A DNA stretch of 64,000 nt from Eunapius fragilis (lineage: Eukaryota > Porifera > Demospongiae > Spongillida > Spongillidae). The notes under the pieces were generated by a model. It searched no databases and was not told the origin of the DNA. It saw only the letters and a list, made by a program, of their open reading frames with translations. How positions within the stretch are numbered: the stretch's first letter is position 1; every line of letters starts with the position of its first letter. The stretch lies in contig OY811974.1 in the NCBI GenBank assembly GCA_963681505.1, forward strand, positions 5,278,395 to 5,342,394. Direction: 5' to 3'. The translations under genes were made by a program, and so were the position numbers. Shown here piece after piece: positions 1 through 64,000 of the stretch.

Positions 1-1500
1 ATGCCCACTGCAGTGAATGTAGGTGGCCAGTGGAGATTTCTCTCTTATACGTGTTTGTACACCGACAACTTCAGAGGACATATTACTTGCACCATCATAA
101 CCTTGGCCACGCATATTCTCCACCGGAATGTCAAGTTCCTCCAACACGTGTAGAATTTCCTGTGCAATGTGTGCACCTGTAATCCTTGCAAAAGTCAGAA
201 ATTCTTCCCTAATGTTGCCGCCTACATCAACAAATCTTACACAAATGGCAAGCTGCTCTGTGTTGTGAGATGTGACTTCATCTGCACATATACTGTAAAA
301 ATGTGCCTCTTTGATCTCCTTCACTATGTCACGAAGAATTATGTGCTTACCTATTACATCCAGTAATTCATTTTGTGTCTGTGGGGAAAGGTAAGTGACA
401 CACTTCATAGCTGGATTCTTAAGATGACTGGCAAGTGTTTCATTGTATTTTGATATGAGCTTCAAGATACTTAAGAAATTTCCAATATTTCCTGAATTAT
501 CTTCTTTAAGACTTTCATTGTCGCCTCTTAAAGCAATGCATTGCCTACCACAAAGCAAAATAGCCTCAGCAACAGCTTTCAGTATTGTTCTGTTTCGTTC
601 GATATTGGCAACTTTGGTTTCATCGATCAGGACAGTTACAGTGGTAAGTTCTGGCTTTTCTATAGACATTGAAAAGTTATCTGCTAACTGCATTGCTTCT
701 TGGTGATAGAGAGATTGTTGATGAGTCTTGCACTTTGATTTATGGTGCCATTTACGAAAAGGACGATTAACAAAATCTCCTTTGGTAATGCGGGCTGTAC
801 AAAAAAGTGTGCAAGCAATGCAAAATGTACCATCCATGATTTGGCTATACACCATCCACGGATACTCCTTAAGCCATCCTATCTTAAAGCTGCGGTTGCA
901 TCCTGCAAGGAACGTGGTAGGGAAGCTGTGTGTTCCCGATGGTACTGTATGGTACTTCAAGAGGGCATATTTCTCACCAGGGAGCAAATTCTTGATTTTC
1001 TCTGCAATTTCCATTGTTGACTGCGAGGCTGTTACAATGCTTCCTATATCATTGGCGGTTGTGTGAAGTACCTCCACATTTGTTCCAACTACCGCGGACG
1101 TTGTTGGGTGCTGCAGCAATGTGGCTAGAGCCTCTCTGCTTGTGCTTGTTGGAGTTGAGCCAAATGCAGCTGTTAGTGAACCATCATCAGTGTTGATCTC
1201 AGTCTCTAACGCTTCCTCTACTTCACATACTTGATGGGTTTCGCCTTCGTCGCTATGGCTTGGATGATCATGCATAGATACTACCATGCGCTCTTCTTTG
1301 TCTTGCATTACTGGCATGTTCTCTACTTTGTCCGCATCAACCTCCACCGAGATTTCTTTATCCTGTGGTTGGGTTCGATCATCTGCTGAACATGTCTTCC
1401 TCTTCTTGGCAACGGGACAGGGTAAAAACAAATTGTCCAGCTTTTGACATGTCTTGGCTGCTTTTTTGCGCTCCCTTTCTCGTTGCTGTGGGCGGCCCAT
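1..1500 (-). CDS. hAT-family transposase, TTF zinc finger + DUF4371 type (C-terminus beyond window)
   Basis: The minus strand is open from an ATG at 1500 to the window edge: 500 codons in one exon. After a low-complexity N-terminus (starting MGRPQQRERERKK) come a TTF-type zinc-finger region at about residues 185-260 (FPTTFLAGCNRSFK, YPWMVYSQIMDGTFCIAC) and the junction motif YHQEAM near residue 267. The DUF4371/hAT catalytic region follows, with CGRQCIALRG, YLSPQTQNELLDVIG, ICADEVTSHNTEQLAIC and MRGQGYDGASNMS. These are hallmarks of the ZMYM/P52rIPK-like hAT proteins, which cut and paste DNA in the nucleus with an RNase H-like fold. No in-frame stop was seen, so the copy is young or under constraint. 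The terminal dimerisation domain would lie left of the window. A domesticated host gene is possible, but the matching transposon end at 1693-1703 argues for an element. Confidence 0.88.
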   Translation of the reverse strand, partial: MGRPQQRERERKKAAKTCQKLDNLFLPCPVAKKRKTCSADDRTQPQDKEISVEVDADKVENMPVMQDKEERMVVSMHDHPSHSDEGETHQVCEVEEALETEINTDDGSLTAAFGSTPTSTSREALATLLQHPTTSAVVGTNVEVLHTTANDIGSIVTASQSTMEIAEKIKNLLPGEKYALLKYHTVPSGTHSFPTTFLAGCNRSFKIGWLKEYPWMVYSQIMDGTFCIACTLFCTARITKGDFVNRPFRKWHHKSKCKTHQQSLYHQEAMQLADNFSMSIEKPELTTVTVLIDETKVANIERNRTILKAVAEAILLCGRQCIALRGDNESLKEDNSGNIGNFLSILKLISKYNETLASHLKNPAMKCVTYLSPQTQNELLDVIGKHIILRDIVKEIKEAHFYSICADEVTSHNTEQLAICVRFVDVGGNIREEFLTFARITGAHIAQEILHVLEELDIPVENMRGQGYDGASNMSSEVVGVQTRIREKSPLATYIHCSGH

Positions 1501-1703
1501 TTAGAATCAACCGCACGCAAGAACTAATTAACTAATGCATGGTAATAAAGGCTACACGTTATCGCGCACTACGTCATTTACATTAATATACATATCATTA
1601 TGAATATACAACCATGAATTTTGATCCCTTGGCATACGGAACTAACTCGAAGGAGCGGGGGGGTTCGACCGAACCCACCGACCTCCCCCAGCCTACGGGC
1701 CTG
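1..1703 (-). mobile_element. hAT transposon, 5' part with terminal repeat
   Basis: The sequence upstream of the transposase ends in CAGGCCCGTAG when read on the minus strand (1693-1703). This matches the usual CAG-start of hAT ends. The next eight bases (1704-1711, aaaatagg) would be the 8-bp target duplication. Its partner lies off the left edge, so the duplication cannot be confirmed. Confidence 0.6.
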
Positions 1704-1854
1704 AAAATAGGGTATTTCTCGCTGTAGTTTCTTTCTAGATGTGATATGTGTCCAAATGACATGCTAGGATAACGTGCCGGTAAATTCTGAAGAGATTGGT
1801 ACTATTTTCGTTCTTTAAAACCGTTCGTAGCTCGAGTTATACCTTCCTAAGGAA

Positions 1855-1882
1855 GACGACGACGACGACGACGACGACGACG
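1855..1882. repeat. (GAC)n microsatellite
   Basis: About nine perfect GAC units. The flanking 1712-2083 stretch shows no gene. Confidence 0.95.
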
Positions 1883-2083
1883 AACAATTTTTTTGGGAAT
1901 GGGCACGAGAAGCAGGTTCTTTGTTTGTCTGGAAGCGCATAGTTTAATGACATGAAACTAGCATGAAAACGTAGATCTTGGTGTTGTCGTTCGATTGCTG
2001 CAACGAGATAAGTGATCCGTTTCTCCGTTGTCCCTCCCGACGCGATTTAAAAATTTTAATGACATTCATCATTCCTCAATCAA

Positions 2084-2175
2084 TCCTATATTGAACCTGC
2101 TGACGCAGGTTCAGATATTTAGCACACGAACAACATACTATATCCTATACATATAGAAATGTGCTAAATATAGGA
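2084..2175. repeat. Nested inverted repeat, possible short MITE
   Basis: Outer arms (tcctatat / atatagga) enclose a perfect 8-bp hairpin (gaacctgc-tgac-gcaggttc, 2094-2113) and a second 12-bp pair (atatttagcaca / tgtgctaaatat). No clear target duplication. The 2176-2840 stretch beyond it shows nothing recognisable. Confidence 0.5.
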
Positions 2176-2967
2176 CTATTCCATTTTCCCTTATTATTAG
2201 ACCCTTGTTTCCTTCCTTTTTACACCACCATTGCCTTCAAATCCTATATGCCACCAACTTTCTCATAGAGAGTGTTTTTTATTTACTTGTTTCATTGATT
2301 TTTATTCATACCCGATTATGAGCCGTATAGCATGTTAAGTAATCCATCTTGATATGAAAGGGAGGTTGTAAAGGTACGACAGCATGTCCAGCAATTTCGG
2401 ACATCCATACATGTCTATGCATTGAAAACGCATGTAAAGTATTTGATTGTTTTCAAATATTAACGCAGTAGGATTATTTTTTAAATATAAGTAATGCATT
2501 ATTTTATTTTTCGCTTTCATTTGGCGAGCAGGAGAATCAACAACAAAATTAATTACTTTCGTTATTACGTAATCATTTTCTTTAGAGTCAATAATGATTA
2601 ATAAACTTCAAATGGTGGGCGCGCCCTTATAGTGCACATTATAAGTGCTGGTGCGTGTGTGAGTGGGAGGAGCGTGTGGTTTTCTAAATGCTCGAAATGT
2701 ACCCTTGGTTCAATACATTTGAATATTTCTTTCATCGGCGTGGATAGACGAACGTGCGCTCGGCGTGCATCTACCTGTTTGCTACGACTGCGTAAGTTAA
2801 CGGTCCGTTCCTTCATACCTCATCCCGATATGCGCAATGACACACCACGCGCACGCGCGCACACACATTCCCACATCTTCCCAGCTCTTCTTCCTGGGGT
2901 GCACATTAGGAAGAATCACTTTAGCTGATGCTGATTAAATGTTTGGTTAATTGGTTAAATATCTCTA

Positions 2968-4907
2968 CACAGCCAACTTCTATTTTCTGGTACATACCTG
3001 TAAGACGTATGTACCGTATATGTAGTCATTTTGGGCCAGATATGTTGACACACCTTGGTACATACTATGTAGACAAATTTTATGACCCAGAATGTAGCTA
3101 CAATCTGTACCATAAATGATCATCATATCTGTAACAAATCTGCTATCACCCATGTACCATAAATCATTTTCCATATATGGATATAATGTATTTTATAAAA
3201 TATTTATTAATTTTGTTGTAAATATACATTCATACAATACATTAGAGTCACACTGGAAGGACATTTTGCTAGATAGTGTTCTCCCAACAGTTAGTCTCTG
3301 AAAGCCGCAGGAATTTGTGCACACCTGCACCAGCAGAAACTGTTGTCTGAAGCAGCTTGGAGTAGCCACGGTAGTCCAAAAGGGTTGGTAATCAAGAGTC
3401 ATGACAGGTAGACAGCTGTACAGCATTGTTAGCAGGAAACATTGCCAGTAGATTCCGCATTGAAACTAAATGACAAAAAATACAACCTTAAATACTACAA
3501 TCAGAAAAGACTATACCTGATCATGTGATGTCATAAGTTGTTTAATCCAGTTAACATGAGTAAGGGCTAGTACATCAGAGCGTGTGTGCTCTCCAAGCTG
3601 AACGTCACAGTGGGCAGCAGTATTCTTCCAGCAGTGATGGGTTTACATGTTTTTTCTTATGATAGAGTTAAAGACATGTGGATAATGGTGATGCAATAAA
3701 TGACAGATACATACATACCTTTCTGGTTTGCTCCTGGTTGATGAATAGCTCTAAATCATCCATTGGAATGTGATAATTACTATGCAGCTTTAAGTAATTA
3801 CTGACTTGCCTGCAGCCTTTGCTTTCAGGTACATTGATGATAGTCTCCTTTTGAAATTCAGAGGAGCTCGTTTCTGGGTTAAATGCCCCACAATAGGAGT
3901 TTTGACACCATAAAAATGAAAGTGGTCTCTATGACCCTGGTAAAAAGGATTATATAATAAAAATTGCATTGCATAGTGCACACTTACCACAGGATGAGGG
4001 CTGTTGGAGAAACATGTCAATGGATTGTTGCGCCGATACAGTAAGCTGCTACTACACAAAATTAAAATCGCAGTCAGCACTTTCACCATGCGATGGCTTC
4101 ATCTATAGCGCAACCGGAGGGATCGTCAAGCAGTGTAGCCCAGTATCTCGCAAGCGCAGTCATTTTGATTGGACGCCTGATGCCTGTGCCAAACATGCAC
4201 CACCATAATACCTAAACAACCATGCAAATCTCTTTCTCACGTTGATCATCGTCAAAGACACGTAGGTGCTCGATAAATGACTGCATAAGAATGGCGATCG
4301 CGAGGTTCCAGCTGGCAGCTTTATCGTTGTGGCCATTTTGAATTTTGCGGTTCCAATATCGACACGTGACCACCACACGTGATGTTTTGTGTTGTGTGTG
4401 CTTTTTTTGTAAGTGCCGGCAAAGGAAAGGAACAGTGCCTCGGAGCGAATTGTTAACAGTCGAACATCAATTATAGCCTAGTTCTGTCCAAGTTCCAGGC
4501 CCAACATGCGCCACCATAATACCTAAACAACCGTGCCAACCTTGCTTCTCCGCAAAAAGAATATTTTGACCCCCGTTCCGATTCCTTGATGCCACAACTA
4601 CGAGCATTTGTTCCTTACCGTTACCCAGTGACTCTTAAATCATGGCGGACACGGTGGGCGTAGTCGGGGGAGGGTACCTAGGAGCGCGTGGATATATTTG
4701 TTACAAGCCGTACCAGGTCTGGTTAACAGGATTGGTACATATTGTTCTCATATTGAGCCGAAATGTAGCTACTTATTGTAACATATTGATAGACATTTAT
4801 GTACCAGATTGTTGCTTGTTGACATGTATGGTACAAACTGTTATACATAAATGAGACAGAATGTCCGCACTAACATATCTGTACCAGATTGTACAAAGTT
4901 GGCTGTG
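2968..4907. mobile_element. TA-flanked DNA transposon of about 1.94 kb (Tc1/mariner-like target), no intact transposase
   Basis: The left end starts CACAGCCAACTT and the right end is its inverse. Similarity continues about 37 bp inward around a shared TGGTACA motif. Both ends are flanked by TA (2966-2967, 4908-4909). Joining the flanks restores the local tandem repeat (ttaaatatctcta + tagccgctagtc), which marks the exact insertion site. Subterminal zones repeat GTACCATAAATGA- and GTAGCTACA-like motifs. Two direct copies of a 30-base stretch lie inside (about 4194-4225 and 4502-4535). No long reading frame was found, so this is probably a non-autonomous relic. Confidence 0.72.
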
Positions 4908-5059
4908 TAGCCGCTAGTCGGTTGTGTCGTCTGGGTGTGGCCTGTACTTTGGGCAGGATTGGGTTAAATCTATCTAGTTGAGTTGCCTGGGTGTGGCCAG
5001 TACCCTGGGCAAGAATGGGTTAAATACCTCTAGCCGCTAGTCAGTTGTGCTGTCTGGGT

Positions 5060-5133
<74 letters not shown>

Positions 5134-5180
5134 TGTGTATGTGTGTGTATGTGTATGTGTGTGTAAATGTGTGTGAATTA

Positions 5181-5223
<43 letters not shown>

Positions 5224-5515
5224 CCAGCTCTTTTCCTAGGGTTTATATATTAGGAAGAATCTTTTAAGCTGATGCTGATGTAACCTGTCGGGTTGATCTG
5301 TACTCTGGGCAAGAATGAGTTAAATATCTCTAGCTGCTAGTCAGTTGTGTCATGTGGGTGTGGTCTGTACCCTGGGGTTAATATTTAAATCTCTCAAGCT
5401 GCATGCTGGTCAGTTGGTCTGGGCAAGAATTCAGATTCTAGCCACTAGTCATTTTAATGTCTGGGTGTGGCCTGTACCCCAGTAAGTGCCACTGGTCATT
5501 ACAATGCCTGAGTGT
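4908..5515 (+). repeat. Tandem satellite array with embedded dinucleotide tract
   Basis: Five or more diverged copies of a unit of about 65 bp, recognisable by tctgggtgtggcctgtaccc, gggcaagaatgggttaaata and ctagccgctagtcagttgtg. The same sequence flanks the transposon at 2900-2967, so the array was split by that insertion. The motif 'cccagctcttttcctgggg' follows the CA tracts at about 2880, 5223 and 5757, so satellite and microsatellite expanded together. Confidence 0.75.
5062..5220. repeat. (TG)n followed by (CA)n
   Basis: A TG tract of about 70 bp and a degenerate TG/TA part are followed, after gaattaaaa, by a CA tract of about 37 bp. Opposite-polarity dinucleotide runs form one large potential hairpin. 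Reading frames here (Cys-Val or His-Thr runs) are artefacts. Confidence 0.9.
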
Positions 5516-5523
5516 GGTTTGTA

Positions 5524-5644
5524 CAGTGGCGGGGTGGCTGGGGGGGGCAAACCTGCGTACATTCGCATATTTGTCAGTATTTTCTAGTATACTGGTGATT
5601 ATGCGGAGAAATACTGGTTTGCCCCCGCAGCCACACCGCCACTG
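5524..5644. mobile_element. hAT-type MITE, 121 bp
   Basis: Inverted ends of about 28 bp (CAGTGGCGG...GGGGGCAAACC and its inverse) surround a short centre. The flanks are ggtttgta (5516-5523) and ggtctgta (5645-5652): an 8-bp target duplication with one mismatch. A CAGTG start and 8-bp duplication are typical of hAT elements. Confidence 0.75.
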
Positions 5645-5659
5645 GGTCTGTACACAAGT

Positions 5660-5669
5660 GCACACACAT

Positions 5670-5746
<77 letters not shown>
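5660..5746. repeat. (CA)n microsatellite
   Basis: About 40 CA units, followed by the satellite motif ctcccagctcttttcctggg. Confidence 0.95.
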
Positions 5747-5749
<3 letters not shown>

Positions 5750-6087
5750 CCACACTCCCAGCTCTTTTCCTGGGGCATATATTACTAATATTATATTCAT
5801 CCCCAAAGCCTATGTACATATGTGGTTGTGTATTCGTCTGCCTACATGTACCTTTATCTGATTGTGGGTTACTTGTTGAGGTCTCTATTTTTTATTACAG
5901 GGATGAAAAAGGAAAAAGTAGATGGTATCTCCCAGCTAGCTAGGTGATGAAGAGAAGCTTACTGTGACCACCCAAATATTGTACTGACACCTGTGCTCTC
6001 TTCAGGATGGTGGATGGCCTGTAAAAAGGTTGCTCTGGTTGTGAGTTTCATCTCTAAGCACTGTGTATGCCAATTCCCTCCTCCCTT

Positions 6088-6168
6088 CTGAAGGGCTTAG
6101 TGCAGGAGGACGTGTGGGGCACTCTGCCTTTCGTAGGGGGAGCAGGGGCATGGGACTAAGCCCTTCAG
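6088..6168. repeat. Short inverted repeat
   Basis: Perfect 14-bp arms (ctgaagggcttagt / actaagcccttcag) at 6088-6101 and 6155-6168, with partly matching GA/CT-rich flanks. Between 5750 and 7080 I see no gene, only this repeat and a TG tract at about 6499-6549. Confidence 0.6.
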
Positions 6169-6516
6169 AGAGGAGGATGGGGTTGGGACATGTAAATATA
6201 CAGAAGGGGTTGGGAAGCGTAGAGGCAGTAAGCCTTCAAAGGATACTACTACATCCATTGTCCCTCCCCTACATGTGTGATCAGATGATAAGGGTAATGT
6301 GGTTGTAGGAATGAGGTCACGTTATCAGCTGCAGTTTTTATAGCCTGGTAGTTCACTAGTCTGAGAAAACACTGGTTAAAATAGCAATGGAGTTTAGAAG
6401 TACCTTTCACAACTATACTTAAATGCTTTTTATTTGCATCTTGCATTTGTTTTATCATGAGGGCTATTGAATGTGTTCCACCTCTACACATTGTATGTGT
6501 GCTTGTGTGTTTGTGT

Positions 6517-6552
<36 letters not shown>

Positions 6553-7079
6553 TGTCCATGCCATTGGGAATGAACCATTGACAATATTACCCTCTTCCCA
6601 CTCAATAGATTATTGTCCCACCATGGCAATGAGGAAATAAGACATCCTGTGCAGCTGTCACTGGAAGCTATATGTAGTTCCATTCTTATTGCCTTCTTGT
6701 GAACATATTTATAAAGTTTTATGGTTATTGACTAAGTTGTTATTGATATCTTAAAAGCACACTTACAATGTTGGAGACATGCGGCAATTTTGGGCTAGGT
6801 TAGCCTTCTCAAGCACAGGCAGATCTTTTCTGTCACCCCCAGTGACTCCATTGTTTTGGTATAGACTAAAGCTCTTTAAATGGGAGGAGCCATTTTTGCT
6901 ACAAATGAAATGATCAACAAGCTGCAGTGGTGACAAACCTTTATTTCAGAATTACATAGACATGAACATGATGTCACCGAAATAGCTATCGTTCTATTGC
7001 ATGAACTGAGGTTACACTCTGGGACCTTGGGACTGTTGGACATCATGATTTTGGTTCATCACATTTGACACTACAATCA

Positions 7080-7080
<1 letters not shown>

Positions 7081-7116
<36 letters not shown>

Positions 7117-7507
7117 CTGTGTGCTTTGTGTATGTACATGTATGTGTGTTGTGTGTGAATATACATGTGCATGTGTGGTATGTGATGTGTGTCAGTATAG
7201 TGATATACATGTGTGCATGTGTTTACATGCATGAGCAAATAATTCACATCAAGCCAGCTGCTGCTTACCTCACCGTACAGTATGAGCTTGTTGTTAGGAA
7301 GCAGCACATTGGTCTCGTCTGATGAATGTCTTAAATCCCCTCCAGTCATTTCCTAGGGACAAAGCTATATACCCTCTGACCAGAAGAGCTATAACATATA
7401 CAATGCACCCACACCTAACACACACAAAAACACACATATACATGCGCATAGTCGACGTGCACATACACAAACACACATACACACAAACACACACACACAC
7501 ACACACA
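7081..7507. repeat. TG tract (7081-7115) and CA-rich tract (7418-7507)
   Basis: Dinucleotide tracts of opposite polarity about 300 bp apart. Short frames through them are low-complexity. From 7508 to 8150 there is one 70-codon minus-strand frame (7809-8021) with ordinary composition and no recognised homology. I do not call it a gene. Confidence 0.85.
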
Positions 7508-8149
7508 GAACATACACCAAAAGAACTCAGTGATGTTAAGGCATTTTTTGCAGTTATTAAATTTAATTACTAATTTGAGGACTGTATTGGAATAATGGTT
7601 TTCACTTAGTCTGATAAGTTATAAATCATCTTAATATTTCCTGAGAATGTACTTAGGTTGTATAATATATGAAGTAAATTTGGTGTCATGGCAACCAAGT
7701 GCGCGCGCGCTGCAACGCTTTTTAAGTTGCCCATTTTTTTACGCATTTTTGCGTTATGCGGATGCTAAAACGCATCGTACTACGACTCTTTTTCACATAG
7801 GTGGATAGCTACTGACGAGTGGTATAAGAATCCGTTTGGTGTGGTGGTCCTACCACTATGTTTGTCTTAGAACACCGAAAAAGGTCTCCTTTTTGGATGT
7901 GACAGTAGTATTTAATTGCTGTACGAACGTCGTAGTTATTGCATATTGTATCTAAATCTTGTATTCCACTCAAATCTCTAATATTCAAGGTACCTTGAAT
8001 GATAGGATGTTTGTATTTCACACTTTTGTAAGCGTTGATGTGTCCGCAAAATGAATTGAAAAATTACGGTTCGTTTCGTGCGGCCATTTATGAGGCTGTA
8101 ACTAGGGTGTGTGGCTTTGCTTCCGTAACAACCAATCATTTTGTATATG

Positions 8150-9712
8150 GTGTGTGTAGGGTGTGTGTGGAGATGTATGTGTGTATGGAGAGGGATGTGT
8201 AGGGTGTGGAAAGGGGCTTGTGGAGACGTGTGTGCGGAGAGGGATGGTGGAGTGTGAGGTGTAGTGTGTGGGAAGGGGAGTTGTGTAGGTGGGTGTGCGG
8301 AGTGTACTGTGTGTGTGTGGAGGGGGTGGGTGTGTAGGGTGCATGCGGTGAGGGGTGTGTGGAGGGGAGTGTGTACACAAAGTGGTTGGAGAGTAGTGGT
8401 GTGCAGGTGCGTGTGGAGAGGGAGTGTAGGGTGTGTGTGCGGAGGGGTGTGTGCGGTGTATGGAGAGAAAGTGAGTGGGGATTAGTGGTGTGCAAGTGGG
8501 TGTGTGGTGTATGAATAAGGGAGTGTGTAGTGTGTGTGAGGGGGAGTGTGGAGGGAGTGTGTAGGGTGTGTGGAGGGAGTGTGTAGGGTGTGTGGAGGGG
8601 TATGTGCAGAGTGTGTACACGGAGTGTGTGGAAAGAACAGAGGAGTGTATAGAGGGATGTGTGGAGTGTGCGTGGAGAGGGGTGTGGGGAGTGGAGCAAG
8701 GAATGTAGGGTGTGTGCAGAGGGTGGGTGTGCAGAGACGTGTGTGTCTATGTGGGGAGGGGAGTGTATAGGGTGTGTGTGGAGAAGTGAGTGTGTAGGGG
8801 GTATGGAGTGTAGGATGTGTGTGGAGAGGGGTGGTGTGTAGGTGAGTGTGCAAAGGGAGTCTGTAGGGTGTGTGGATGGGAGTGCAGGGTGTGTGTGGAT
8901 GGGAGTGTGGGGTGTGTGGAGAGGTGAGTGTGTAGGGGTATGGAGTATAGGGTGTGTGTGGAGAGGGAGTTGTGTAGGTGGGTGTGCGAAGGGAGTGTAG
9001 GGTGTGGAGGGGGGTGTGTAGGGTGCATGCGGTGAGGGGTGTGTGGAGGGGAGTGTGTACACAAAGTGGGTGGAGAGTAGTGGTGTGCAGGTGTGTGTGG
9101 AGAGGGAGTGTAGGGTGTGTGTGCGGAGGGGTGTGTGAGGAGAAAGTGAGTGGGGATTAGTGGTGTGCAGGTGTGTGTGTGTGGAGTGGGGCGTAGGGTG
9201 TGTGTGCGGTGTATGGAGAAGGGAGTGTGTAGTGAGGGAAGTGTGTACACAGAATGTGTTGAGAGAGCAAAGGAGTGCATAGAGGGGAGTGCGTAGGGTA
9301 TGTGGAGTGTGCGTGGAGAGGGGTGTGGGGAGTGGAGCAAGGAATGTAGGGTGTGTGCAGAGGGTGTGTGGAGGGGAGTGAGTGTGCAGGGTGTGCAGAG
9401 ACGTGTGTGTCTGTGTGGGGAGGGAAGTATATAGGGTGTGTGTGGAGAGGTGAGTGTGTAGGGGTATGGAGTGTAGGATGTGTGCGTGGAGAGGGGAGTT
9501 GTGTAGTCTGTAGGGTGTGTGTGGATGGGAGTGTAGAGTGTGTGTGGATGGGAGTGTAGGGTGTGTGTGGATGGGAGTGTAGGGTGTGTGGATGGGAGTG
9601 TAGGGTGTATGTGGATAGGTGAGTGTGTAGGGTATGGAGTGTAGGGTGTGTGTGGAGAGGTGTGTAGGGGTATGGAGTGTAGGGTGTGTGTGGATGGGAG
9701 TGTAGGGTGTGT
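8150..9712. repeat. GT-rich minisatellite with higher-order repeat
   Basis: A 1.56-kb array of short variants such as gtgtagggtgtgtgtggatg. Blocks recur at about 640-690 bp spacing: the segment with gggtgcatgcggtgagggg occurs near 8338 and 9029, and the one with gtggagcaaggaatgtaggg near 8690 and 9330. The strand bias (G/T on plus) leaves every minus-strand frame open as His/Thr/Pro/Leu runs, which are not proteins. Confidence 0.9.
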
Positions 9713-9824
9713 GGATTAAAATATGGCCCATCTGTGCTTTCAGAGAGTAAATTCCAACATAAAATAACACGGTAACTCAACCGCACCTCCCCCCACTCAG
9801 AATTTACAGTGAAGGAAGGGCATG

Positions 9825-10083
9825 GGACAGGAGCATGTAGTGGAGGCTATGTGACACAAAAATGTATGAGACAGGACCATGGAATGGAGGCTATGAGACA
9901 TAAATGCTATAAGCCAGGACAATGTAGCAGAGATTATGTGACACCAGCAGGTAGTAGAGACTATGAAACATTGGTATGTACTGAAGGCGATGATGATACA
10001 CAAGCATGTAATAAGACAAAAGCATGTTGTTGGAGGCTGAGATAAAACCATGTAGTGGAGGTTATGACACACAAGCATGTATG

Positions 10084-10155
<72 letters not shown>
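9825..10155. repeat. 27-30-bp minisatellite followed by (TG)n
   Basis: Degenerate units like 'catgtagtggaggctatgac' repeat about nine times to 10086, then a TG tract of about 68 bp. Parts of the sequences flanking the array (9712-9800 and 10160-10300) resemble each other (ctgtg..ttcagagagtaaa, cctcccc), which suggests a duplicated unit. Confidence 0.8.
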
Positions 10156-10157
<2 letters not shown>

Positions 10158-10300
10158 AGGGGTTACATATATCTGCAAGTGGGTGCAACATGCAGAAGAA
10201 ATAAAAATCGGAGAGATATGGTGGTTGGTTAATACATCTGTGCGTGCAGAGAGTAAACTTTTCAGCCCAGTTGTAATTTTAACTCGACCCCGCCTCCCCC

Positions 10301-11342
10301 TAGTCTGGGGACCAGACTGATGGTTGTACTATCAGTCTGGGAACAACCGCACATCAAAGTTGTTCCGTTCTGCAGTCAGCATGAATCTCATTTATGCCCT
10401 ACCTTCACACATGAATATCATTTTTTAACCTACATCCCTATGAATAACATTACTTGCAACCTCTAGTTCCTGTAATGGACACACATAAAGACGTTATTCG
10501 TATCGTTGGTGCGTTTGCTGACGTAAAGAGCCATCAATTAGAAAGTTATTCTGGCTTTCATCACTGGCAATGATGTTTTTGCAGTCCTTCCAACAGGATA
10601 TGGAAAAAGTTTATGTTACGCGTGCCTCCCGATTGTATTTGACCATCTGCTGGGAACCGTTACAGGAGTAGAATGACTTCCCACAATTATGGCTGGATGT
10701 CTCTCGTTCCTGCGATCTGAGAAGCTGCAATCCGTTGATGTCAAAACGGTCTGATATTGTTTCGAAGCATTGCATCAAGTTCGTCAATTCTTTTGTAGCT
10801 CTCAAAGCATGATCGGCACATTTTGTTGGTGTATGGTTGGAATAAATGGTTGATACTCTCAATACGATGACCATGCACTAAAGGCCGACATACACGGGTC
10901 GACTAGCTTCCTGCCGATTTATTGCCTGCAACTCAAATGAATACGGGTGAAACTTCAGTAAACAAAAGTTTTACGGAATATTCATTTGAGTTGCAGGCGA
11001 TAAAATCGGCAGAAGTCGACCCGTGTATGTCGGCCTTTAGAAACAACTCCTCTTGTACCATGGACCGCCAATCATGAAGTACACGTAGTTTACTCTCTGG
11101 TGGTCTTTCACCAGAAAACTTCGTCTTTCAGTACCCACTCCTATGTCCTTCCCACACGCGAAGCAGTTTACCATCATCTCTGAATAAGGCGCACAGAAAA
11201 GTCTGGGGACCTTGCTGAATGAATATATTTTCAAAAGAACCACTAAAACCACATTATAAATTCATAACATTCCAACGGAACTAGTTCGATGCGCGGTTGT
11301 TCCCAGACTGATAGTACAACCATCAGTCTGGTCCCCAGACTA
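10301..11342. mobile_element. DNA transposon with ~50-bp TIRs and 9-bp target duplication
   Basis: The ends are perfect inverses for about 50 bp, starting TAGTCTGGGGACCAGACTGA; the TIR itself repeats the CAGTCTGG motif. The 9-bp gcctccccc flanks both ends (10292-10300 and 11343-11351). An internal inverted repeat (cgacatacacgggtcgac, about 10888; its inverse ends near 11036) forms a nested fold-back. No transposase frame is present, so the element is non-autonomous. The 9-bp duplication suggests a Mutator- or P-like integrase; superfamily uncertain. Confidence 0.8.
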
Positions 11343-11449
11343 GCCTCCCCCATGCATCGTTTCTCATGGATCTGTTATACATAGTTTTCCTGGATCACGT
11401 GATCTTCATGAATTATTCATTTGGTTGGCAAGCGTGTATGGTGGGTAAT

Positions 11450-13352
11450 ATGGACGGAATGGATTTGGTTGCGTAAGATCGGTACAAGCAGAAGTTGGAG
11501 TCTGTAGGGCTGCTGTTAAGTGACGATCCTTACTTAGAATCGAACGATGGTCGCTTTAGTGACGATATGTCGTTGTGGCCTCGTGTTGAGTATGGGCATA
11601 TTTTTGCCTACTTCATCAAACGTCCTGGCACTTATACTCAGGAGCAGCTCCTTTCATGGAAGCAGCTTGAAGCATACAATTTCTTTGAATCTGGCTACGT
11701 AAGGACTGTTTACGCAATGGCATTTGGGCAAGGCGTCCGAAAGTGCATTTTGCTGAAAGCCAAAGTCAATCCTAGTCAGCGCTCACCTGATGATGTTCGT
11801 GAAGCTTGGATAATAGCAAAGCCTGACGGCTCTATTGTCTCTGCTCATTGCACGTGCATGGCTGGGTAAGTATACTTTCAATCTTAAAATGAAAAATAAC
11901 TACCAGTGCTACCCCATTAAATTTCTATTCCAGCCTAGGAGAAGGCTGTTCTCACATAGCTGCAGTGATGTTCAAGGTTGAGTGCGCTGTGAGGCTTGGT
12001 TACACTTCGTCTACCTCACAAATCTGCAAATGGAACAGTACATTTTGCTCAAAGGTTAATGTATAGTGTGAAGATGTCTTTAAATTACTGTCACATACAT
12101 GTAGGTGGAACCAGCTCTTATTGCAGATATAGAATTCAAACGACCTAAGCTGTCTAAGCCAGCTAGCAGTAAATGCAACAGTGTGCAAAATGAAGAACCT
12201 ACTGGGAGTTTAAAAGGCACTGTAACACAGCCAGAGCTTGAAAAACAATTTCTATCCAACTTAAAGGAGGCTTTTCCTGATGCTGTCATATTCTCCTCAG
12301 TACTAAAAAGGCCACCAAGTACAGATTTTCATTCTACGACTCCAATTATTCAAAAGCTACCACCTCCGTTAACATCCTTGCATAATGTAGTGTGCAACAA
12401 GATGACTCCAGAAGAGCTCTTTTCAGAATGTGAAAATGTTTTCAGCAGCAGGCTGGTTATTACAAAGGAAGAAGCACTGTATTTGGAAGAAGCTACTAGG
12501 CTACAATCACAGTCTATCCTGTGGCATAAGCACCGTGTAGGCCGCATAACAGCTTCAAAATTTTTTGCAGTGGCTCATACATCCATCAATTCTCCATCAC
12601 GATCACTGATCAAGGGTCTGATGGAAATGAAGGTCCAGTCATATAGTAAAGTAAAGTCCCTAATGTGGGGAATTGAGAATGAACACATAGCACGAGAACA
12701 GTATTTAGAACAGATGAAGGATAAGCACACTGGACTGCTATGCACTTCAAGTGGACTTCGTGTAAATCCAAAATATCCTCACCTTGGAGCAACACCTGAT
12801 GGAGTTGTGAAATGTGACTGTTGTGGAGATGGTATTATTGAAATAAAATGTCCGTACAAACACCAACAAAGTCACCGACATAATGTGAAAGATAACAAAT
12901 TCTGCCTTGAACAGGTAAATGGCCAAATGCTCTTGAAAAAAACTCACGAGTACTACTACCAGATTCAAGGACAATTAGCCATATGCGAAATGGAGTATTG
13001 TGACTTTGTCTGCTGGACGCCTCATGGGATGCACATTGAACGTATTGTGCCTGATACACTACTGTTCAAAACCATTAAGCCGTCTCTTGATGCATTCTTT
13101 GTCACAGTGTTACTACCCATGCTCATTACTGGTAGAACACAGCAGGATCATATGCAAGGCAGTGAAGCCACAGCTCATGTATCTGATGAAAAGGAAACCT
13201 ACTGCTGGTGCAATGGAATTGATGAAGGTCCAATGGTTGCTTGTGACAACACCCAATGTCCACGACAATGGTTTCATTTTGAATGTGTGGGTCTAGAGCG
13301 CAAACCACGAGGAAAGTGGTACTGCTGTGGTATGTGCAGGCATGAGCAATAA
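11450..13352 (+). CDS. SWIM zinc finger / YqaJ-like nuclease / PHD-finger protein of the ISL2EU-like element (one nonsense codon)
   Basis: Three exons: 11450-11865, 11934-12054 and 12105-13352; phases agree (1,785 nt). A SWIM finger spans the first splice (CTCMAG, then LGEGCSHIAA). A YqaJ-type PD-(D/E)XK nuclease follows: WHKHRVGRITASKF, LGATPDGV, then GIIEIKCPY, and YYQIQGQLAI. The protein ends in a PHD finger (CWCNGIDEGPMVACD ... WYCCGMC). YqaJ enzymes are phage-type exonucleases that assist recombination; here it is probably an accessory transposition protein. The ATG at 11450 is followed eight codons later by an in-frame TAA (11474-11476), after which coding continues without a break. Either this copy is mutated or translation starts later. 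Confidence 0.82.
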
Positions 13353-13459
13353 TTTCAAGCCGGCACGGATTCCGTTCATACATAATCACTATTTATTACT
13401 TATTTCATGTATGGATGTAGTTCATTGTAATCACTGTTTCTTGTAATGCTTCATCTACA

Positions 13460-14926
13460 TTATTCAGAATACACAACACTATGACACAGATTGACTAATG
13501 CAGCACACACAGTCACAATTTTGTCAATAAGTGATGTTCCACTTCCATCATTGCATCTTAAAATTGAAACAGGTATGGTTGACTGAAGAATGGTGTATTT
13601 ATTCTTTAGCAGTCCAATCACCCTTTCAATATGAATCATAACTTTAGATATTCTCTGTGAATATTCCACCTCATCCATAGATAGTTGTTTTTTTCCATGA
13701 GTGAAGGAAGGTATAACAAGCTTGCCACCGTATATTGCAAAATCATCGTGAATATCAAAACCCCTGTCAGCCAGTACCACATCACCAGGTTCAAGGAATT
13801 GTAAAAAACCACTATCCATGGTAATCAATTTGTCTGTAGCTCTACCACCCCAACACTTAGACAAAAAACAGATGGCACCGCATGGTGTTATTCCAAGCAA
13901 AAACTTTGCTGTGTTGTGTTTTTTATAGTTGGAGTATGTTTTTGCCCGTGCCTGGTACGAATAAGGTCGCTCTGTAAAGATTTCTGTGCAATCTATGATG
14001 CACCTTGCTTTGGGGTATAAGTCCTTGAAAATCTGAGGCATGTTGGCACAGCAAGTTTCTCGATCAGGCCATTGTATTAAAAATTTTAGATGAATGAACA
14101 TTGCATCTACCCATGCCACAAATATCTTAGAGACAGTGGCATTGCTAATCCCAAACCTGTAAGCAAGGTCTTGTACCAAAAGGCCAAGTCGTAGTCTCAT
14201 TAAGGTGAGTAATAACCGGTCAGCCTCAAGTAGCTGATCATGTAGTCTTGGACTCTTCTTAATGGCCAGAGTAGGAGAGGATAACAAGAGATGTGATAAT
14301 ACTATGCCAAAAACAGCACTGGTGGGTAGTCCTGTGTAAAACTTAACAGCCTCATCATGTGTTGCTATATCACTGTATCTAAATGATACAGGGTATGTTT
14401 GTGTATCGGAACATATCTTTTCCTTTTCTGCTGTTTGTGTTTCTGAAGTCTGAATATCGATGGCTACCTGTGTTCCTGCGTCACACATGAACTGTGAGTC
14501 TTGCAAGAGCAACAGACCTTCCGCTGCCTCACGACGATTCTCTTTTTCACGCTCACTGGCCTCCAAATTCTCTCTTCGAGATTTAACTCGCATCTGTCGC
14601 TCAAGTTGCATTTGTGTCGTGCCCTGCTTCCTAAAAGAGAACACTGTCGGAATGTAGTCTATGTCACTTCGATCGTCAACAGGTTTCCCTGAACAAGATA
14701 CAAGTAACAACACTTACTTTCGCGGATAAACTATACCTGATACAAAATGGTCCCCACAGACTCGTGAGTGCACTGTTGGCGTCCACTTCTCTCTTCTCAT
14801 CGCCTGGATCCATTTCAGCCTTCTGGCATGATCCTTTGTTGGAAAGCGATAGAACCCAAGACCAGGACGTTCACCATGGCGATTTTTGCAGCCAAACGAA
14901 CAACAACTAACAACCATCCCATACAA
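13460..14926 (-). CDS. THAP-domain DDE transposase (ISL2EU-like)
   Basis: Two exons, 14926-14737 and 14688-13460, with a 48-bp intron in phase 1: 472 residues. Exon 1 is a THAP C2CH DNA-binding finger (CCSFGC ... RVCGDHFVSG). After a charged linker comes a helix-turn-helix (LAYRFGISNATVSKIFVAWV). The DDE endonuclease domain (DDE_Tnp_4) then shows its three acidic residues in context: ARCIIDCTEIF, GDVVLADRGFDI and MIHIERVIGLLK. The frame is intact to the stop. The THAP finger would bind the element's ends and the DDE domain would cut and join DNA in the nucleus. The neighbouring convergent YqaJ gene is its usual partner in this superfamily. Confidence 0.9.
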
Positions 14927-15002
14927 CGCACGTTAAATTTGCCAACCAATTTTGATATTCATTGATTTTGATCACGTGCATACGTTCATGCGAAAACTAT
15001 GT

Positions 15003-15487
15003 ATAGCATTGTACGTCGATAAATGGGCACGCAAGGAGTGCACTGAACCGACACGCACACGATTTCTATAAAATGATGTTATGTGCGCGCGTATTCACTA
15101 CTGCTATAGCCTAAGCTAGTACATACCGTGTTGCGTAAGGCGATGGCAGCTGGAAGCTGAATCCGGCCACGCATTTCGATCGCTTAGCGAATTCCGTTCG
15201 CTATAGAAGTAAAAAAAGAACCAGACTGACGTTTGAAAAGCCGTAGATAAGGGGGAGCCTTGGGGGGGCGTGACATTTATTAAAAATCTATTGGTATAAT
15301 TATTAAATATAGGTCTCGTGAGCTAGCTCCCCTCAGGTGACCAATATCCCCCCATGTTCCCATGGCGACCAGTACTCCTTCATGTTCTCATAGCTCTATG
15401 TGGTAGTGATCACTTAAAACTTTCAGTAATCACTACTGCCCCTCATGTTCCCATGGTAACCTTATGCACTCTGACCTCTCCCTGCAG
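15003..15487. other. No gene seen
   Basis: Ordinary sequence from 15003 to about 15350. From about 15350 it resembles 16860-17070 (gttcccatgg/tgaccagtactcc motifs), the intronic start of the duplicated block. Confidence 0.5.
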
Positions 15488-16311
15488 GAGTCTATAAGGT
15501 CACAGAGGCAATGTGATGACCTCCAACATCAGTTGTCCCAACAGAAGGTACACCTACATTTGTGATGTCCTTAATGTAGTTGTGTGTGTGTGTGTGTGTA
15601 CAATGTATTTATGTTATATGGGATCGTGGCAGCAAAAAGGGACCTAGAATGTATTATTAAACATTTCCAAGAATGGCCTTAAAAGTTGATGCGTGCAATT
15701 AAATGTATGTGTAATTAAAAATTCAGCCCACTGTAACTCCATGATGGATAGACTAATATGCAGTGTGTAAGAAAGAAGTTGTAGAGGACATGACATCTCT
15801 TAGAAATTTGAAAAATTGAAAAATTATGTGCTAGGTCCCTTTTTGCTGCCTCTATCCCATATGTTCCATGTGTTTATATTTGCTTTGGGTCACTACATTT
15901 CATCATCATATCAGGGGAACTATACCACACATGTATCTCTCCACACCTTTACAGGAGTCCAGTGATGTCATCATTTCAGGACTGAGGGGTGAGTTGAGCA
16001 GTCTGAACCAGAAGCTGGAGGAGATGACATCATATCATCAGGTGACTTTATCCACTATGGGTAGAGCTCAATCATATTGGATGGCCTGGGTACCCTTACC
16101 CTAGGGGGTGGGGGAGGGGTAGTTCATTACTGCTCCATGTACATCACTTCATGTACAGTAGGTGTGTGGAATGTTTACATGTATGTGTAATCAAACCTTC
16201 CTCCTCCCTCCTCCCTCCTCCCTCCCTCCTCCCTACCTTTATAACTAGGCTGAGAAGGATGGAGCTAAAGCATTGGAATATGAACTGTAGGGAGCTAGGA
16301 CCATCATTGAG
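15488..16311 (+). pseudogene. Coiled-coil exon cassette, copy 1 (exons A-B-C, C broken)
   Basis: Three exons with good splice signals, all phase 0: A 15488-15547 (20 aa, ESIRSQRQCDDLQHQLSQQK), B 15955-16041 (29 aa, starting ESSDVIISGLRGELSSLNQK) and C 16249-16311 (21 codons, starting AEKDGAKALEYEL). The heptad-like pattern suggests coiled coil. Exon C has an in-frame TAG that its copy at 17862 lacks (GAG there), so this cassette is decayed or its C exon is skipped. I do not recognise the host protein. Confidence 0.6.
15616..15862. mobile_element. MITE, TATGGGATC family (copy 1)
   Basis: Inverted ends tatgggatcgtggcagc and gctgcctctatcccata. The interior has 'attcagcccactgtaactcc', shared with the copies at 17.2, 34.4 and 59.7 kb. 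Confidence 0.7.
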
Positions 16312-17071
16312 GTAGCTATAGATCATTTTATGGTTTGGAATTTGGATGTGGTATCCTTAGTCTACAAGTGCTGAAGGCTACCTAACGTTAGTGTTGGGTA
16401 TACCTAACACACACTATTGGGTTTAAATAACAGGTTAATGGAGCGCTAATTTCTTGGGCAGTATACCTTGCATGTCTGAACACATCAGGAAGCTATACAT
16501 GTATTTAGACAGCCAATACAAAGGAGTAGGGTGCAAGATGGGCCCGAACTAATGTACTGTATCTAATGCCTGGCACTTGTATATAGTATATTGAAAGTGA
16601 GGGGACTGTTCAGGGATGAAATGTATAAGCAGAGTAATAGGCCTGGAGGTCTATGTATAGTGTATGATGTGTCAGTTTAGGAGAAGCATATATTTTAAAA
16701 CACTAATGATTTTTATTAGACCCTCAATCACCAGAGGGAACAGATGACTGTATTCACAACAGTCTGCCCCAACACATGTACATGTATGAGGTATGATTTT
16801 AGAAGCATTGATTCCATAAGGTACCATTTATGTGCTCTGTAGTGAGACTTGCCCCCACATTCACGGGGTAACCATGTTACTACCCCATGTGCCCATGGAG
16901 ACCACTATTCCCCCCATGTTCCCATGGTGACCGGTACTCCTCCATGTTCTCATAGCTCTATGTGGTAGTGATCACTTAAGCTTTCACTACTTTCCCCGTG
17001 TTTCCATGGCGATCAGTACTGCCCCTCATGTTCCCGTGGTAACCCTTATGCACTCTGACCTCTCCCTGCAG

Positions 17072-18501
17072 GAGTCTATAAGGTCACAGAGGCAATGTGA
17101 TGACCTACAACATCAGTTGTCCCAACAGAAGGTACACCTACATTCGTGATGTCCTGAATGTAGTTGTGTGTGTGTGTGGGGGGGGGGGGAGTGTGGATTA
17201 TACATCTACATATGGGAACATGGCAGCAACAAGGTACTTAGCACGTATTATTAAATTTTTTCAGGAAGGACCTTCAATGTTGTGATGCATGCAATTAAAA
17301 TGTATGTGTAATTACAAATTCAGGTCACTGTAACTCCATGATGGACAGACTAAAGTCCAGTGCATGCGAAAGAAGTTGTAGAGGACATGATATTGCCTAG
17401 AAAATGAAATAATTTGAAAACTTGAAAAAAGTATGCGCTAGGTGCACTGTACATGTACCTTTACGCTGCCTCTATCCCATATGTTCCTTATGTTTATATT
17501 TGCTTTGGATCACTTCATTTCATCGTCATATCAGGGGAACTATTCCACACATGTATCTCTCCACACCCTTACAGGAGTCCAGTGATGTCATCATTTCAGG
17601 ACTGAGGAGTGAGTTGTGCAGTCTGAACCAGAAGCTGGAGGAGATGACATCATATCATCAGGTGACTTTATCCACTATGGGCAGAGCTCATATTGAATGG
17701 CCTGGGTACCCTTAACCTAGTGGATGGGGAGGGGTAGTTCATTTCTGCTCCATGTACATGTATTGTTAAAGTGGGTGTGTGGAATGCTTACATGTATATG
17801 TAATCGTACCTTCCCCCTCCCTCCTCCCTCCACCCTCTTCCCTCTCCCTACCTTTGACCAGGCTGAGAAGGATAGAGCTAAAGCATTGGAACATGAACTG
17901 GAGGGAGCTAGGGCCATCATTGAGGTAGCTATAGATTATTTTATGGTTTTGGAATTTGGATGTGTTATCCTTAGTCTACAAGTGCTGAAGGCTACCTAAC
18001 GTTGGTGTTGGGTATACCTAACACACACTATTGGGTTTTTTATGGAGTGCTAGTTTCTTGGGCTGTAAACGTTGTGTGTCTGAACACATCAGGAAGCTAT
18101 ATTTAGACAGCCAATACAAAGGAGTGGGTGCAAGATGGGCCCTAATGTATAGTTTACCTAATGCCTGGCACTTGTACATGTACATGTACATGTGTATTAG
18201 ATACTGAAAGTAAAGTGACTGTTTAGTGAATAGCATGTGTACATTTGTGTTAATATACAGCATCAACAATTCAATTTCAATACCAGTTACAGGGATGTAA
18301 TTCCATCAAAATGTATAAGCAGAGTAATAGGCTTGTAGATCTATGTATAGTTTAGGAGAAGCATATGTAAAAATGTTATATATGGGGGTATAAAATACTA
18401 TTGATTTTTATTAGACCCACAATCATCGGAGGGAACAGGAGAGCCAACAAATGAAGGAACAGATGGAGGAACAACTTGCTCTGGTGAATGAGCACATACA
18501 T
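17072..18501 (+). CDS. Coiled-coil exon cassette, copy 2 (exons A-B-C-D)
   Basis: Exons A 17072-17131, B 17575-17661, C 17862-17924 and a likely D 18415-18501 (THNHRREQESQQMKEQMEEQ...), all multiples of three in phase 0. Each can be added or skipped without shifting frame. The block is a tandem duplicate of 15.4-16.8 kb, offset about 1.58-1.62 kb, including its introns and an intronic MITE. Sequence is Glu/Gln/Lys-rich and probably coiled coil. This is part of a larger plus-strand gene whose first exon I could not find. Confidence 0.6.
17211..17482. mobile_element. MITE, TATGGGATC family (copy 2)
   Basis: Same ends and interior as copy 1 and at the matching position in the duplicated cassette, so it was present before the duplication. 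Confidence 0.7.
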
Positions 18502-19772
18502 GTACACAGGATATACGCTATGTTCATCCTTGCAATACCATATTCATGAAGTTGCAGGCACAATGTAATATCTACTGCACTACATGTGTGTTAACACTGA
18601 TGTTAGCCGGAGCTAACATTTATCTGTTTGTACCTAGGTTAACAGTGCTGGTTGTGTAAAAGCTAATGAAATCTTTATAAACCGCTGTGTAAACAATCAG
18701 CTGTATGGTTTTTTTTATTATTATAAAACTTGACTAGGATATCATCAAGTAGAATTGCATACATGTACAGTTACTATGGGATGGAAGCCTGATTCGACCA
18801 TTTCTAGAATAAACAAGATGAAAATGCAGTACGCTTGTTCAAGGCAGGGGGAAAAGACCATTTTCATGATCGACCTTTACTGTTGGTAACTGATAGTTCC
18901 AGTGACATGCTTGGCCTTACTATACATCCCATTGTGTGCTGGAGCAGCGCGAGAGCCAGTGACATTTTCCACATGAGCGTAATAGCAGCACCGATTTTAG
19001 AGTGCTTAGCTACATGTATGTTCAGTGTGGACGAGGGAGGCGGGAGATAAACCATAACATTTGTTACATTATGTAGGTTTTGTTTGCATTTTTAACTGCT
19101 ATGGTCTGTAAATCAGGGATGTTTACCCTGGTTAAAGCTATATGTTACATGCTAATCACAACCGAGGTAGTTTGGTGCGATGATTGAAAGAAAGAGAAGG
19201 AAAACGTTATCCACGGTTAACAAAATGTTAACCTCAGATAACATTGGTAGTTCTATGGTTTACAGTGTAATTTTTATTTTTGAACTTGATTGCATAATTA
19301 CAATGATTATGTTTATGAATACGGTAAACTGATTTACTAACTACTTTAACATACATGTACATGTATATAGTAAATACCTCACTGTATACACAACAGCCTG
19401 CCCCAACTGTGTGGAGTACACGTATGATATACATGTAGAAGCATTGATTCCATATAATGAGATATTTGACCTTGTTAACCTTTTTATTTGCCCCTGCCTT
19501 TCCCTGGTGACCATTACTGCTCCCATGTTCTCATGGTGACCTTATCTAATTTGCCCCCACATTCCTCTGGTAACCGTGTTACTCCCCTCGTGTTCCCATG
19601 GTGACCACTATTCCTGGGCATCATTGTGACAGTACTCCTTCATGTTCTCATGTGGTAACATGGGATGGTAGGATCACTTAACCTTTCACTACTGTCCACA
19701 TGTTCCATGGTGATCATTACTGCCCCTCATGATCTCATGGTAACTCTTATACACTCTGACTTCTCCATGCAG
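18502..19772. other. Intronic or intergenic sequence, no gene seen
   Basis: A/T-rich with scattered TACATGTA motifs. No exon-like or repeat structure beyond the gttcccatgg motifs at 19.49-19.72 kb that precede exon A3. Confidence 0.4.
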
Positions 19773-20306
19773 GAGTTTTTAAGGTCACAGAGGCAATATG
19801 ATGACCTCCAACATCAGTTGTCCCAACAGAAGGTACACCTACATTTGTGATGTCCTGAATGTAGTTGTGTGTACATGTGCTATGTATGTGTAAAATTTGC
19901 TTGTATTTGCTCTGGGTCACTTTGAAATTGTTGGGCTGGGTACCCGTAGTCCATAATGAAATGGAATTGCCTCCAGGTACCTGTAACCTTTGGCCTGTAT
20001 GTTAGTAGTGTTCTTTGTACATGTATGTTTTGGTAGACACATGTACTGTACACATGCAGTTGTATTAGCTAGTATCCAAATGCTCCACAGGTCCACACTA
20101 TTTGCTCAAGCTGTTCCACCCATTGCACTGCCATCTTGAAGCCAGTGGAGTGTCAATTAGCTTGTGTTCATCACTTCAAAATGATTGACGTGCAGATGGA
20201 ACTAAGTGTTGTTAAAGGTGTCAGTTTTATGGAGACCTACAAAAGAGCCAACCTTTCTGCCATCATTCATGAAGCCAGTACCTCAATCACTACCACTTCA
20301 TCCATG
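19773..20306 (+). CDS. Exon A copy 3 and exon E copy 1
   Basis: Exon A3 19773-19832 (EFLRSQRQYDDLQHQLSQQK) and exon E1 20091-20306 (72 codons, containing AILKPVECQLACVHHF and VVKGVSFMETYKRANLSA), each bounded by AG/GT in phase 0. Exon E has close copies at 25198 and 26014 and a short one at 28344. It matches no family I recognise. Conserved Cys and His residues (CxxC, CVHH) near its start might bind metal, which is speculation. Confidence 0.55.
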
Positions 20307-21419
20307 GTATGTACAATTGTGCACCACATGAAAACACCAAGCATATTACTGTGCAATAACAATTTTCATGTACAGTGTAGCAGATTTGAAGTATACATGC
20401 ATTGCCATAGAACTCTCTCTAAACTTGCTGTAGGCAGTATTTGTACACCTGTATGCATGGTGAATTATGCAGTTAAGTGTGGCTATATCACTCTCCAAGG
20501 GTATAAATTATGTAGCTATAATATTATCCCTGGATTCTTAATTTCTGATTAATCTGCTGTCGTTTTGTTTAAATCACCCTGGGGTTTGCTAGAAAATACG
20601 CAACAGCACCTGTCTGAGGTAAACTGTACGTCTTTGGGTTGGCTGTAAATTGTTACTGCGTACATGTAAATAATATAAATCAGACCCATTCCCATGTTTT
20701 TGTTCGTTTTTACTTTCACTGGAACAATTTTGAGCGCTGATTTGTATTAACTATTGTATTTAATTTTACATTGTTTACATACCGGTCAAGCAGGAGGTGT
20801 GTTCATGACATCACACCCCCTACCTCCAATTCACTGGTTTGGAGACGGGGTGTCTGGACATTCGATTGATTATACCCCTTAATTTTTAATGATTACACGT
20901 TACTCCTGGGGAACGTTCCCATGGAGTAACGCACATTTGATGGCTTGTTATTTTCCTTGTACATGTACTACAAGTAGAAGATTGATTAACTGATAAGCAC
21001 AACAAATCTGTTTCTCTGCCTGAGCTCTTTCATAATTTTTGATGTTGCGTTTGTTGCTTTTTGTCACCATTATTTAAGCTATTCTCTGTTGAAATCGATG
21101 GTGTGATAATTTGCCAGTAAGATTCAAAGCATGCAGTGTTGTGCAAGAGGAGCTATGTAGGAAGAAGTACATGTACATGTACATCCGTATTTTAAGAAAA
21201 CAATGGATACTACTGCTGTGTGGCATGTGGTCAGCCAACAGATGGCTTTGTTGAAACTGTGCAGTTTGCGGTCAGAAAGAGGATCCAATGTATGAACATG
21301 GAATTCCACACTTAGAATAAGACACCTTCAGTTATCATTACAATGTGTAATTTTTATTGATTATTGGGACCATGGTTACATTACCTCTGGGGAATGTAAT
21401 GCTTGCGCAGATAGACAAT
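20307..21419. other. Intron-like sequence, no gene seen
   Basis: Contains a short palindrome (gttactcctggggaacgttc, 20908-20939). A segment at 21.23-21.44 kb is repeated at 26.51-26.71 kb, again pointing to duplication of the exon E block. Confidence 0.4.
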
Positions 21420-21554
21420 AATAATCCATCATCATTATTAGGAGCTCAAAGGACAGGGAACTGGAGATGAAGGAAGAGATGAAGGAAGTTGGTTCTTCTG
21501 AGTTCCCTCTGGTGAAGCTGTCCTTTGAGCTCCTAATAATGATGATGGATTATT
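21420..21554. repeat. Perfect 37-bp inverted repeat with 61-nt loop
   Basis: Arms 21420-21456 and 21518-21554 are exact complements (starting aataatccatcatcattatt). The loop is GA-rich (gagatgaaggaagagatgaa) and resembles exon D, so a piece of the coding repeat may be captured inside a fold-back. Confidence 0.85.
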
Positions 21555-21604
21555 AAGGGGTACAATCAAACGAACAATCTAATATGAGTTTTTGCTTCAT
21601 AATA

Positions 21605-22752
21605 GGGTCATTCCATGTCCTGACACAAATGAATCGGCATGTACCCCTGAGATTTGTGTGCAATTTATCATACTTGCTTGACCTAATATGGATGTTACTT
21701 TAACGCATTAATTTTTAAAATCTCACGAGTGGTTTACGAATTAACACCATCATGAATAATTAATTGTTTTCCACTTTGAAGTCTCATAACTCCCTACTCA
21801 CAGAACATGTATGGCTATTGTTGGCATCAAATTGAAGCTCTCTTAGTGTACAATCCAACTATAATATGCTTCTGTGGGAGAGGCGAAAGGGTTAAAGAAT
21901 AAACGTTTATACAGCATGGTTTTCAATAAAAAATAACCAACACCCTTTCTTACTGTTGTGATAGTTGACGACAGTATTATGTAATACCCTTGAGACGTAT
22001 CTAAACAAACACTTACTTCTCATTAGTGATAAAATCAACTAAGACATTTAAAATGGCATCTTGCCCTTTAACCCTCTGCAGTTCCCAGAACTAGCTGATA
22101 CTCAAACTTTTTTTTTGGACAATGAACAGTTTTCATATACAAAAACAGTATCACCCTGCAAGTGACCTAAATATTGAAAACCGTGCTGTATAAACGTTTA
22201 TTCTTTAACCCTTTCGCCTCTCCCACAGAAGCATATTACAGTTGGATTGTAAACTAAGAGAGCTTCAATTTGATGCCAACAATAGCCATACACGTTCTGT
22301 GAGTAGGGAGTTATGAGTCTTCAAAGTGGAAAACAATTTATTAGTATTATAAAACAGAAGACGAAAACACGTTATTTTTATTCCCTGATGTTATTTCTAA
22401 GGTCCAGATGTTTAAAAAGGCTTCGCTCTCCCCTATTTTAGTAGAACAAGCGGGTGCGTATTCAAAGCCGCTAGTAACGATAAAGGCGTACACCTGCAGC
22501 TGTTAGTTCCCGCTTTCCTTTTGTTAAAAACCAACATTCCAGTCATAGCTCCATGTCCTTAGGGCTTTTAGGGCTTTTTGGTGCACAAAGTGTGTAACCA
22601 TGCGACAAAAATTGGTTTTTAAATACGTGTGTACATAAATGTGCACTTAAGAGTTAAAGTAACATCCATATTAGGTCAAGCAAATATGATAAATTGCACA
22701 CAAGTCTGATGGGTACATGCCAATTCATTTGTGTCAGGACATGGAATGACCC
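21605..22752. mobile_element. Fold-back element, 1.15 kb, 4-bp target duplication
   Basis: Ends gggtcattccatgtcctgac and its inverse continue as an inverted repeat of more than 100 bp. A second long inverted block follows (left about 21756-21930, right about 22173-22345, with ttctgtgggagaggcgaaag). AATA flanks both ends (21601-21604, 22753-22756). About 300 bp at 22345-22640 has no partner. No coding region. Confidence 0.75.
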
Positions 22753-23326
22753 AATAAGGAAAGATCAAAAAGCAACGTCGCTATGTATGTCTGCTAAGCC
22801 AGTTATCCCTGAGGTAACATTTTTGAAAAAACGTAAAAGACTAAACGATCGATAGGCTATGCTTTCACAGTTGTATTTATACCTGAAAATCAAAATCAAG
22901 TTGATCTTTTACCCTTTTGTTCACGTTACATTTCTGTTCTCACTGACTTCACCTTAGGACACCTGCATTATCAATTGGCAGATGTGCCGCCAAACTCCAC
23001 ACATGAAACTGTCTTCGACTCAGATTGCATCCAGCGAATGTGTGGGCTTATGTCCAGAAAGTTGTCCGCAAAGCCTGCATCTGTCTCATCGAATGAGTAA
23101 AAATACAGCAGAAAAGAAGGTACACCTACATTTGTGATGTCATTAATGTAGTTTTGTGTGTGCATGTGTGTGTGTGTGTGCACATAAATTATTTTGGTTT
23201 ATACAAGTGTACATGTGTATACTACATGTAGGTACACTGTATCCTGGCTAGGGTCACACCATTACATTGTATGTCATCATACATTATAGAATGGTTCCAC
23301 ACATGTATCCATCAACATCCTTACAG

Positions 23327-23401
23327 GAGTCCTGTGATGTCGTCATTTCAGGACAGAGCAGAAAGAAACAAAAGCTAAAGGAGATGTCATCACATTGCGA
23401 G
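23327..23401 (+). pseudogene. Degenerate exon B copy
   Basis: AG-bounded 75-bp exon followed by GT, still in frame (starts ESCDVVISGQSRKKQKLKEM) but diverged and four codons shorter than the other B exons. The sequence at 23118-23200 matches the intron following exon A (ggtacacctacatttgtgat). The 22757-23326 stretch has nothing else. Confidence 0.5.
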
Positions 23402-24027
23402 GTGATGTTGTTTATGATGGGCTAGATACCTTTGAAATGGAATGGCCTGTGTACCTGTAACCTACGGCCTGGATGTTAGTGGAGTCTTTGCATGTTTGAT
23501 CATCAATCTTTAGTTAATGTGCATATACTGTTTCTATTACTCATTAGTACTGCATGTAGTTGTTAGCACAGGGTTTGTACAGGTTTTTGGAATCCTGGAA
23601 AGTTATGGATTTCAGGGACCCGAAAAAGTTAGGGAATACAGCACAATATGAAAAGTTTTTATTTTATTTTTATGCGCACTGTGAATCACCCAATAGTTAG
23701 CCCAGCGAACTGGCTGCTGTAAGCAAAGTACCTTCTAAAATCGCCGTCAATTGGAATGTTGATCAATAACAATTATGTTGCGTGCTCAGTGTTACATTTC
23801 GAATCGAATTGGTGCTAATTGGAAAGTTGTTCAGTCTTTCAGAGCTTAGCTATGAGCTGAAAGGTATCAGTATGTGTGTGCTGCAGGTAGCAGTTGTGTT
23901 TTGGTATGGACTAAATATTGTTAACGCATGAATTTAACACTTGCTTTCCACTTGAGCCGCAATAATGCTAATAGCACACGTAAATCAAGGATTATTAACT
24001 AATAGTTATTAAACGTGGGTAAAAGTT

Positions 24028-24133
24028 GTAATCTCGTTCCCAGACCCACATACGGCAGTAGCGGATGGATTCCATCACGGCTGCGTGAAAAGTGGCAAAT
24101 TGCGTATGCATATGAGGTTGGATACGAGATTAC
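24028..24133. mobile_element. Old MITE of the TAGTCTCGTCCCCAGAC family
   Basis: Ends gtaatctcgt / acgagattac. The interior (cccagacccacat..., gtagcggatggattccatca) is clearly related to the much better preserved copies at 38.6-41.0 kb. The surrounding 23402-25197 stretch shows no gene. Confidence 0.6.
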
Positions 24134-25197
24134 TACGCTTGTAGGCTTTTGCTTGAATATTCATGTACCTTTCACGTGAGTGGTTAGTACATTTAAGTGT
24201 CTGATATTCTGCGTCGTTTTTGACAATCGTATGCCAGGCATTTGTTCGTTCAATGCTTGTTCAATTTAAAAAAATGGGTTTCTAGGGATTTAAAAAAAAA
24301 CGTGCATAAGGCAGTCTGTTTCAATAAAACCAATGGGCAAAGCATAAACGACTTCTTAAAAGCTAACTGAATTTCTTGACAATGATGATGATGTACACGA
24401 ACTAAAGAGTGTTGCTACCAGTTCTGTTTCAAGCGTGGAAAAAGTTAATTAATTGCTGAGATTTAAACCTGATTGAGAAATGCTACTCTTTTAGAAGTTC
24501 ATTGTTATAATGCTACTGACATATTCAAGCAAATGTTCCCTGACAGTGAGTGAACATCATCTTTAGACTCCATGATAAAGCCCAACGCTTTGAGACGTGA
24601 AGATAAGGAGCTTTTGGCAATACTCTATGAACATTTGATTCACATTTCATCCATGCAACTTTGTGTCTTTAACATCAGTCAGTGTTCATCACAATATTAC
24701 AACATCTGATCTGCCACTGATTAGATTAATATAGCTCGATCACTTATAGTGTCTTGACAAGGATATATAAAAGTTAGTAATATGTTCATGAAAGGTTCGG
24801 GAATTTTTAGATAGCTTTGCTGTATGAACCCTGTGTACAGTGCATCACTGAGGTAGTCATGGTTTGGACACTGGTAATAGCAGCAGCCATGTGTTGAGCT
24901 TAATTATGCTCAATAATAAATACATATCCAGCATAATTGCCCTTTGTTTATGCACATGCAGTGTTTTTGGGTGCATGACCTTCACTACAATTTAACTATC
25001 CAAAAGTATTGTGTACATGAACTGTTCTCTCTTCTCAACTTTCCAAACTGGTATGCATGTAAGTAGCAATCAGTCACATATGTCACATTTATATGAACGA
25101 TATCAATGGTGTACAGTACCTCATCATGTCAGTTATAGCGGGTGATTATACATGTACACATGCAGCTGTATTATGTTAATATCCTAATGCCCCACAG

Positions 25198-26226
25198 GTC
25201 CACAGTACTTGCTTTCTATGTTTGTCCTCAAGCCTTCTAACCATGCATAGCACTGCCATCTTGAAGCCAGTGGAGTGTCAATTAGCTTGTGTTCATCACT
25301 TCCAAATAATTGATGTGCAGATGAAACTAAGTGTTGTTAAAGGTGTCAGTTTTATGAAGACCTGCCAAAGAGTCAACTTTATTCATGAAGCCAGTACCTC
25401 AATCACTATCACTTCATTCATGGTACGTACAATTGTACACCACATAAGAAATATGCCAACCATGCTCCTGTGCATGTACGATTGTCATATATACAGTGTA
25501 CCAGATTTAAAGTGTAAAGTATTTTTGCACTAAACTTGCTCTCTCTTAATGTGTAGTGATTCAGTGCATCTTTTCATATTCTCTTTTTTATGTTGACTTC
25601 TTTTCTAAGAGTGAATATACAGATATCCTGTACTGGCAACATTAAAAAAGAAAACTTTATCACTTCTGTTACATGGTTGCTGCTATTGCATGATTAACCT
25701 ATTGTTTTGCTACACTATTGTTAAGTTAAATGGGTTAGATGCTGACATCTGTGGAATCCACGTGATTTAGAATCCCCTTGGGCCCATACTAGCACCCTTG
25801 AGGATTGGTAGTCACGTAGATCCATCTATTTCAGGGTTCAACCTCATGTATTACACCACCGTTGCATCGTTTCATTACCAACATCTACTGTTTTTATTTT
25901 TCATGATTGACCGTTGATGTACTGTATCAGGTCTTGTTGTGTCAGTTTGTGCAGGGTAATGCACAAGCAGGTATTAGCTAATAATAAGAAGTTAATATCC
26001 AAATGCTTCACAGGTCCACACTATTTGCTCAAGCTGTTCCACTCATTGCACTGCCATCTTGAAGCCAGTGGAGTGTCAATTAGCTTGTGTTCATCACTTC
26101 CAAATAATTGATGTGCAGATGGAACTAAGTGTTAAAGGTGTCAGTTTTATGGAGACCTACAAAAGTGCCAACCTTTCTGCCATCTTTCATGAAGCCAGTA
26201 CTTCAATCACTACCACTTCATTCATG
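25198..26226 (+). CDS. Exon E copies 2 and 3
   Basis: E2 25198-25422 (75 codons) and E3 26014-26226 (71 codons) keep the acceptor cccacag or ttcacag, the donor ATG|gta(c/t)g, and open frame in phase 0 despite length changes of one to four codons relative to E1. All indels being multiples of three is good evidence of coding constraint. Product unknown. Confidence 0.55.
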
Positions 26227-27394
26227 GTATGCATAATTGTACACCACATGAAACACTAATGTGCAATAAAAAATTCCATGGTACAGTGTAGCAGATTTAA
26301 AGTGTAAATGCATAGCCATAGAACTCTCTAAACTTGCTGTACATAGGCAGTATTTGTATTCATGGTGAATTATGCAGTACATGTATATGTGGATAATTCA
26401 CTCTCCTGGGGTAAAGTATGTAGCTATAAAATCAGCCCTGGATACTCTAAATCTGCTGTTGTTTTGTTTAAACCACTCTGCTTTGTTGTACATGTACATG
26501 TAACTGTGTACAGTTTGCGGTCAGAAAGAGGATCCCAATGTATGAATATTGAATTCCACAATCTGAATATGATGCCTTCAGTTATCATTACAATGTTTAT
26601 TTCAACCATTTTTCAAAAACTTGATTATTGAGACCATGGTTATGGACATTACCTCTGGGGAACATGATTCTTGTGCAGATAGACATTAATAATCCATCGT
26701 CATTATTAGTACGTACAATTGTGCACCACGTAACAAATGCTATCCATGCTCCTCTGCACATTGCAATTTTCTAGTACAGTGCAGCAGATATGATGTGTAC
26801 TTTGCCATACTACTCTAAGCTTGCTGCTGTAGGCACAGCCCTTTGCGGCTGGACATTAGGGTCCATAATTAGACAATACCGTTAACCAATAATATGCATT
26901 GCGCCTTGATGCACCACCACCTCATTACAATGGCGCTTTTTGAGAGAGCTCATTTAGTCATGACTGTTAAACCGTCTCATTTAAATGGGCCAATCTCGTA
27001 TTAGTACCTATGCTATATGATCACTTCTCATATTGCAACCGTTGATAATGTGCAGCTAATTTATGTACGGATATCATAAGGGAGAGGGGGTACTTTACTC
27101 TTAAAATACCAAGCACAGACAAATTCTCAGGAATGTCAGCATGCCGCATTGTCAACTATACACATTTAGGTATACAGAAACACCATTTAGGTCAAGCCAT
27201 ACTTTTATTTCACCACACAATAAACGGTTTTGCTTTTCTATGAATAATGCGGTTTTAGTCGCTTTATACGGTCAAATAGCCTAGATAGAACACCACATAT
27301 ACCAGCTCCAGAAACGTTGCAGAGTTTGTGGAAACCATTTGGTGGCTAGAGAGATGAAAAGGAGAGCATTCATGAGAGGGGGTTTACAATGGGT
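26227..27394. other. No gene seen
   Basis: Copies of the intron sequence following exon E, then unremarkable A/T-rich DNA to the minisatellite. Confidence 0.4.
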
Positions 27395-28115
27395 ACATGA
27401 GGGCAGGGGGTCCAGCTGCTTACTGTGGGAACATGGGGCAGGGGGTCCAGCTGCTTATAGTACATGTAGGTACTTTGGGGCATGTGCAGCTACTTAGTGA
27501 GTACATACGGGCAGAGAGTACAGTGAGTACACAGGGGCAGGGGTCGATCCAGCTGCTTACAGTGGGTACATGGGGGATAAGGGGGCCAGTTGCTTACAGT
27601 GGGTACATGTGAGCAGGGGTCCAGCTGCTTACAGTAGGCACATGGGGGTCCAGTTGCTTACAGCACTTGGGTACATGAAGGCAGGGGGTTCAGCTGCATA
27701 CATGTACATGGGGCAGGGGTGCAACTACTTACAGTGGGCACATGGGATGAGGGGGTCCAGCTGCTTACAGTGGGTACATGGGGGAGGGGGTCCAGCTGCT
27801 TATAGAGGGTACATGAGAGCAGGGGGTAGCAGTGGGCAGGGGTTCCAGAGCTCTGCTTACATCAAGGCCGTGGGTTCAGCTGCTTACAATAGACATGTGG
27901 GGGAGGGGGTCCAGCTGCTTACAGTGGGTACATGGAGGCAGGGGTTACAGTGTGCATACATGTACATGAGGGCAGGGGGCAGGGGGTCCAGCTACTTATA
28001 GTGGGTACATGAAGGCAGTCCAGCTGCATACATGTACATGGGGCAGGGGTGCAGCTACATGTACATGTACTTACAGTGGGTATGTGGGCAGGGGTTCCAG
28101 CTGATTTTCATGTAA
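27395..28115. repeat. Minisatellite, unit ~30-37 bp
   Basis: About 20 diverged units like 'gtccagctgcttacagtggg' plus 'tacatggggcaggg'. Open plus-strand frames (QLLTVGTWG-like) are a by-product of the repeat. Confidence 0.9.
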
Positions 28116-28343
28116 ACACATACACTGTATATGTACTGGGCTGGTTTACACGGTTCAAACCACTAGTACACTTCACATGCATATACCATCGCGAAGAAAA
28201 AGTATGGCTACAGTTCCATACTATATGTTGTAAGTTCCTTCTGTCTCCTTTTGTTATTTGCTTCCACCTGGGGTGTAGAATTTGTCATTGATAGTGGCCA
28301 AGTGTGAATTTCTGTCTTTCAAATGAGCCCATTTTCTCCTCAG

Positions 28344-28427
28344 GTCCACAGTCATCACACATCTGGCACCACAATACCACATTGTTCTGCCATACTGAAG
28401 CCATCGGAGTGCCAAGCTTGTGTTCAC
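28344..28427 (+). CDS. Short exon E-like copy
   Basis: 28 codons between cctcag and gtgagt, phase 0 (contains SAILKPSECQACVH). It keeps only the N-terminal part of exon E. Downstream 28428-29150 has no gene. Confidence 0.45.
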
Positions 28428-29154
28428 GTGAGTTTCAAAGGTTGGGGTTTATTAACACTGCACTACTGTATGCTAGAAATTTCGTTTTTCCCCTTTATGT
28501 TATTATCCCTTTACAGAAGATACAATAGGCATTCATTCTTTAGGTTCATAATACATCCATTCATTCTACATTAGAGTTCAAATTGTGGTACCCCCCTACC
28601 CCCTCCCCCCCAATTTATCACTTCTGTTGAATGGTTTGTCGTTGTTTTTGTATGATTAACATACATGTACAGTGTATTGGTTGCTACTGTGTATTGGTTA
28701 GACACTGATCCCAGAATCCCCTCGGGCCCTTAGCACTGCCCTTGGAGGTTGTTAATCATGTACATGTAGATCCCTCTGCCTAATCTGGTTGCAACATTTA
28801 CATGTAGCTGTGCAATGTACGTGTACGTGCACAATTTCCCACTTGATTCCCGCCAATGATTCTGGCAAATCACGTATGGGAGGTGGGTACATACATACAT
28901 ACATACATGTAAATCATTGTCACAAATCAAGCAGAAAAATGTGCACATCACTTAGCACAGCTATCTTTGCAATCGATAGAGTTAAAATTAACCAATAGAA
29001 ATAAATCAATAGAACATGACTCTTCTACGCATAAACTGATTTTGAAGTCATTACAGCTCTCGTGCAGAAGGATTTTTAGTTAAGACCAAATGTTGTGGGC
29101 GAGGTCCTGAGGAGGTTGACAGGAAAATGCTTATGCACTGTCATTTAAACATAC

Positions 29155-29355
29155 GGTCATTGATTTTTTTGAGCCCATAGAATTTGGTGTGTCTTGCCCC
29201 ATGGGTTCAGAAAAGGTTGTTCAGCCCGTGTGGATTAGCATCTAATTTTTCTGTCCTCAGGTGGATTTCAAGAATGCATTTAATGTAGTCTCCAGTGATG
29301 CTGTTTTACAGGAATGTGCTAAGCATTTTCCAGATGTGCTTCCTTGGTGTACATG
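29155..29355 (+). pseudogene. LINE reverse transcriptase fragment
   Basis: A short plus-strand translation (VDFKNAFNVVSSDAVLQECA ... FPDVLPWC) matches the RT of the LINE at 35-38 kb (DMKNAFNVVSRQAVVDECA). The preceding bases encode a GSEKVV-like match to its GAEKVT segment, with a small deletion between. It is an isolated scrap of the same family. Confidence 0.7.
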
Positions 29356-29889
29356 TGCACCAGATTTAAATTGTAGTTTGCAATAAACTTGATCACTCTT
29401 AATGTGTAGCCATCAGTGTATCTTTCCAGATTCTCTTTCTGATGTTGTCTTCTTTCTAAGAGTGAATACCAATACCTGCATTGGCAACATAAAAAAAACT
29501 ATCAACAGTTTATCTCTTCAGTTAAATGGTTGCTGCTATTACTATTTTGTACGATAAACGTATTATTATTCTTATGTTTGACAACGAAACCTTGATGTAC
29601 TATCATTATGTCATGTCACATTGTGTCAGTTTGTGCCGGGTAATTTAAAATTTGCAACTGCAGCAGTATTAGCTGTATTATGTTATAAGAAGTTAATATT
29701 TAAATGCCCCACAGGTCCGCAATATTTGCTTCACTTTACATGCATGTGTATGAGGCAATTGAGTCCTTAAGGCGTCATTCATATACTCACCTGGAGCATA
29801 ATTTAGTGGTGCTGTCTCCATGTTTGCATGCTGACCTTTATTGCCATCATGTTCCCATGGTCCTTATGCACTCTGACGTCTCCCTGCAG

Positions 29890-30192
29890 GAGTCTATAAG
29901 GTCACAGAGGCAGTGTGATGACCTCCAACATCAGTTGTCCCAACAGAAGGTACACCTACATTTGTGATGTCCTGAATGTAGTTGTGTGTGTGTGTGTGTG
30001 TGTAAGTAAATATGCTTGCTAAGTATACATGTACATGGATCCCTTCATCAATGATGTCACCCATAGGGAACTATTCCACACATGTATCTCTCCACACCCT
30101 TACAGAAGTCCAGTGATGTCATCATTTCAGGACTGAGGAGTGAGTTGAGCAGTCTGAACCAGAAGCTGGAGGAGATAACATCATATCATCAG
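29890..30192 (+). CDS. Coiled-coil exons A (copy 4) and B (copy 3)
   Basis: Exon A 29890-29949 (ESIRSQRQCDDLQHQLSQQK, identical in protein to copies 1 and 2) and exon B 30106-30192 (starts KSSDVIISGLRSELSSLNQK), phase 0. The acceptors tccctgcag and ccttacag are preserved. Identity across 14 kb indicates recent duplication or gene conversion. Confidence 0.6.
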
Positions 30193-30587
30193 GTGACTTT
30201 ATAACCATGGCCAGGGCATGTTTGAAAACATGTAGGAAATTTTTTATTTTTATTTTTACGGTGTAAATGTGTATTCGTACTATTTAACCGATTACTGCCA
30301 CACATATCTATGTCAAAGATTTGTTAACTGTTACCAATGAAATTCTTCCCGTCCCTTTTAATTTGAAGTTACTCATGTTCACGCTTCAGATATGTTGTTG
30401 AAGATTCCTCTGCTACATATTCCTCATTTAGTTATTTCTGGACAACTCTAATAAAAAATATTCCGATGTTAATTAGTTAACATACTTGTACATGTTTTAG
30501 CCCCTCATGATTGGTTTCTGTTGGACACTGTCCAGCATACATGTACATACATGTATGTACAGTAATACATTTGTATACTCCCTTCAG

Positions 30588-31322
30588 AATCATCAGTTGT
30601 GCTCATTGGTGGAGAATATTGTTAGTGAAAGAATTGCAGACATTGGATCAGCTGGTGGTGGGAGCCTAGAGGGTTTAAACAAAGGAAAGTGTACTAACCA
30701 AGAGATGCTTCTAGATGTAATCAATGGACCAAACCACCAGGAAGGTGAGAAGAAACTGAAGGGGTCAGTTAGTGGCAAGGCTCCAGTTAGGAAGATGTGG
30801 CCAGGGAGATGTAAGAAATCAGGTGGACACAAGAAGTCTGGCGGAGATAAAGGACCAGAAAAAGAGAAAGGACCTAATAGAGAGAATATCCATGTAGGCA
30901 TACTAAAGCGTCATTGCAGAAATACGTGTACAGACATAGACAAGACAAAAGACAGAGATAAGAAACAAAGCATTTATGAAAGACCAAACAGAGACAAGAA
31001 ACCAGTCAGATATAGAAAACCTGAGATAGACAAGAGTTCAATCTGTGACAAAATATTAATATTTAAGGCACCAGGCAGAGAAAATGGTAGAGATACATGT
31101 AAAAGAGCAGATAATGATGAGAGAGGAGGAAAAGATGAGAAACGAGGCAAAGATAAAGGATCAGACAGAGATGGAGAACAAAGCAGAGTTAAAGGGCCTT
31201 ACAGAGATACAGACCCTGGCATGGATAAGGAACCAGCTAGAGGTGATGGAATAGGCGGTGATAAGGAAATACCAGATAGAGACAAAGAGAAAATACCTGA
31301 CAGAGACAAGGGGCCAGAAAAG
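30588..31322 (+). CDS. Charged low-complexity exon F (245 codons)
   Basis: Exon from ccttcag to AAG|gtacac, exactly 735 nt, phase 0. It starts NHQLCSLVENIVSERIADIG, a normal-looking segment, then becomes Lys/Asp/Gly/Arg-rich with repeated RDK, DKGP and DRD motifs, resembling degenerate six-codon repeats. Probably disordered and highly charged. It shares with exons A and G the ending K|gtacac, which supports one gene. Function unknown. Confidence 0.6.
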
Positions 31323-31834
31323 GTACACAATAATGGATGGATCAGGATGATAAACATATTGATATGGGTTATTATGAGTTATTGTGGTGTACTAAGTGCA
31401 GTACAAGTGTGTGTTGTTATGATGCATGTAGTCAGGGATTGAGGTAGTTCATACATGAAGACTCCTACAGTGTGTTTACATGCCTACAGTTTCGCATATA
31501 TTTTGGTATAAACTACATGTACACCTGTATTTACTAACATGTAGATTTATTTAAAGTTGTTGATTGTTCGGTGAGCACACAAATTATTTCAACCTTAAGG
31601 CACATGTACATGTACACATCATTCTGTTTGGATTTAAATTTCCTGCCTGACATACATGTACATGCATATGTGTAGATGGTACATTTTCATGTACCATAAA
31701 AGAGATCAGCATAAATTTTCTGATCCTCATTTTAATTTATCATGGCTTATTTTGGATAAAAGATTAATATCACCAAGTATCGTTTCCAAAAATCGAGTAA
31801 CTGCATGCATGAACTACACTTCCATATTTCACAG

Positions 31835-33025
31835 GAAGAGAAAGGAGCAGAAGAAGAGAAAATAGCAGGAGGAGTGAAGGGAGGGGGAGAGCTAGAGAAG
31901 GGAGCAGGAGAGAAAAGAGCAGCAGGAGTGAAGGGAGGAGGTGATAAAAGAGGAGGAGAGAAGGGAGGAGGAGAGCTGGAGAAGAGAGCAGGAGGAGAGA
32001 AAATAGCAGGAGGAGTGAAGGGAGGGGGAGAGCTAGAGAAGGGAGCAGGAGAGAAAAGAGCAGGAGGAGTGAAGGGAGGAGAGCTTTTAATGGGAGCAGG
32101 AGGAGAGAAGGGAGCAGGAAGAGAGAAAGCAGGAGGAAAGAAAAGAGCAGCAGGAGTGAAGGGAGGAGGTCATAAAAGAGGAGGAGAGAAGGGAGGAGGA
32201 GAGCTGGAGAAGAGAGCAGGAGAGAAGGGAGCAGGAGGAGAGAAGGGAGCAAGAGGAGAGAAGGGAGCAGGAGGAGTGAAGGGAGCAGGAGGAGAGAAGG
32301 GAGCAAGAGGAGAGAAGGGAGCAAGAGGCGAGAAGGGAGCAGGAGGAGAGAAGGGAGCAAGAGGAGAGAAGGGAGCAGGAGGAGAGAAGGGAGCAGGAGG
32401 AGAGAAAAGAGCAGGAGGAGTGAAGGGAGGAGGAGAGCTAGAGAAGAGAGCAGGAAGAGAAAAGGGAGCAGGAGGAGAGAAAGGGGCAGGAGGAAAGAAG
32501 GGAGCAGGAGGGAGCAGGAGGAGAGAAGGGAGCAGGAGGAGAGATGTGAGCAGGAGGAGAGAAGGGAGAAGGAGGAGCAGGAGGAGAGAAGGGAGCAGGA
32601 GAAGAGAAGTGAGCAGGAGGAGAGATGTGAGCAGGAGGAGAGAAGGGAGGAGGAGAGAAGGGAGCAGGAGGAGAGAAAGGAGCAGGAAGAGTGAAGGGAG
32701 GAGAGAAGGGAGGAGGAGAGAGAAGGGAGCAGAAGGAGAGAAGGGAGCAGGGGGAGAGAAGGGAGCTGGAGGAGAGAAGGGAGCAGGAGGAGTGAAGGGA
32801 GCAGGAGGAGAGAAGGGAGCTGGAGGAGAGAAGGGAGCAGGAGGAGAGAAGGGAGCACGGGAAGAGAAGGGAGCAGGAGGAGAGAAGGGAGCAGGAGGAG
32901 AGAAGAGAACAGGAGGAGAGAAGGGAGCAGGAGGAGCGATGGGAGCAGGAGGAGGGAAGGGAGCAGGAGGAAAGAAGGGTGCAGGAGGAGAGAAGGGATC
33001 TGGGCTAGAGTGCAATAGGAGAAAG
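31835..33025 (+). CDS. 1,191-bp purine-only repeat exon G (397 codons, Gly/Glu/Lys/Ala-rich)
   Basis: AG-bounded start (ttcacag) and GT donor after GAGAAAG give exactly 397 codons in phase 0. The plus strand is almost entirely A and G, built from units like ggagcaggaggagagaag. The main frame reads GEKGAG repeats, drifting to SRRREG where unit length shifts frame. Because purine codons lack stops, all frames stay open, so openness alone proves nothing. The exact fit of splice sites and phase to the preceding exons is the coding argument. If transcribed, the protein would be disordered and polyampholytic. Alternative: a non-coding minisatellite. Confidence 0.5.
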
Positions 33026-34177
33026 GTACACATTAATCTCCTTTGTGGAGTGATTTACCTCTACTACCATCCTTGTTTGGCAAGATATTGTACACATGTA
33101 TGATATGCTGCTAATATGGCACAAATTTATTTACTTCATGAAAAGTAGTTCTAAATAGGATTGTATAATAATTGCATGACATGTATGTGTACAGCGCACT
33201 AACTTTTTATGTCAGACTGCTAACCCACCATGTAATAATTATAACATTTACCTTTCCACTTTTGCCCTTCGTTGAATAGTGGTTGGATTATTGGTTCATT
33301 GTCTGATATTTTTGGTTGTAATTCAAAATTATTAATTCCACTTAGATAGTTATTATATCATTGTACTGAACACACAAGGCTGTTGTGTAGTAACTTGATA
33401 CTGTCAGGATTCATTCAGGTTTTTGAATCCTTGATATATTATCACAGTTCAAAAAATGTTAGGATACTCTAACTAGAGCCCTTAAAGGTATTTAGTATCC
33501 CAGTAACAACCAAACCCCCCCAACCGCCCCCCCCCTCCCCGCACATGTCTGGTAATTACAATTGGGACTATAGTAAAGAGGGAGAGGGAGATGAGTGGAA
33601 GTGCTATGTTGATCAGCACTGTATAATGGCAGTGATTGATTGCATACATGTACTACTGACATTTGTAATAGTAAACTTGGGTGTACTATGGTTGCTGTTG
33701 CATGATTATTCTCATTCAAGTCTGCTTTTAAATTTAATTGCAAACGCAATAACATATAACATTCGGTTAAATACTAATGATTTTATTCCTCACTTTTTCA
33801 CTCCTTGCCTGTCCCTGGTCAATGCCATGCCCATTAGGATCATGCGAGGATACTAAACCCTGTGAGTTAACCATTATAACAGTACTGCATGGGTTTGCTG
33901 TGGCTGTTTTAGGTACAGTATTACCATTCTTAAATCATTGTTGCACGTACATGTAATTCATCGTTTTTCCAGATACCTAGGTGTTTGCGGAACAAGAAAT
34001 GGCATACATGTACATGTATGTTACTTCTAATGCTACCACCCATCATCAGTAAGTACAATCAAAGTTTGCTGTGTTCCAGGCAACATAATGAGTTAGTCTG
34101 ATGCATTCTGACTCTCAATGTTTATGACATGTGTTTGTACTACATGCTGGTACTTGTTAGCTTATAGGTGGGCTGTA
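33026..34177. other. No gene seen
   Basis: A/T-rich sequence with a C-rich run at about 33516-33540 and scattered TACATGTA palindromes. No exon continuing the upstream gene was identified. Confidence 0.4.
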
Positions 34178-34367
34178 CAGTGGATAACGTGATAATTGTC
34201 CCTAGTTTTTTTTCTTCGTCACCTTTATTATGTTTGCTCCTGTGTATTACAACTATACAATGTCAAAAGGAGAATCTGATTGCACAGAAATGTTAGGCAA
34301 TGATTGGTCAATGCCAGTTTAAAATGTACAATGGTATGTATGTTTGTTATTATTGCTGCTACATGTA

Positions 34368-34627
34368 TATATGGGACAGTGTCCAGCTAAATCACCCTTA
34401 TGGTACTTTTTCAAAATTTCCAGAACAAGCAAAAGAAAAGTAACGCTCGCATTGAAATGTATGGCTAATTATAAATTCAGTTCCAAATAACTTTGTGATG
34501 GATAGTCCGATTTAGGATGCGTAAGGACCATTTGACAGAAGCTCATGGGTGTTCAATGAAAATCAAAAAATTTGAAAACTTGAAATACTAGCCAGAAGGG
34601 TGATTCTGCTGGTCACTGTCCCATATA
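34368..34627. mobile_element. MITE, TATGGGATC family (copy 3, diverged)
   Basis: Ends tatatatgggacagtg / cactgtcccatatata. Interior 'aaattcagttccaaataact...gatggatag' is homologous to copies 1 and 2. Confidence 0.6.
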
Positions 34628-34650
34628 TAAAACAAAATTAAAAAAACTTC

Positions 34651-35196
34651 AATAGTTAACATGCATTAATATTTAGTGGTCACTCTCCAAAAAAATGTTT
34701 TCAATGATTTATCCGTCCCCACCTTTTACATATCGTTTCACTGTGCGTGAGCAAACCATAAACATCTTACTCACTTTATCCTGAGCAGCAGTAGGTGGCA
34801 CTCAATATAGTACAAACGTACAAACGTAATGCCAGAACTCTTTCATCCGTATCAGAAAGGTCAGGCACATAATCTGCTAAGCTTTCAAGTTACTCAAAAA
34901 GTCCCAGAATAGCATTTTTACGGTCGATAGACAACATTCCAATGTTGGTACAAACTTATGTTCTGTATTAATCACGTATTAGGATTATTTCTTTCTAACC
35001 TTGGAGGGACTTTAATGGCACCTCAAGCATTATAATGCTTCTTCCTGGGTTTAAAAATCAACTCGGCCAATCGATTTGTACTATCAATCTCTAGTTATGC
35101 AGCAAATTTTGTTTCAATCCACCAAGTGGGCAGGGAGAAATCATTGAAAACATTTTTTTGGAGAGAGACACTTAATATTAATGTATGTTAACTATT
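34651..35196. mobile_element. MITE-like inverted-repeat element, ~0.55 kb
   Basis: Arms of about 60 bp (aatagttaacatgcattaat, ctctccaaaaaaatgttttc and inverses) enclose about 430 bp of non-coding sequence. Confidence 0.6.
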
Positions 35197-35259
35197 AATT
35201 TATTTATTATAGAATATAATATTACAACATTACTGCAATGACACACACAAACAAAGTCA

Positions 35260-38200
35260 AGTCACTAGATCTGGTGCTCCCTTGCCAGGATGGCTCTGGC
35301 AATGGATCTAGCCAAAGTGAAATTCAACCTGCCGTAAATGTCTGCCAAGGTGGAAGGTTTGGGAGAGGGCATGCTGATTGCAAGGTGGGATGATCCTCCT
35401 TACCCCAGTTGCAGAAGGTCTCCACTGCTAAGGGAATGCAAGTCCACCCCAATTCTTGACATTTGGGGCCATTGCTGAGTAGCTTACGGGTCTCCGCTGC
35501 TGTAGAAGCTGCACCAGACATTCAACATGAATCCCTCAGTATGGCTGGGCAGAGAGGTGACGTTACTGTGACGTCAAACGCTGCAGGCTTTCCCCAACCT
35601 GCAATGAGCACATCAGCAGGTCTGGTGTGGTTGTGGTCCCTGGTAAGACCATGGCCCTTCTCCACGGTCACACTTAGATGAGCTCGCCGACAGAAATCGA
35701 CAATGACATCACGCAAGTGATTATGCCTAACCACCACATCTCCCCCATGCCTGCATGTTGCCCAGGGGATCAAGGGCAACCTTTGGGCAAAAGGGACACA
35801 CAGACCTACCAACACCCTCACCTAGCCACCACCTCAACGCGATCTGGAACTCATTGGGCTCCATATGTAAACCTAAGCCCTTGGAAGGGACCACTGATAG
35901 CCATGAAGGTGAATGAGGGGCTGATATAGACAGCAGTTTGGCCTTGTTGGCTGGGGAGGAAGCCTCTAATAATTTGAATTGCTCCTCATCAATCTTGCTG
36001 GAAAGCTCTCTCTGAGGAATGGGAGAAGCAAGGACAGACTCAACTGTGATTGCGTTATAAGAGGCGACTTTGGAGTTATAGGCCGTAACTGCCTGCTGAA
36101 GATGGAGATTGTGCAATTTGCCCAGGCTCGATGAAGAAAGTGAGGAAATGAAGGCAGCAGCAGCATGGCATGAGAGACAACGAAGGCCTAAGCCCCCGAA
36201 CCTCAAACTAAGCTGAGCCTGTTTCCAGGCCGTATCTGAGACTTCAATAGCTGAGCTGAGCACAAAACACTGCCTCACATCTTCATCGAAGGACACTAGG
36301 GCATCTGAAGCCAGACTAGGGGGAGTGACCCTGGTTAGGTGGACCATTTTGCAAAACCCTCCACACATGCGCAGTAATGTAAATGCCACCTGGAGATCAA
36401 CTCCAGCCACATCCACCAGACTTGAGAGTAATTTCTTGGATTCAGCGCACTTGTCAGCAATAAATTTGGAACAGTGTAAATAGTCGCCAACAGGAGCACC
36501 ATATTTGGTAGAAGGGAGAACTTTACAGCTGGTGGGAAAGAGGTGTTACCTTTACTGCTGAAGAGCTCACACTTGGCATAGTTGATGTGCAGACCCAGAG
36601 CAGGTCCCATCTCTTCAATGATGTGCATGGCCCGCAACACAGCTGGACGGTCTCCAGCTAAGACACTATCATCAAGATACCATGCCTGGTAGAGAAGGTC
36701 CACACATTCATCATCAGCATCCACACTGGAAATTAGTTTCTCCAAGACAAGTGAAAAAAGTAAGGGACCCAGTGGATCCCCCTGTTGAACCCCTGATTCT
36801 AAACTGATTTGACCTAGGGGGTGCCATAACAAAGGATGTGACCCATAACACCAAGATACCCATGGCAGAAGTTCAGGGAAAAACGTGGCACATTCATCCA
36901 CCACCGCCTGTCTGGAGACAACATTAAAAGCATTTTTCATGTCTACCTTGAATGCTACAAAGTCATCATCACCCCAGTGCTCCTCTATACAGATCTTCAA
37001 CCCATGGGTAACTTTTTCTGCCCCTGCACCACCAAATTGCAGAGGCTGAAAGAAATCAGCCGCCTTGACCTTCAACAAAGCACACATGCATTTCCCAACA
37101 AGTCTTCGTAATGTTTCCCCCACAGCAATGGGCCGTATGTCAGGTGCACATCCCTCCTTGTTCTTGTTTAGTGCGATTAGGGATCCCCCAGCCAGAAACC
37201 TTGACACTAAAGTGGGGGCCTTCCCTGCTGCCAGGATATTGATGACTAACCTAGGGGATGTGCATATGGGAGTGGGAAGAGGGATGCTAGCCACATCAAG
37301 CAGGTGTTGGACTCGTAAGCCGGGACAGAGAGGATGTTAAAGTCAGGCTGCAGTACAATAACTTCTGTATCCAGGACAGCTGGAACTACTGGTACAGGGC
37401 AGCTGAGGTGTTTTGCTTTCAAAAGTTGCCATGTGTTCTCATTGTTGGGAGCAATACCACTTGACTGCAGGAACAGACAAGCTTTCCCAAACATGCCAGA
37501 TCTGCCCAGAGAGATGGCCCTGTCAATGTTGTTAGTGCACTGGTGAATGGAAGAGGTGCTTTGGTGGATGTGGCTGATTGCCCTGCCTTTGGCCAAGTTC
37601 CAAAGTGAGCGCACGTCATTATCTGTCCACATGTTGCACAAGGTATCCACTGGGGGAGCCTTGTCATGACGTCCCTGGCACCTATGTGAAGGAAGAACAC
37701 ACTTTGGGAGCATAAAAAGTTTAAGCCATGCATCCTCAGAGTTCTCATGAATGACACTTTTTAATGCTGATGACAATGCTCGGGCAAAAGTGGGCCTGGA
37801 TCTTGAAGGAATGAAGCGTAAGGTGGGCTGGTTAAGGAGGCACACTTCCTCAAATGTAGGGAGGCTTGGTTCAGGTTGGTGGAGGGGTGGGGCTTCTACA
37901 GGTGGATTGTCAACAAGCATGGGTGTGTCTTCTGAACCTCGGACAGCATCTGCTCCTTCTACACACTTTTTGGAATGTGCGGATAGCCTGGAGTTGGAAA
38001 CCAGCTGAACACAACCGCGGCAGATGTGGAGGTCATTCTCCTCCAGCCAGGTGATTAGCACAATACCAGGCAGTACACCTTGCGCATGAAGTGTCATATG
38101 AGCTTTCCACATGGAGGGAGCAATCAATTCTGGGCACCCTACGACAATACACTGCTTCCTCTGTTGCTGCCTAGTTGTCTGGAGACAGGGCTGAGTTTGG

Positions 38201-38645
38201 TGGCTGACTGTGAACATGCTGCTCTTCTATGGATGATAAACCTAGTGTGGGCTGGGAATGAAATGTATGTCTGTGGGAAGCCCTTGAAGAGGCTCTGGAT
38301 GAAGGACTGGGAAGCTGCTTTGGGGAAGTAGGAGGTGTAGCAAGAGATTTGCGGGGGGCACAAGTGGGGACTTAGGTGGTGATGTCAGCGAAGGTTCAAG
38401 CGGCGCGGAAGATGAGGGTGATGGTTGTGGGTTAGACATTGGTGGAAACGCGGACTGGGTCTGGGGATGAGAGTGTGAGCTTGACAGCTGTGAATGAGGC
38501 AGCTATCTGTGTGGCAGCCGTCTCAGAGCTGGGAGTTCGGTCAAAGGATGCTCGGATAGCGGGGAAGAGGAACTAATAGGGAACTGATTCCGTACACGAG
38601 AACGAGTAAGCCTAGACGAGGTGGGAGGTGACAAGGGGGGGTATG
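35260..38645 (-). pseudogene. LINE retrotransposon ORF, 3' part: zinc finger, reverse transcriptase, C-terminal nuclease-like domain (broken)
   Basis: Minus-strand frames in order: Pro/Ser-rich linker (to about 38.24 kb); Cys/His finger region (CIVVGCPELIA...HMTLH, ICRGCVQL...HSKKC, 38217-37246); reverse transcriptase (VDMKNAFNVVSRQ, SGVQQGDPLGPLLFSLVL, catalytic WYLDDSVLAG, 37294-36335); RFGGLGLR linker (36416-35727); and a C-terminal domain with RPADVLI and FDVTVTSPL, resembling a restriction-like endonuclease. It is broken by frameshifts near 37.27 and 36.38 kb and a stop at 35522-35524. The family normally primes reverse transcription of its own RNA. The 5' part lies at 40992-41298, separated by inserted elements. 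Confidence 0.85.
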
Positions 38646-38775
38646 TAGTCTCGTCCCCAGACCCATATTCCCAACAGCTGCGGGTGGATTACATCACCGC
38701 TACGTGGAAAGTGGCACGTAGCGGTGATGTAATCCACCCGCAGCTGTTGGGAATATGGGTCTGGGGACGAGACTA
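38646..38775. mobile_element. Near-perfect palindromic MITE, 130 bp
   Basis: Arms of about 60 bp (TAGTCTCGTCCCCAGACCCA... and inverse) separated by an 8-nt loop. Flanked by ggggtatg on each side (38638-38645, 38776-38783): an 8-9-bp target duplication. Confidence 0.9.
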
Positions 38776-39036
38776 GGGGTATGTAGTCTCGTCCCCAGAC
38801 CCATATTCCCAACAGCTGCGGGTGGATTACATCACCGCTACGTGGAAAGTGGGTCTGGGAAATAAGAACGACGCACTTGTTCCGAGCGTCCCAAAACATT
38901 GGGACGGATGTGTATATACGTAATGACGCTGACGTAACCTAAACAATACATGCAAGTTGCTGATTACCTGATTTCAAGTGGAAGGTGTGGTTCAATTAGA
39001 CATCGAAGTGGGAATGTGCGAGCAAGATACACGTAT

Positions 39037-39544
39037 CAGCGGCGGATCCAGGGGGGGGGCACTCGGGGCACGTGCCCCCCCCCCCCCCCCCCCCCCTTCA
39101 TTAATAAATTCATAATTTTCGGGCCGCATTTTATAATATAGCTGCACGATTGCGCTGTCTATTGATATCCGCACGCATGAACTCTACTACTGTACTATAT
39201 CCCGGGCCCCCCGATACGCGATCATACTTCCCCCCCCCCCGCCCTTCGTATCGGGCCAGAAACCAACAGCACCCCCCCCCCCCCCCCCCCCCCCCCCCCG
39301 CTCTTCGTTTTGGGCCAGAATCCGACAGCACCCCCCCCCCCCCCCCCCCCCCCCGCTCCTCGTATCGGGCCATAAACCGACAGCACCCCCCCCCCCCCCC
39401 CCCCCCGCTCCTCGTATCGGGCCATAAACCGACAGCACCCCCCCCCCCCCCCCGCTTTTCGTATCGGGCCAGAAGCCGACCCCACCCCCAGCCACACCCA
39501 CCATCCGTGCCCCCCCCCCCCCCCAAAACCTGTATCCGCCGCTG
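39037..39544. mobile_element. MITE with CAGCGGCGGATCC ends and poly-C minisatellite interior
   Basis: Ends CAGCGGCGGAT / ATCCGCCGCTG, flanked by cgtat (39032-39036, 39545-39549), a 5-bp duplication as in some hAT groups. The interior has five units of about 50-65 bp, each cctcgtatcgggccataaac-like text followed by runs of 14-30 C. The complementary strand is a series of long G-runs. Open frames in it are artefacts. Confidence 0.75.
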
Positions 39545-39594
39545 CGTATTGAGGTTTTTTTTGCGTGCGGTTCAAAGGCTAGAATGAGCTAGGC

Positions 39595-39905
39595 TGGCGC
39601 ACAACATGGACAAGGGCGCCATTGTGGGCGCACAACGTGGACAAGGATGCCATTGTGGGCGCACAACGTGGACAAGGATGCCATTGTGGGCGCACAACGT
39701 GGACAGCCATTGTGCATGGGCGCACAACGTGGACAGCCATTGTGGGCACACAACGTGGACAAGGATGCCATTGTGGGCACACAACGTGGACAGCCATTGT
39801 GGGCACACAACGTGGACAGCCATTGTGGGCGCACAACGTGGACAGCCATTGTGGGCGCACAACGTGGACAAGGATGCCATTGTGGGCGCACAACGTGGAG
39901 AAGGG
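39595..39905. repeat. Minisatellite, 31- and 25-bp units
   Basis: About eleven units of gcgcacaacgtggacaagga + tgccattgtgg, alternating with a shorter form (ggacagccattgtgg). Very low divergence indicates recent expansion. All frames on both strands stay open, so no protein is called. Confidence 0.95.
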
Positions 39906-40369
39906 TGCCTTCCGTGCCATACTTTGCACCATATGAATGGTCACATGTGAGTGGTTTGCACCCATGTGACTGGTTTATACGATACATGGCCATTTTCTCC
40001 CCCGAGGAATGCCCGGAACTGGAGCAATCTCAGCAGACCTATGGACTGGCCACACCCAAGGACTTCACCCTGCCTCCTCACAACCCTCTATGGACTGAAT
40101 TAAGAAACGTTCACAGCTTTCCAAGCGAGCAGTGAAGCAGATGGACCTATGAGAGAAAGGTGTATTAAGCGAGATGGTAGTGTATGTTGTGCTGCTATGG
40201 TCATAAGCATAGTGTGCCATCCTGTAATCCTATTTAGTCGGCCGCTTCACATGAAGAGATAACACCAGTCCCTGAGCCTGATATGGATATAAGGAATCAC
40301 ATCCCCAGACTGCATCAGCGCTAGAGGGAGGAAAAAGGTTGTGTGTAGGCACAATATGTGTGCAACCTT

Positions 40370-40373
<4 letters not shown>

Positions 40374-40432
<59 letters not shown>
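40374..40432. repeat. (TG)n microsatellite
   Basis: About 29 TG units inside the 2.2-kb element. Confidence 0.95.
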
Positions 40433-40436
<4 letters not shown>

Positions 40437-40991
40437 TGTGGGTTATATAAAATGTTGTCATGGAGCTGTTCGTTATTGCACTTGGAGGAGTTGGAAAGGG
40501 TTAAAGTGACACACTGTTTCAGCTGTCTTCTCCAAACACTTCCACAGGCTGTGACACAGAAAGCTTGTTCACAAGCTGATATTTGCATTACATATCTGCT
40601 GACTGCTCGAAAACAGCTAATACAGGCGTAACCTTCCGAGAACTCTTTCACTTCATCGGAATTTTTGCCTTGCTTACAAGCTAGTTCTGTAATACCCTGC
40701 CTGAAAAAGGGAGAGGAGAGCACACCCAGTCCTCCGAAGCAGCACGGCCAAAAGCAACGATAGATAACACGCGTAGTAAAATCATGCGGAAATGATAGCG
40801 CTTATTGCGTTCTAATTGTGCGAGATTAGTTCTAAATTTAGATTGCCGTACTATTTTTGGACATAAACATTGAAGGACGCTCGGAACAAGTGCGTCGTTC
40901 TTATTTCCCAGACCCACTTTCCACGTAGCGGTGATGTAATCCACCCGCAGCTGTTGGGAATATGGGTCTGGGGACGAGACTAGGGGGTATG

Positions 40992-41298
40992 CGGGAAGGG
41001 ACTGCTGCTGGCTGCGGTGAGCGAAGTGGCTGTGGTAAATGGGGAAATGAATAATGCTCTGCAGGAAGGGGAGGCGTAGACAGGAGAGAGAGTTCAGACG
41101 CCTGAGTGGATGAGCATGAAGGCGAAAGGATATGGAGCGGCGACTGCGACGATGTTTGAGATGCTGTAGGCCTAATCGACGCGTTATTAGCACACTTACC
41201 TTTTCTTCCTGGGTAGCAGTTGATGCAGCCTTCTTGCCCTTAGCACAAGAGCAGCCCTTGCAACGCGCTCCATTGCCATTGCATTTACAGCACGGCAT
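40992..41298 (-). pseudogene. LINE ORF, 5' part (Cys-rich N-terminus)
   Basis: The ATG at 41298 opens MPCCKCNGNGARCKGCSCAK, a Cys-rich motif typical of the start of this LINE family. A one-base frameshift near 41230 moves the reading to a frame continuing CINCYPGRKGKC and a Ser/Pro-rich linker. The frame reaches the insertion at 40991 and its continuation lies at 38645, so the LINE predates the inserted elements. Both halves together span about 3.7 kb. Confidence 0.75.
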
Positions 41299-41494
41299 TT
41301 AGTTTATTATTATTGTTATTTTCGTTAACTATTAAAGTTTTTTAACTATTGTACATTTTTCATAGTATTGACCAATCATTGCCTAACGTTTCTGTGAATC
41401 AGATTTTCATTTTGACATTGTATTGTTGCAATACACAGGAGCAAACAAAGGTGATGAAGAAAAAAACTAGGGACAATTATCACGTTATCCACTG

Positions 41495-42604
41495 TAACTT
41501 ACCAAATACATCATGCAGTGCCTCTTATGCAATGTCACAATGACTTCAGACTTTCATATAATACTAACTAGTTTAATTACAGCATATAGGTGTTATTGGA
41601 GTAATTAAAATTGCGATTTTCCTTTCAGACCAATCAACTATTAAAAACAATGCAGTAACAACGTAGAAAAATTTATGAATATGGGCATTCTGTCTTCTGC
41701 TTGACTCGAGGGATTTTTTCTTGAGTAGTTCATTTCATCCTGTATCTCCCTCTTTCTCGAACTCAAAGAACCTGAATTAGCTAGTTCATTTCACCCCGTG
41801 TGTTCATATTTTGAATCATGCTGCCAGTCTTTGGCAGTGCTGTTTTCATCACAGCTTTACATTCATACAATATGTGCAGATATTAATGCATCATCTGCAT
41901 ATGCATGTGTTGCCAATTACCCAAATAAACTTAGCTCTGGTACTTGGTTCGGTTACTGTTATATTAACAGTATTGCTCTCATATTCTACCAATACTCTTG
42001 CAATGTTTTTCTAGCCACAGACATTTGTGAAGTTCAGAGAGCCCTTGCTGTCTTAAACAAAGTCTGATACCATGATTCTTGTGCTTTTCCCTTTAGGTCA
42101 AATTTTCTGCATGTCAGATTGATCCCATTGTATTACCAGATGATCATAAGAATTGAAAAGAATAATAGGCACATATATATTTTACCATGAATTACTTGTG
42201 AGCATTCACATGTAGAGGAGAACCACTGACCCGCTGCATTCCTACTGTTGAGGAAGCCTAACCTCACCATAGATTATAGAAACTGTTTACAATATTCAAT
42301 ATCTTCCCTCTCATGCCCATCGATGTTTATCCCTTTTCCCACTTTTGAAACCCAGGTGGTGGAGCCACCTTCTTGATGTATTCTTTGACAGTAAGGTTGA
42401 AGGGTTAAAAAGTCTCCATTTAACTAAATTTAATTGTTGTCTAGGGTGAACAAACCTTTCGTGCACACTGGCTGATAACGTGCATTTTGCTCGCACACAA
42501 CAATTCAGCCTGTCTATTGTTACCTTTACCTTTCACTGTTACATGTATCTCAAATTTTGTTTCAAAGATAAGACTGTAATTTTACATGCAGATTGATAAT
42601 CAGT
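41495..42604. other. No gene assigned
   Basis: Contains an 89-codon plus-strand frame (41798-42067, Cys/Tyr-rich, ordinary composition) with no recognised homology. The missing 5' exons of the receptor gene could lie here or further left; I could not identify a signal-peptide exon. Confidence 0.35.
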
Positions 42605-42687
42605 CATGCATTTAAGATTATGCAGTCAGTTGATTTCTTTCTTTTCTTTCCAAAGAAATCAACTGACTGCATAATCTTAAATGCATG
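42605..42687. repeat. Perfect 36-bp hairpin with 11-nt loop
   Basis: Arms 42605-42640 and 42652-42687 are exact complements (tgcatttaagattatgcagt...), loop cttttctttcc. It lies just 5' of the Ig exon, probably in an intron. It could be a tiny fold-back transposon or a small-RNA precursor. Confidence 0.9.
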
Positions 42688-42932
42688 CAGCAATCATCAC
42701 ATATCATCCAAAAACCGAAATAAGGAAAGTGGGCTAAAATGGTTGCTATGCTCATACGCTTTAAATTAAACTTGAAATAATACTTCTGGGGAGTCTTGTC
42801 TTTGTACACATTATTACTAATGAAATGTTTATTGTTATCTAATTGCTTCAAACTACCTAGATGTATGAGGTGTACAAATGCTATGTGCTGATTTCACTAT
42901 TGTTGATACAACCGTTTGTTACCCACACTAGG

Positions 42933-45900
42933 TGCTGGCAGTGTTGTCATCTCACCATCAGATGACTATACAGCATTTGAGAACAATATATCACCATTTA
43001 CCTTCAATTGTTCTGGAAGTGGGAAATTTTTGAACTGGAGAGTGGATGGGTACTCAACTGGTACACAATATGTACTCAGTAAAGGAATACAGGATACACA
43101 CTACATTGTGTCACCAGATGGGCTTACTGTATCCTCTCAGCTCATTGTTCCCACAATAAAAGCTAACAGAAACATCACAGTGATCTGTACAGTGCTGGAT
43201 ACATCTTATCAGCCTCACTCAAGTAATCCAGTGAGGCTCACTCTGCAAGGTACAGCATTAAGCGTAATTTTTGAGTTAATGGTATTGATACCATTTAATG
43301 CAGTATGACTCATTCATCAAAAATATTGGTAGTAAAATGAAATATATGGCAACTTTGCGAAAATCTGGTATGCTAGTGTAGCAAACCCAGCCCTCTTCAA
43401 TGTTAGATTTATGATACAGTATGAAGTAGCTAGGCGTAGCCAGGTAATAGCCCACATATGTGATAATAAGCCACACTCTCTATCAGATAGGTACAAATCT
43501 TGGTATCTGAAATTTGAGTTCTATACTATATTCTGAACCTCTTATATTTATTATCCTTACCTTGTATAGTATTATATTAGTGTGTATCCCAAGCTAATTA
43601 TTTGGCACTAAAACATTGAGATAACAGTGATGGATAGGTAGGGCTCACTACTGTATGGTCATTGTTAATCTTTGAAGGTTCCTTCTATTTCCAACTCCCT
43701 GTACATATTTTGATGTATATGTACATGCAACTATTTTCATTACTGTGTGTATTATAATTGTTTTCATTATCTGCGTAGTCCTGTACATGTATTTTTGTTC
43801 GTGTTATTGCTGTTTTCAAATTCCTTATATTTTCCCCATCTAGGCATCCTTCCTCCACCACAGCAGTTCAATGTTAGCTCAACCAACACTACCTTAGTGG
43901 TCTTCTGGGTTGCACCACCATCTCTTGAAGTTTCAACCCCTCCCATTATATCTCATTATGTACTTGGTAACAATGTCACCAACATTACAAAGACCATCAG
44001 TAATCCACCTGGATGCAGGCCTAATGTGTCTTGTATTTCATCACTTGATCTTTCTGATCCATCATTGTTGATGAATAATGGATCCTATGGAGAGCAAAAT
44101 ACAACCATATTGGACTATAATGGTACAATTCAGTTTACATTATTTGCTGTCAATGGAGCTGGAGATGGAAATTCAACAAAATTTATCTACATAACTCCAA
44201 AGAGGAAACTGCAGACATGTTAGTTTACAATTACTTAATATTCAATTATTCAGGAGGGTGGAACATGTGTGGAATGTACATATATGTCCACCCCACCACA
44301 TGCTTGTACATGCACCTAACGTACGTACTGTATTGACGTTTAGTGTAATGTATTTTAGAACACCTAGATGTACATACATGTACATACAGCAAGAAATGAG
44401 ATATAGTATTTTCTTGCAATAGCCAAGATTCCTCCACCAAGCCCAACTGTGCACACAACTGGAAATACATCTAACATTTTGGATAACCCCAGTGCACCTA
44501 CTTCCAAACTATCTAATGGTTAGCATTTGTTTTCATGTTTTTGGTGTTTAATTTTTTTTTTCAGGGATGATTGCATCAATAATCCTGCCAGTTACAGTAG
44601 TGGTGGTAGCTGCAGTTGCCATGGTGATAATTCTGGTGGTCATATATATCAGGAAGATAAAAGGTAAGTCATAGCTAATATAGCATATATGCCATCTCAT
44701 GCATACTTGTGCAACACCTTCTTTGCACATAATTAATCATTCTGTTGTCACATGCTCAGTCAGTAGGAACATAAAGAGCACACAGTACACATGCTTGTGG
44801 ACATTCTCCTCAAGGAGCGCAACAGAGAGATGGGGGGAAGGGGGGGGGGAGACAGTCGTATATATCCAGTGTTCTCTATTAAAAATCACAAGGTGTGTGT
44901 GTGTGTGCACATGTGTTTGTGGCATGCAAATCATGAGGTATATGAGGTCCTCAAATAAAATTTACAGACTTGGAACACAGCTGAATAACATAAACCACTG
45001 CTTTTTGTAACTCAGCAGAATAAGCCATCTCTTGTCGATCAGTCTAGTATACAAAAAGGTTTACCAACAACGGTATATGATTGCCTTGGCACATGAGTGG
45101 TAAGGATGCTGGCCAGGCACTATTTTTTGCCCCCATAGCTTTAGTATAGTAGGAGGGCCTGGGGACGCAGTTGTGGCTAGAATAGGTGCCGTCGCATGTA
45201 TACTTATCATCATGCAGCTTCTGGGATGACTACATCTCATGATACTCCACCTGCAAATAACATCTATGTTCGATCATCTGATGTCATGAGGTAAGTCATT
45301 GCTGTTGCACTGCATATCATTTATTCCATTCAAAATGTTCCCATCATATCAAGATTGGATGAAGATCCATTTTTTGTTCCTGTGCTGCGCCTTCAAAGAA
45401 ACAATGATCAGAGTAACCAAAATGGCTCACTGCCATATCAAAATAAGGTTAGTATAATAGGCGTTCATGATTGTCAATCTAAATGAATTTATAAATGTCC
45501 AATAGCAACGTTTAGTCAAATACGAAGCGCATTATTAATCATTGATAGTTCAAAAGATAGAATGAAGTAATTAATTAAACTCAATAATGACTACAACTTT
45601 CAATTTTATAGTAGCCTTGATTTAAAAAGAATCAATGTTATTAAAATCAATTACCTCTCAACATAATTTGAGTAAATAAATGGTGTTTTTTAGTTCATTT
45701 ATTAAAACTAACAGTTAATCAAAACAACAAATCAAAATTGATAATGCTAAATGAGCACTGCAATTGTCATAAAGTTTGAGAAAGTTTGAGTTTATAACTA
45801 ATTAAACAACAAATGTAACTTGATAATGCTAAGTGACCACTACAATCATAATAAAGTTTCGGTTTATAACACCTAATTTCAAAATCAAATGGTGTGTTTT

Positions 45901-48900
45901 ACCTCATTTAATAATGTACTAAAATGGTTATTACAATTAGTTGTCCCATAAAAGCGTCAACCTGAATAACTTTAAAACAAATTGTGGTTGTAAATGTTGA
46001 TGACTCACTATTGAATGGAGTACCTTGAAATTAGAGCTGTTCAGTTCACCACATAATTCAGATCTTGTTACTTATTACAGTAGTTATTTAAACCGATTAC
46101 CTCTCACCATAATTTGAATAAGTAATAAAAGACTTTGAATATTTTGATTTATTTACAATTATACTTAACCGCTTACAATAATTGAAATCTCATTGTATTC
46201 TTAGTACGTGTATGTGTACGCACAAACACACACACGGTGCACACACACACACACGCACACACACACATGCAAAATGCCATTTACCTCCCACTCATATTAG
46301 GCCGGGCCTAGGTGATAATAAATTATGAAGGACTAAACACTGTAATCACGTGATGTGTATCTGGCTGGCATTACCACACAAAATTTAGATATGCATGATT
46401 GTGTATTAATAATAATAATTTGTACATCAAATTGCAAACCACACAAGTGCTTATTGTGAGGAATTGTTTCAAAGAACCCTTCGGGCTTGCAATACAAAAC
46501 ATTTTATTGTCATAATGCTTTATTAGATATTCAAACCCATTTGTCATGTGTCTGTTATTACAGTATCATTGAAATTGACACCAATAGAGTATATGTCATG
46601 TAGCATAGGCAGCATCTGCTTTAAAAGTTGTGCTGTTTCACCATTTGAGACCACTTGTATATCAGAAGAGTCATCCTCCTCTCTGCTCTCATTAACATCT
46701 AACACATCTGTGTATAGTACAAGGCATCTTTGAAACCATTCCTTAGTTTTGTAAGTGTATGTTTTTATTTGTTGTACATATTAATATTATTATCATAATT
46801 ACACAATCACGTATACCCAAGTAAAAATGGCTTGCTTGTGGCAAGCTTGCAGCAACCTTGTTTACAAGGTTGTTTGAACCCTGTAACAAGGTTGTTTGAA
46901 CCATGTAACAAGGTTGTTTAAACCATGTAAACAAGCTTGTTTTTGCTTGTCACTACTAAGTATTTGAAACTGTTCCAACCTTGTTACAACCTGTTGTTAA
47001 GTTGTTGTGAGCCAAAACAAGGTTGTTAATTAATATCCAAAACAACGTTGTCTGAGAATGTTAAATAGTCATACAATGTCACAGCACCAGGTGAAAAAAA
47101 GCACAAAAAAATGCAAAACAGCTAAATGCAAAAAGCAAATAAGAAAAATGCAAAGGAGCACTGCGCCACAGCATTTAGTATGCAGAGTTGTGCAGAGTCT
47201 GCATACCAACCATGTGCAGATGAGTATTGTTGAAGTGTTCGTATGCAGACGCCTGCATATGAACACTTCAATGATATCCGTCTGCATATGGTTGGTATGC
47301 AGACTCTGCACAGCTCTGCATACTAAATGCTGTGGCGCAGTGGAGTCCAACTACAAACATTCATTGACGACTGCGTTGCTTGACTTGTCATTCACACTTG
47401 TGTTGGTATTCCGTTTTCGTCTAAAATTCGCACACTTATCATTTATGGCATCCACTAATAGGCTTCTATTGATCTTATGTTGTGACTGCACAAAGCCTGT
47501 AGGTAATAAGGACTATATAAATGAAAGAAGTGCATACAATTAGTAAACTTACGTATACAAGCAGCTATTACATCTCTGTTGAGGCATGGAAATTTTCTTG
47601 TACCCCCACAACTTGACGAAGCCAAGACAGATGGCGTAAAAAATACAGTAAGGAGATTTCTTATCAGCTTAGTAGGCGAGTTATTGCTCTGGTCTATCGC
47701 TTCTTCCAGCTGGCGTTTAGAAAGATACACCCCATAGCCCTCTACTAATTCAACCTACAAGTATTACCTTATTTGACTTGTGTAAATGCAACAAAATTTT
47801 CACATACCTGCACATGTCTTTTCACACCACCAATAGGTGACTGACTGCGACCAATGGAGGCATTGGAACAGACAACTGGTGAAGGTGATCTCACAGAAGA
47901 CTGACTACGACGAAGAGAGGCATTGGAACGGACAACTGGTGAAGGTGATCTCACAGATGACTGACTACGACCAAGAGAGGCATTGGAACGGACAACTGGT
48001 GAAGATGATCTCACAGATGACTGACTACAACCAAGAGAGGCATTGGAACGGACAGCTGGTGAAGGTGATCTCACAGAAGACTGACTACGACGAAGAGAGG
48101 CATTGGAACTGACAACTGGTGAAGCTGATCTCACAGAAGACTGACTACGACCAAGAGAGGCATTGGAACGGACAACTGGTGAAGGTGATCTCACAGACGA
48201 CTGACTACGACCAAGAGAGGCATTGGAACTGACAACTGGTGAAGGTGATCTCACAGAAGGCTGACTACGACCAACTAGGGCAGGTGATCCAGCTGGAAAT
48301 GAGAATGGTGACTGATCAGTCTGGTGGTGTGCCTGCAAAAGAATGACATGTAGTTAATTAATGATTAGCTTGTGTAATTACAACAAATTATTACCTCATC
48401 CGCAGTGGTTGTAAAAGAGTTAACATCATCCACAGTATCTAGGAGTTGCACCTAAATGCATGGAAATCAGATTACAATTACATTAACATGTAAAAATCAA
48501 CTCACAGAAACATCGCCATGATTGAGTGTGGTCCCTCTCATTTCATTCGATTGGTACACAATAGTACGAGTAACTATAAAAAGACATTATTCCATCATTA
48601 TACCATGCATGCTTTACACTTGCACTTGAAAGTTGTTTTGTAATGTGCATTCACAAACAAGTACATGTATACACTTATTTTTCTCACCACGCTGCTTTCC
48701 CATCATGTGGTGATGAAAAATGTCTTTGTGGGCTAGTATGCGCTCATGTCCGGAGATTTTTTTTTTCTTCTTTGATGGTCTCTCAATTGGATCCAACTTT
48801 GTAGGTGTCGTAGAATGAACTTTTGTCGCAGCACTTTCAAGAAGTTCATCACGTGTGATCTCCATAGCAATTAGCTGATCAATTTTCTTCTCTAGATCTC

Positions 48901-51900
48901 GACGATCACCTGAATTGAAATATAGATAAACCAGCTCTAGGACCTAGTTCACAGAGTGTATTTTATCTTACAGTATATTTATTTCATTGTTATTCATTTT
49001 TGACATGACATCATATTCATTCAATCCATGCAGGCATGATCCATCGTAGTGTCTATTAATTGTCCTGATCGAATTTCACCCAGGTGTACAGCAAAAAAAG
49101 TGTTGATAGAAAGGACCTATACTTGCATTTAATGATACTGGCTTAGGGTAGCGTAGGTAGTGGTCGCCACCCGCGAGTGCCGATATCGGTTGTCTTGAAT
49201 ATACAGCTAACAGGAAGGATAATTATACAAACATACCTGACCCCAAGAGATCGTCAGCTATCACTCTATACTACTAGCGCTTCGTTTATCAAAAAACGTG
49301 CTCTGTACGAAAGAAAACAACTGTTTTATCCAATTAAGCGGATTTCTGGTATAGTCGCCAGTGCGGTTGGTCTGTCGCCACGTACGGTTGGAGTGCTCGC
49401 CACCCCCCTGTATTTGGTTGTTACGTAGCGCATGGAAGGTGGATTGTAACACAACATTGCTCAACCAAGTTATCAAGTATGGAGCAGCCTTTAACCACAC
49501 CAGGAAAGCTTCACTTTGTATTTGTTACTAGTATAGGAGGCGACCATTCATTCATACTAATAAACACTTCTTTTACTACCGAAATTGTACATACAGCTAA
49601 GGATTGAAGTATATGTATCGTTATAAGATAGTGTCATGCCAATATTAATTAGCTACTGTAATATTATGGTTGCTGAGAAGATGGATCAGGTTACAAATGA
49701 TATGTGATCAACAATGGCATAGTGCCTTATCAGGCTCCATGTTTTAGATGTCACATAACAAGTTTTTATTTTTGTTTTTTAATTGAGAGATGCAGCATTC
49801 CCCCTCTGAATGGCAACAGAAAACCTTTGCAGGAGGTATGCTAGAGAGCTTTTGCCACCAGTGGTGTTTGCTATGCGGTGACCCAAGTCTGATAGGAAAG
49901 AAATGGAGCGACACTCCAGTTGTTTCAAAGGCAACAGGTGTGAAGGAATGGTATGCATGGGAGGTGAGGTAATTGTACTTCTTGATCTTGGTCTGCTCTG
50001 CTTGGTTTGCTGTTGCACATAATTCAGAGGCTGTCATGGATAGATGGGAAGTGGCAAAAGTGTCTACGCAGATTGCATCCCAAACCAACAATTCGATTCG
50101 ACCATGGTACCATGGTGATTCCATCAGGATGTTTACCATCTGATCAAGACCAGTGGGCTCTAGCCGAGAGGGAACATTGACAGAGGAAAAAGCCCTGTGC
50201 AGAATATCCTTCATTCTGCATGTCATGGTAGAAGTGGCGGCCAGCACTAAAACGACAACTGTGTGTGCTGAGCATGTCCACATTTGATCCACAGTGGTGG
50301 CAAATGTGAGCGATGCAAAGTGGGGTCCCCAGACAAAGGCCAATGGTTATGCAGATATAGTGTTATCATCCATGCGAAGGCCCAGGGATGCATACTACCC
50401 TCCCTCACTTCCTTCAGAGCTGCATCCATGCTCTCAGCTGAATTCTCACTCCATTACAGAACACTACAGTATGATATTACTTCATTTTATGCATGTACAG
50501 CATATGTAAGCTAGGTCTAAGTTCAAGATAATCTTTTCTCTGTATTTGCAGAAGTAGCTGTGTTCTCTCCAGCTCAGCTTGATATGCTATAGGCCTACAT
50601 TTAATAGGCTTTTAGCTGAAAGGACCGCATGCGGAATGAGATACAACCCGTTATGTACCCCTATGGCGAACACTCCTCCACAAAATACAAACATCAAACG
50701 CTTAGCAATCAAGATATAGGACACATTTGGGAGCCGAATGGTTGCCAATTTAAGCCTAAAGACATAATTTGTGGAGGTAGGAGTAGTCGCCACCCCTGGC
50801 GACTACTACTTACGAGCGTAAATTCAGTTGGAGTGTTCGCCACCCTCACTAATTCTTGAGTCATAAGGTTTCTTTTAAAACAAAGCTAAGTACACTGTAC
50901 AGAAATAACTGCTCTTCTATAATAGCACGATTTTACGCCAATCTGTGCTACATACTTCGCTAACACTCACTTGCACCAATAGAACCCGCCAGCAATTGTG
51001 CGGTGTTTACCGCGCCATTTTACCTATAAATGAGGTAGCTAACTTTGTTTAATTATTTTGCAAAAACGTTAATAGTAAATAAAACTTGAACAAAGTGCCG
51101 TAAACACTGAGTCCCAGGAGTATTACTTCCATTTTGTGCCAAGACATACAAACGTTAGGTAAGCCCTAGCGCCACGTTTGAAAGGAAGAGTGGCAAGCAC
51201 TCCTGCACTGGCGACCATACCTGACGCTACCCTATTGTACAAGTCCATGCATTTAGGATTGGGCCGAGACAACTAATGCTTAACTACTTGTAAAACAAGA
51301 AGTGCTGGCGGACATATCCACTAGCACTACGAGTATCAAAAGGAGTAAAGCGTTAGTTATCTTGGCCCGATCCTAAAATGACTAGCTTGTACAATAAGCC
51401 AGTCGCTCTAGCAAGGAGGAAAAGGTCAGCAGACCGCTCTTCCATCGCCTTGCGCGATATTAACTTACCTGTACTTAGGGACCGTAAACTACACAATCGC
51501 CTAAACCAATTCGTACAGTACTTCATACATAAGTACATCATCATTTCTCTTTCAGTCACACATTCTTACGTATTCTTACCAGATTTTGCGAGCACTTCAC
51601 CATCATAAAGCTTTTTCCCACACCATTTGAACTGTGATATAGCTCCCACGTACGTTTGGCCACCTTGTCGGACGGTTTTCTCAGAAATGACGCTCAACAT
51701 TTCGTCGTCAAGCCATCTTACTAACAGAAAACTCGGACACGGGAGCGATGTCATCGGAACTATGGCTCTGCTTTCAACCATGCCAATTGAAAATAAAACA
51801 TGTGAAGCCTCACGTGCTCGTTAATAAGTTGTTCTTTTTTTTTGAAATGGCGGGTGCAAGTAGACGAGTACACAACTCAATCCAATTTCAGTTTTCAGAC

Positions 51901-54900
51901 CCTCTGTCAAAACTTGCGACAAGCAGAACTACACGCTACAGGATAAAGAAGAAACGGCGTTGTGACATGGCTATTGGGGAAGCTGGTCAGCAAACTACTG
52001 TAAATGCAGACTGTGAGTGTGCGGAACACGTAGAACAGAATGATAAGCAAGAAGCCTATACAACCGTGACAGATGAGCCATTCAATGTCCCTGAAAATGA
52101 TGTAATGCTTGAGCAGCATGATGTAATGCTTGAGCAGCATTTTGTACCGATTTTACGTGATTTACCCGAAGAGCCAGAATTTTTACCAAATGATTATTCC
52201 AATCCAAGCAATTTCTCAGAGTGTTTAGCCGATGACGAATTACCCAGGGAGACAGAATTTATTCCAGGTGTGTGTCGTGATGAACAAGTTGATTCATTGA
52301 GTTCTGAACCATCAGAATCCAATGTACTCTTAATGCAATACATCTTGCGACACAATTTAACACAGGAAGCTATATCAGACCTTCTTAAACTTCTTCACAT
52401 TTTCATGCCAAAAATAGACTTGCCCTCATCTGTATATATGTTCAATAAGCCTTTTATGGCAATGAACTTTCCTCTTGAGTTTCATTATTTTTGTAATAAC
52501 TGTATGCAAGATATTTCCAAATATGCACAGCACTGCCCTAAATGTAAAGCCACACTACTATCTAAAGGATCGAGATCAACGTTTGTAGAGCTTCCATTGG
52601 AGTTGCAATTGCAAAATGTATTACAAAGTAACATGCATGTGCATCATATTTGTGTGCTAGCGAGATCTGTATACATGCGATGTGTATGAATGTATTACTT
52701 ATATCTGCATGTATAATCATGATCTATATAGCTATAGTGTGCATTATAATAATCATGATAATTTTTTTGTACAGGATGTTGGGAAGATATACATCAGATG
52801 TATCATTTCCGTTGTGAAAAAAGAAGTCATTACTGTGATGTGTATGATGGTGCTTTGTATCGCGCACTGATTAAGGATGGATTTCTAAGCAACAAAAATA
52901 ACGTATCATTCACCCTAAATGCAGATGGTGTTCCAGTGTTTAAATCGTCATCCTTCTCATTGTGGCCAATCTACCTTCAAATAAATGAGTTTCCTATTAA
53001 AAAAAGGTACACTGACATATTATACTTCCGCCCATGCATGCATGCAGGTATTTTATTATCATTATTTAATTCGATCAGTATACATGTGCTTATACCATGT
53101 ATGGTTTAATTATTTATGCATCTAAATTGTTCAGATTGATTGAAAACATATTTTTCTTGCATGCAGGCACTTAATAGAGAACAGACTGGTAGCAGGTCTC
53201 TGGTATGGAAAAGGAAAACCAGAGATGACTTTTGTATTAAGATATTTAGGTGACACCTTGGCAAAGTTATACTCTGAAGGTATGTATACATGCATGTGTG
53301 TGCATATATATACTAGACTACAGTAATTTGTGTGTCATATCTATATGCGTAGGTGTTGAAGTTACATTAAACGGAGATAGTCACATCCATTTCAGAAGTC
53401 AAGCAGTGCTTTTAGCTTGTACATGTGATTTACCAGCAAGAGCTCTGCTCACAAATATGGTGCAATTTAATGGTTATTATGCATGCCTGCGTTGCACTCA
53501 AAAAGGCAAGTATTTTTATAAATTCACATATTTTCAATAATGAGTACAGTTATCCTAAATTTAATTACTACTTTTTTAAGGAGCAGTAGTTAAAACAGCA
53601 AATAATGGACAAGTGATGACCTTTCCATATCAACTTGAAGATCCAACAGGACCAATGAGAACCTGTGAGCAGTACTGGCAAAATGCAGCTGATGCTGTAC
53701 TTTCTGGATCTCCTGTGGGTAGATTTGATATTCATATACAACATATATATATATACAGTTAATTGTATCTATGTGTTACTTGCATATAGGTCCGTGGTAT
53801 TAAAGGGCCTTCATGGTTGGCAACCATTCCACGGTTTAATATTATTAAGGGTGTCAGCTTTGATTACATGCACATTGGGTGTCTTGGAATAACTCGATTT
53901 CTACTGCATCTTTGGTTTGATTCAACCCATTCTAAGCAACCATGGTATCTCCGATGTCACATTAAAGAAATAGATAGATTATTGTGTGCCATTACTCCAC
54001 CTGATGAAATATTAAGAGCACCAAGAAGTATTGAAGGAACCTTGAATTATTGGAAAGGTACAAGTGTATATATATACATGTTTGTGTGTAATGCCTGCAT
54101 GCAGATAGGTGTGTTTACATGCATGTATGTGTTTGCACTGCGCAGCATACGAACTAAGAACATGGTTTCTACACTACAGCCCTGTAGTACTGCACAGATT
54201 TTTGCATAGCGACTATTACCAACATCATCTCTTATTTGTGGAAGGCATATATTTATTGTTGAAAGACACTGTGGAGGAAGAAGACATCTCAAAAAGTGGA
54301 GAACTATTAATGCACTACACCTATCTTTTTCCGGTTCTGTATGGTAATTAACCGTTTTCATGCATTCAGTTTATTCCTCGCATTTATCATAAAAGCATGT
54401 ATGTGTATGTCTACATGTATATTTGTGATAGGTGAAAGATACAGTTCAATGAATCTCCATGGACTTATACATCTTCCAGATGTAGTGAAGTCATTGGGTC
54501 CACTTTGGGCTCATTCATGTTTTCCGTTTGAGTCTGCAAATGGTGAAATGTTGAAGCTATTTCATGGAACAACATGTGTTGAAAAGCAGGTATACATCTC
54601 ATATGTGTTATGATAAGTTAATTTTTACCACTTGTTTATAAATCAGATTGCTAATTGTATTGGAGTAATATCAACGTTACCACTGCTTGGTAAAAAAATT
54701 GCTACTGGAAGCAAAGAGGAAGAACTTTTTTGGAAAATGTCTAACTCTTATGGAAGGAGTAAAAGGTATAGTATTGTTTGATATGTGCTTTTTATTGCTG
54801 CATCTGTTTTATCCAATGCAGCCATTGCAATTTCATATCAGCTGATATCTGTATGCATGGAAAACCATGTGGCACTGAGCTTACCCAAGAGCACATTGCT

Positions 54901-57036
54901 GTATTTACCAAAGGTGGTTTTGCAATCCCAGCTGATTATCCTGTTGTGTTGTACTCCAAAATACATTTCAGAAGCACTGGCAGAATAGTGAAAACTAAAA
55001 GAAAGTTACACAAAGGCCTTCTTCGTAATAATTCTGGAATCGTATTCTGCGATCAAGATGGCATGACATGTTATGGAGAGTTATTACTGGTTGTACTATG
55101 TGAGAATCATGATGCATATGCAATTGTCTTCCCTTTTATTCCAACTGGAGAAATTCTGAGTAACGATTCTGTCACAGATTGCTCCATTGACCAACACATT
55201 ACAAAGCTAAATCTGCCGTACGTTTAACATAGCTATAGTATACATTATATTTAAAATGGTAATACTTTCATTTTAAATATGTAGTTCAGTGACTGGACTC
55301 AAGAAGTGCATACCTATAAAATGTATCAAGGACAAGTGCATATTGATGCAGTATAAAGAAGATCACATCTATGCAAGTATATTTCCCAACTCAAAAGAAG
55401 TTGAATAGATTTATACATGTTTACTTGAACATATACTTGTGCATAATTTGAACAACATTCATGTTCTTTTGTAATGTTATGTAAAGTACAAACATTGTGC
55501 ATGACAGTATGTAATCACTTCATTTTTGCTTTTTGAGAGTTAATTGTCATCATGTATCCAGCTCATATTGCATGGCAATTTGATCATGTATTTATGATTT
55601 AAATAGAGCGACATCTAAGTATATCTGTAGTAAATTAAGAATTACATGTAAATTAACATCTTCGAATCTGTTGCCTCCCTTGGTGATGCATCCATGCATG
55701 CATTCAATGATGATAAACTTCTACAGTACAATCTTGTCATAAACAGCATTAATTAATCTTACAATCCCCTACAACCTTCTACAACCATATAGTAAGCTTG
55801 TCATATGAACTGCCTTAAACAATTCTACAACCAACTACTACCTTCTACAACCATAAGACAAGCTTGTCATAAATCCCACAACCTGTCTGCAACCTTCCAC
55901 AACTATTAAACAACCATGTTTATCTTACAAGGTTGTAAACAAGGTTGCAGCAACCATGTGGCAAGGTTGTCACAAGCTTGCCATTTTTACTTGGGTATCT
56001 AAGTTTTGTATGCTACAACTGGAGTTACGGTTATGCCAGCCAGATACACCCTCTGAAGTAATCTTCAAACATAACATAGGTGTTAATATGGGTTACTTAC
56101 ATGTACCGATAGCAATTCCCACCATTGCATCATCCATAAAGCATGAGTCCACGAACCTATCACCACTGAAAGGAACAACAAAGGTGATTGCAGTGTTTTG
56201 TCTTTCATAATTTATTAGCACCCAGCCTAATATCTGAGTGTGGCAGGAATGGCATCTATACCAACGCTAAAACAAATATCCAAATGGATTTCAAATGGGT
56301 GTCAGATAAAAGGATGAATTGGGTATCTGTAGTGGCATGATTGATTTTGTAGAATAGCAGTATAATTTAGCATACACTGTGGAACAATTGCTTCATTCCA
56401 GCGATGATGCACCATGTTTTTTTCAGTTTGTACCTGAGTACTGACTGGATCCTTTTGTGTTGCTGCTATGTAACAATGTTCATTGACACCATTGTAGGCT
56501 ATGGATGCACACTTACTTGAATTACTTACATCCAAGAACCATGCTTTATCATTTCCATGATTCTACACTATATGTCAAAGACGAGGAGTTTTAATACTGA
56601 TTGTAATATCTGTAGCAGTATGATTATAAGGAACATATATATTTAGTGCTGTAATAATCATTAATGACATAGTTTAATTATAGAAAACTGAAATGCAACA
56701 ATACATGTATCTATATGGAAACTGTGTCCACTTTCATGCTTAGCTGTCATAATTACTCTTTGTTTGAACAAAGGGTCTCTGCATGCAATCTCTCATTTGC
56801 GCAACTTTCTTTTTTGTAATCAACAGGCTGAATGTAAACTTCATGGAAGTTCAAGCTCAAATCCACAACTACCACCCTCTCCTCCTGAGCTGTCACACTC
56901 ACCAACTCAGTCACCCTCACCTCCTGAACAGTCACCCTCACCTACTAAACAGTCATTCTCACCTCCTGAACAGTCACACTCACCGACTCAGTCACCCTCA
57001 CCTCCCATGACTCCTGATGGCACAGGAGGGGAATGA
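42933..57036 (+). CDS. Type I membrane receptor/adhesion protein: Ig-like + FN3 + TM + Pro-rich tail (5' exons not found)
   Basis: Exons: 42933-43249 (Ig-like, phase 1-1, FNCSGSGKFLNWRVDG ... ITVICTVLD); 43844-44218 (fibronectin type III, PPPQQFNVSS ... IQFTLFAVNGAGDGNST, many N-glycosylation sites); 44423-44518 (Ser/Thr/Pro stalk); 44565-44663 (membrane helix, ILPVTVVVVAAVAMVIILVV then basic YIRKIK); 45218-45290 and 45354-45447 (cytoplasmic, with NNIYVRSS). The proposed last exon, 56827-57036, has SPSPPEQ repeats ending GTGGE and a stop; attattaaa-type signal at 57151. Phases agree throughout, including across the 11.4-kb last intron that holds the BEN/TNP2 transposon. Linking the last exon is inference. 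Likely a cell-surface recognition molecule; ligand unknown. Confidence 0.72.
45480..46270. repeat. A/T-rich degenerate tandem repeat with CA tract
   Basis: Phrases such as 'ataatgctaa.tga.cact.caat', 'ataaagttt' and 'aaatggtgt.tttta.ttcatt' recur several times (45.6-46.15 kb), followed by a CA-rich run at about 46222-46267. Within the receptor intron. Confidence 0.6.
46557..46745 (-). other. Possible minus-strand exon, unknown
   Basis: A 62-codon open stretch of normal composition (WFQRCLVLYTDVLDVNESRE, ... QLLKQMLPMLHDIYSIGVNF), with AG before and GTAATA after on the minus strand. It lies just outside the left end of the BEN/TNP2 element. No homology recognised. Confidence 0.35.
46840..47050. 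promoter_or_regulatory. Left subterminal repeat array
   Basis: About nine copies of aaggttgt/acaacctt-like motifs in both orientations (caaggttgtttgaacc repeated three times). They mirror the right array at 55730-55985 and are likely binding sites for element-encoded proteins. Confidence 0.7.
47159..47342. mobile_element. CACTG-type palindromic MITE, 184 bp
   Basis: Arms of about 85 bp beginning CACTGCGCCACAGC, flanked by gag (47156-47158, 47343-47345): the 3-bp duplication and CACTG start of EnSpm/CACTA MITEs. It ends 8 bp beyond the BEN gene stop codon and so forms part of its 3' UTR. Confidence 0.88.
47351..51781 (-). CDS. BEN-domain protein encoded by the transposon
   Basis: Seven exons: 51781 (or 51754)-51580, 48909-48688, 48573-48506, 48451-48395, 48332-47808, 47754-47553 and 47496-47351. 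Every junction is GT-AG and phase-consistent, giving 473 aa (464 from the second ATG). Exon 1 encodes FLLVRWLDDEMLSV...KWCGKKLYDGEVLAKSG, the N-terminal module common in BEN proteins. Exon 2 is basic (PSKKKKKISGHERILAHKD). The large exon has seven 20-residue SSVRSPSPVVRSNASLGRSQ-like repeats. The last two exons form a BEN domain (VELVEGYGVYLSKRQLEEAI, SPTKLIRNLLTVFFTPSVLA, CLNRDVIAACI). BEN domains bind DNA or chromatin proteins. Inference: it recognises the element's terminal arrays. Confidence 0.85.
47870..48290 (-). repeat. 60-bp coding tandem repeat (Ser/Pro/Arg)
   Basis: Seven units of 60 bp, in frame, inside the BEN gene (ggtgatctcacagaagactg + actacgaccaagagaggcat). Units differ by few bases, so expansion is recent. 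The encoded RSxSPV motifs could be phosphorylation sites in a disordered linker. Confidence 0.93.
49744..50430 (-). pseudogene. LINE fragment, C-terminal nuclease-like domain
   Basis: The minus-strand frame contains LLVWDAICVDTFATSHLS and FTPVAFETTGV, matching the C-terminal restriction-like domain region of the RT family seen at 35 kb but from a different subfamily. An upstream piece (50429-50247) is in another frame. The reverse transcriptase is absent, so this is a dead fragment. Confidence 0.7.
51235..51394. mobile_element. MITE, 160 bp, TA target
   Basis: Ends TTGTACAAG / CTTGTACAA, then arms of about 45 bp in total (ttaggattgggccgagac vs its near-inverse). TA on both sides (51233-51234, 51395-51396). 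It landed inside the right terminal repeat of the 49137-51403 element. Confidence 0.78.
51782..51846. promoter_or_regulatory. Bidirectional promoter region between BEN and transposase genes
   Basis: Only 65 bp separate the first BEN ATG (51781, minus) from the chosen transposase ATG (51847, plus). Both UTRs or the shared core promoter must overlap coding starts. An upstream plus-strand ATG at 51748 is in frame with the transposase, but its extension overlaps BEN codons and looks non-conserved. No clear TATA box. Confidence 0.55.
51847..55408 (+). CDS. TNP2/EnSpm-like DDE transposase
   Basis: Eleven exons: 51847-52627, 52775-53006, 53167-53279, 53353-53505 (GC donor), 53581-53714, 53790-54057, 54146-54343, 54432-54589, 54647-54765, 54822-55217 and 55285-55408. 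The sum is 2,676 nt, 891 aa, every phase consistent. The N-terminus has a Cys4 finger (FCNNCMQDISKYAQHCPKC). The core shows family signatures: CDVYDGALYRAL, LNADGVPVFKSSSFSLWPI, ACTCDLPARALLTNMVQFNG, CLRCTQKG, SFDYMHIGCLGITRFLL, NLHGLIHLPDVVKSLGPLWA and PFESANGEMLKLFHGTTC. It ends LKKCIPIKC...IFPNSKEVE. Such enzymes excise and insert DNA by an RNase H-fold DDE mechanism in the nucleus. No stop or frameshift was seen, so the gene could be active. Confidence 0.9.
55730..55985. promoter_or_regulatory. Right subterminal repeat array
   Basis: Repeated ctacaaccttctacaacca and acaagcttgtcat motifs, then ttacaaggttgtaaacaagg next to the terminal repeat. Counterpart of the left array. Confidence 0.7.
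55997..56826 (-). other. Possible minus-strand exons, unknown
   Basis: An open minus-strand stretch at 56575-56302 of normal composition (AWFLDVSNSSKCASIAYNGV, EHCYIAATQKDPVSTQ). A second is near 56180-56105 between ttttcag and gtaagt (GDRFVDSCFMDDAMVGIAIG). They could belong with the 46557-46745 exon to a minus-strand gene lying inside the receptor intron. No homology recognised. Confidence 0.3.
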
Positions 57037-57890
57037 TGGACAGAATGGAGACATGATATGCTACCGCAAATATGCTAGTTAACTTTATAGATGAGTGATT
57101 TGTACCAGCTATTGCTCTGTATGACAGTTAATTTAATGTGATGTACATGTATTAAACAACTAACTTGCATATATTAAGCTCAGGGCCTTGTTTCTAGCCC
57201 ACATCTGAAGTGACTTGTCTGATGTAAGGTATATTTCGCATTAAAAAGCTTGCTTAAATCCATTGATATCCCTCTGAATGAAAGCCATACACCTCTTATC
57301 CAGGACATTACCTCTCCTCCCACCCCCTACCTCTTCTCTCAACCCCTACTTCTCCTCCCATCCCCCATACCCTTCCTACCATGGACCTTTTTTTCATCAT
57401 AGAATTTGAACTTCTTGTTGTCCTTGGAGAGGTACACTGTGTGCTTGTTGGGACCCCATGTGCTGTTCCAGAAAAGGTAATGTCCACTTCATCGCCGAAG
57501 CAATTAACAAACATTGGTTGCTATGGAGATCATGTAAAAGAATTTGCAAATTAAAAAAGCAATAGCAGAATAGAATGTGCACTGAATGGCCATGATTAGA
57601 CAATTATCAAGGCAGTATCCATTTACAATGTTGCAGCACAGCACTTCCAAGGACAACCAATTTAATCGAGGCAGACATACAAGGGGTGTGGTAGGTGTGG
57701 GGAGGGAGTCTTGATCTGCTGCATGTACGTGAGCTGCACTGAGCAACTGGAATGCATCAAGTACTGACTGCACTCCCATTTAGTGTTTGAAGTTATATGT
57801 GGATACAGTTGGTGTTTGTGCATGTAATTAACACAGGCATCTCTCTGATGTTTGCGGTCAGTGAGTGCATGAATACCGTGTACCACTGGG
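57037..57890. other. 3' region of receptor gene and pyrimidine-rich tract, no gene seen
   Basis: Contains an attaaa signal at 57151, then a C/T-rich stretch at 57305-57375 that leaves small frames open by composition. Confidence 0.45.
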
Positions 57891-57894
57891 AGAT

Positions 57895-58030
57895 GTGGAA
57901 TCCCTGTATCTCTTGACACCCTGTACCGCCGGGAGGTGTGAACACCATGTACCCCTGGGAGGTGTGACACCCTGTACCGCTGGGAGGTGTGAACACCATG
58001 TACCCTGGGAGGTGTCGGCACTCTATTACA
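57895..58030. repeat. Minisatellite, ~27-bp units (also at 60030-60155)
   Basis: Units of caccctgtaccgctgggagg + tgtgaa recur five times here. The same family recurs about 2 kb away (60030-60155), on the other side of the gypsy remnant. Confidence 0.85.
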
Positions 58031-59260
58031 CCTGGATGCACCATCTCCAGAGAATATGCAACAGCCATGATCATTCTTGGGTAGCATCAACTTCTATGGC
58101 CAAGTTTCTCACCATCACTGCACAAGCTGCTTACCAAAGCGAAGAGGTGATCTTGGAAGAAGGGGCATCAGCATGCATTGCAAGGTACATGTATCTAGAA
58201 TCTGCTGTGTTGAGCAGCAAGAAAGTTCCTCTCCTGTGATGCATTGCCATAGAGTGTTGTCCCACTGTTTCAGAGATGGCTGTAACACCCAGTGCATTTG
58301 CATCAAGGTCCTTCTCACCAGCTGAGAACTATTTGCAGCTTGATAAGGAGGGGCTAGCAATCATCTACAGAGTGAACAAAGTTATCTGCGGGATTCCCTG
58401 CTGTCACTGACCACAAGCCACTCAAGCATCTATTTGGAGAGGACCTGGCCATCCCCGATGGTATCTGCAAGACAGCAGCAATGGGCACTGATCTTGGAAG
58501 TATACCAATACATGATACAGTACAGGGCTGGCAGGGATACTGCCAATGCAGATATGCTGAGCAGGGTACCATTGCAGGAGTGTCTATCAGGTGCAACACT
58601 TCCAGGAGAGACTGTGCTGTTTATGGAAATCTTCCAAGCATCACCAGTGATTTTGAACACATCTAGAAGTGGACAGAAGTAGATGGTGTTCTAAGCAAGG
58701 TCGAAGAGCCCTGACCATGGTTGGATGTCAGATGATGGAGACATGGATCTCCAACCATACTGTAAGAAAAAGGAAGTACGTAGCCTGGGAGCAAGTGATT
58801 GTTGCTGAGCCTGGTCAGGGAGCAGTCATAGAAGAGGTGCAAACAGGACACCAGGCAACCTCAAAGACGAAGAAGGCCTTTGTCAGGAGTTTTGTATGGT
58901 GGATTTAGAGAATGCACAAGACTGTGATATGTGTAAACTTCGTCAGAAAGCCCCACAAAATACACCCTTGGGAGTGGCCAGAGTTTCCTTGGTGTCGGAT
59001 CAATTTTAACAATGCAGGACCATTTATGAGCAAGATGTTCTTGGTGTTGGTTGATGCACATTTCAAATGGATGGATGTGCATATGCTACCTCACAAACCA
59101 CTATTGGGTTGAAAACATGACGTTTGCCAGTTTCCAGTTATTAATACTGGTCGCGAAAAATGGAAGTGTGTTCACGAACCAGGAGTTTGAGCAGTTCCTC
59201 CTTGACAACGGTGAATCTGTAGTTCCAGGAGCTACAACTGCATATACCTAACAGGAGGGG
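58030..59260 (+). pseudogene. Ty3/gypsy pol remnant (RT end, RNase H, integrase)
   Basis: Plus-strand pieces in shifting frames follow the usual pol order. RT/RNase H part: FSPAENYLQLDKEGLAIIYR (about 58320). End of RNase H: MIQYRAGRDTANADMLSRVP (about 58511-58570). Integrase: FPWCRINFNNAGPFMSKMFL, LVDAHFKWMDVH (about 58985-59085), then NGSVFTNQEFEQFLLDNG (about 59160). Many frameshifts and stops; no long terminal repeats recognised. This is an old, non-functional retrotransposon. Confidence 0.82.
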
Positions 59261-59361
59261 TCAAATTGTGCAAGAGACGGGAGACAGCACCTGATTTCTA
59301 AGTGTGCCTCAAGTAGAAACGGACGAACAAGAAGCACTCCCATTGGAGCCTACTCAAGAGC

Positions 59362-59572
59362 AGAGATCATCTATATATGATCTCTGCCGAAACACAGCTA
59401 ACTCACCGAGGCTGATGCACACCAGCAGATTTTCTATCCTTCCCTCCAGAAATCCACCCCTTCCAACACATATAGAGGTGTGAATCGCACTATTGAGCAT
59501 TGCCCGCGCACGCAAGTACAGGAGTCTATGGCGCACGTGATTCGTTTCCAATCCCTCTATATATGATCTCTG
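59362..59572. mobile_element. MITE with AGAGATCAT ends
   Basis: Ends agagatcatctatatatgat / tatatatgatctctg, flanked by tcaagagc (59354-59361, 59573-59580), an 8-bp target duplication suggesting hAT. A lone 24-bp palindrome of the same end sequence follows at 59601-59624. Confidence 0.72.
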
Positions 59573-59720
59573 TCAAGAGCTAGGAGCTTCAATGTCTGGC
59601 CAGAGATCATATATATGATCTCTGGTCTGGCTAGCATGCTCTAGGACTTGTGTGCACATGCCCATTACCCTATATTTATGTGCAGGCTTTATACTTCTGG
59701 ACAGTACTTTATCAAGAGTA

Positions 59721-59987
59721 TATATGGGATCGAGGCATGCAGCGAAAAGGGACCTAGCGCATACTTTTTCATGTTTTCAAAGTATTTCATATTCAAAGAG
59801 ATCGACACCTATGTCCTCTACAATTTCTTTCTTACGTACTGGAAATTAGCCTGTCCGTCATGGAGTTACAGGGTCCTGAATTTTTAATTACGCGTACATT
59901 TTTATTGCACGCGTGGACTTCGATGCTCATTCCTGGAAATTTTTATAATATGCGCTAGGTCCCTTATCGCTGCCTCGATCCCATATA
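59721..59987. mobile_element. MITE, TATGGGATC family (copy 4, best preserved ends)
   Basis: Ends tatgggatcgaggca / tgcctcgatcccata with further inverted agggacctagcgcata. TA flanks. The interior has ctgtccgtcatggagttaca, the reverse complement of the other copies' interior. Confidence 0.8.
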
Positions 59988-60269
59988 GTGTTGTGCTCAC
60001 GGGTCGTGCACTCGCGTATATATGGGATCAACAGAGGACCCCTGGGAGGTGTGGACATCCTGTACCCTGGGAGGTTAGAACACCCTGTACCCCTGGGTGG
60101 TGTGGCAACACGCAGTACCCCTTGGTGGTTTGACACCCTGTGAGGTTGGACACCCTCTACTCACCCAGCTAACATGGTATGGATGAGTTGTCTTTGATGT
60201 GACCATCCTCGATCTGCACATTTTTCCGTATGCAATTCATGAACGGCACTGGATCCTGCAGGCCTAACC

Positions 60270-60495
60270 CTGGTAGTGGGGTAGCTATGGTACTGGTAGT
60301 GGGGTACCTATTGCTCTAGTCTGGTAGTGGGATACCTAGTGGGGTACCTATTCCTTTGGTAGTGGGATAGATATTGAACTGGTAGTGGGGTACCTATTCC
60401 TCTGGTAGTGGGATAGCTATGGTAGTGGGGTACCTATTCCTCTGGTAGTGGGATAGATATTGAATTGGTAGTGTCCTCTGGTAATGGGATAGCTA
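60270..60495. repeat. Minisatellite, ~21-25-bp units
   Basis: About ten units of tggtagtggggtacctatt / tggtagtgggatagctat. Downstream 60500-61118 shows no gene, only a palindrome ttggctgcagtatactgcag... at about 60990-61015. Confidence 0.9.
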
Positions 60496-61118
60496 TGGTA
60501 CTGGTGTTTTTGACACAGCTGAGGATGTAGCTGTTCCTTTACCAGTTTATACCTATTCCACTGACTTCTGAATCATGTAAGAACTGATTGTAAGAATTGT
60601 GCTAAAAGGAAGGATGAGTTGCAGAGAATGGCTAATTCAGTGAAGAGTACTTGCAAAGTTCCAAAAGCCACCATCTGTTACTGGACACAGGAAGACATCG
60701 AGGAAGAAGAGGAAGATGAAAAAATATGCATATTACAGCTAGTTGCTTATTGACTATATTACTGGAGATATGATTTTTGCTGATTTTCCTGACGTGTGAA
60801 ATGCCTTTTTCATTCAATGGTACAATTGTGTTTCCGAGAACATGATATATACAAACTTGGCTATATATTTGTATATTGCTACCATGAGCAGCCTGCATAT
60901 TTGGCATGATTTTATGCATAATATCTGCTGTAGTACCTTCTAAAAACTATTTTAATATGCAGGTATGTGTGGCAGTTACTGCTTATATATTTGGCTGCAG
61001 TATACTGCAGCCAAATAATATAGCATGTTTATTACGATCAGTGTAGCGAATATAAGTTAAACCGGCACAGTTTTTTTTTAGCGCGGTCATTCAATTCCAT
61101 ACATTCAAAAGTACCGCC

Positions 61119-61767
61119 TTATGCTGCCGTATTGACCGAATGAAAAAAGATGATATGATAATTAATATACCGTTGGAATGCACATTTTTTACTCTTTTTA
61201 GAACCATGCGAATTGTTGCCCAATTTGAAAAAAAATATCGAAGTACCTACAGGTGACCATATCGCTTTATACCGCTTCTTACCGCGGCAGCAACACGAAG
61301 CTAGCTTCAGCAGATAGCCTAAGACAGCTCTCTCTTTTCTCTTCTCCCCTTTCATCACAGTTACAGGCTGCACAAACTTGTCCATGCTTCCAGCACCTTT
61401 GACACTAGTGGTTGCACTGCCAGTATTTGTGCTGCAGCTGCTGCCCATTTCCTCCTTCTTGCAGCTGTACACATAAAAACGTATCCACAGTACAACTGCA
61501 AGTCTATTTTACCATATACACTCACCCTTGCTGGATTGCCTTTATTCCATACACGGATTTGATGTGGTACCACATGTTCGAGGTATTTTTCCCGTGTCTT
61601 GACACCCATCCATAGCAAATGTTACAAACAACCCAGCAAGAACCGATTGCTTTCTTGTGCCATCCGAAGTATTGCCAGACACTGCTTTTATACACTTTGC
61701 GATCAACACAAACGAATTCATCTTTTGTAGCATCAAGTGCGGGTTTTGCGTTCACTTTGGTAGCCAT
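61119..61767 (-). CDS. BED zinc-finger N-terminus of a hAT transposase (3' part missing)
   Basis: Exon 1 (61767-61526) encodes a BED finger: SSVWQYFGWHKKA, VVCNICYGWVSRHGKNTSNM, WYHIKSV. A GT-AG intron in phase 2 joins it to exon 2 (61464 downward: CKKEEMGSSCSTNTGSATT ... MDKFVQPVTVMKGEK), a typical linker before the hAT catalytic domain. The frame then ends at 61119 without any catalytic motif, so the element is truncated or its later exons are lost. The BED finger would bind the element's ends. Confidence 0.72.
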
Positions 61768-61821
61768 AATTAGTCACCACAACAATGAATAACTAATTAT
61801 AATTGATAATAAATATTAATT

Positions 61822-61876
61822 ATATATCGCGATATAAATATCGCGATTAAATCCTCATTTCGCGATATATCGCGAA
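61822..61876. repeat. Cluster of TATCGCGATA palindromes
   Basis: Four overlapping cgcgat/atcgcg palindromes (tatatcgcgatata, aatatcgcgatt, tttcgcgatatatcgcgaaa) within 55 bp, between the hAT end and its BED gene. A plausible transposase-binding site or promoter operator. Confidence 0.75.
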
Positions 61877-61916
61877 ATAGACGATTAAATAGAAAAAGTA
61901 TGTCGCGGCAACACTG

Positions 61917-62518
61917 TGACAGGAAGTAATTTGCGCGTTCACGACGAATTGACAAGTATGGGACTGCTCAATGTGCCAGGTACACCAGACTTTTCTCCCG
62001 AAAAGTGTTGGTACAGCACATTTGATATGATTGTAACTGAAATTTTGGGTTCTACCCTTAAAAGTTTCGCGTCCCTAGAATTGTCAGGCGGCCGTTTATT
62101 CCAATGAACGCGAGGGCAATGAGATGCATTTATCATCACTATTCCGCGCTCTATTATGGCAAACCTGTAAACAGTTCGACACGGCACATGCCCTATTTCT
62201 TAATCGTGAAATTTACGTGCAAATCCTTTTCTTCAATTACGAAAACCCATGCATGCGTTACTTAATTGCTACATTATAACAAGACTTCTCGTGAACACAC
62301 ATTTAAAATATGACACGTAATGAAATACAAGACGAATGAATTAATTTCAACTGCGTATCAATTATTCATACGCGAATTTAGTTCATGTATGCATAATGTT
62401 CTTTTCATGACTGACACATGCATATTATAGTCGATCGTACCAGACCCATTTTAGTGAATACTAAATCTGTTATGAATTCAATTCGGAAAGAAAAGAGAAT
62501 TTTGTTAATTGTTTGAAT
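61917..62518. other. No gene seen
   Basis: A/T-rich ordinary sequence. One 63-codon plus frame at 61916-62107 lacks recognisable motifs. Confidence 0.4.
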
Positions 62519-62520
62519 TA

Positions 62521-62779
62521 CCGTAAAGTACCACGTATAAGCTCCCCCCCTCCGCCCCCACCGAAAAAAATTGTCTCGCGTTTAAACGAGCGTATCTTCG
62601 TAATCATGAACGCAGCTGCGTGCCGTTCTTTAAAATCCTGTTGGAGTACCATTCCTTTCCTGAAATGTGGAAACAGGTACGCGGAAGCGTTAACCATTAC
62701 GAAGATACGCTCGTTTAAACACGAGCCATTTTTTTTCGGTGGGGGCGGAGGGGGGGAGCTTATTCGTGGTACTTTACGG
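62521..62779. mobile_element. Long-armed MITE, 259 bp, TA target
   Basis: Arms of roughly 85 bp (ccgtaaagtaccacgtataa, gctccccccctccgccccca, and tttaaacgagcgtatcttcg with inverses). TA flanks (62519-62520, 62780-62781). Confidence 0.85.
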
Positions 62780-62781
62780 TA

Positions 62782-64000
62782 CTTCAACATTATATACATG
62801 AATACAAGGGAATATATCAACGTTAACACTTTACACACAACTAAGCTATATACGTAAGGAATACACAATGCACACAAAATGTTAACTATACCTACACTGT
62901 ATCATTGAAGCTCGTACCAAGTCAAGGTATAGCCTAAGTTCAGCCTTAAGGGATGGTTGAGGCCATAACGTAAATCAGTAAGTTAATAGATACATTTTCG
63001 GACTCGTGGTCATATTGCGAATCACTTATTCCCGATCCGGATCATTTGGTCCGCCCGGACCAATTTTTCCTGAACGTTTTTTTTTTTTTTTTTTTTTTTT
63101 TTTGCGGGATCAAAATCTCTGGTGGACCAAAGTTACCGTGACAGGGATATAGTTGATGCATGCCACTCGAATTTTGGATTGGACACTAGATATTTTTGAG
63201 AAACTGTCTATGTTCGACAAGTTATAAGTGGTTTTAGAAACACTTCGAGGAAATACAGCAAGCTAAGTACAGATTGAATACAAATGAAATGCCTAACTAT
63301 ATTCCAATAAAATGTACATTCAGCAGTTACGGTGCAGATGCTACAGGGCTCGCGCAATAACGGAGAATTGACCCCCTAAAATTGAAATAGTGTCTATATC
63401 ATGCATTAACAACTTCTGCAATGCCGTTTCGCTGTACTGTAAGAAATCCATTGCAAAGCCCCATGATCATGAAATACAAACGTATAGTACTTCTTCATAA
63501 ACACCTGCTACATGATGTATTAATTAAGAAGGGCAAGGTATCGATGTATATCTTCTGTACAACAGTACTAGGCAGTGGGATCGTTGTCGCGATGTAAAAT
63601 ATATTTAAAAATGGAGTATCCACGGTTGGTAATAGATCTATTTGAATCCAATCAGTAGGAATGAAGAATATAACTTCTGGCAACAAGAAGTTAGAAAATA
63701 GAAATTACCGAAACATAGCTAGGGCGTAGGTAAATGTGACCTTGAAAAAGGTACGTAATAGAACGTGACTCGGGATTTACACAACAATTAATTTGATTAA
63801 TGTCGCGATGTACCGAAATAAGTCAATTCACGTCAGTTCTGCCCGTTTTAACGTTTACATTTGACGGGCAATGCGCGCATGCTTGTTGTACAGAGCTTGG
63901 CCAGAAAATCGCAAGCTCTATTCTCTTATAGTGCATTAAAGTGAAGCTATATTCTCGCTTTGTTAAAAATTAAGTGCATGATATAAGTGTCTGATCGGGA
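62782..64000. other. No gene seen; poly-T run
   Basis: Ordinary A/T-rich sequence with a run of about 25 T at 63079-63103. Small frames have no recognised features. Confidence 0.5.

What the first reader, a model, noticed from the sequence alone, without database searches (positions are those of the whole stretch)
46816..55995. Intact 9.2-kb transposon pairing a TNP2-like transposase with a BEN-domain protein
Seen: matching inverted ends with TA flanks, arrays of ACAAGGTTGT motifs inside both ends, and two multi-exon genes with all junctions in phase and no stop codons. Known: TNP2-type transposases belong to EnSpm/CACTA; plant elements also encode a second, end-binding protein (TnpA). BEN domains bind DNA. 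Inference: an animal CACTA-like lineage that uses a BEN protein as its second factor. I do not recall a description of such an element. The ends are not the usual CACTA, so it may be a distinct group.
Basis: partly seen in the sequence, partly recalled or inferred. Interest (0 to 1): 0.92.

Follow-up and report, generated by a model that had tools for sequence, protein, structure and literature searches.

The report
Animal CACTA-type transposon carrying a BEN-protein gene
This is a real, recently mobile DNA transposon in an animal genome that carries, besides its RAG1-like transposase gene, a second back-to-back gene for a BEN-type protein, a pairing that recurs in at least two other transposon families of the same genome and may do the job that a different protein does in plant CACTA transposons.

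Summary
Window 46816-55995 is a transposon with exact 16-bp inverted ends (CCCAAGTAAAAATGGC), a 2-bp target duplication, near-palindromic repeat arrays confined to its ends, and two head-to-head spliced genes: an 891-aa Transposase_21 (TNP2) protein and a 473-aa BEN-type protein. The host genome holds 37 exact copies of the end; all 10 two-ended copies carry the BEN gene and 9 the transposase (the tenth keeps remnants). Empty sites confirm precise insertion. The duplication is any dinucleotide, not TA-specific, and the window copy holds a foreign 2.1-kb insertion (other full copies 7.3-7.6 kb). The transposase keeps the CACTA-group catalytic and zinc residues; a model of a relative folds like RAG1 and Transib. 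CCC ends plus 2-bp duplications match a known animal CACTA branch (TRC), so the ends are not a new group. New, as far as my capped searches show, is the BEN partner: two more TNP2 families here carry BEN genes in the same order (28 head-to-head pairs against 0.5 expected). I infer that the BEN protein binds the end arrays, like TnpA of plant Spm. That is untested, and 63 of 94 BEN loci have no detected transposase neighbour.

The parts
46816..55995 (.). Whole transposon, 9180 bp including a nested 2.1-kb insertion
   Evidence: Exact inverted ends; 9 other two-ended copies in the genome
46816..46831 (+). Left terminal inverted repeat CCCAAGTAAAAATGGC
55980..55995 (-). Right terminal inverted repeat CCCAAGTAAAAATGGC
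46814..46815 (.). Target duplication TA, left
   Evidence: 2-bp duplication rule from 10 of 10 two-ended copies
55996..55997 (.). Target duplication TA, right
46852..47051 (.). Left subterminal array of ACAAGSTTGT near-palindromes (8 within the first 260 bp)
55728..55981 (.). Right subterminal array of the same motif (8 within the last 290 bp)
51847..55408 (+). Transposase gene, 11 exons (51847-52627, 52775-53006, 53167-53279, 53353-53505, 53581-53714, 53790-54057, 54146-54343, 54432-54589, 54647-54765, 54822-55217, 55285-55408), 891 aa, Transposase_21
   Evidence: model; PF02992 E 1.9e-13; D311, D401, C420, C423, H636, H640, E660 invariant in 23 sequences
54822..55408 (+). Last two transposase exons (about aa 719-891), corresponding to the C-terminal domain that folds like a BAH domain in the model of relative P0001
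47351..51781 (-). BEN-type gene, 7 exons (51781-51580, 48909-48688, 48573-48506, 48451-48395, 48332-47808, 47754-47553, 47496-47351), 473 aa, head to head with the transposase gene
   Evidence: model; present in 10 of 10 two-ended copies
47351..47754 (-). Exons coding for the BEN domain (NACC1-like)
   Evidence: profile to NACC1 BEN, E 2.8e-5; Pfam BEN E 0.0087 for the segment, below cut-off; E 0.1 for the whole protein, below cut-off
47808..48332 (-). Exon with 60-bp tandem repeats coding for Ser/Arg/Pro-rich repeats
   Evidence: repeat alignments differ between copies
49146..51232 (.). Nested foreign insertion in BEN intron 1, with its own inverted ends
   Evidence: Missing from L069, L070, L071, L072; inverted ends TAGGGTAGCGT..
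47159..47342 (.). Hairpin insertion (90-nt arms, 91% complementary) downstream of the BEN stop codon
   Evidence: missing from L071 and L072, present in L069 and L070

Best explanation
The feature is a cut-and-paste DNA transposon of the CACTA/EnSpm-related (CMC) group, closest to the animal TRC branch. It codes for two proteins from divergent genes whose start codons lie 65 bp apart: a DDE transposase that cuts and joins the CCC-ended termini and makes 2-bp target duplications, and a BEN-domain protein. Shown here: element boundaries, 2-bp duplication, empty sites, signs of recent movement, catalytic and zinc residues, RAG1/Transib-like fold of a relative, presence of the BEN gene in all two-ended copies, recurrence of the TNP2-BEN pair in further families with their own palindromic end arrays. 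Inferred: the BEN protein binds the palindromic subterminal arrays, probably as an oligomer, marks and pairs the ends for the transposase, and may regulate or un-silence the promoter, i.e. the role that TnpA has in maize Spm, filled by another DNA-binding domain. Likelihoods: TRC-type CACTA-group transposon with an integral BEN gene, about 0.9; BEN protein is the end-binding partner, about 0.55.
Against: No binding or mobility assay exists. 63 of 94 BEN loci have no transposase hit within 12 kb and 142 of 171 transposase loci have no BEN hit (the hit lists are lower bounds, e.g. 150 of 305 and 51 of 553 candidates scored), so the pair is not shown to be general for TNP2 elements, and some BEN genes may live elsewhere. 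Of 17 single exact ends of family 1, ten have neither gene nearby, one the transposase only and one BEN only. Of 12 family-3 termini with up to one mismatch, C21:1369364 has no listed BEN hit, and the transposase-side end of family 3 was not found. The window BEN protein fails the Pfam cut-off. BEN of family 1 and a profile of family-2-type and other BEN domains do not match each other significantly (probability 0.5%, E 0.12), so a single origin of the pairing is not shown. Against near-identical copies the window BEN gene shows 7-9 non-synonymous and 0-2 synonymous differences in 8 of 10 comparisons, which does not look like purifying selection; transposase dN/dS there is 0.27-1.07. Under the window's exon model the two C4 copies have 2 in-frame stops in BEN, C1a 2 in the transposase, L071 one in each, and C1a, C7 and L071 have gaps in BEN. 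BEN against L071 gives 0.49 or 0.65 (where the alignment runs into introns). NAC1's own motif (ACATGT) is not the array motif.
Confidence: 0.7

Rival explanations
1. The BEN protein is carried by the element but serves regulation or escape from silencing (promoter activation, chromatin opening, repression of host genes), not the cutting reaction; the transposase alone recognises the ends.
For: BEN proteins are chromatin and transcription factors in the abstracts listed; maize TnpA also acts on its promoter (PMC1636069, passages). The transposase relative has a C-terminal part that folds like a BAH domain. A copy that lost most of its transposase still holds the BEN gene (L071), though with a stop and gaps.
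Against: Palindromic arrays lie at both ends, not near the central divergent promoter, which points to binding of the ends.
Confidence: 0.3
2. BEN is a host gene caught by chance and amplified as a passenger, without benefit to the element.
For: Near-identical copies show an excess of non-synonymous differences in BEN against the window copy and stops in some copies. Many BEN loci lie outside detected TNP2 elements.
Against: Three families with different BEN sequences keep the same head-to-head order; low dN/dS at larger distance; 10 of 10 two-ended copies of family 1 keep it.
Confidence: 0.1
3. Two independent elements, one bringing BEN and one the transposase, happen to lie together here.
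For: None found beyond the nested 2.1-kb insertion, which does show nesting in this copy.
Against: Same two genes inside the same ends in 9 of 10 two-ended copies, remnants in the tenth, and precise empty sites for the whole unit.
Confidence: 0.01

Closest known systems
TRC elements, animal branch of CACTA (SmTRC1; Tribolium and Aedes elements; Hydra Spongebob)
   Same: Transposase_21 protein in SmTRC1, termini beginning CCC, 2-bp target duplication (PMC1636069 and PMC4298943, passages).
   Different: Here the second protein comes from its own divergent gene and has a BEN domain. SmTRC1's further proteins arise by alternative splicing and showed no detectable similarity to others (PMC1636069, passages).
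Plant CACTA/EnSpm (Spm, Tgmt*)
   Same: TNP2 transposase, short inverted ends, subterminal repeat arrays, a second protein; TNPA recognises the subterminal repeats (PMC2613891, passages).
   Different: Ends are CCC, not CACTA; 2-bp instead of 3-bp duplication in family 1; second protein is BEN-type and divergently transcribed, not a splice product of the same unit.
RAG1-RAG2 / RAG-like and Transib
   Same: Fold of the transposase core in relative P0001 and the catalytic plus zinc pattern.
   Different: Ends, duplication length and partner gene differ (recalled for RAG and Transib); a RAG2-like partner was not searched for.
NACC1 (NAC1) and BEND3/BANP, BEN-domain proteins
   Same: Profile match of the window BEN domain to NACC1 (E 2.8e-5); the family-2 BEN protein is above the Pfam cut-off.
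   Different: No BTB domain was reported by the Pfam scan of the window protein.
Fungal Plavaka and ESTA (CMCT group)
   Same: 2-bp or TA duplications and the CMCT transposase pattern (PMC12730594, passages).
   Different: Plavaka termini TGT or CATCA; fungal hosts; the extra gene described there is a TET/JBP dioxygenase in some families.

Membership tests
CMC group (CACTA-Mirage-Chapaev, with Transib) | DDE catalytic residues with C(2)C and H(3-4)H between the second D and E | tested here: met
   D311, D401, C420/C423, H636/H640, E660 invariant in 23 sequences; pattern definition from PMC12730594
CMC group (CACTA-Mirage-Chapaev, with Transib) | Transposase core folding like RAG1/Transib | tested here: met
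   [not shown]
CACTA/EnSpm sensu stricto | Termini CACTA or CAC..GTG | tested here: not met
   Ends are CCCAAGT
CACTA/EnSpm sensu stricto | 3-bp target duplication | tested here: not met
   0 of 10 copies have 3 bp, 10 of 10 have 2 bp. Family 2 has 3 bp in 8 of 10 pairs; L082 itself has none
CACTA/EnSpm sensu stricto | Subterminal repeat arrays at both ends | tested here: met
   16 motif copies in terminal 550 bp against 1 in the 8630 bp between
CACTA/EnSpm sensu stricto | Second protein homologous to plant TnpA | tested here: inconclusive
   Pfam scan of the second protein reports only BEN; no direct comparison with TnpA was made
Animal TRC elements | Transposase_21 domain | tested here: met
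   PF02992 E 1.9e-13, above cut-off
Animal TRC elements | Termini beginning CCC | tested here: met
   also family 2 and the one end seen of family 3
Animal TRC elements | 2-bp target duplication | tested here: met
   10 of 10, empty sites; family 2 has 3 bp instead
Animal TRC elements | Transposase phylogeny within the TRC branch | not tested
   No tree with SmTRC1 was built
Plavaka (PlavakaA) | Termini TGT..ACA | tested here: not met
   Ends are CCC..GGG
Elements with an obligatory TA target (Tc1/mariner, ESTA) | TA target | tested here: not met
   Duplications CT, AA, AA, TA, TA, TT, TG, AC, TA, TT
BEN-domain proteins | Pfam PF10523 above its curated cut-off | tested here: not met
   Window protein 13.2 bits against 23.2; domain segment alone 16.7. 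Family-2 partner: 26.3 bits, met
BEN-domain proteins | Profile similarity to solved BEN domains | tested here: met
   Five-sequence profile to NACC1 BEN 8yzs E 2.8e-5 and 7bv9 E 4.4e-5, the only two hits up to E 10. The family-2 BEN segment alone found no BEN structure; the profile that did included two other BEN-like frames
BEN-domain proteins | BEN fold of the window protein | tested here: inconclusive
   Model of the single exon frame, pLDDT 44.6
BEN-domain proteins | Sequence-specific DNA binding | not testable with these tools
   Needs a binding assay

The most novel reading that the evidence does not exclude
A whole lineage of animal CACTA-type (RAG1-fold) transposons uses BEN-domain proteins as their end-binding second factor. 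Each family has co-evolved its own BEN protein with its own palindromic subterminal code, and the transposase adds a BAH-like chromatin-reading tail. Such elements would be a source or reservoir of the BEN proteins used by animals as chromatin factors, as RAG-like transposons were for RAG1.
Probability: 0.35. Interest if true: 0.8.

Novelty: new variant of a known kind. Interest (0 to 1): 0.62.

Why it matters
In plants the two-protein logic of CACTA elements (transposase plus end-binding TnpA) is classical, while the second factor of animal CACTA elements has been obscure: the SmTRC1 authors could match their extra proteins to nothing (PMC1636069, passages). A named DNA-binding domain that recurs in the same place in several families makes that question testable, with the predicted binding sites written in the element ends. 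It also links a domain known from chromatin regulators and insulators to mobile DNA, and gives a RAG1-fold transposase with a partner protein to compare with RAG1-RAG2. The near-identical copies offer material for a mobility assay.

Tried and rejected
Protein search with the whole BEN protein found nothing (7,991 candidates scored, none at E up to 1), I think because its Ser/Arg repeats swamp the word search; with the repeats left out, 2 of 1,076 candidates reached E 10 (P0121, P0122, fragments from unnamed sources). Viral contigs hold no confirmed relative of the transposase (38 pattern matches, none confirmed). The structure of the BEN exon was too poor to use (pLDDT 44.6). Profile comparison of the two BEN types gave no significant match, and BLAST none between their N-terminal parts. 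The family-2 BEN segment alone matched no BEN structure. Sequence searches did not confirm the BAH-like reading of the transposase tail. The window's own empty site has only a 77% paralogue with small indels around the junction, so the clean proof is from the C7 copy; the other eight sites were not searched. The transposase-side end of family 3 was not found; the BEN-side sequence does not recur there. A Transposase_21 search lists 150 places (150 of 305 candidates scored); most loci have no BEN neighbour, so I do not claim the pair for all TNP2 elements. For one search I gave one row per locus, and left out two loci (C21:3481039, C6:6753952) that match only the repeat part; lengths of contigs that I had not seen were set to 6.5 Mb for the random placement. 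Considered and rejected: chance neighbours, host gene next to a transposon, a TA-specific superfamily. A first BEN2 exon model was out of frame and was replaced; one repeat-like exon was left out, so the middle of BEN2 is uncertain. An alignment that forced one fragment (A2) was replaced by A4. BEN2 exon 12 against L106 gave saturated dS and no ratio.

Literature: searches for BEN domain with EnSpm/transposase (66 papers, 20 listed), CACTA (2 papers), DNA transposon/domesticated (1,017 papers, 15 listed), Repbase (0 papers) and Transposase_21/tnp2/transposable element (101 papers, 25 listed) showed no listed paper linking BEN to a CACTA-type element. The lists are capped, the library holds only CC0/CC BY/CC BY-SA PMC papers, and Repbase itself was not available. 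Read as passages: PMC12730594, PMC1636069, PMC2613891, PMC4298943, PMC7764960, PMC2884549; term search without a hit: PMC10027918; all others seen only in listings. That RAG1 has matching zinc residues, that Wnt is confined to animals and that RAG1 came from a transposon (also stated in PMC12730594) is partly recalled.

Full report
What is there. The window lies in a 219-Mb genome of 24 contigs that holds Wnt genes (7 matches at 3 places on two contigs, best E 1.4e-39), so I take the host to be an animal (Wnt as an animal marker is recalled). Window 46816-55995 is bounded by CCCAAGTAAAAATGGC and its inverse. The transposase gene (51847-55408, +) has 11 exons and codes for 891 aa; the second gene (51781-47351, -) has 7 exons and codes for 473 aa; their start codons lie 65 bp apart.

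Copies. The 16-bp end occurs 37 times exactly in the genome, the reversed control pattern never. Ten pairs face each other within 12 kb: the BEN gene is inside 10 of 10 and the transposase inside 9 of 10; the tenth (4,160 bp, L071) keeps transposase remnants. Of 17 single ends, five have both genes nearby, one BEN only, one transposase only, ten neither. Two copies on C4 are identical over the 7,323 bp known of each, with different flanks, so the family moved very recently.

Boundaries. All ten pairs have a 2-bp duplication and none a 3-bp one; the dinucleotides vary. For the copy on C7, the flanks joined over one TA match four other places on C7 at 96-97% over their whole length, and the three read at the junction are unbroken. 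For the window copy only a weaker paralogue (77%, small indels) was found.

The window copy is not pristine. About 2,087 bp at 49146-51232, in BEN intron 1, are missing from the four copies read through that point (L069-L072) and have their own inverted ends. A hairpin at 47159-47342 is missing from L071 and L072.

The BEN protein. Alone, the window protein is a weak Pfam match (E 0.1). A profile of five relatives matches the BEN domain of NACC1 (E 2.8e-5 and 4.4e-5, the only hits up to E 10). The protein has a repeat-rich middle and an N-terminal exon of unknown fold. Against diverged relatives elsewhere in the genome, substitution is strongly constrained (dN/dS 0.20 over 123 codons; 0.06-0.08 in the BEN exon over 66-68 codons with dS saturated). 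Against near-identical copies the picture is different: 7-9 non-synonymous and 0-2 synonymous differences in 8 of 10 comparisons, stops in BEN of both C4 copies and of L071, stops in the transposase of C1a and L071, and gaps in some (several copies were only partly known). The nearly constant count may mean that these are changes of the window copy, but I did not prove that.

Other families. A BEN Pfam search of the genome (29 hits up to E 10, five over the cut-off) pointed to a second family, read in full at L082: 7,318 bp, 28-bp exact inverted ends, transposase frame 5637-7532, BEN gene on the other strand with 26.3 bits to PF10523. Its end pattern has 170 sites with up to one mismatch, 100 of them listed, 22 exact. 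Six pairs with exact ends all hold a BEN hit and five of six a listed transposase hit. Its duplications are 3 bp in 8 of 10 further pairs, five full copies and five short ones, and absent at L082. A third family shows a CCC terminus with palindromic arrays on the BEN side (L115); 10 exact sites, all beside a BEN hit, 8 with a head-to-head transposase hit; of two further sites with one mismatch one lies beside a BEN hit. Over the loci given to (171 transposase, 94 BEN), 28 pairs within 12 kb are head to head (27 BEN loci), 2 in the same direction, 2 tail to tail; random placement gives 0.53 head-to-head pairs on average, at most 6. 63 BEN loci and 142 transposase loci have no partner in these lists, which are lower bounds.

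End arrays. ACAAGSTTGT (up to 1 mismatch) occurs 16 times in the terminal 550 bp of family 1 and once in the 8,630 bp between; CCAAGATCTTGG (up to 2 mismatches) 8 times in the terminal 420 bp of family 2 and never in 6,898 bp between. Both motifs are palindromic or nearly so, around CAAG...CTTG. BEN domains bind palindromes such as ACATGT (NAC1) and CCAATTGG (Insv, Elba1), though NAC2 is reported to bind a non-palindromic site (PMC7764960, passages).

How it most likely works. The transposase cuts at the CCC termini and inserts with a 2-bp stagger (shown by the duplications; chemistry inferred from fold and residues). The BEN protein probably occupies the arrays and helps pair the ends, and may control the divergent promoter. 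This is the TnpA role of maize Spm (PMC2613891 and PMC1636069, passages), and PMC2613891 notes that second proteins of different CACTA elements need not be homologous. Binding is not tested here.

Comparison. CCC ends, 2-bp duplication and Transposase_21 are the features of animal TRC elements (PMC1636069; PMC4298943; passages). The element is therefore best filed as a TRC-type, CACTA-related transposon; it is not CACTA in the strict sense, since CACTA ends and the 3-bp duplication were tested and not met. The BEN partner is the new part; five literature searches showed no description in their capped lists, within an open-access library only. The two BEN types do not match each other by profile, so repeated capture is as possible as an old partnership.

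Verdict. Observation confirmed, interpretation partly supported, novelty a new variant of a known kind. Interest 0.62.

Noticed in passing
window 12105-14713: A YqaJ-nuclease plus weak PHD-finger frame (12105-13352, +) beside a DDE_Tnp_4/HTH_Tnp_4 transposase frame (13460-14713, -), tail to tail: possibly another two-protein transposon, of the ISL2EU/Harbinger kind (that name is recalled; Pfam hits).
   Followed up: partly
window 49146-51232: Nested 2.1-kb element with ends TAGGGTAGCGT.. and internal repeats around GTCGCCACCC; family not identified.
   Followed up: partly
window 47159-47342: Hairpin-forming insertion with 90-nt arms just after the BEN stop codon, absent from two other copies.
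   Followed up: partly
window 22817-23173: Fragment of a eukaryotic large-subunit rRNA gene (126 bits, minus strand).
   Followed up: no
window 36335-37336: Reverse transcriptase frame (RVT_1 E 4.3e-14, minus strand).
   Followed up: no
[not shown]
   Followed up: partly
G000 C6:7157237 and C6:7218125: Two copies with the same left flank on C6 (L062, L064), so probably a duplicated stretch of the genome.
   Followed up: no
G000, among 63 of 94 BEN loci: Several multi-copy BEN gene families with the N-terminal part and BEN domain in order but no scored transposase neighbour (e.g. C3:7919702, C3:8097935, C11:3254016).
   Followed up: no
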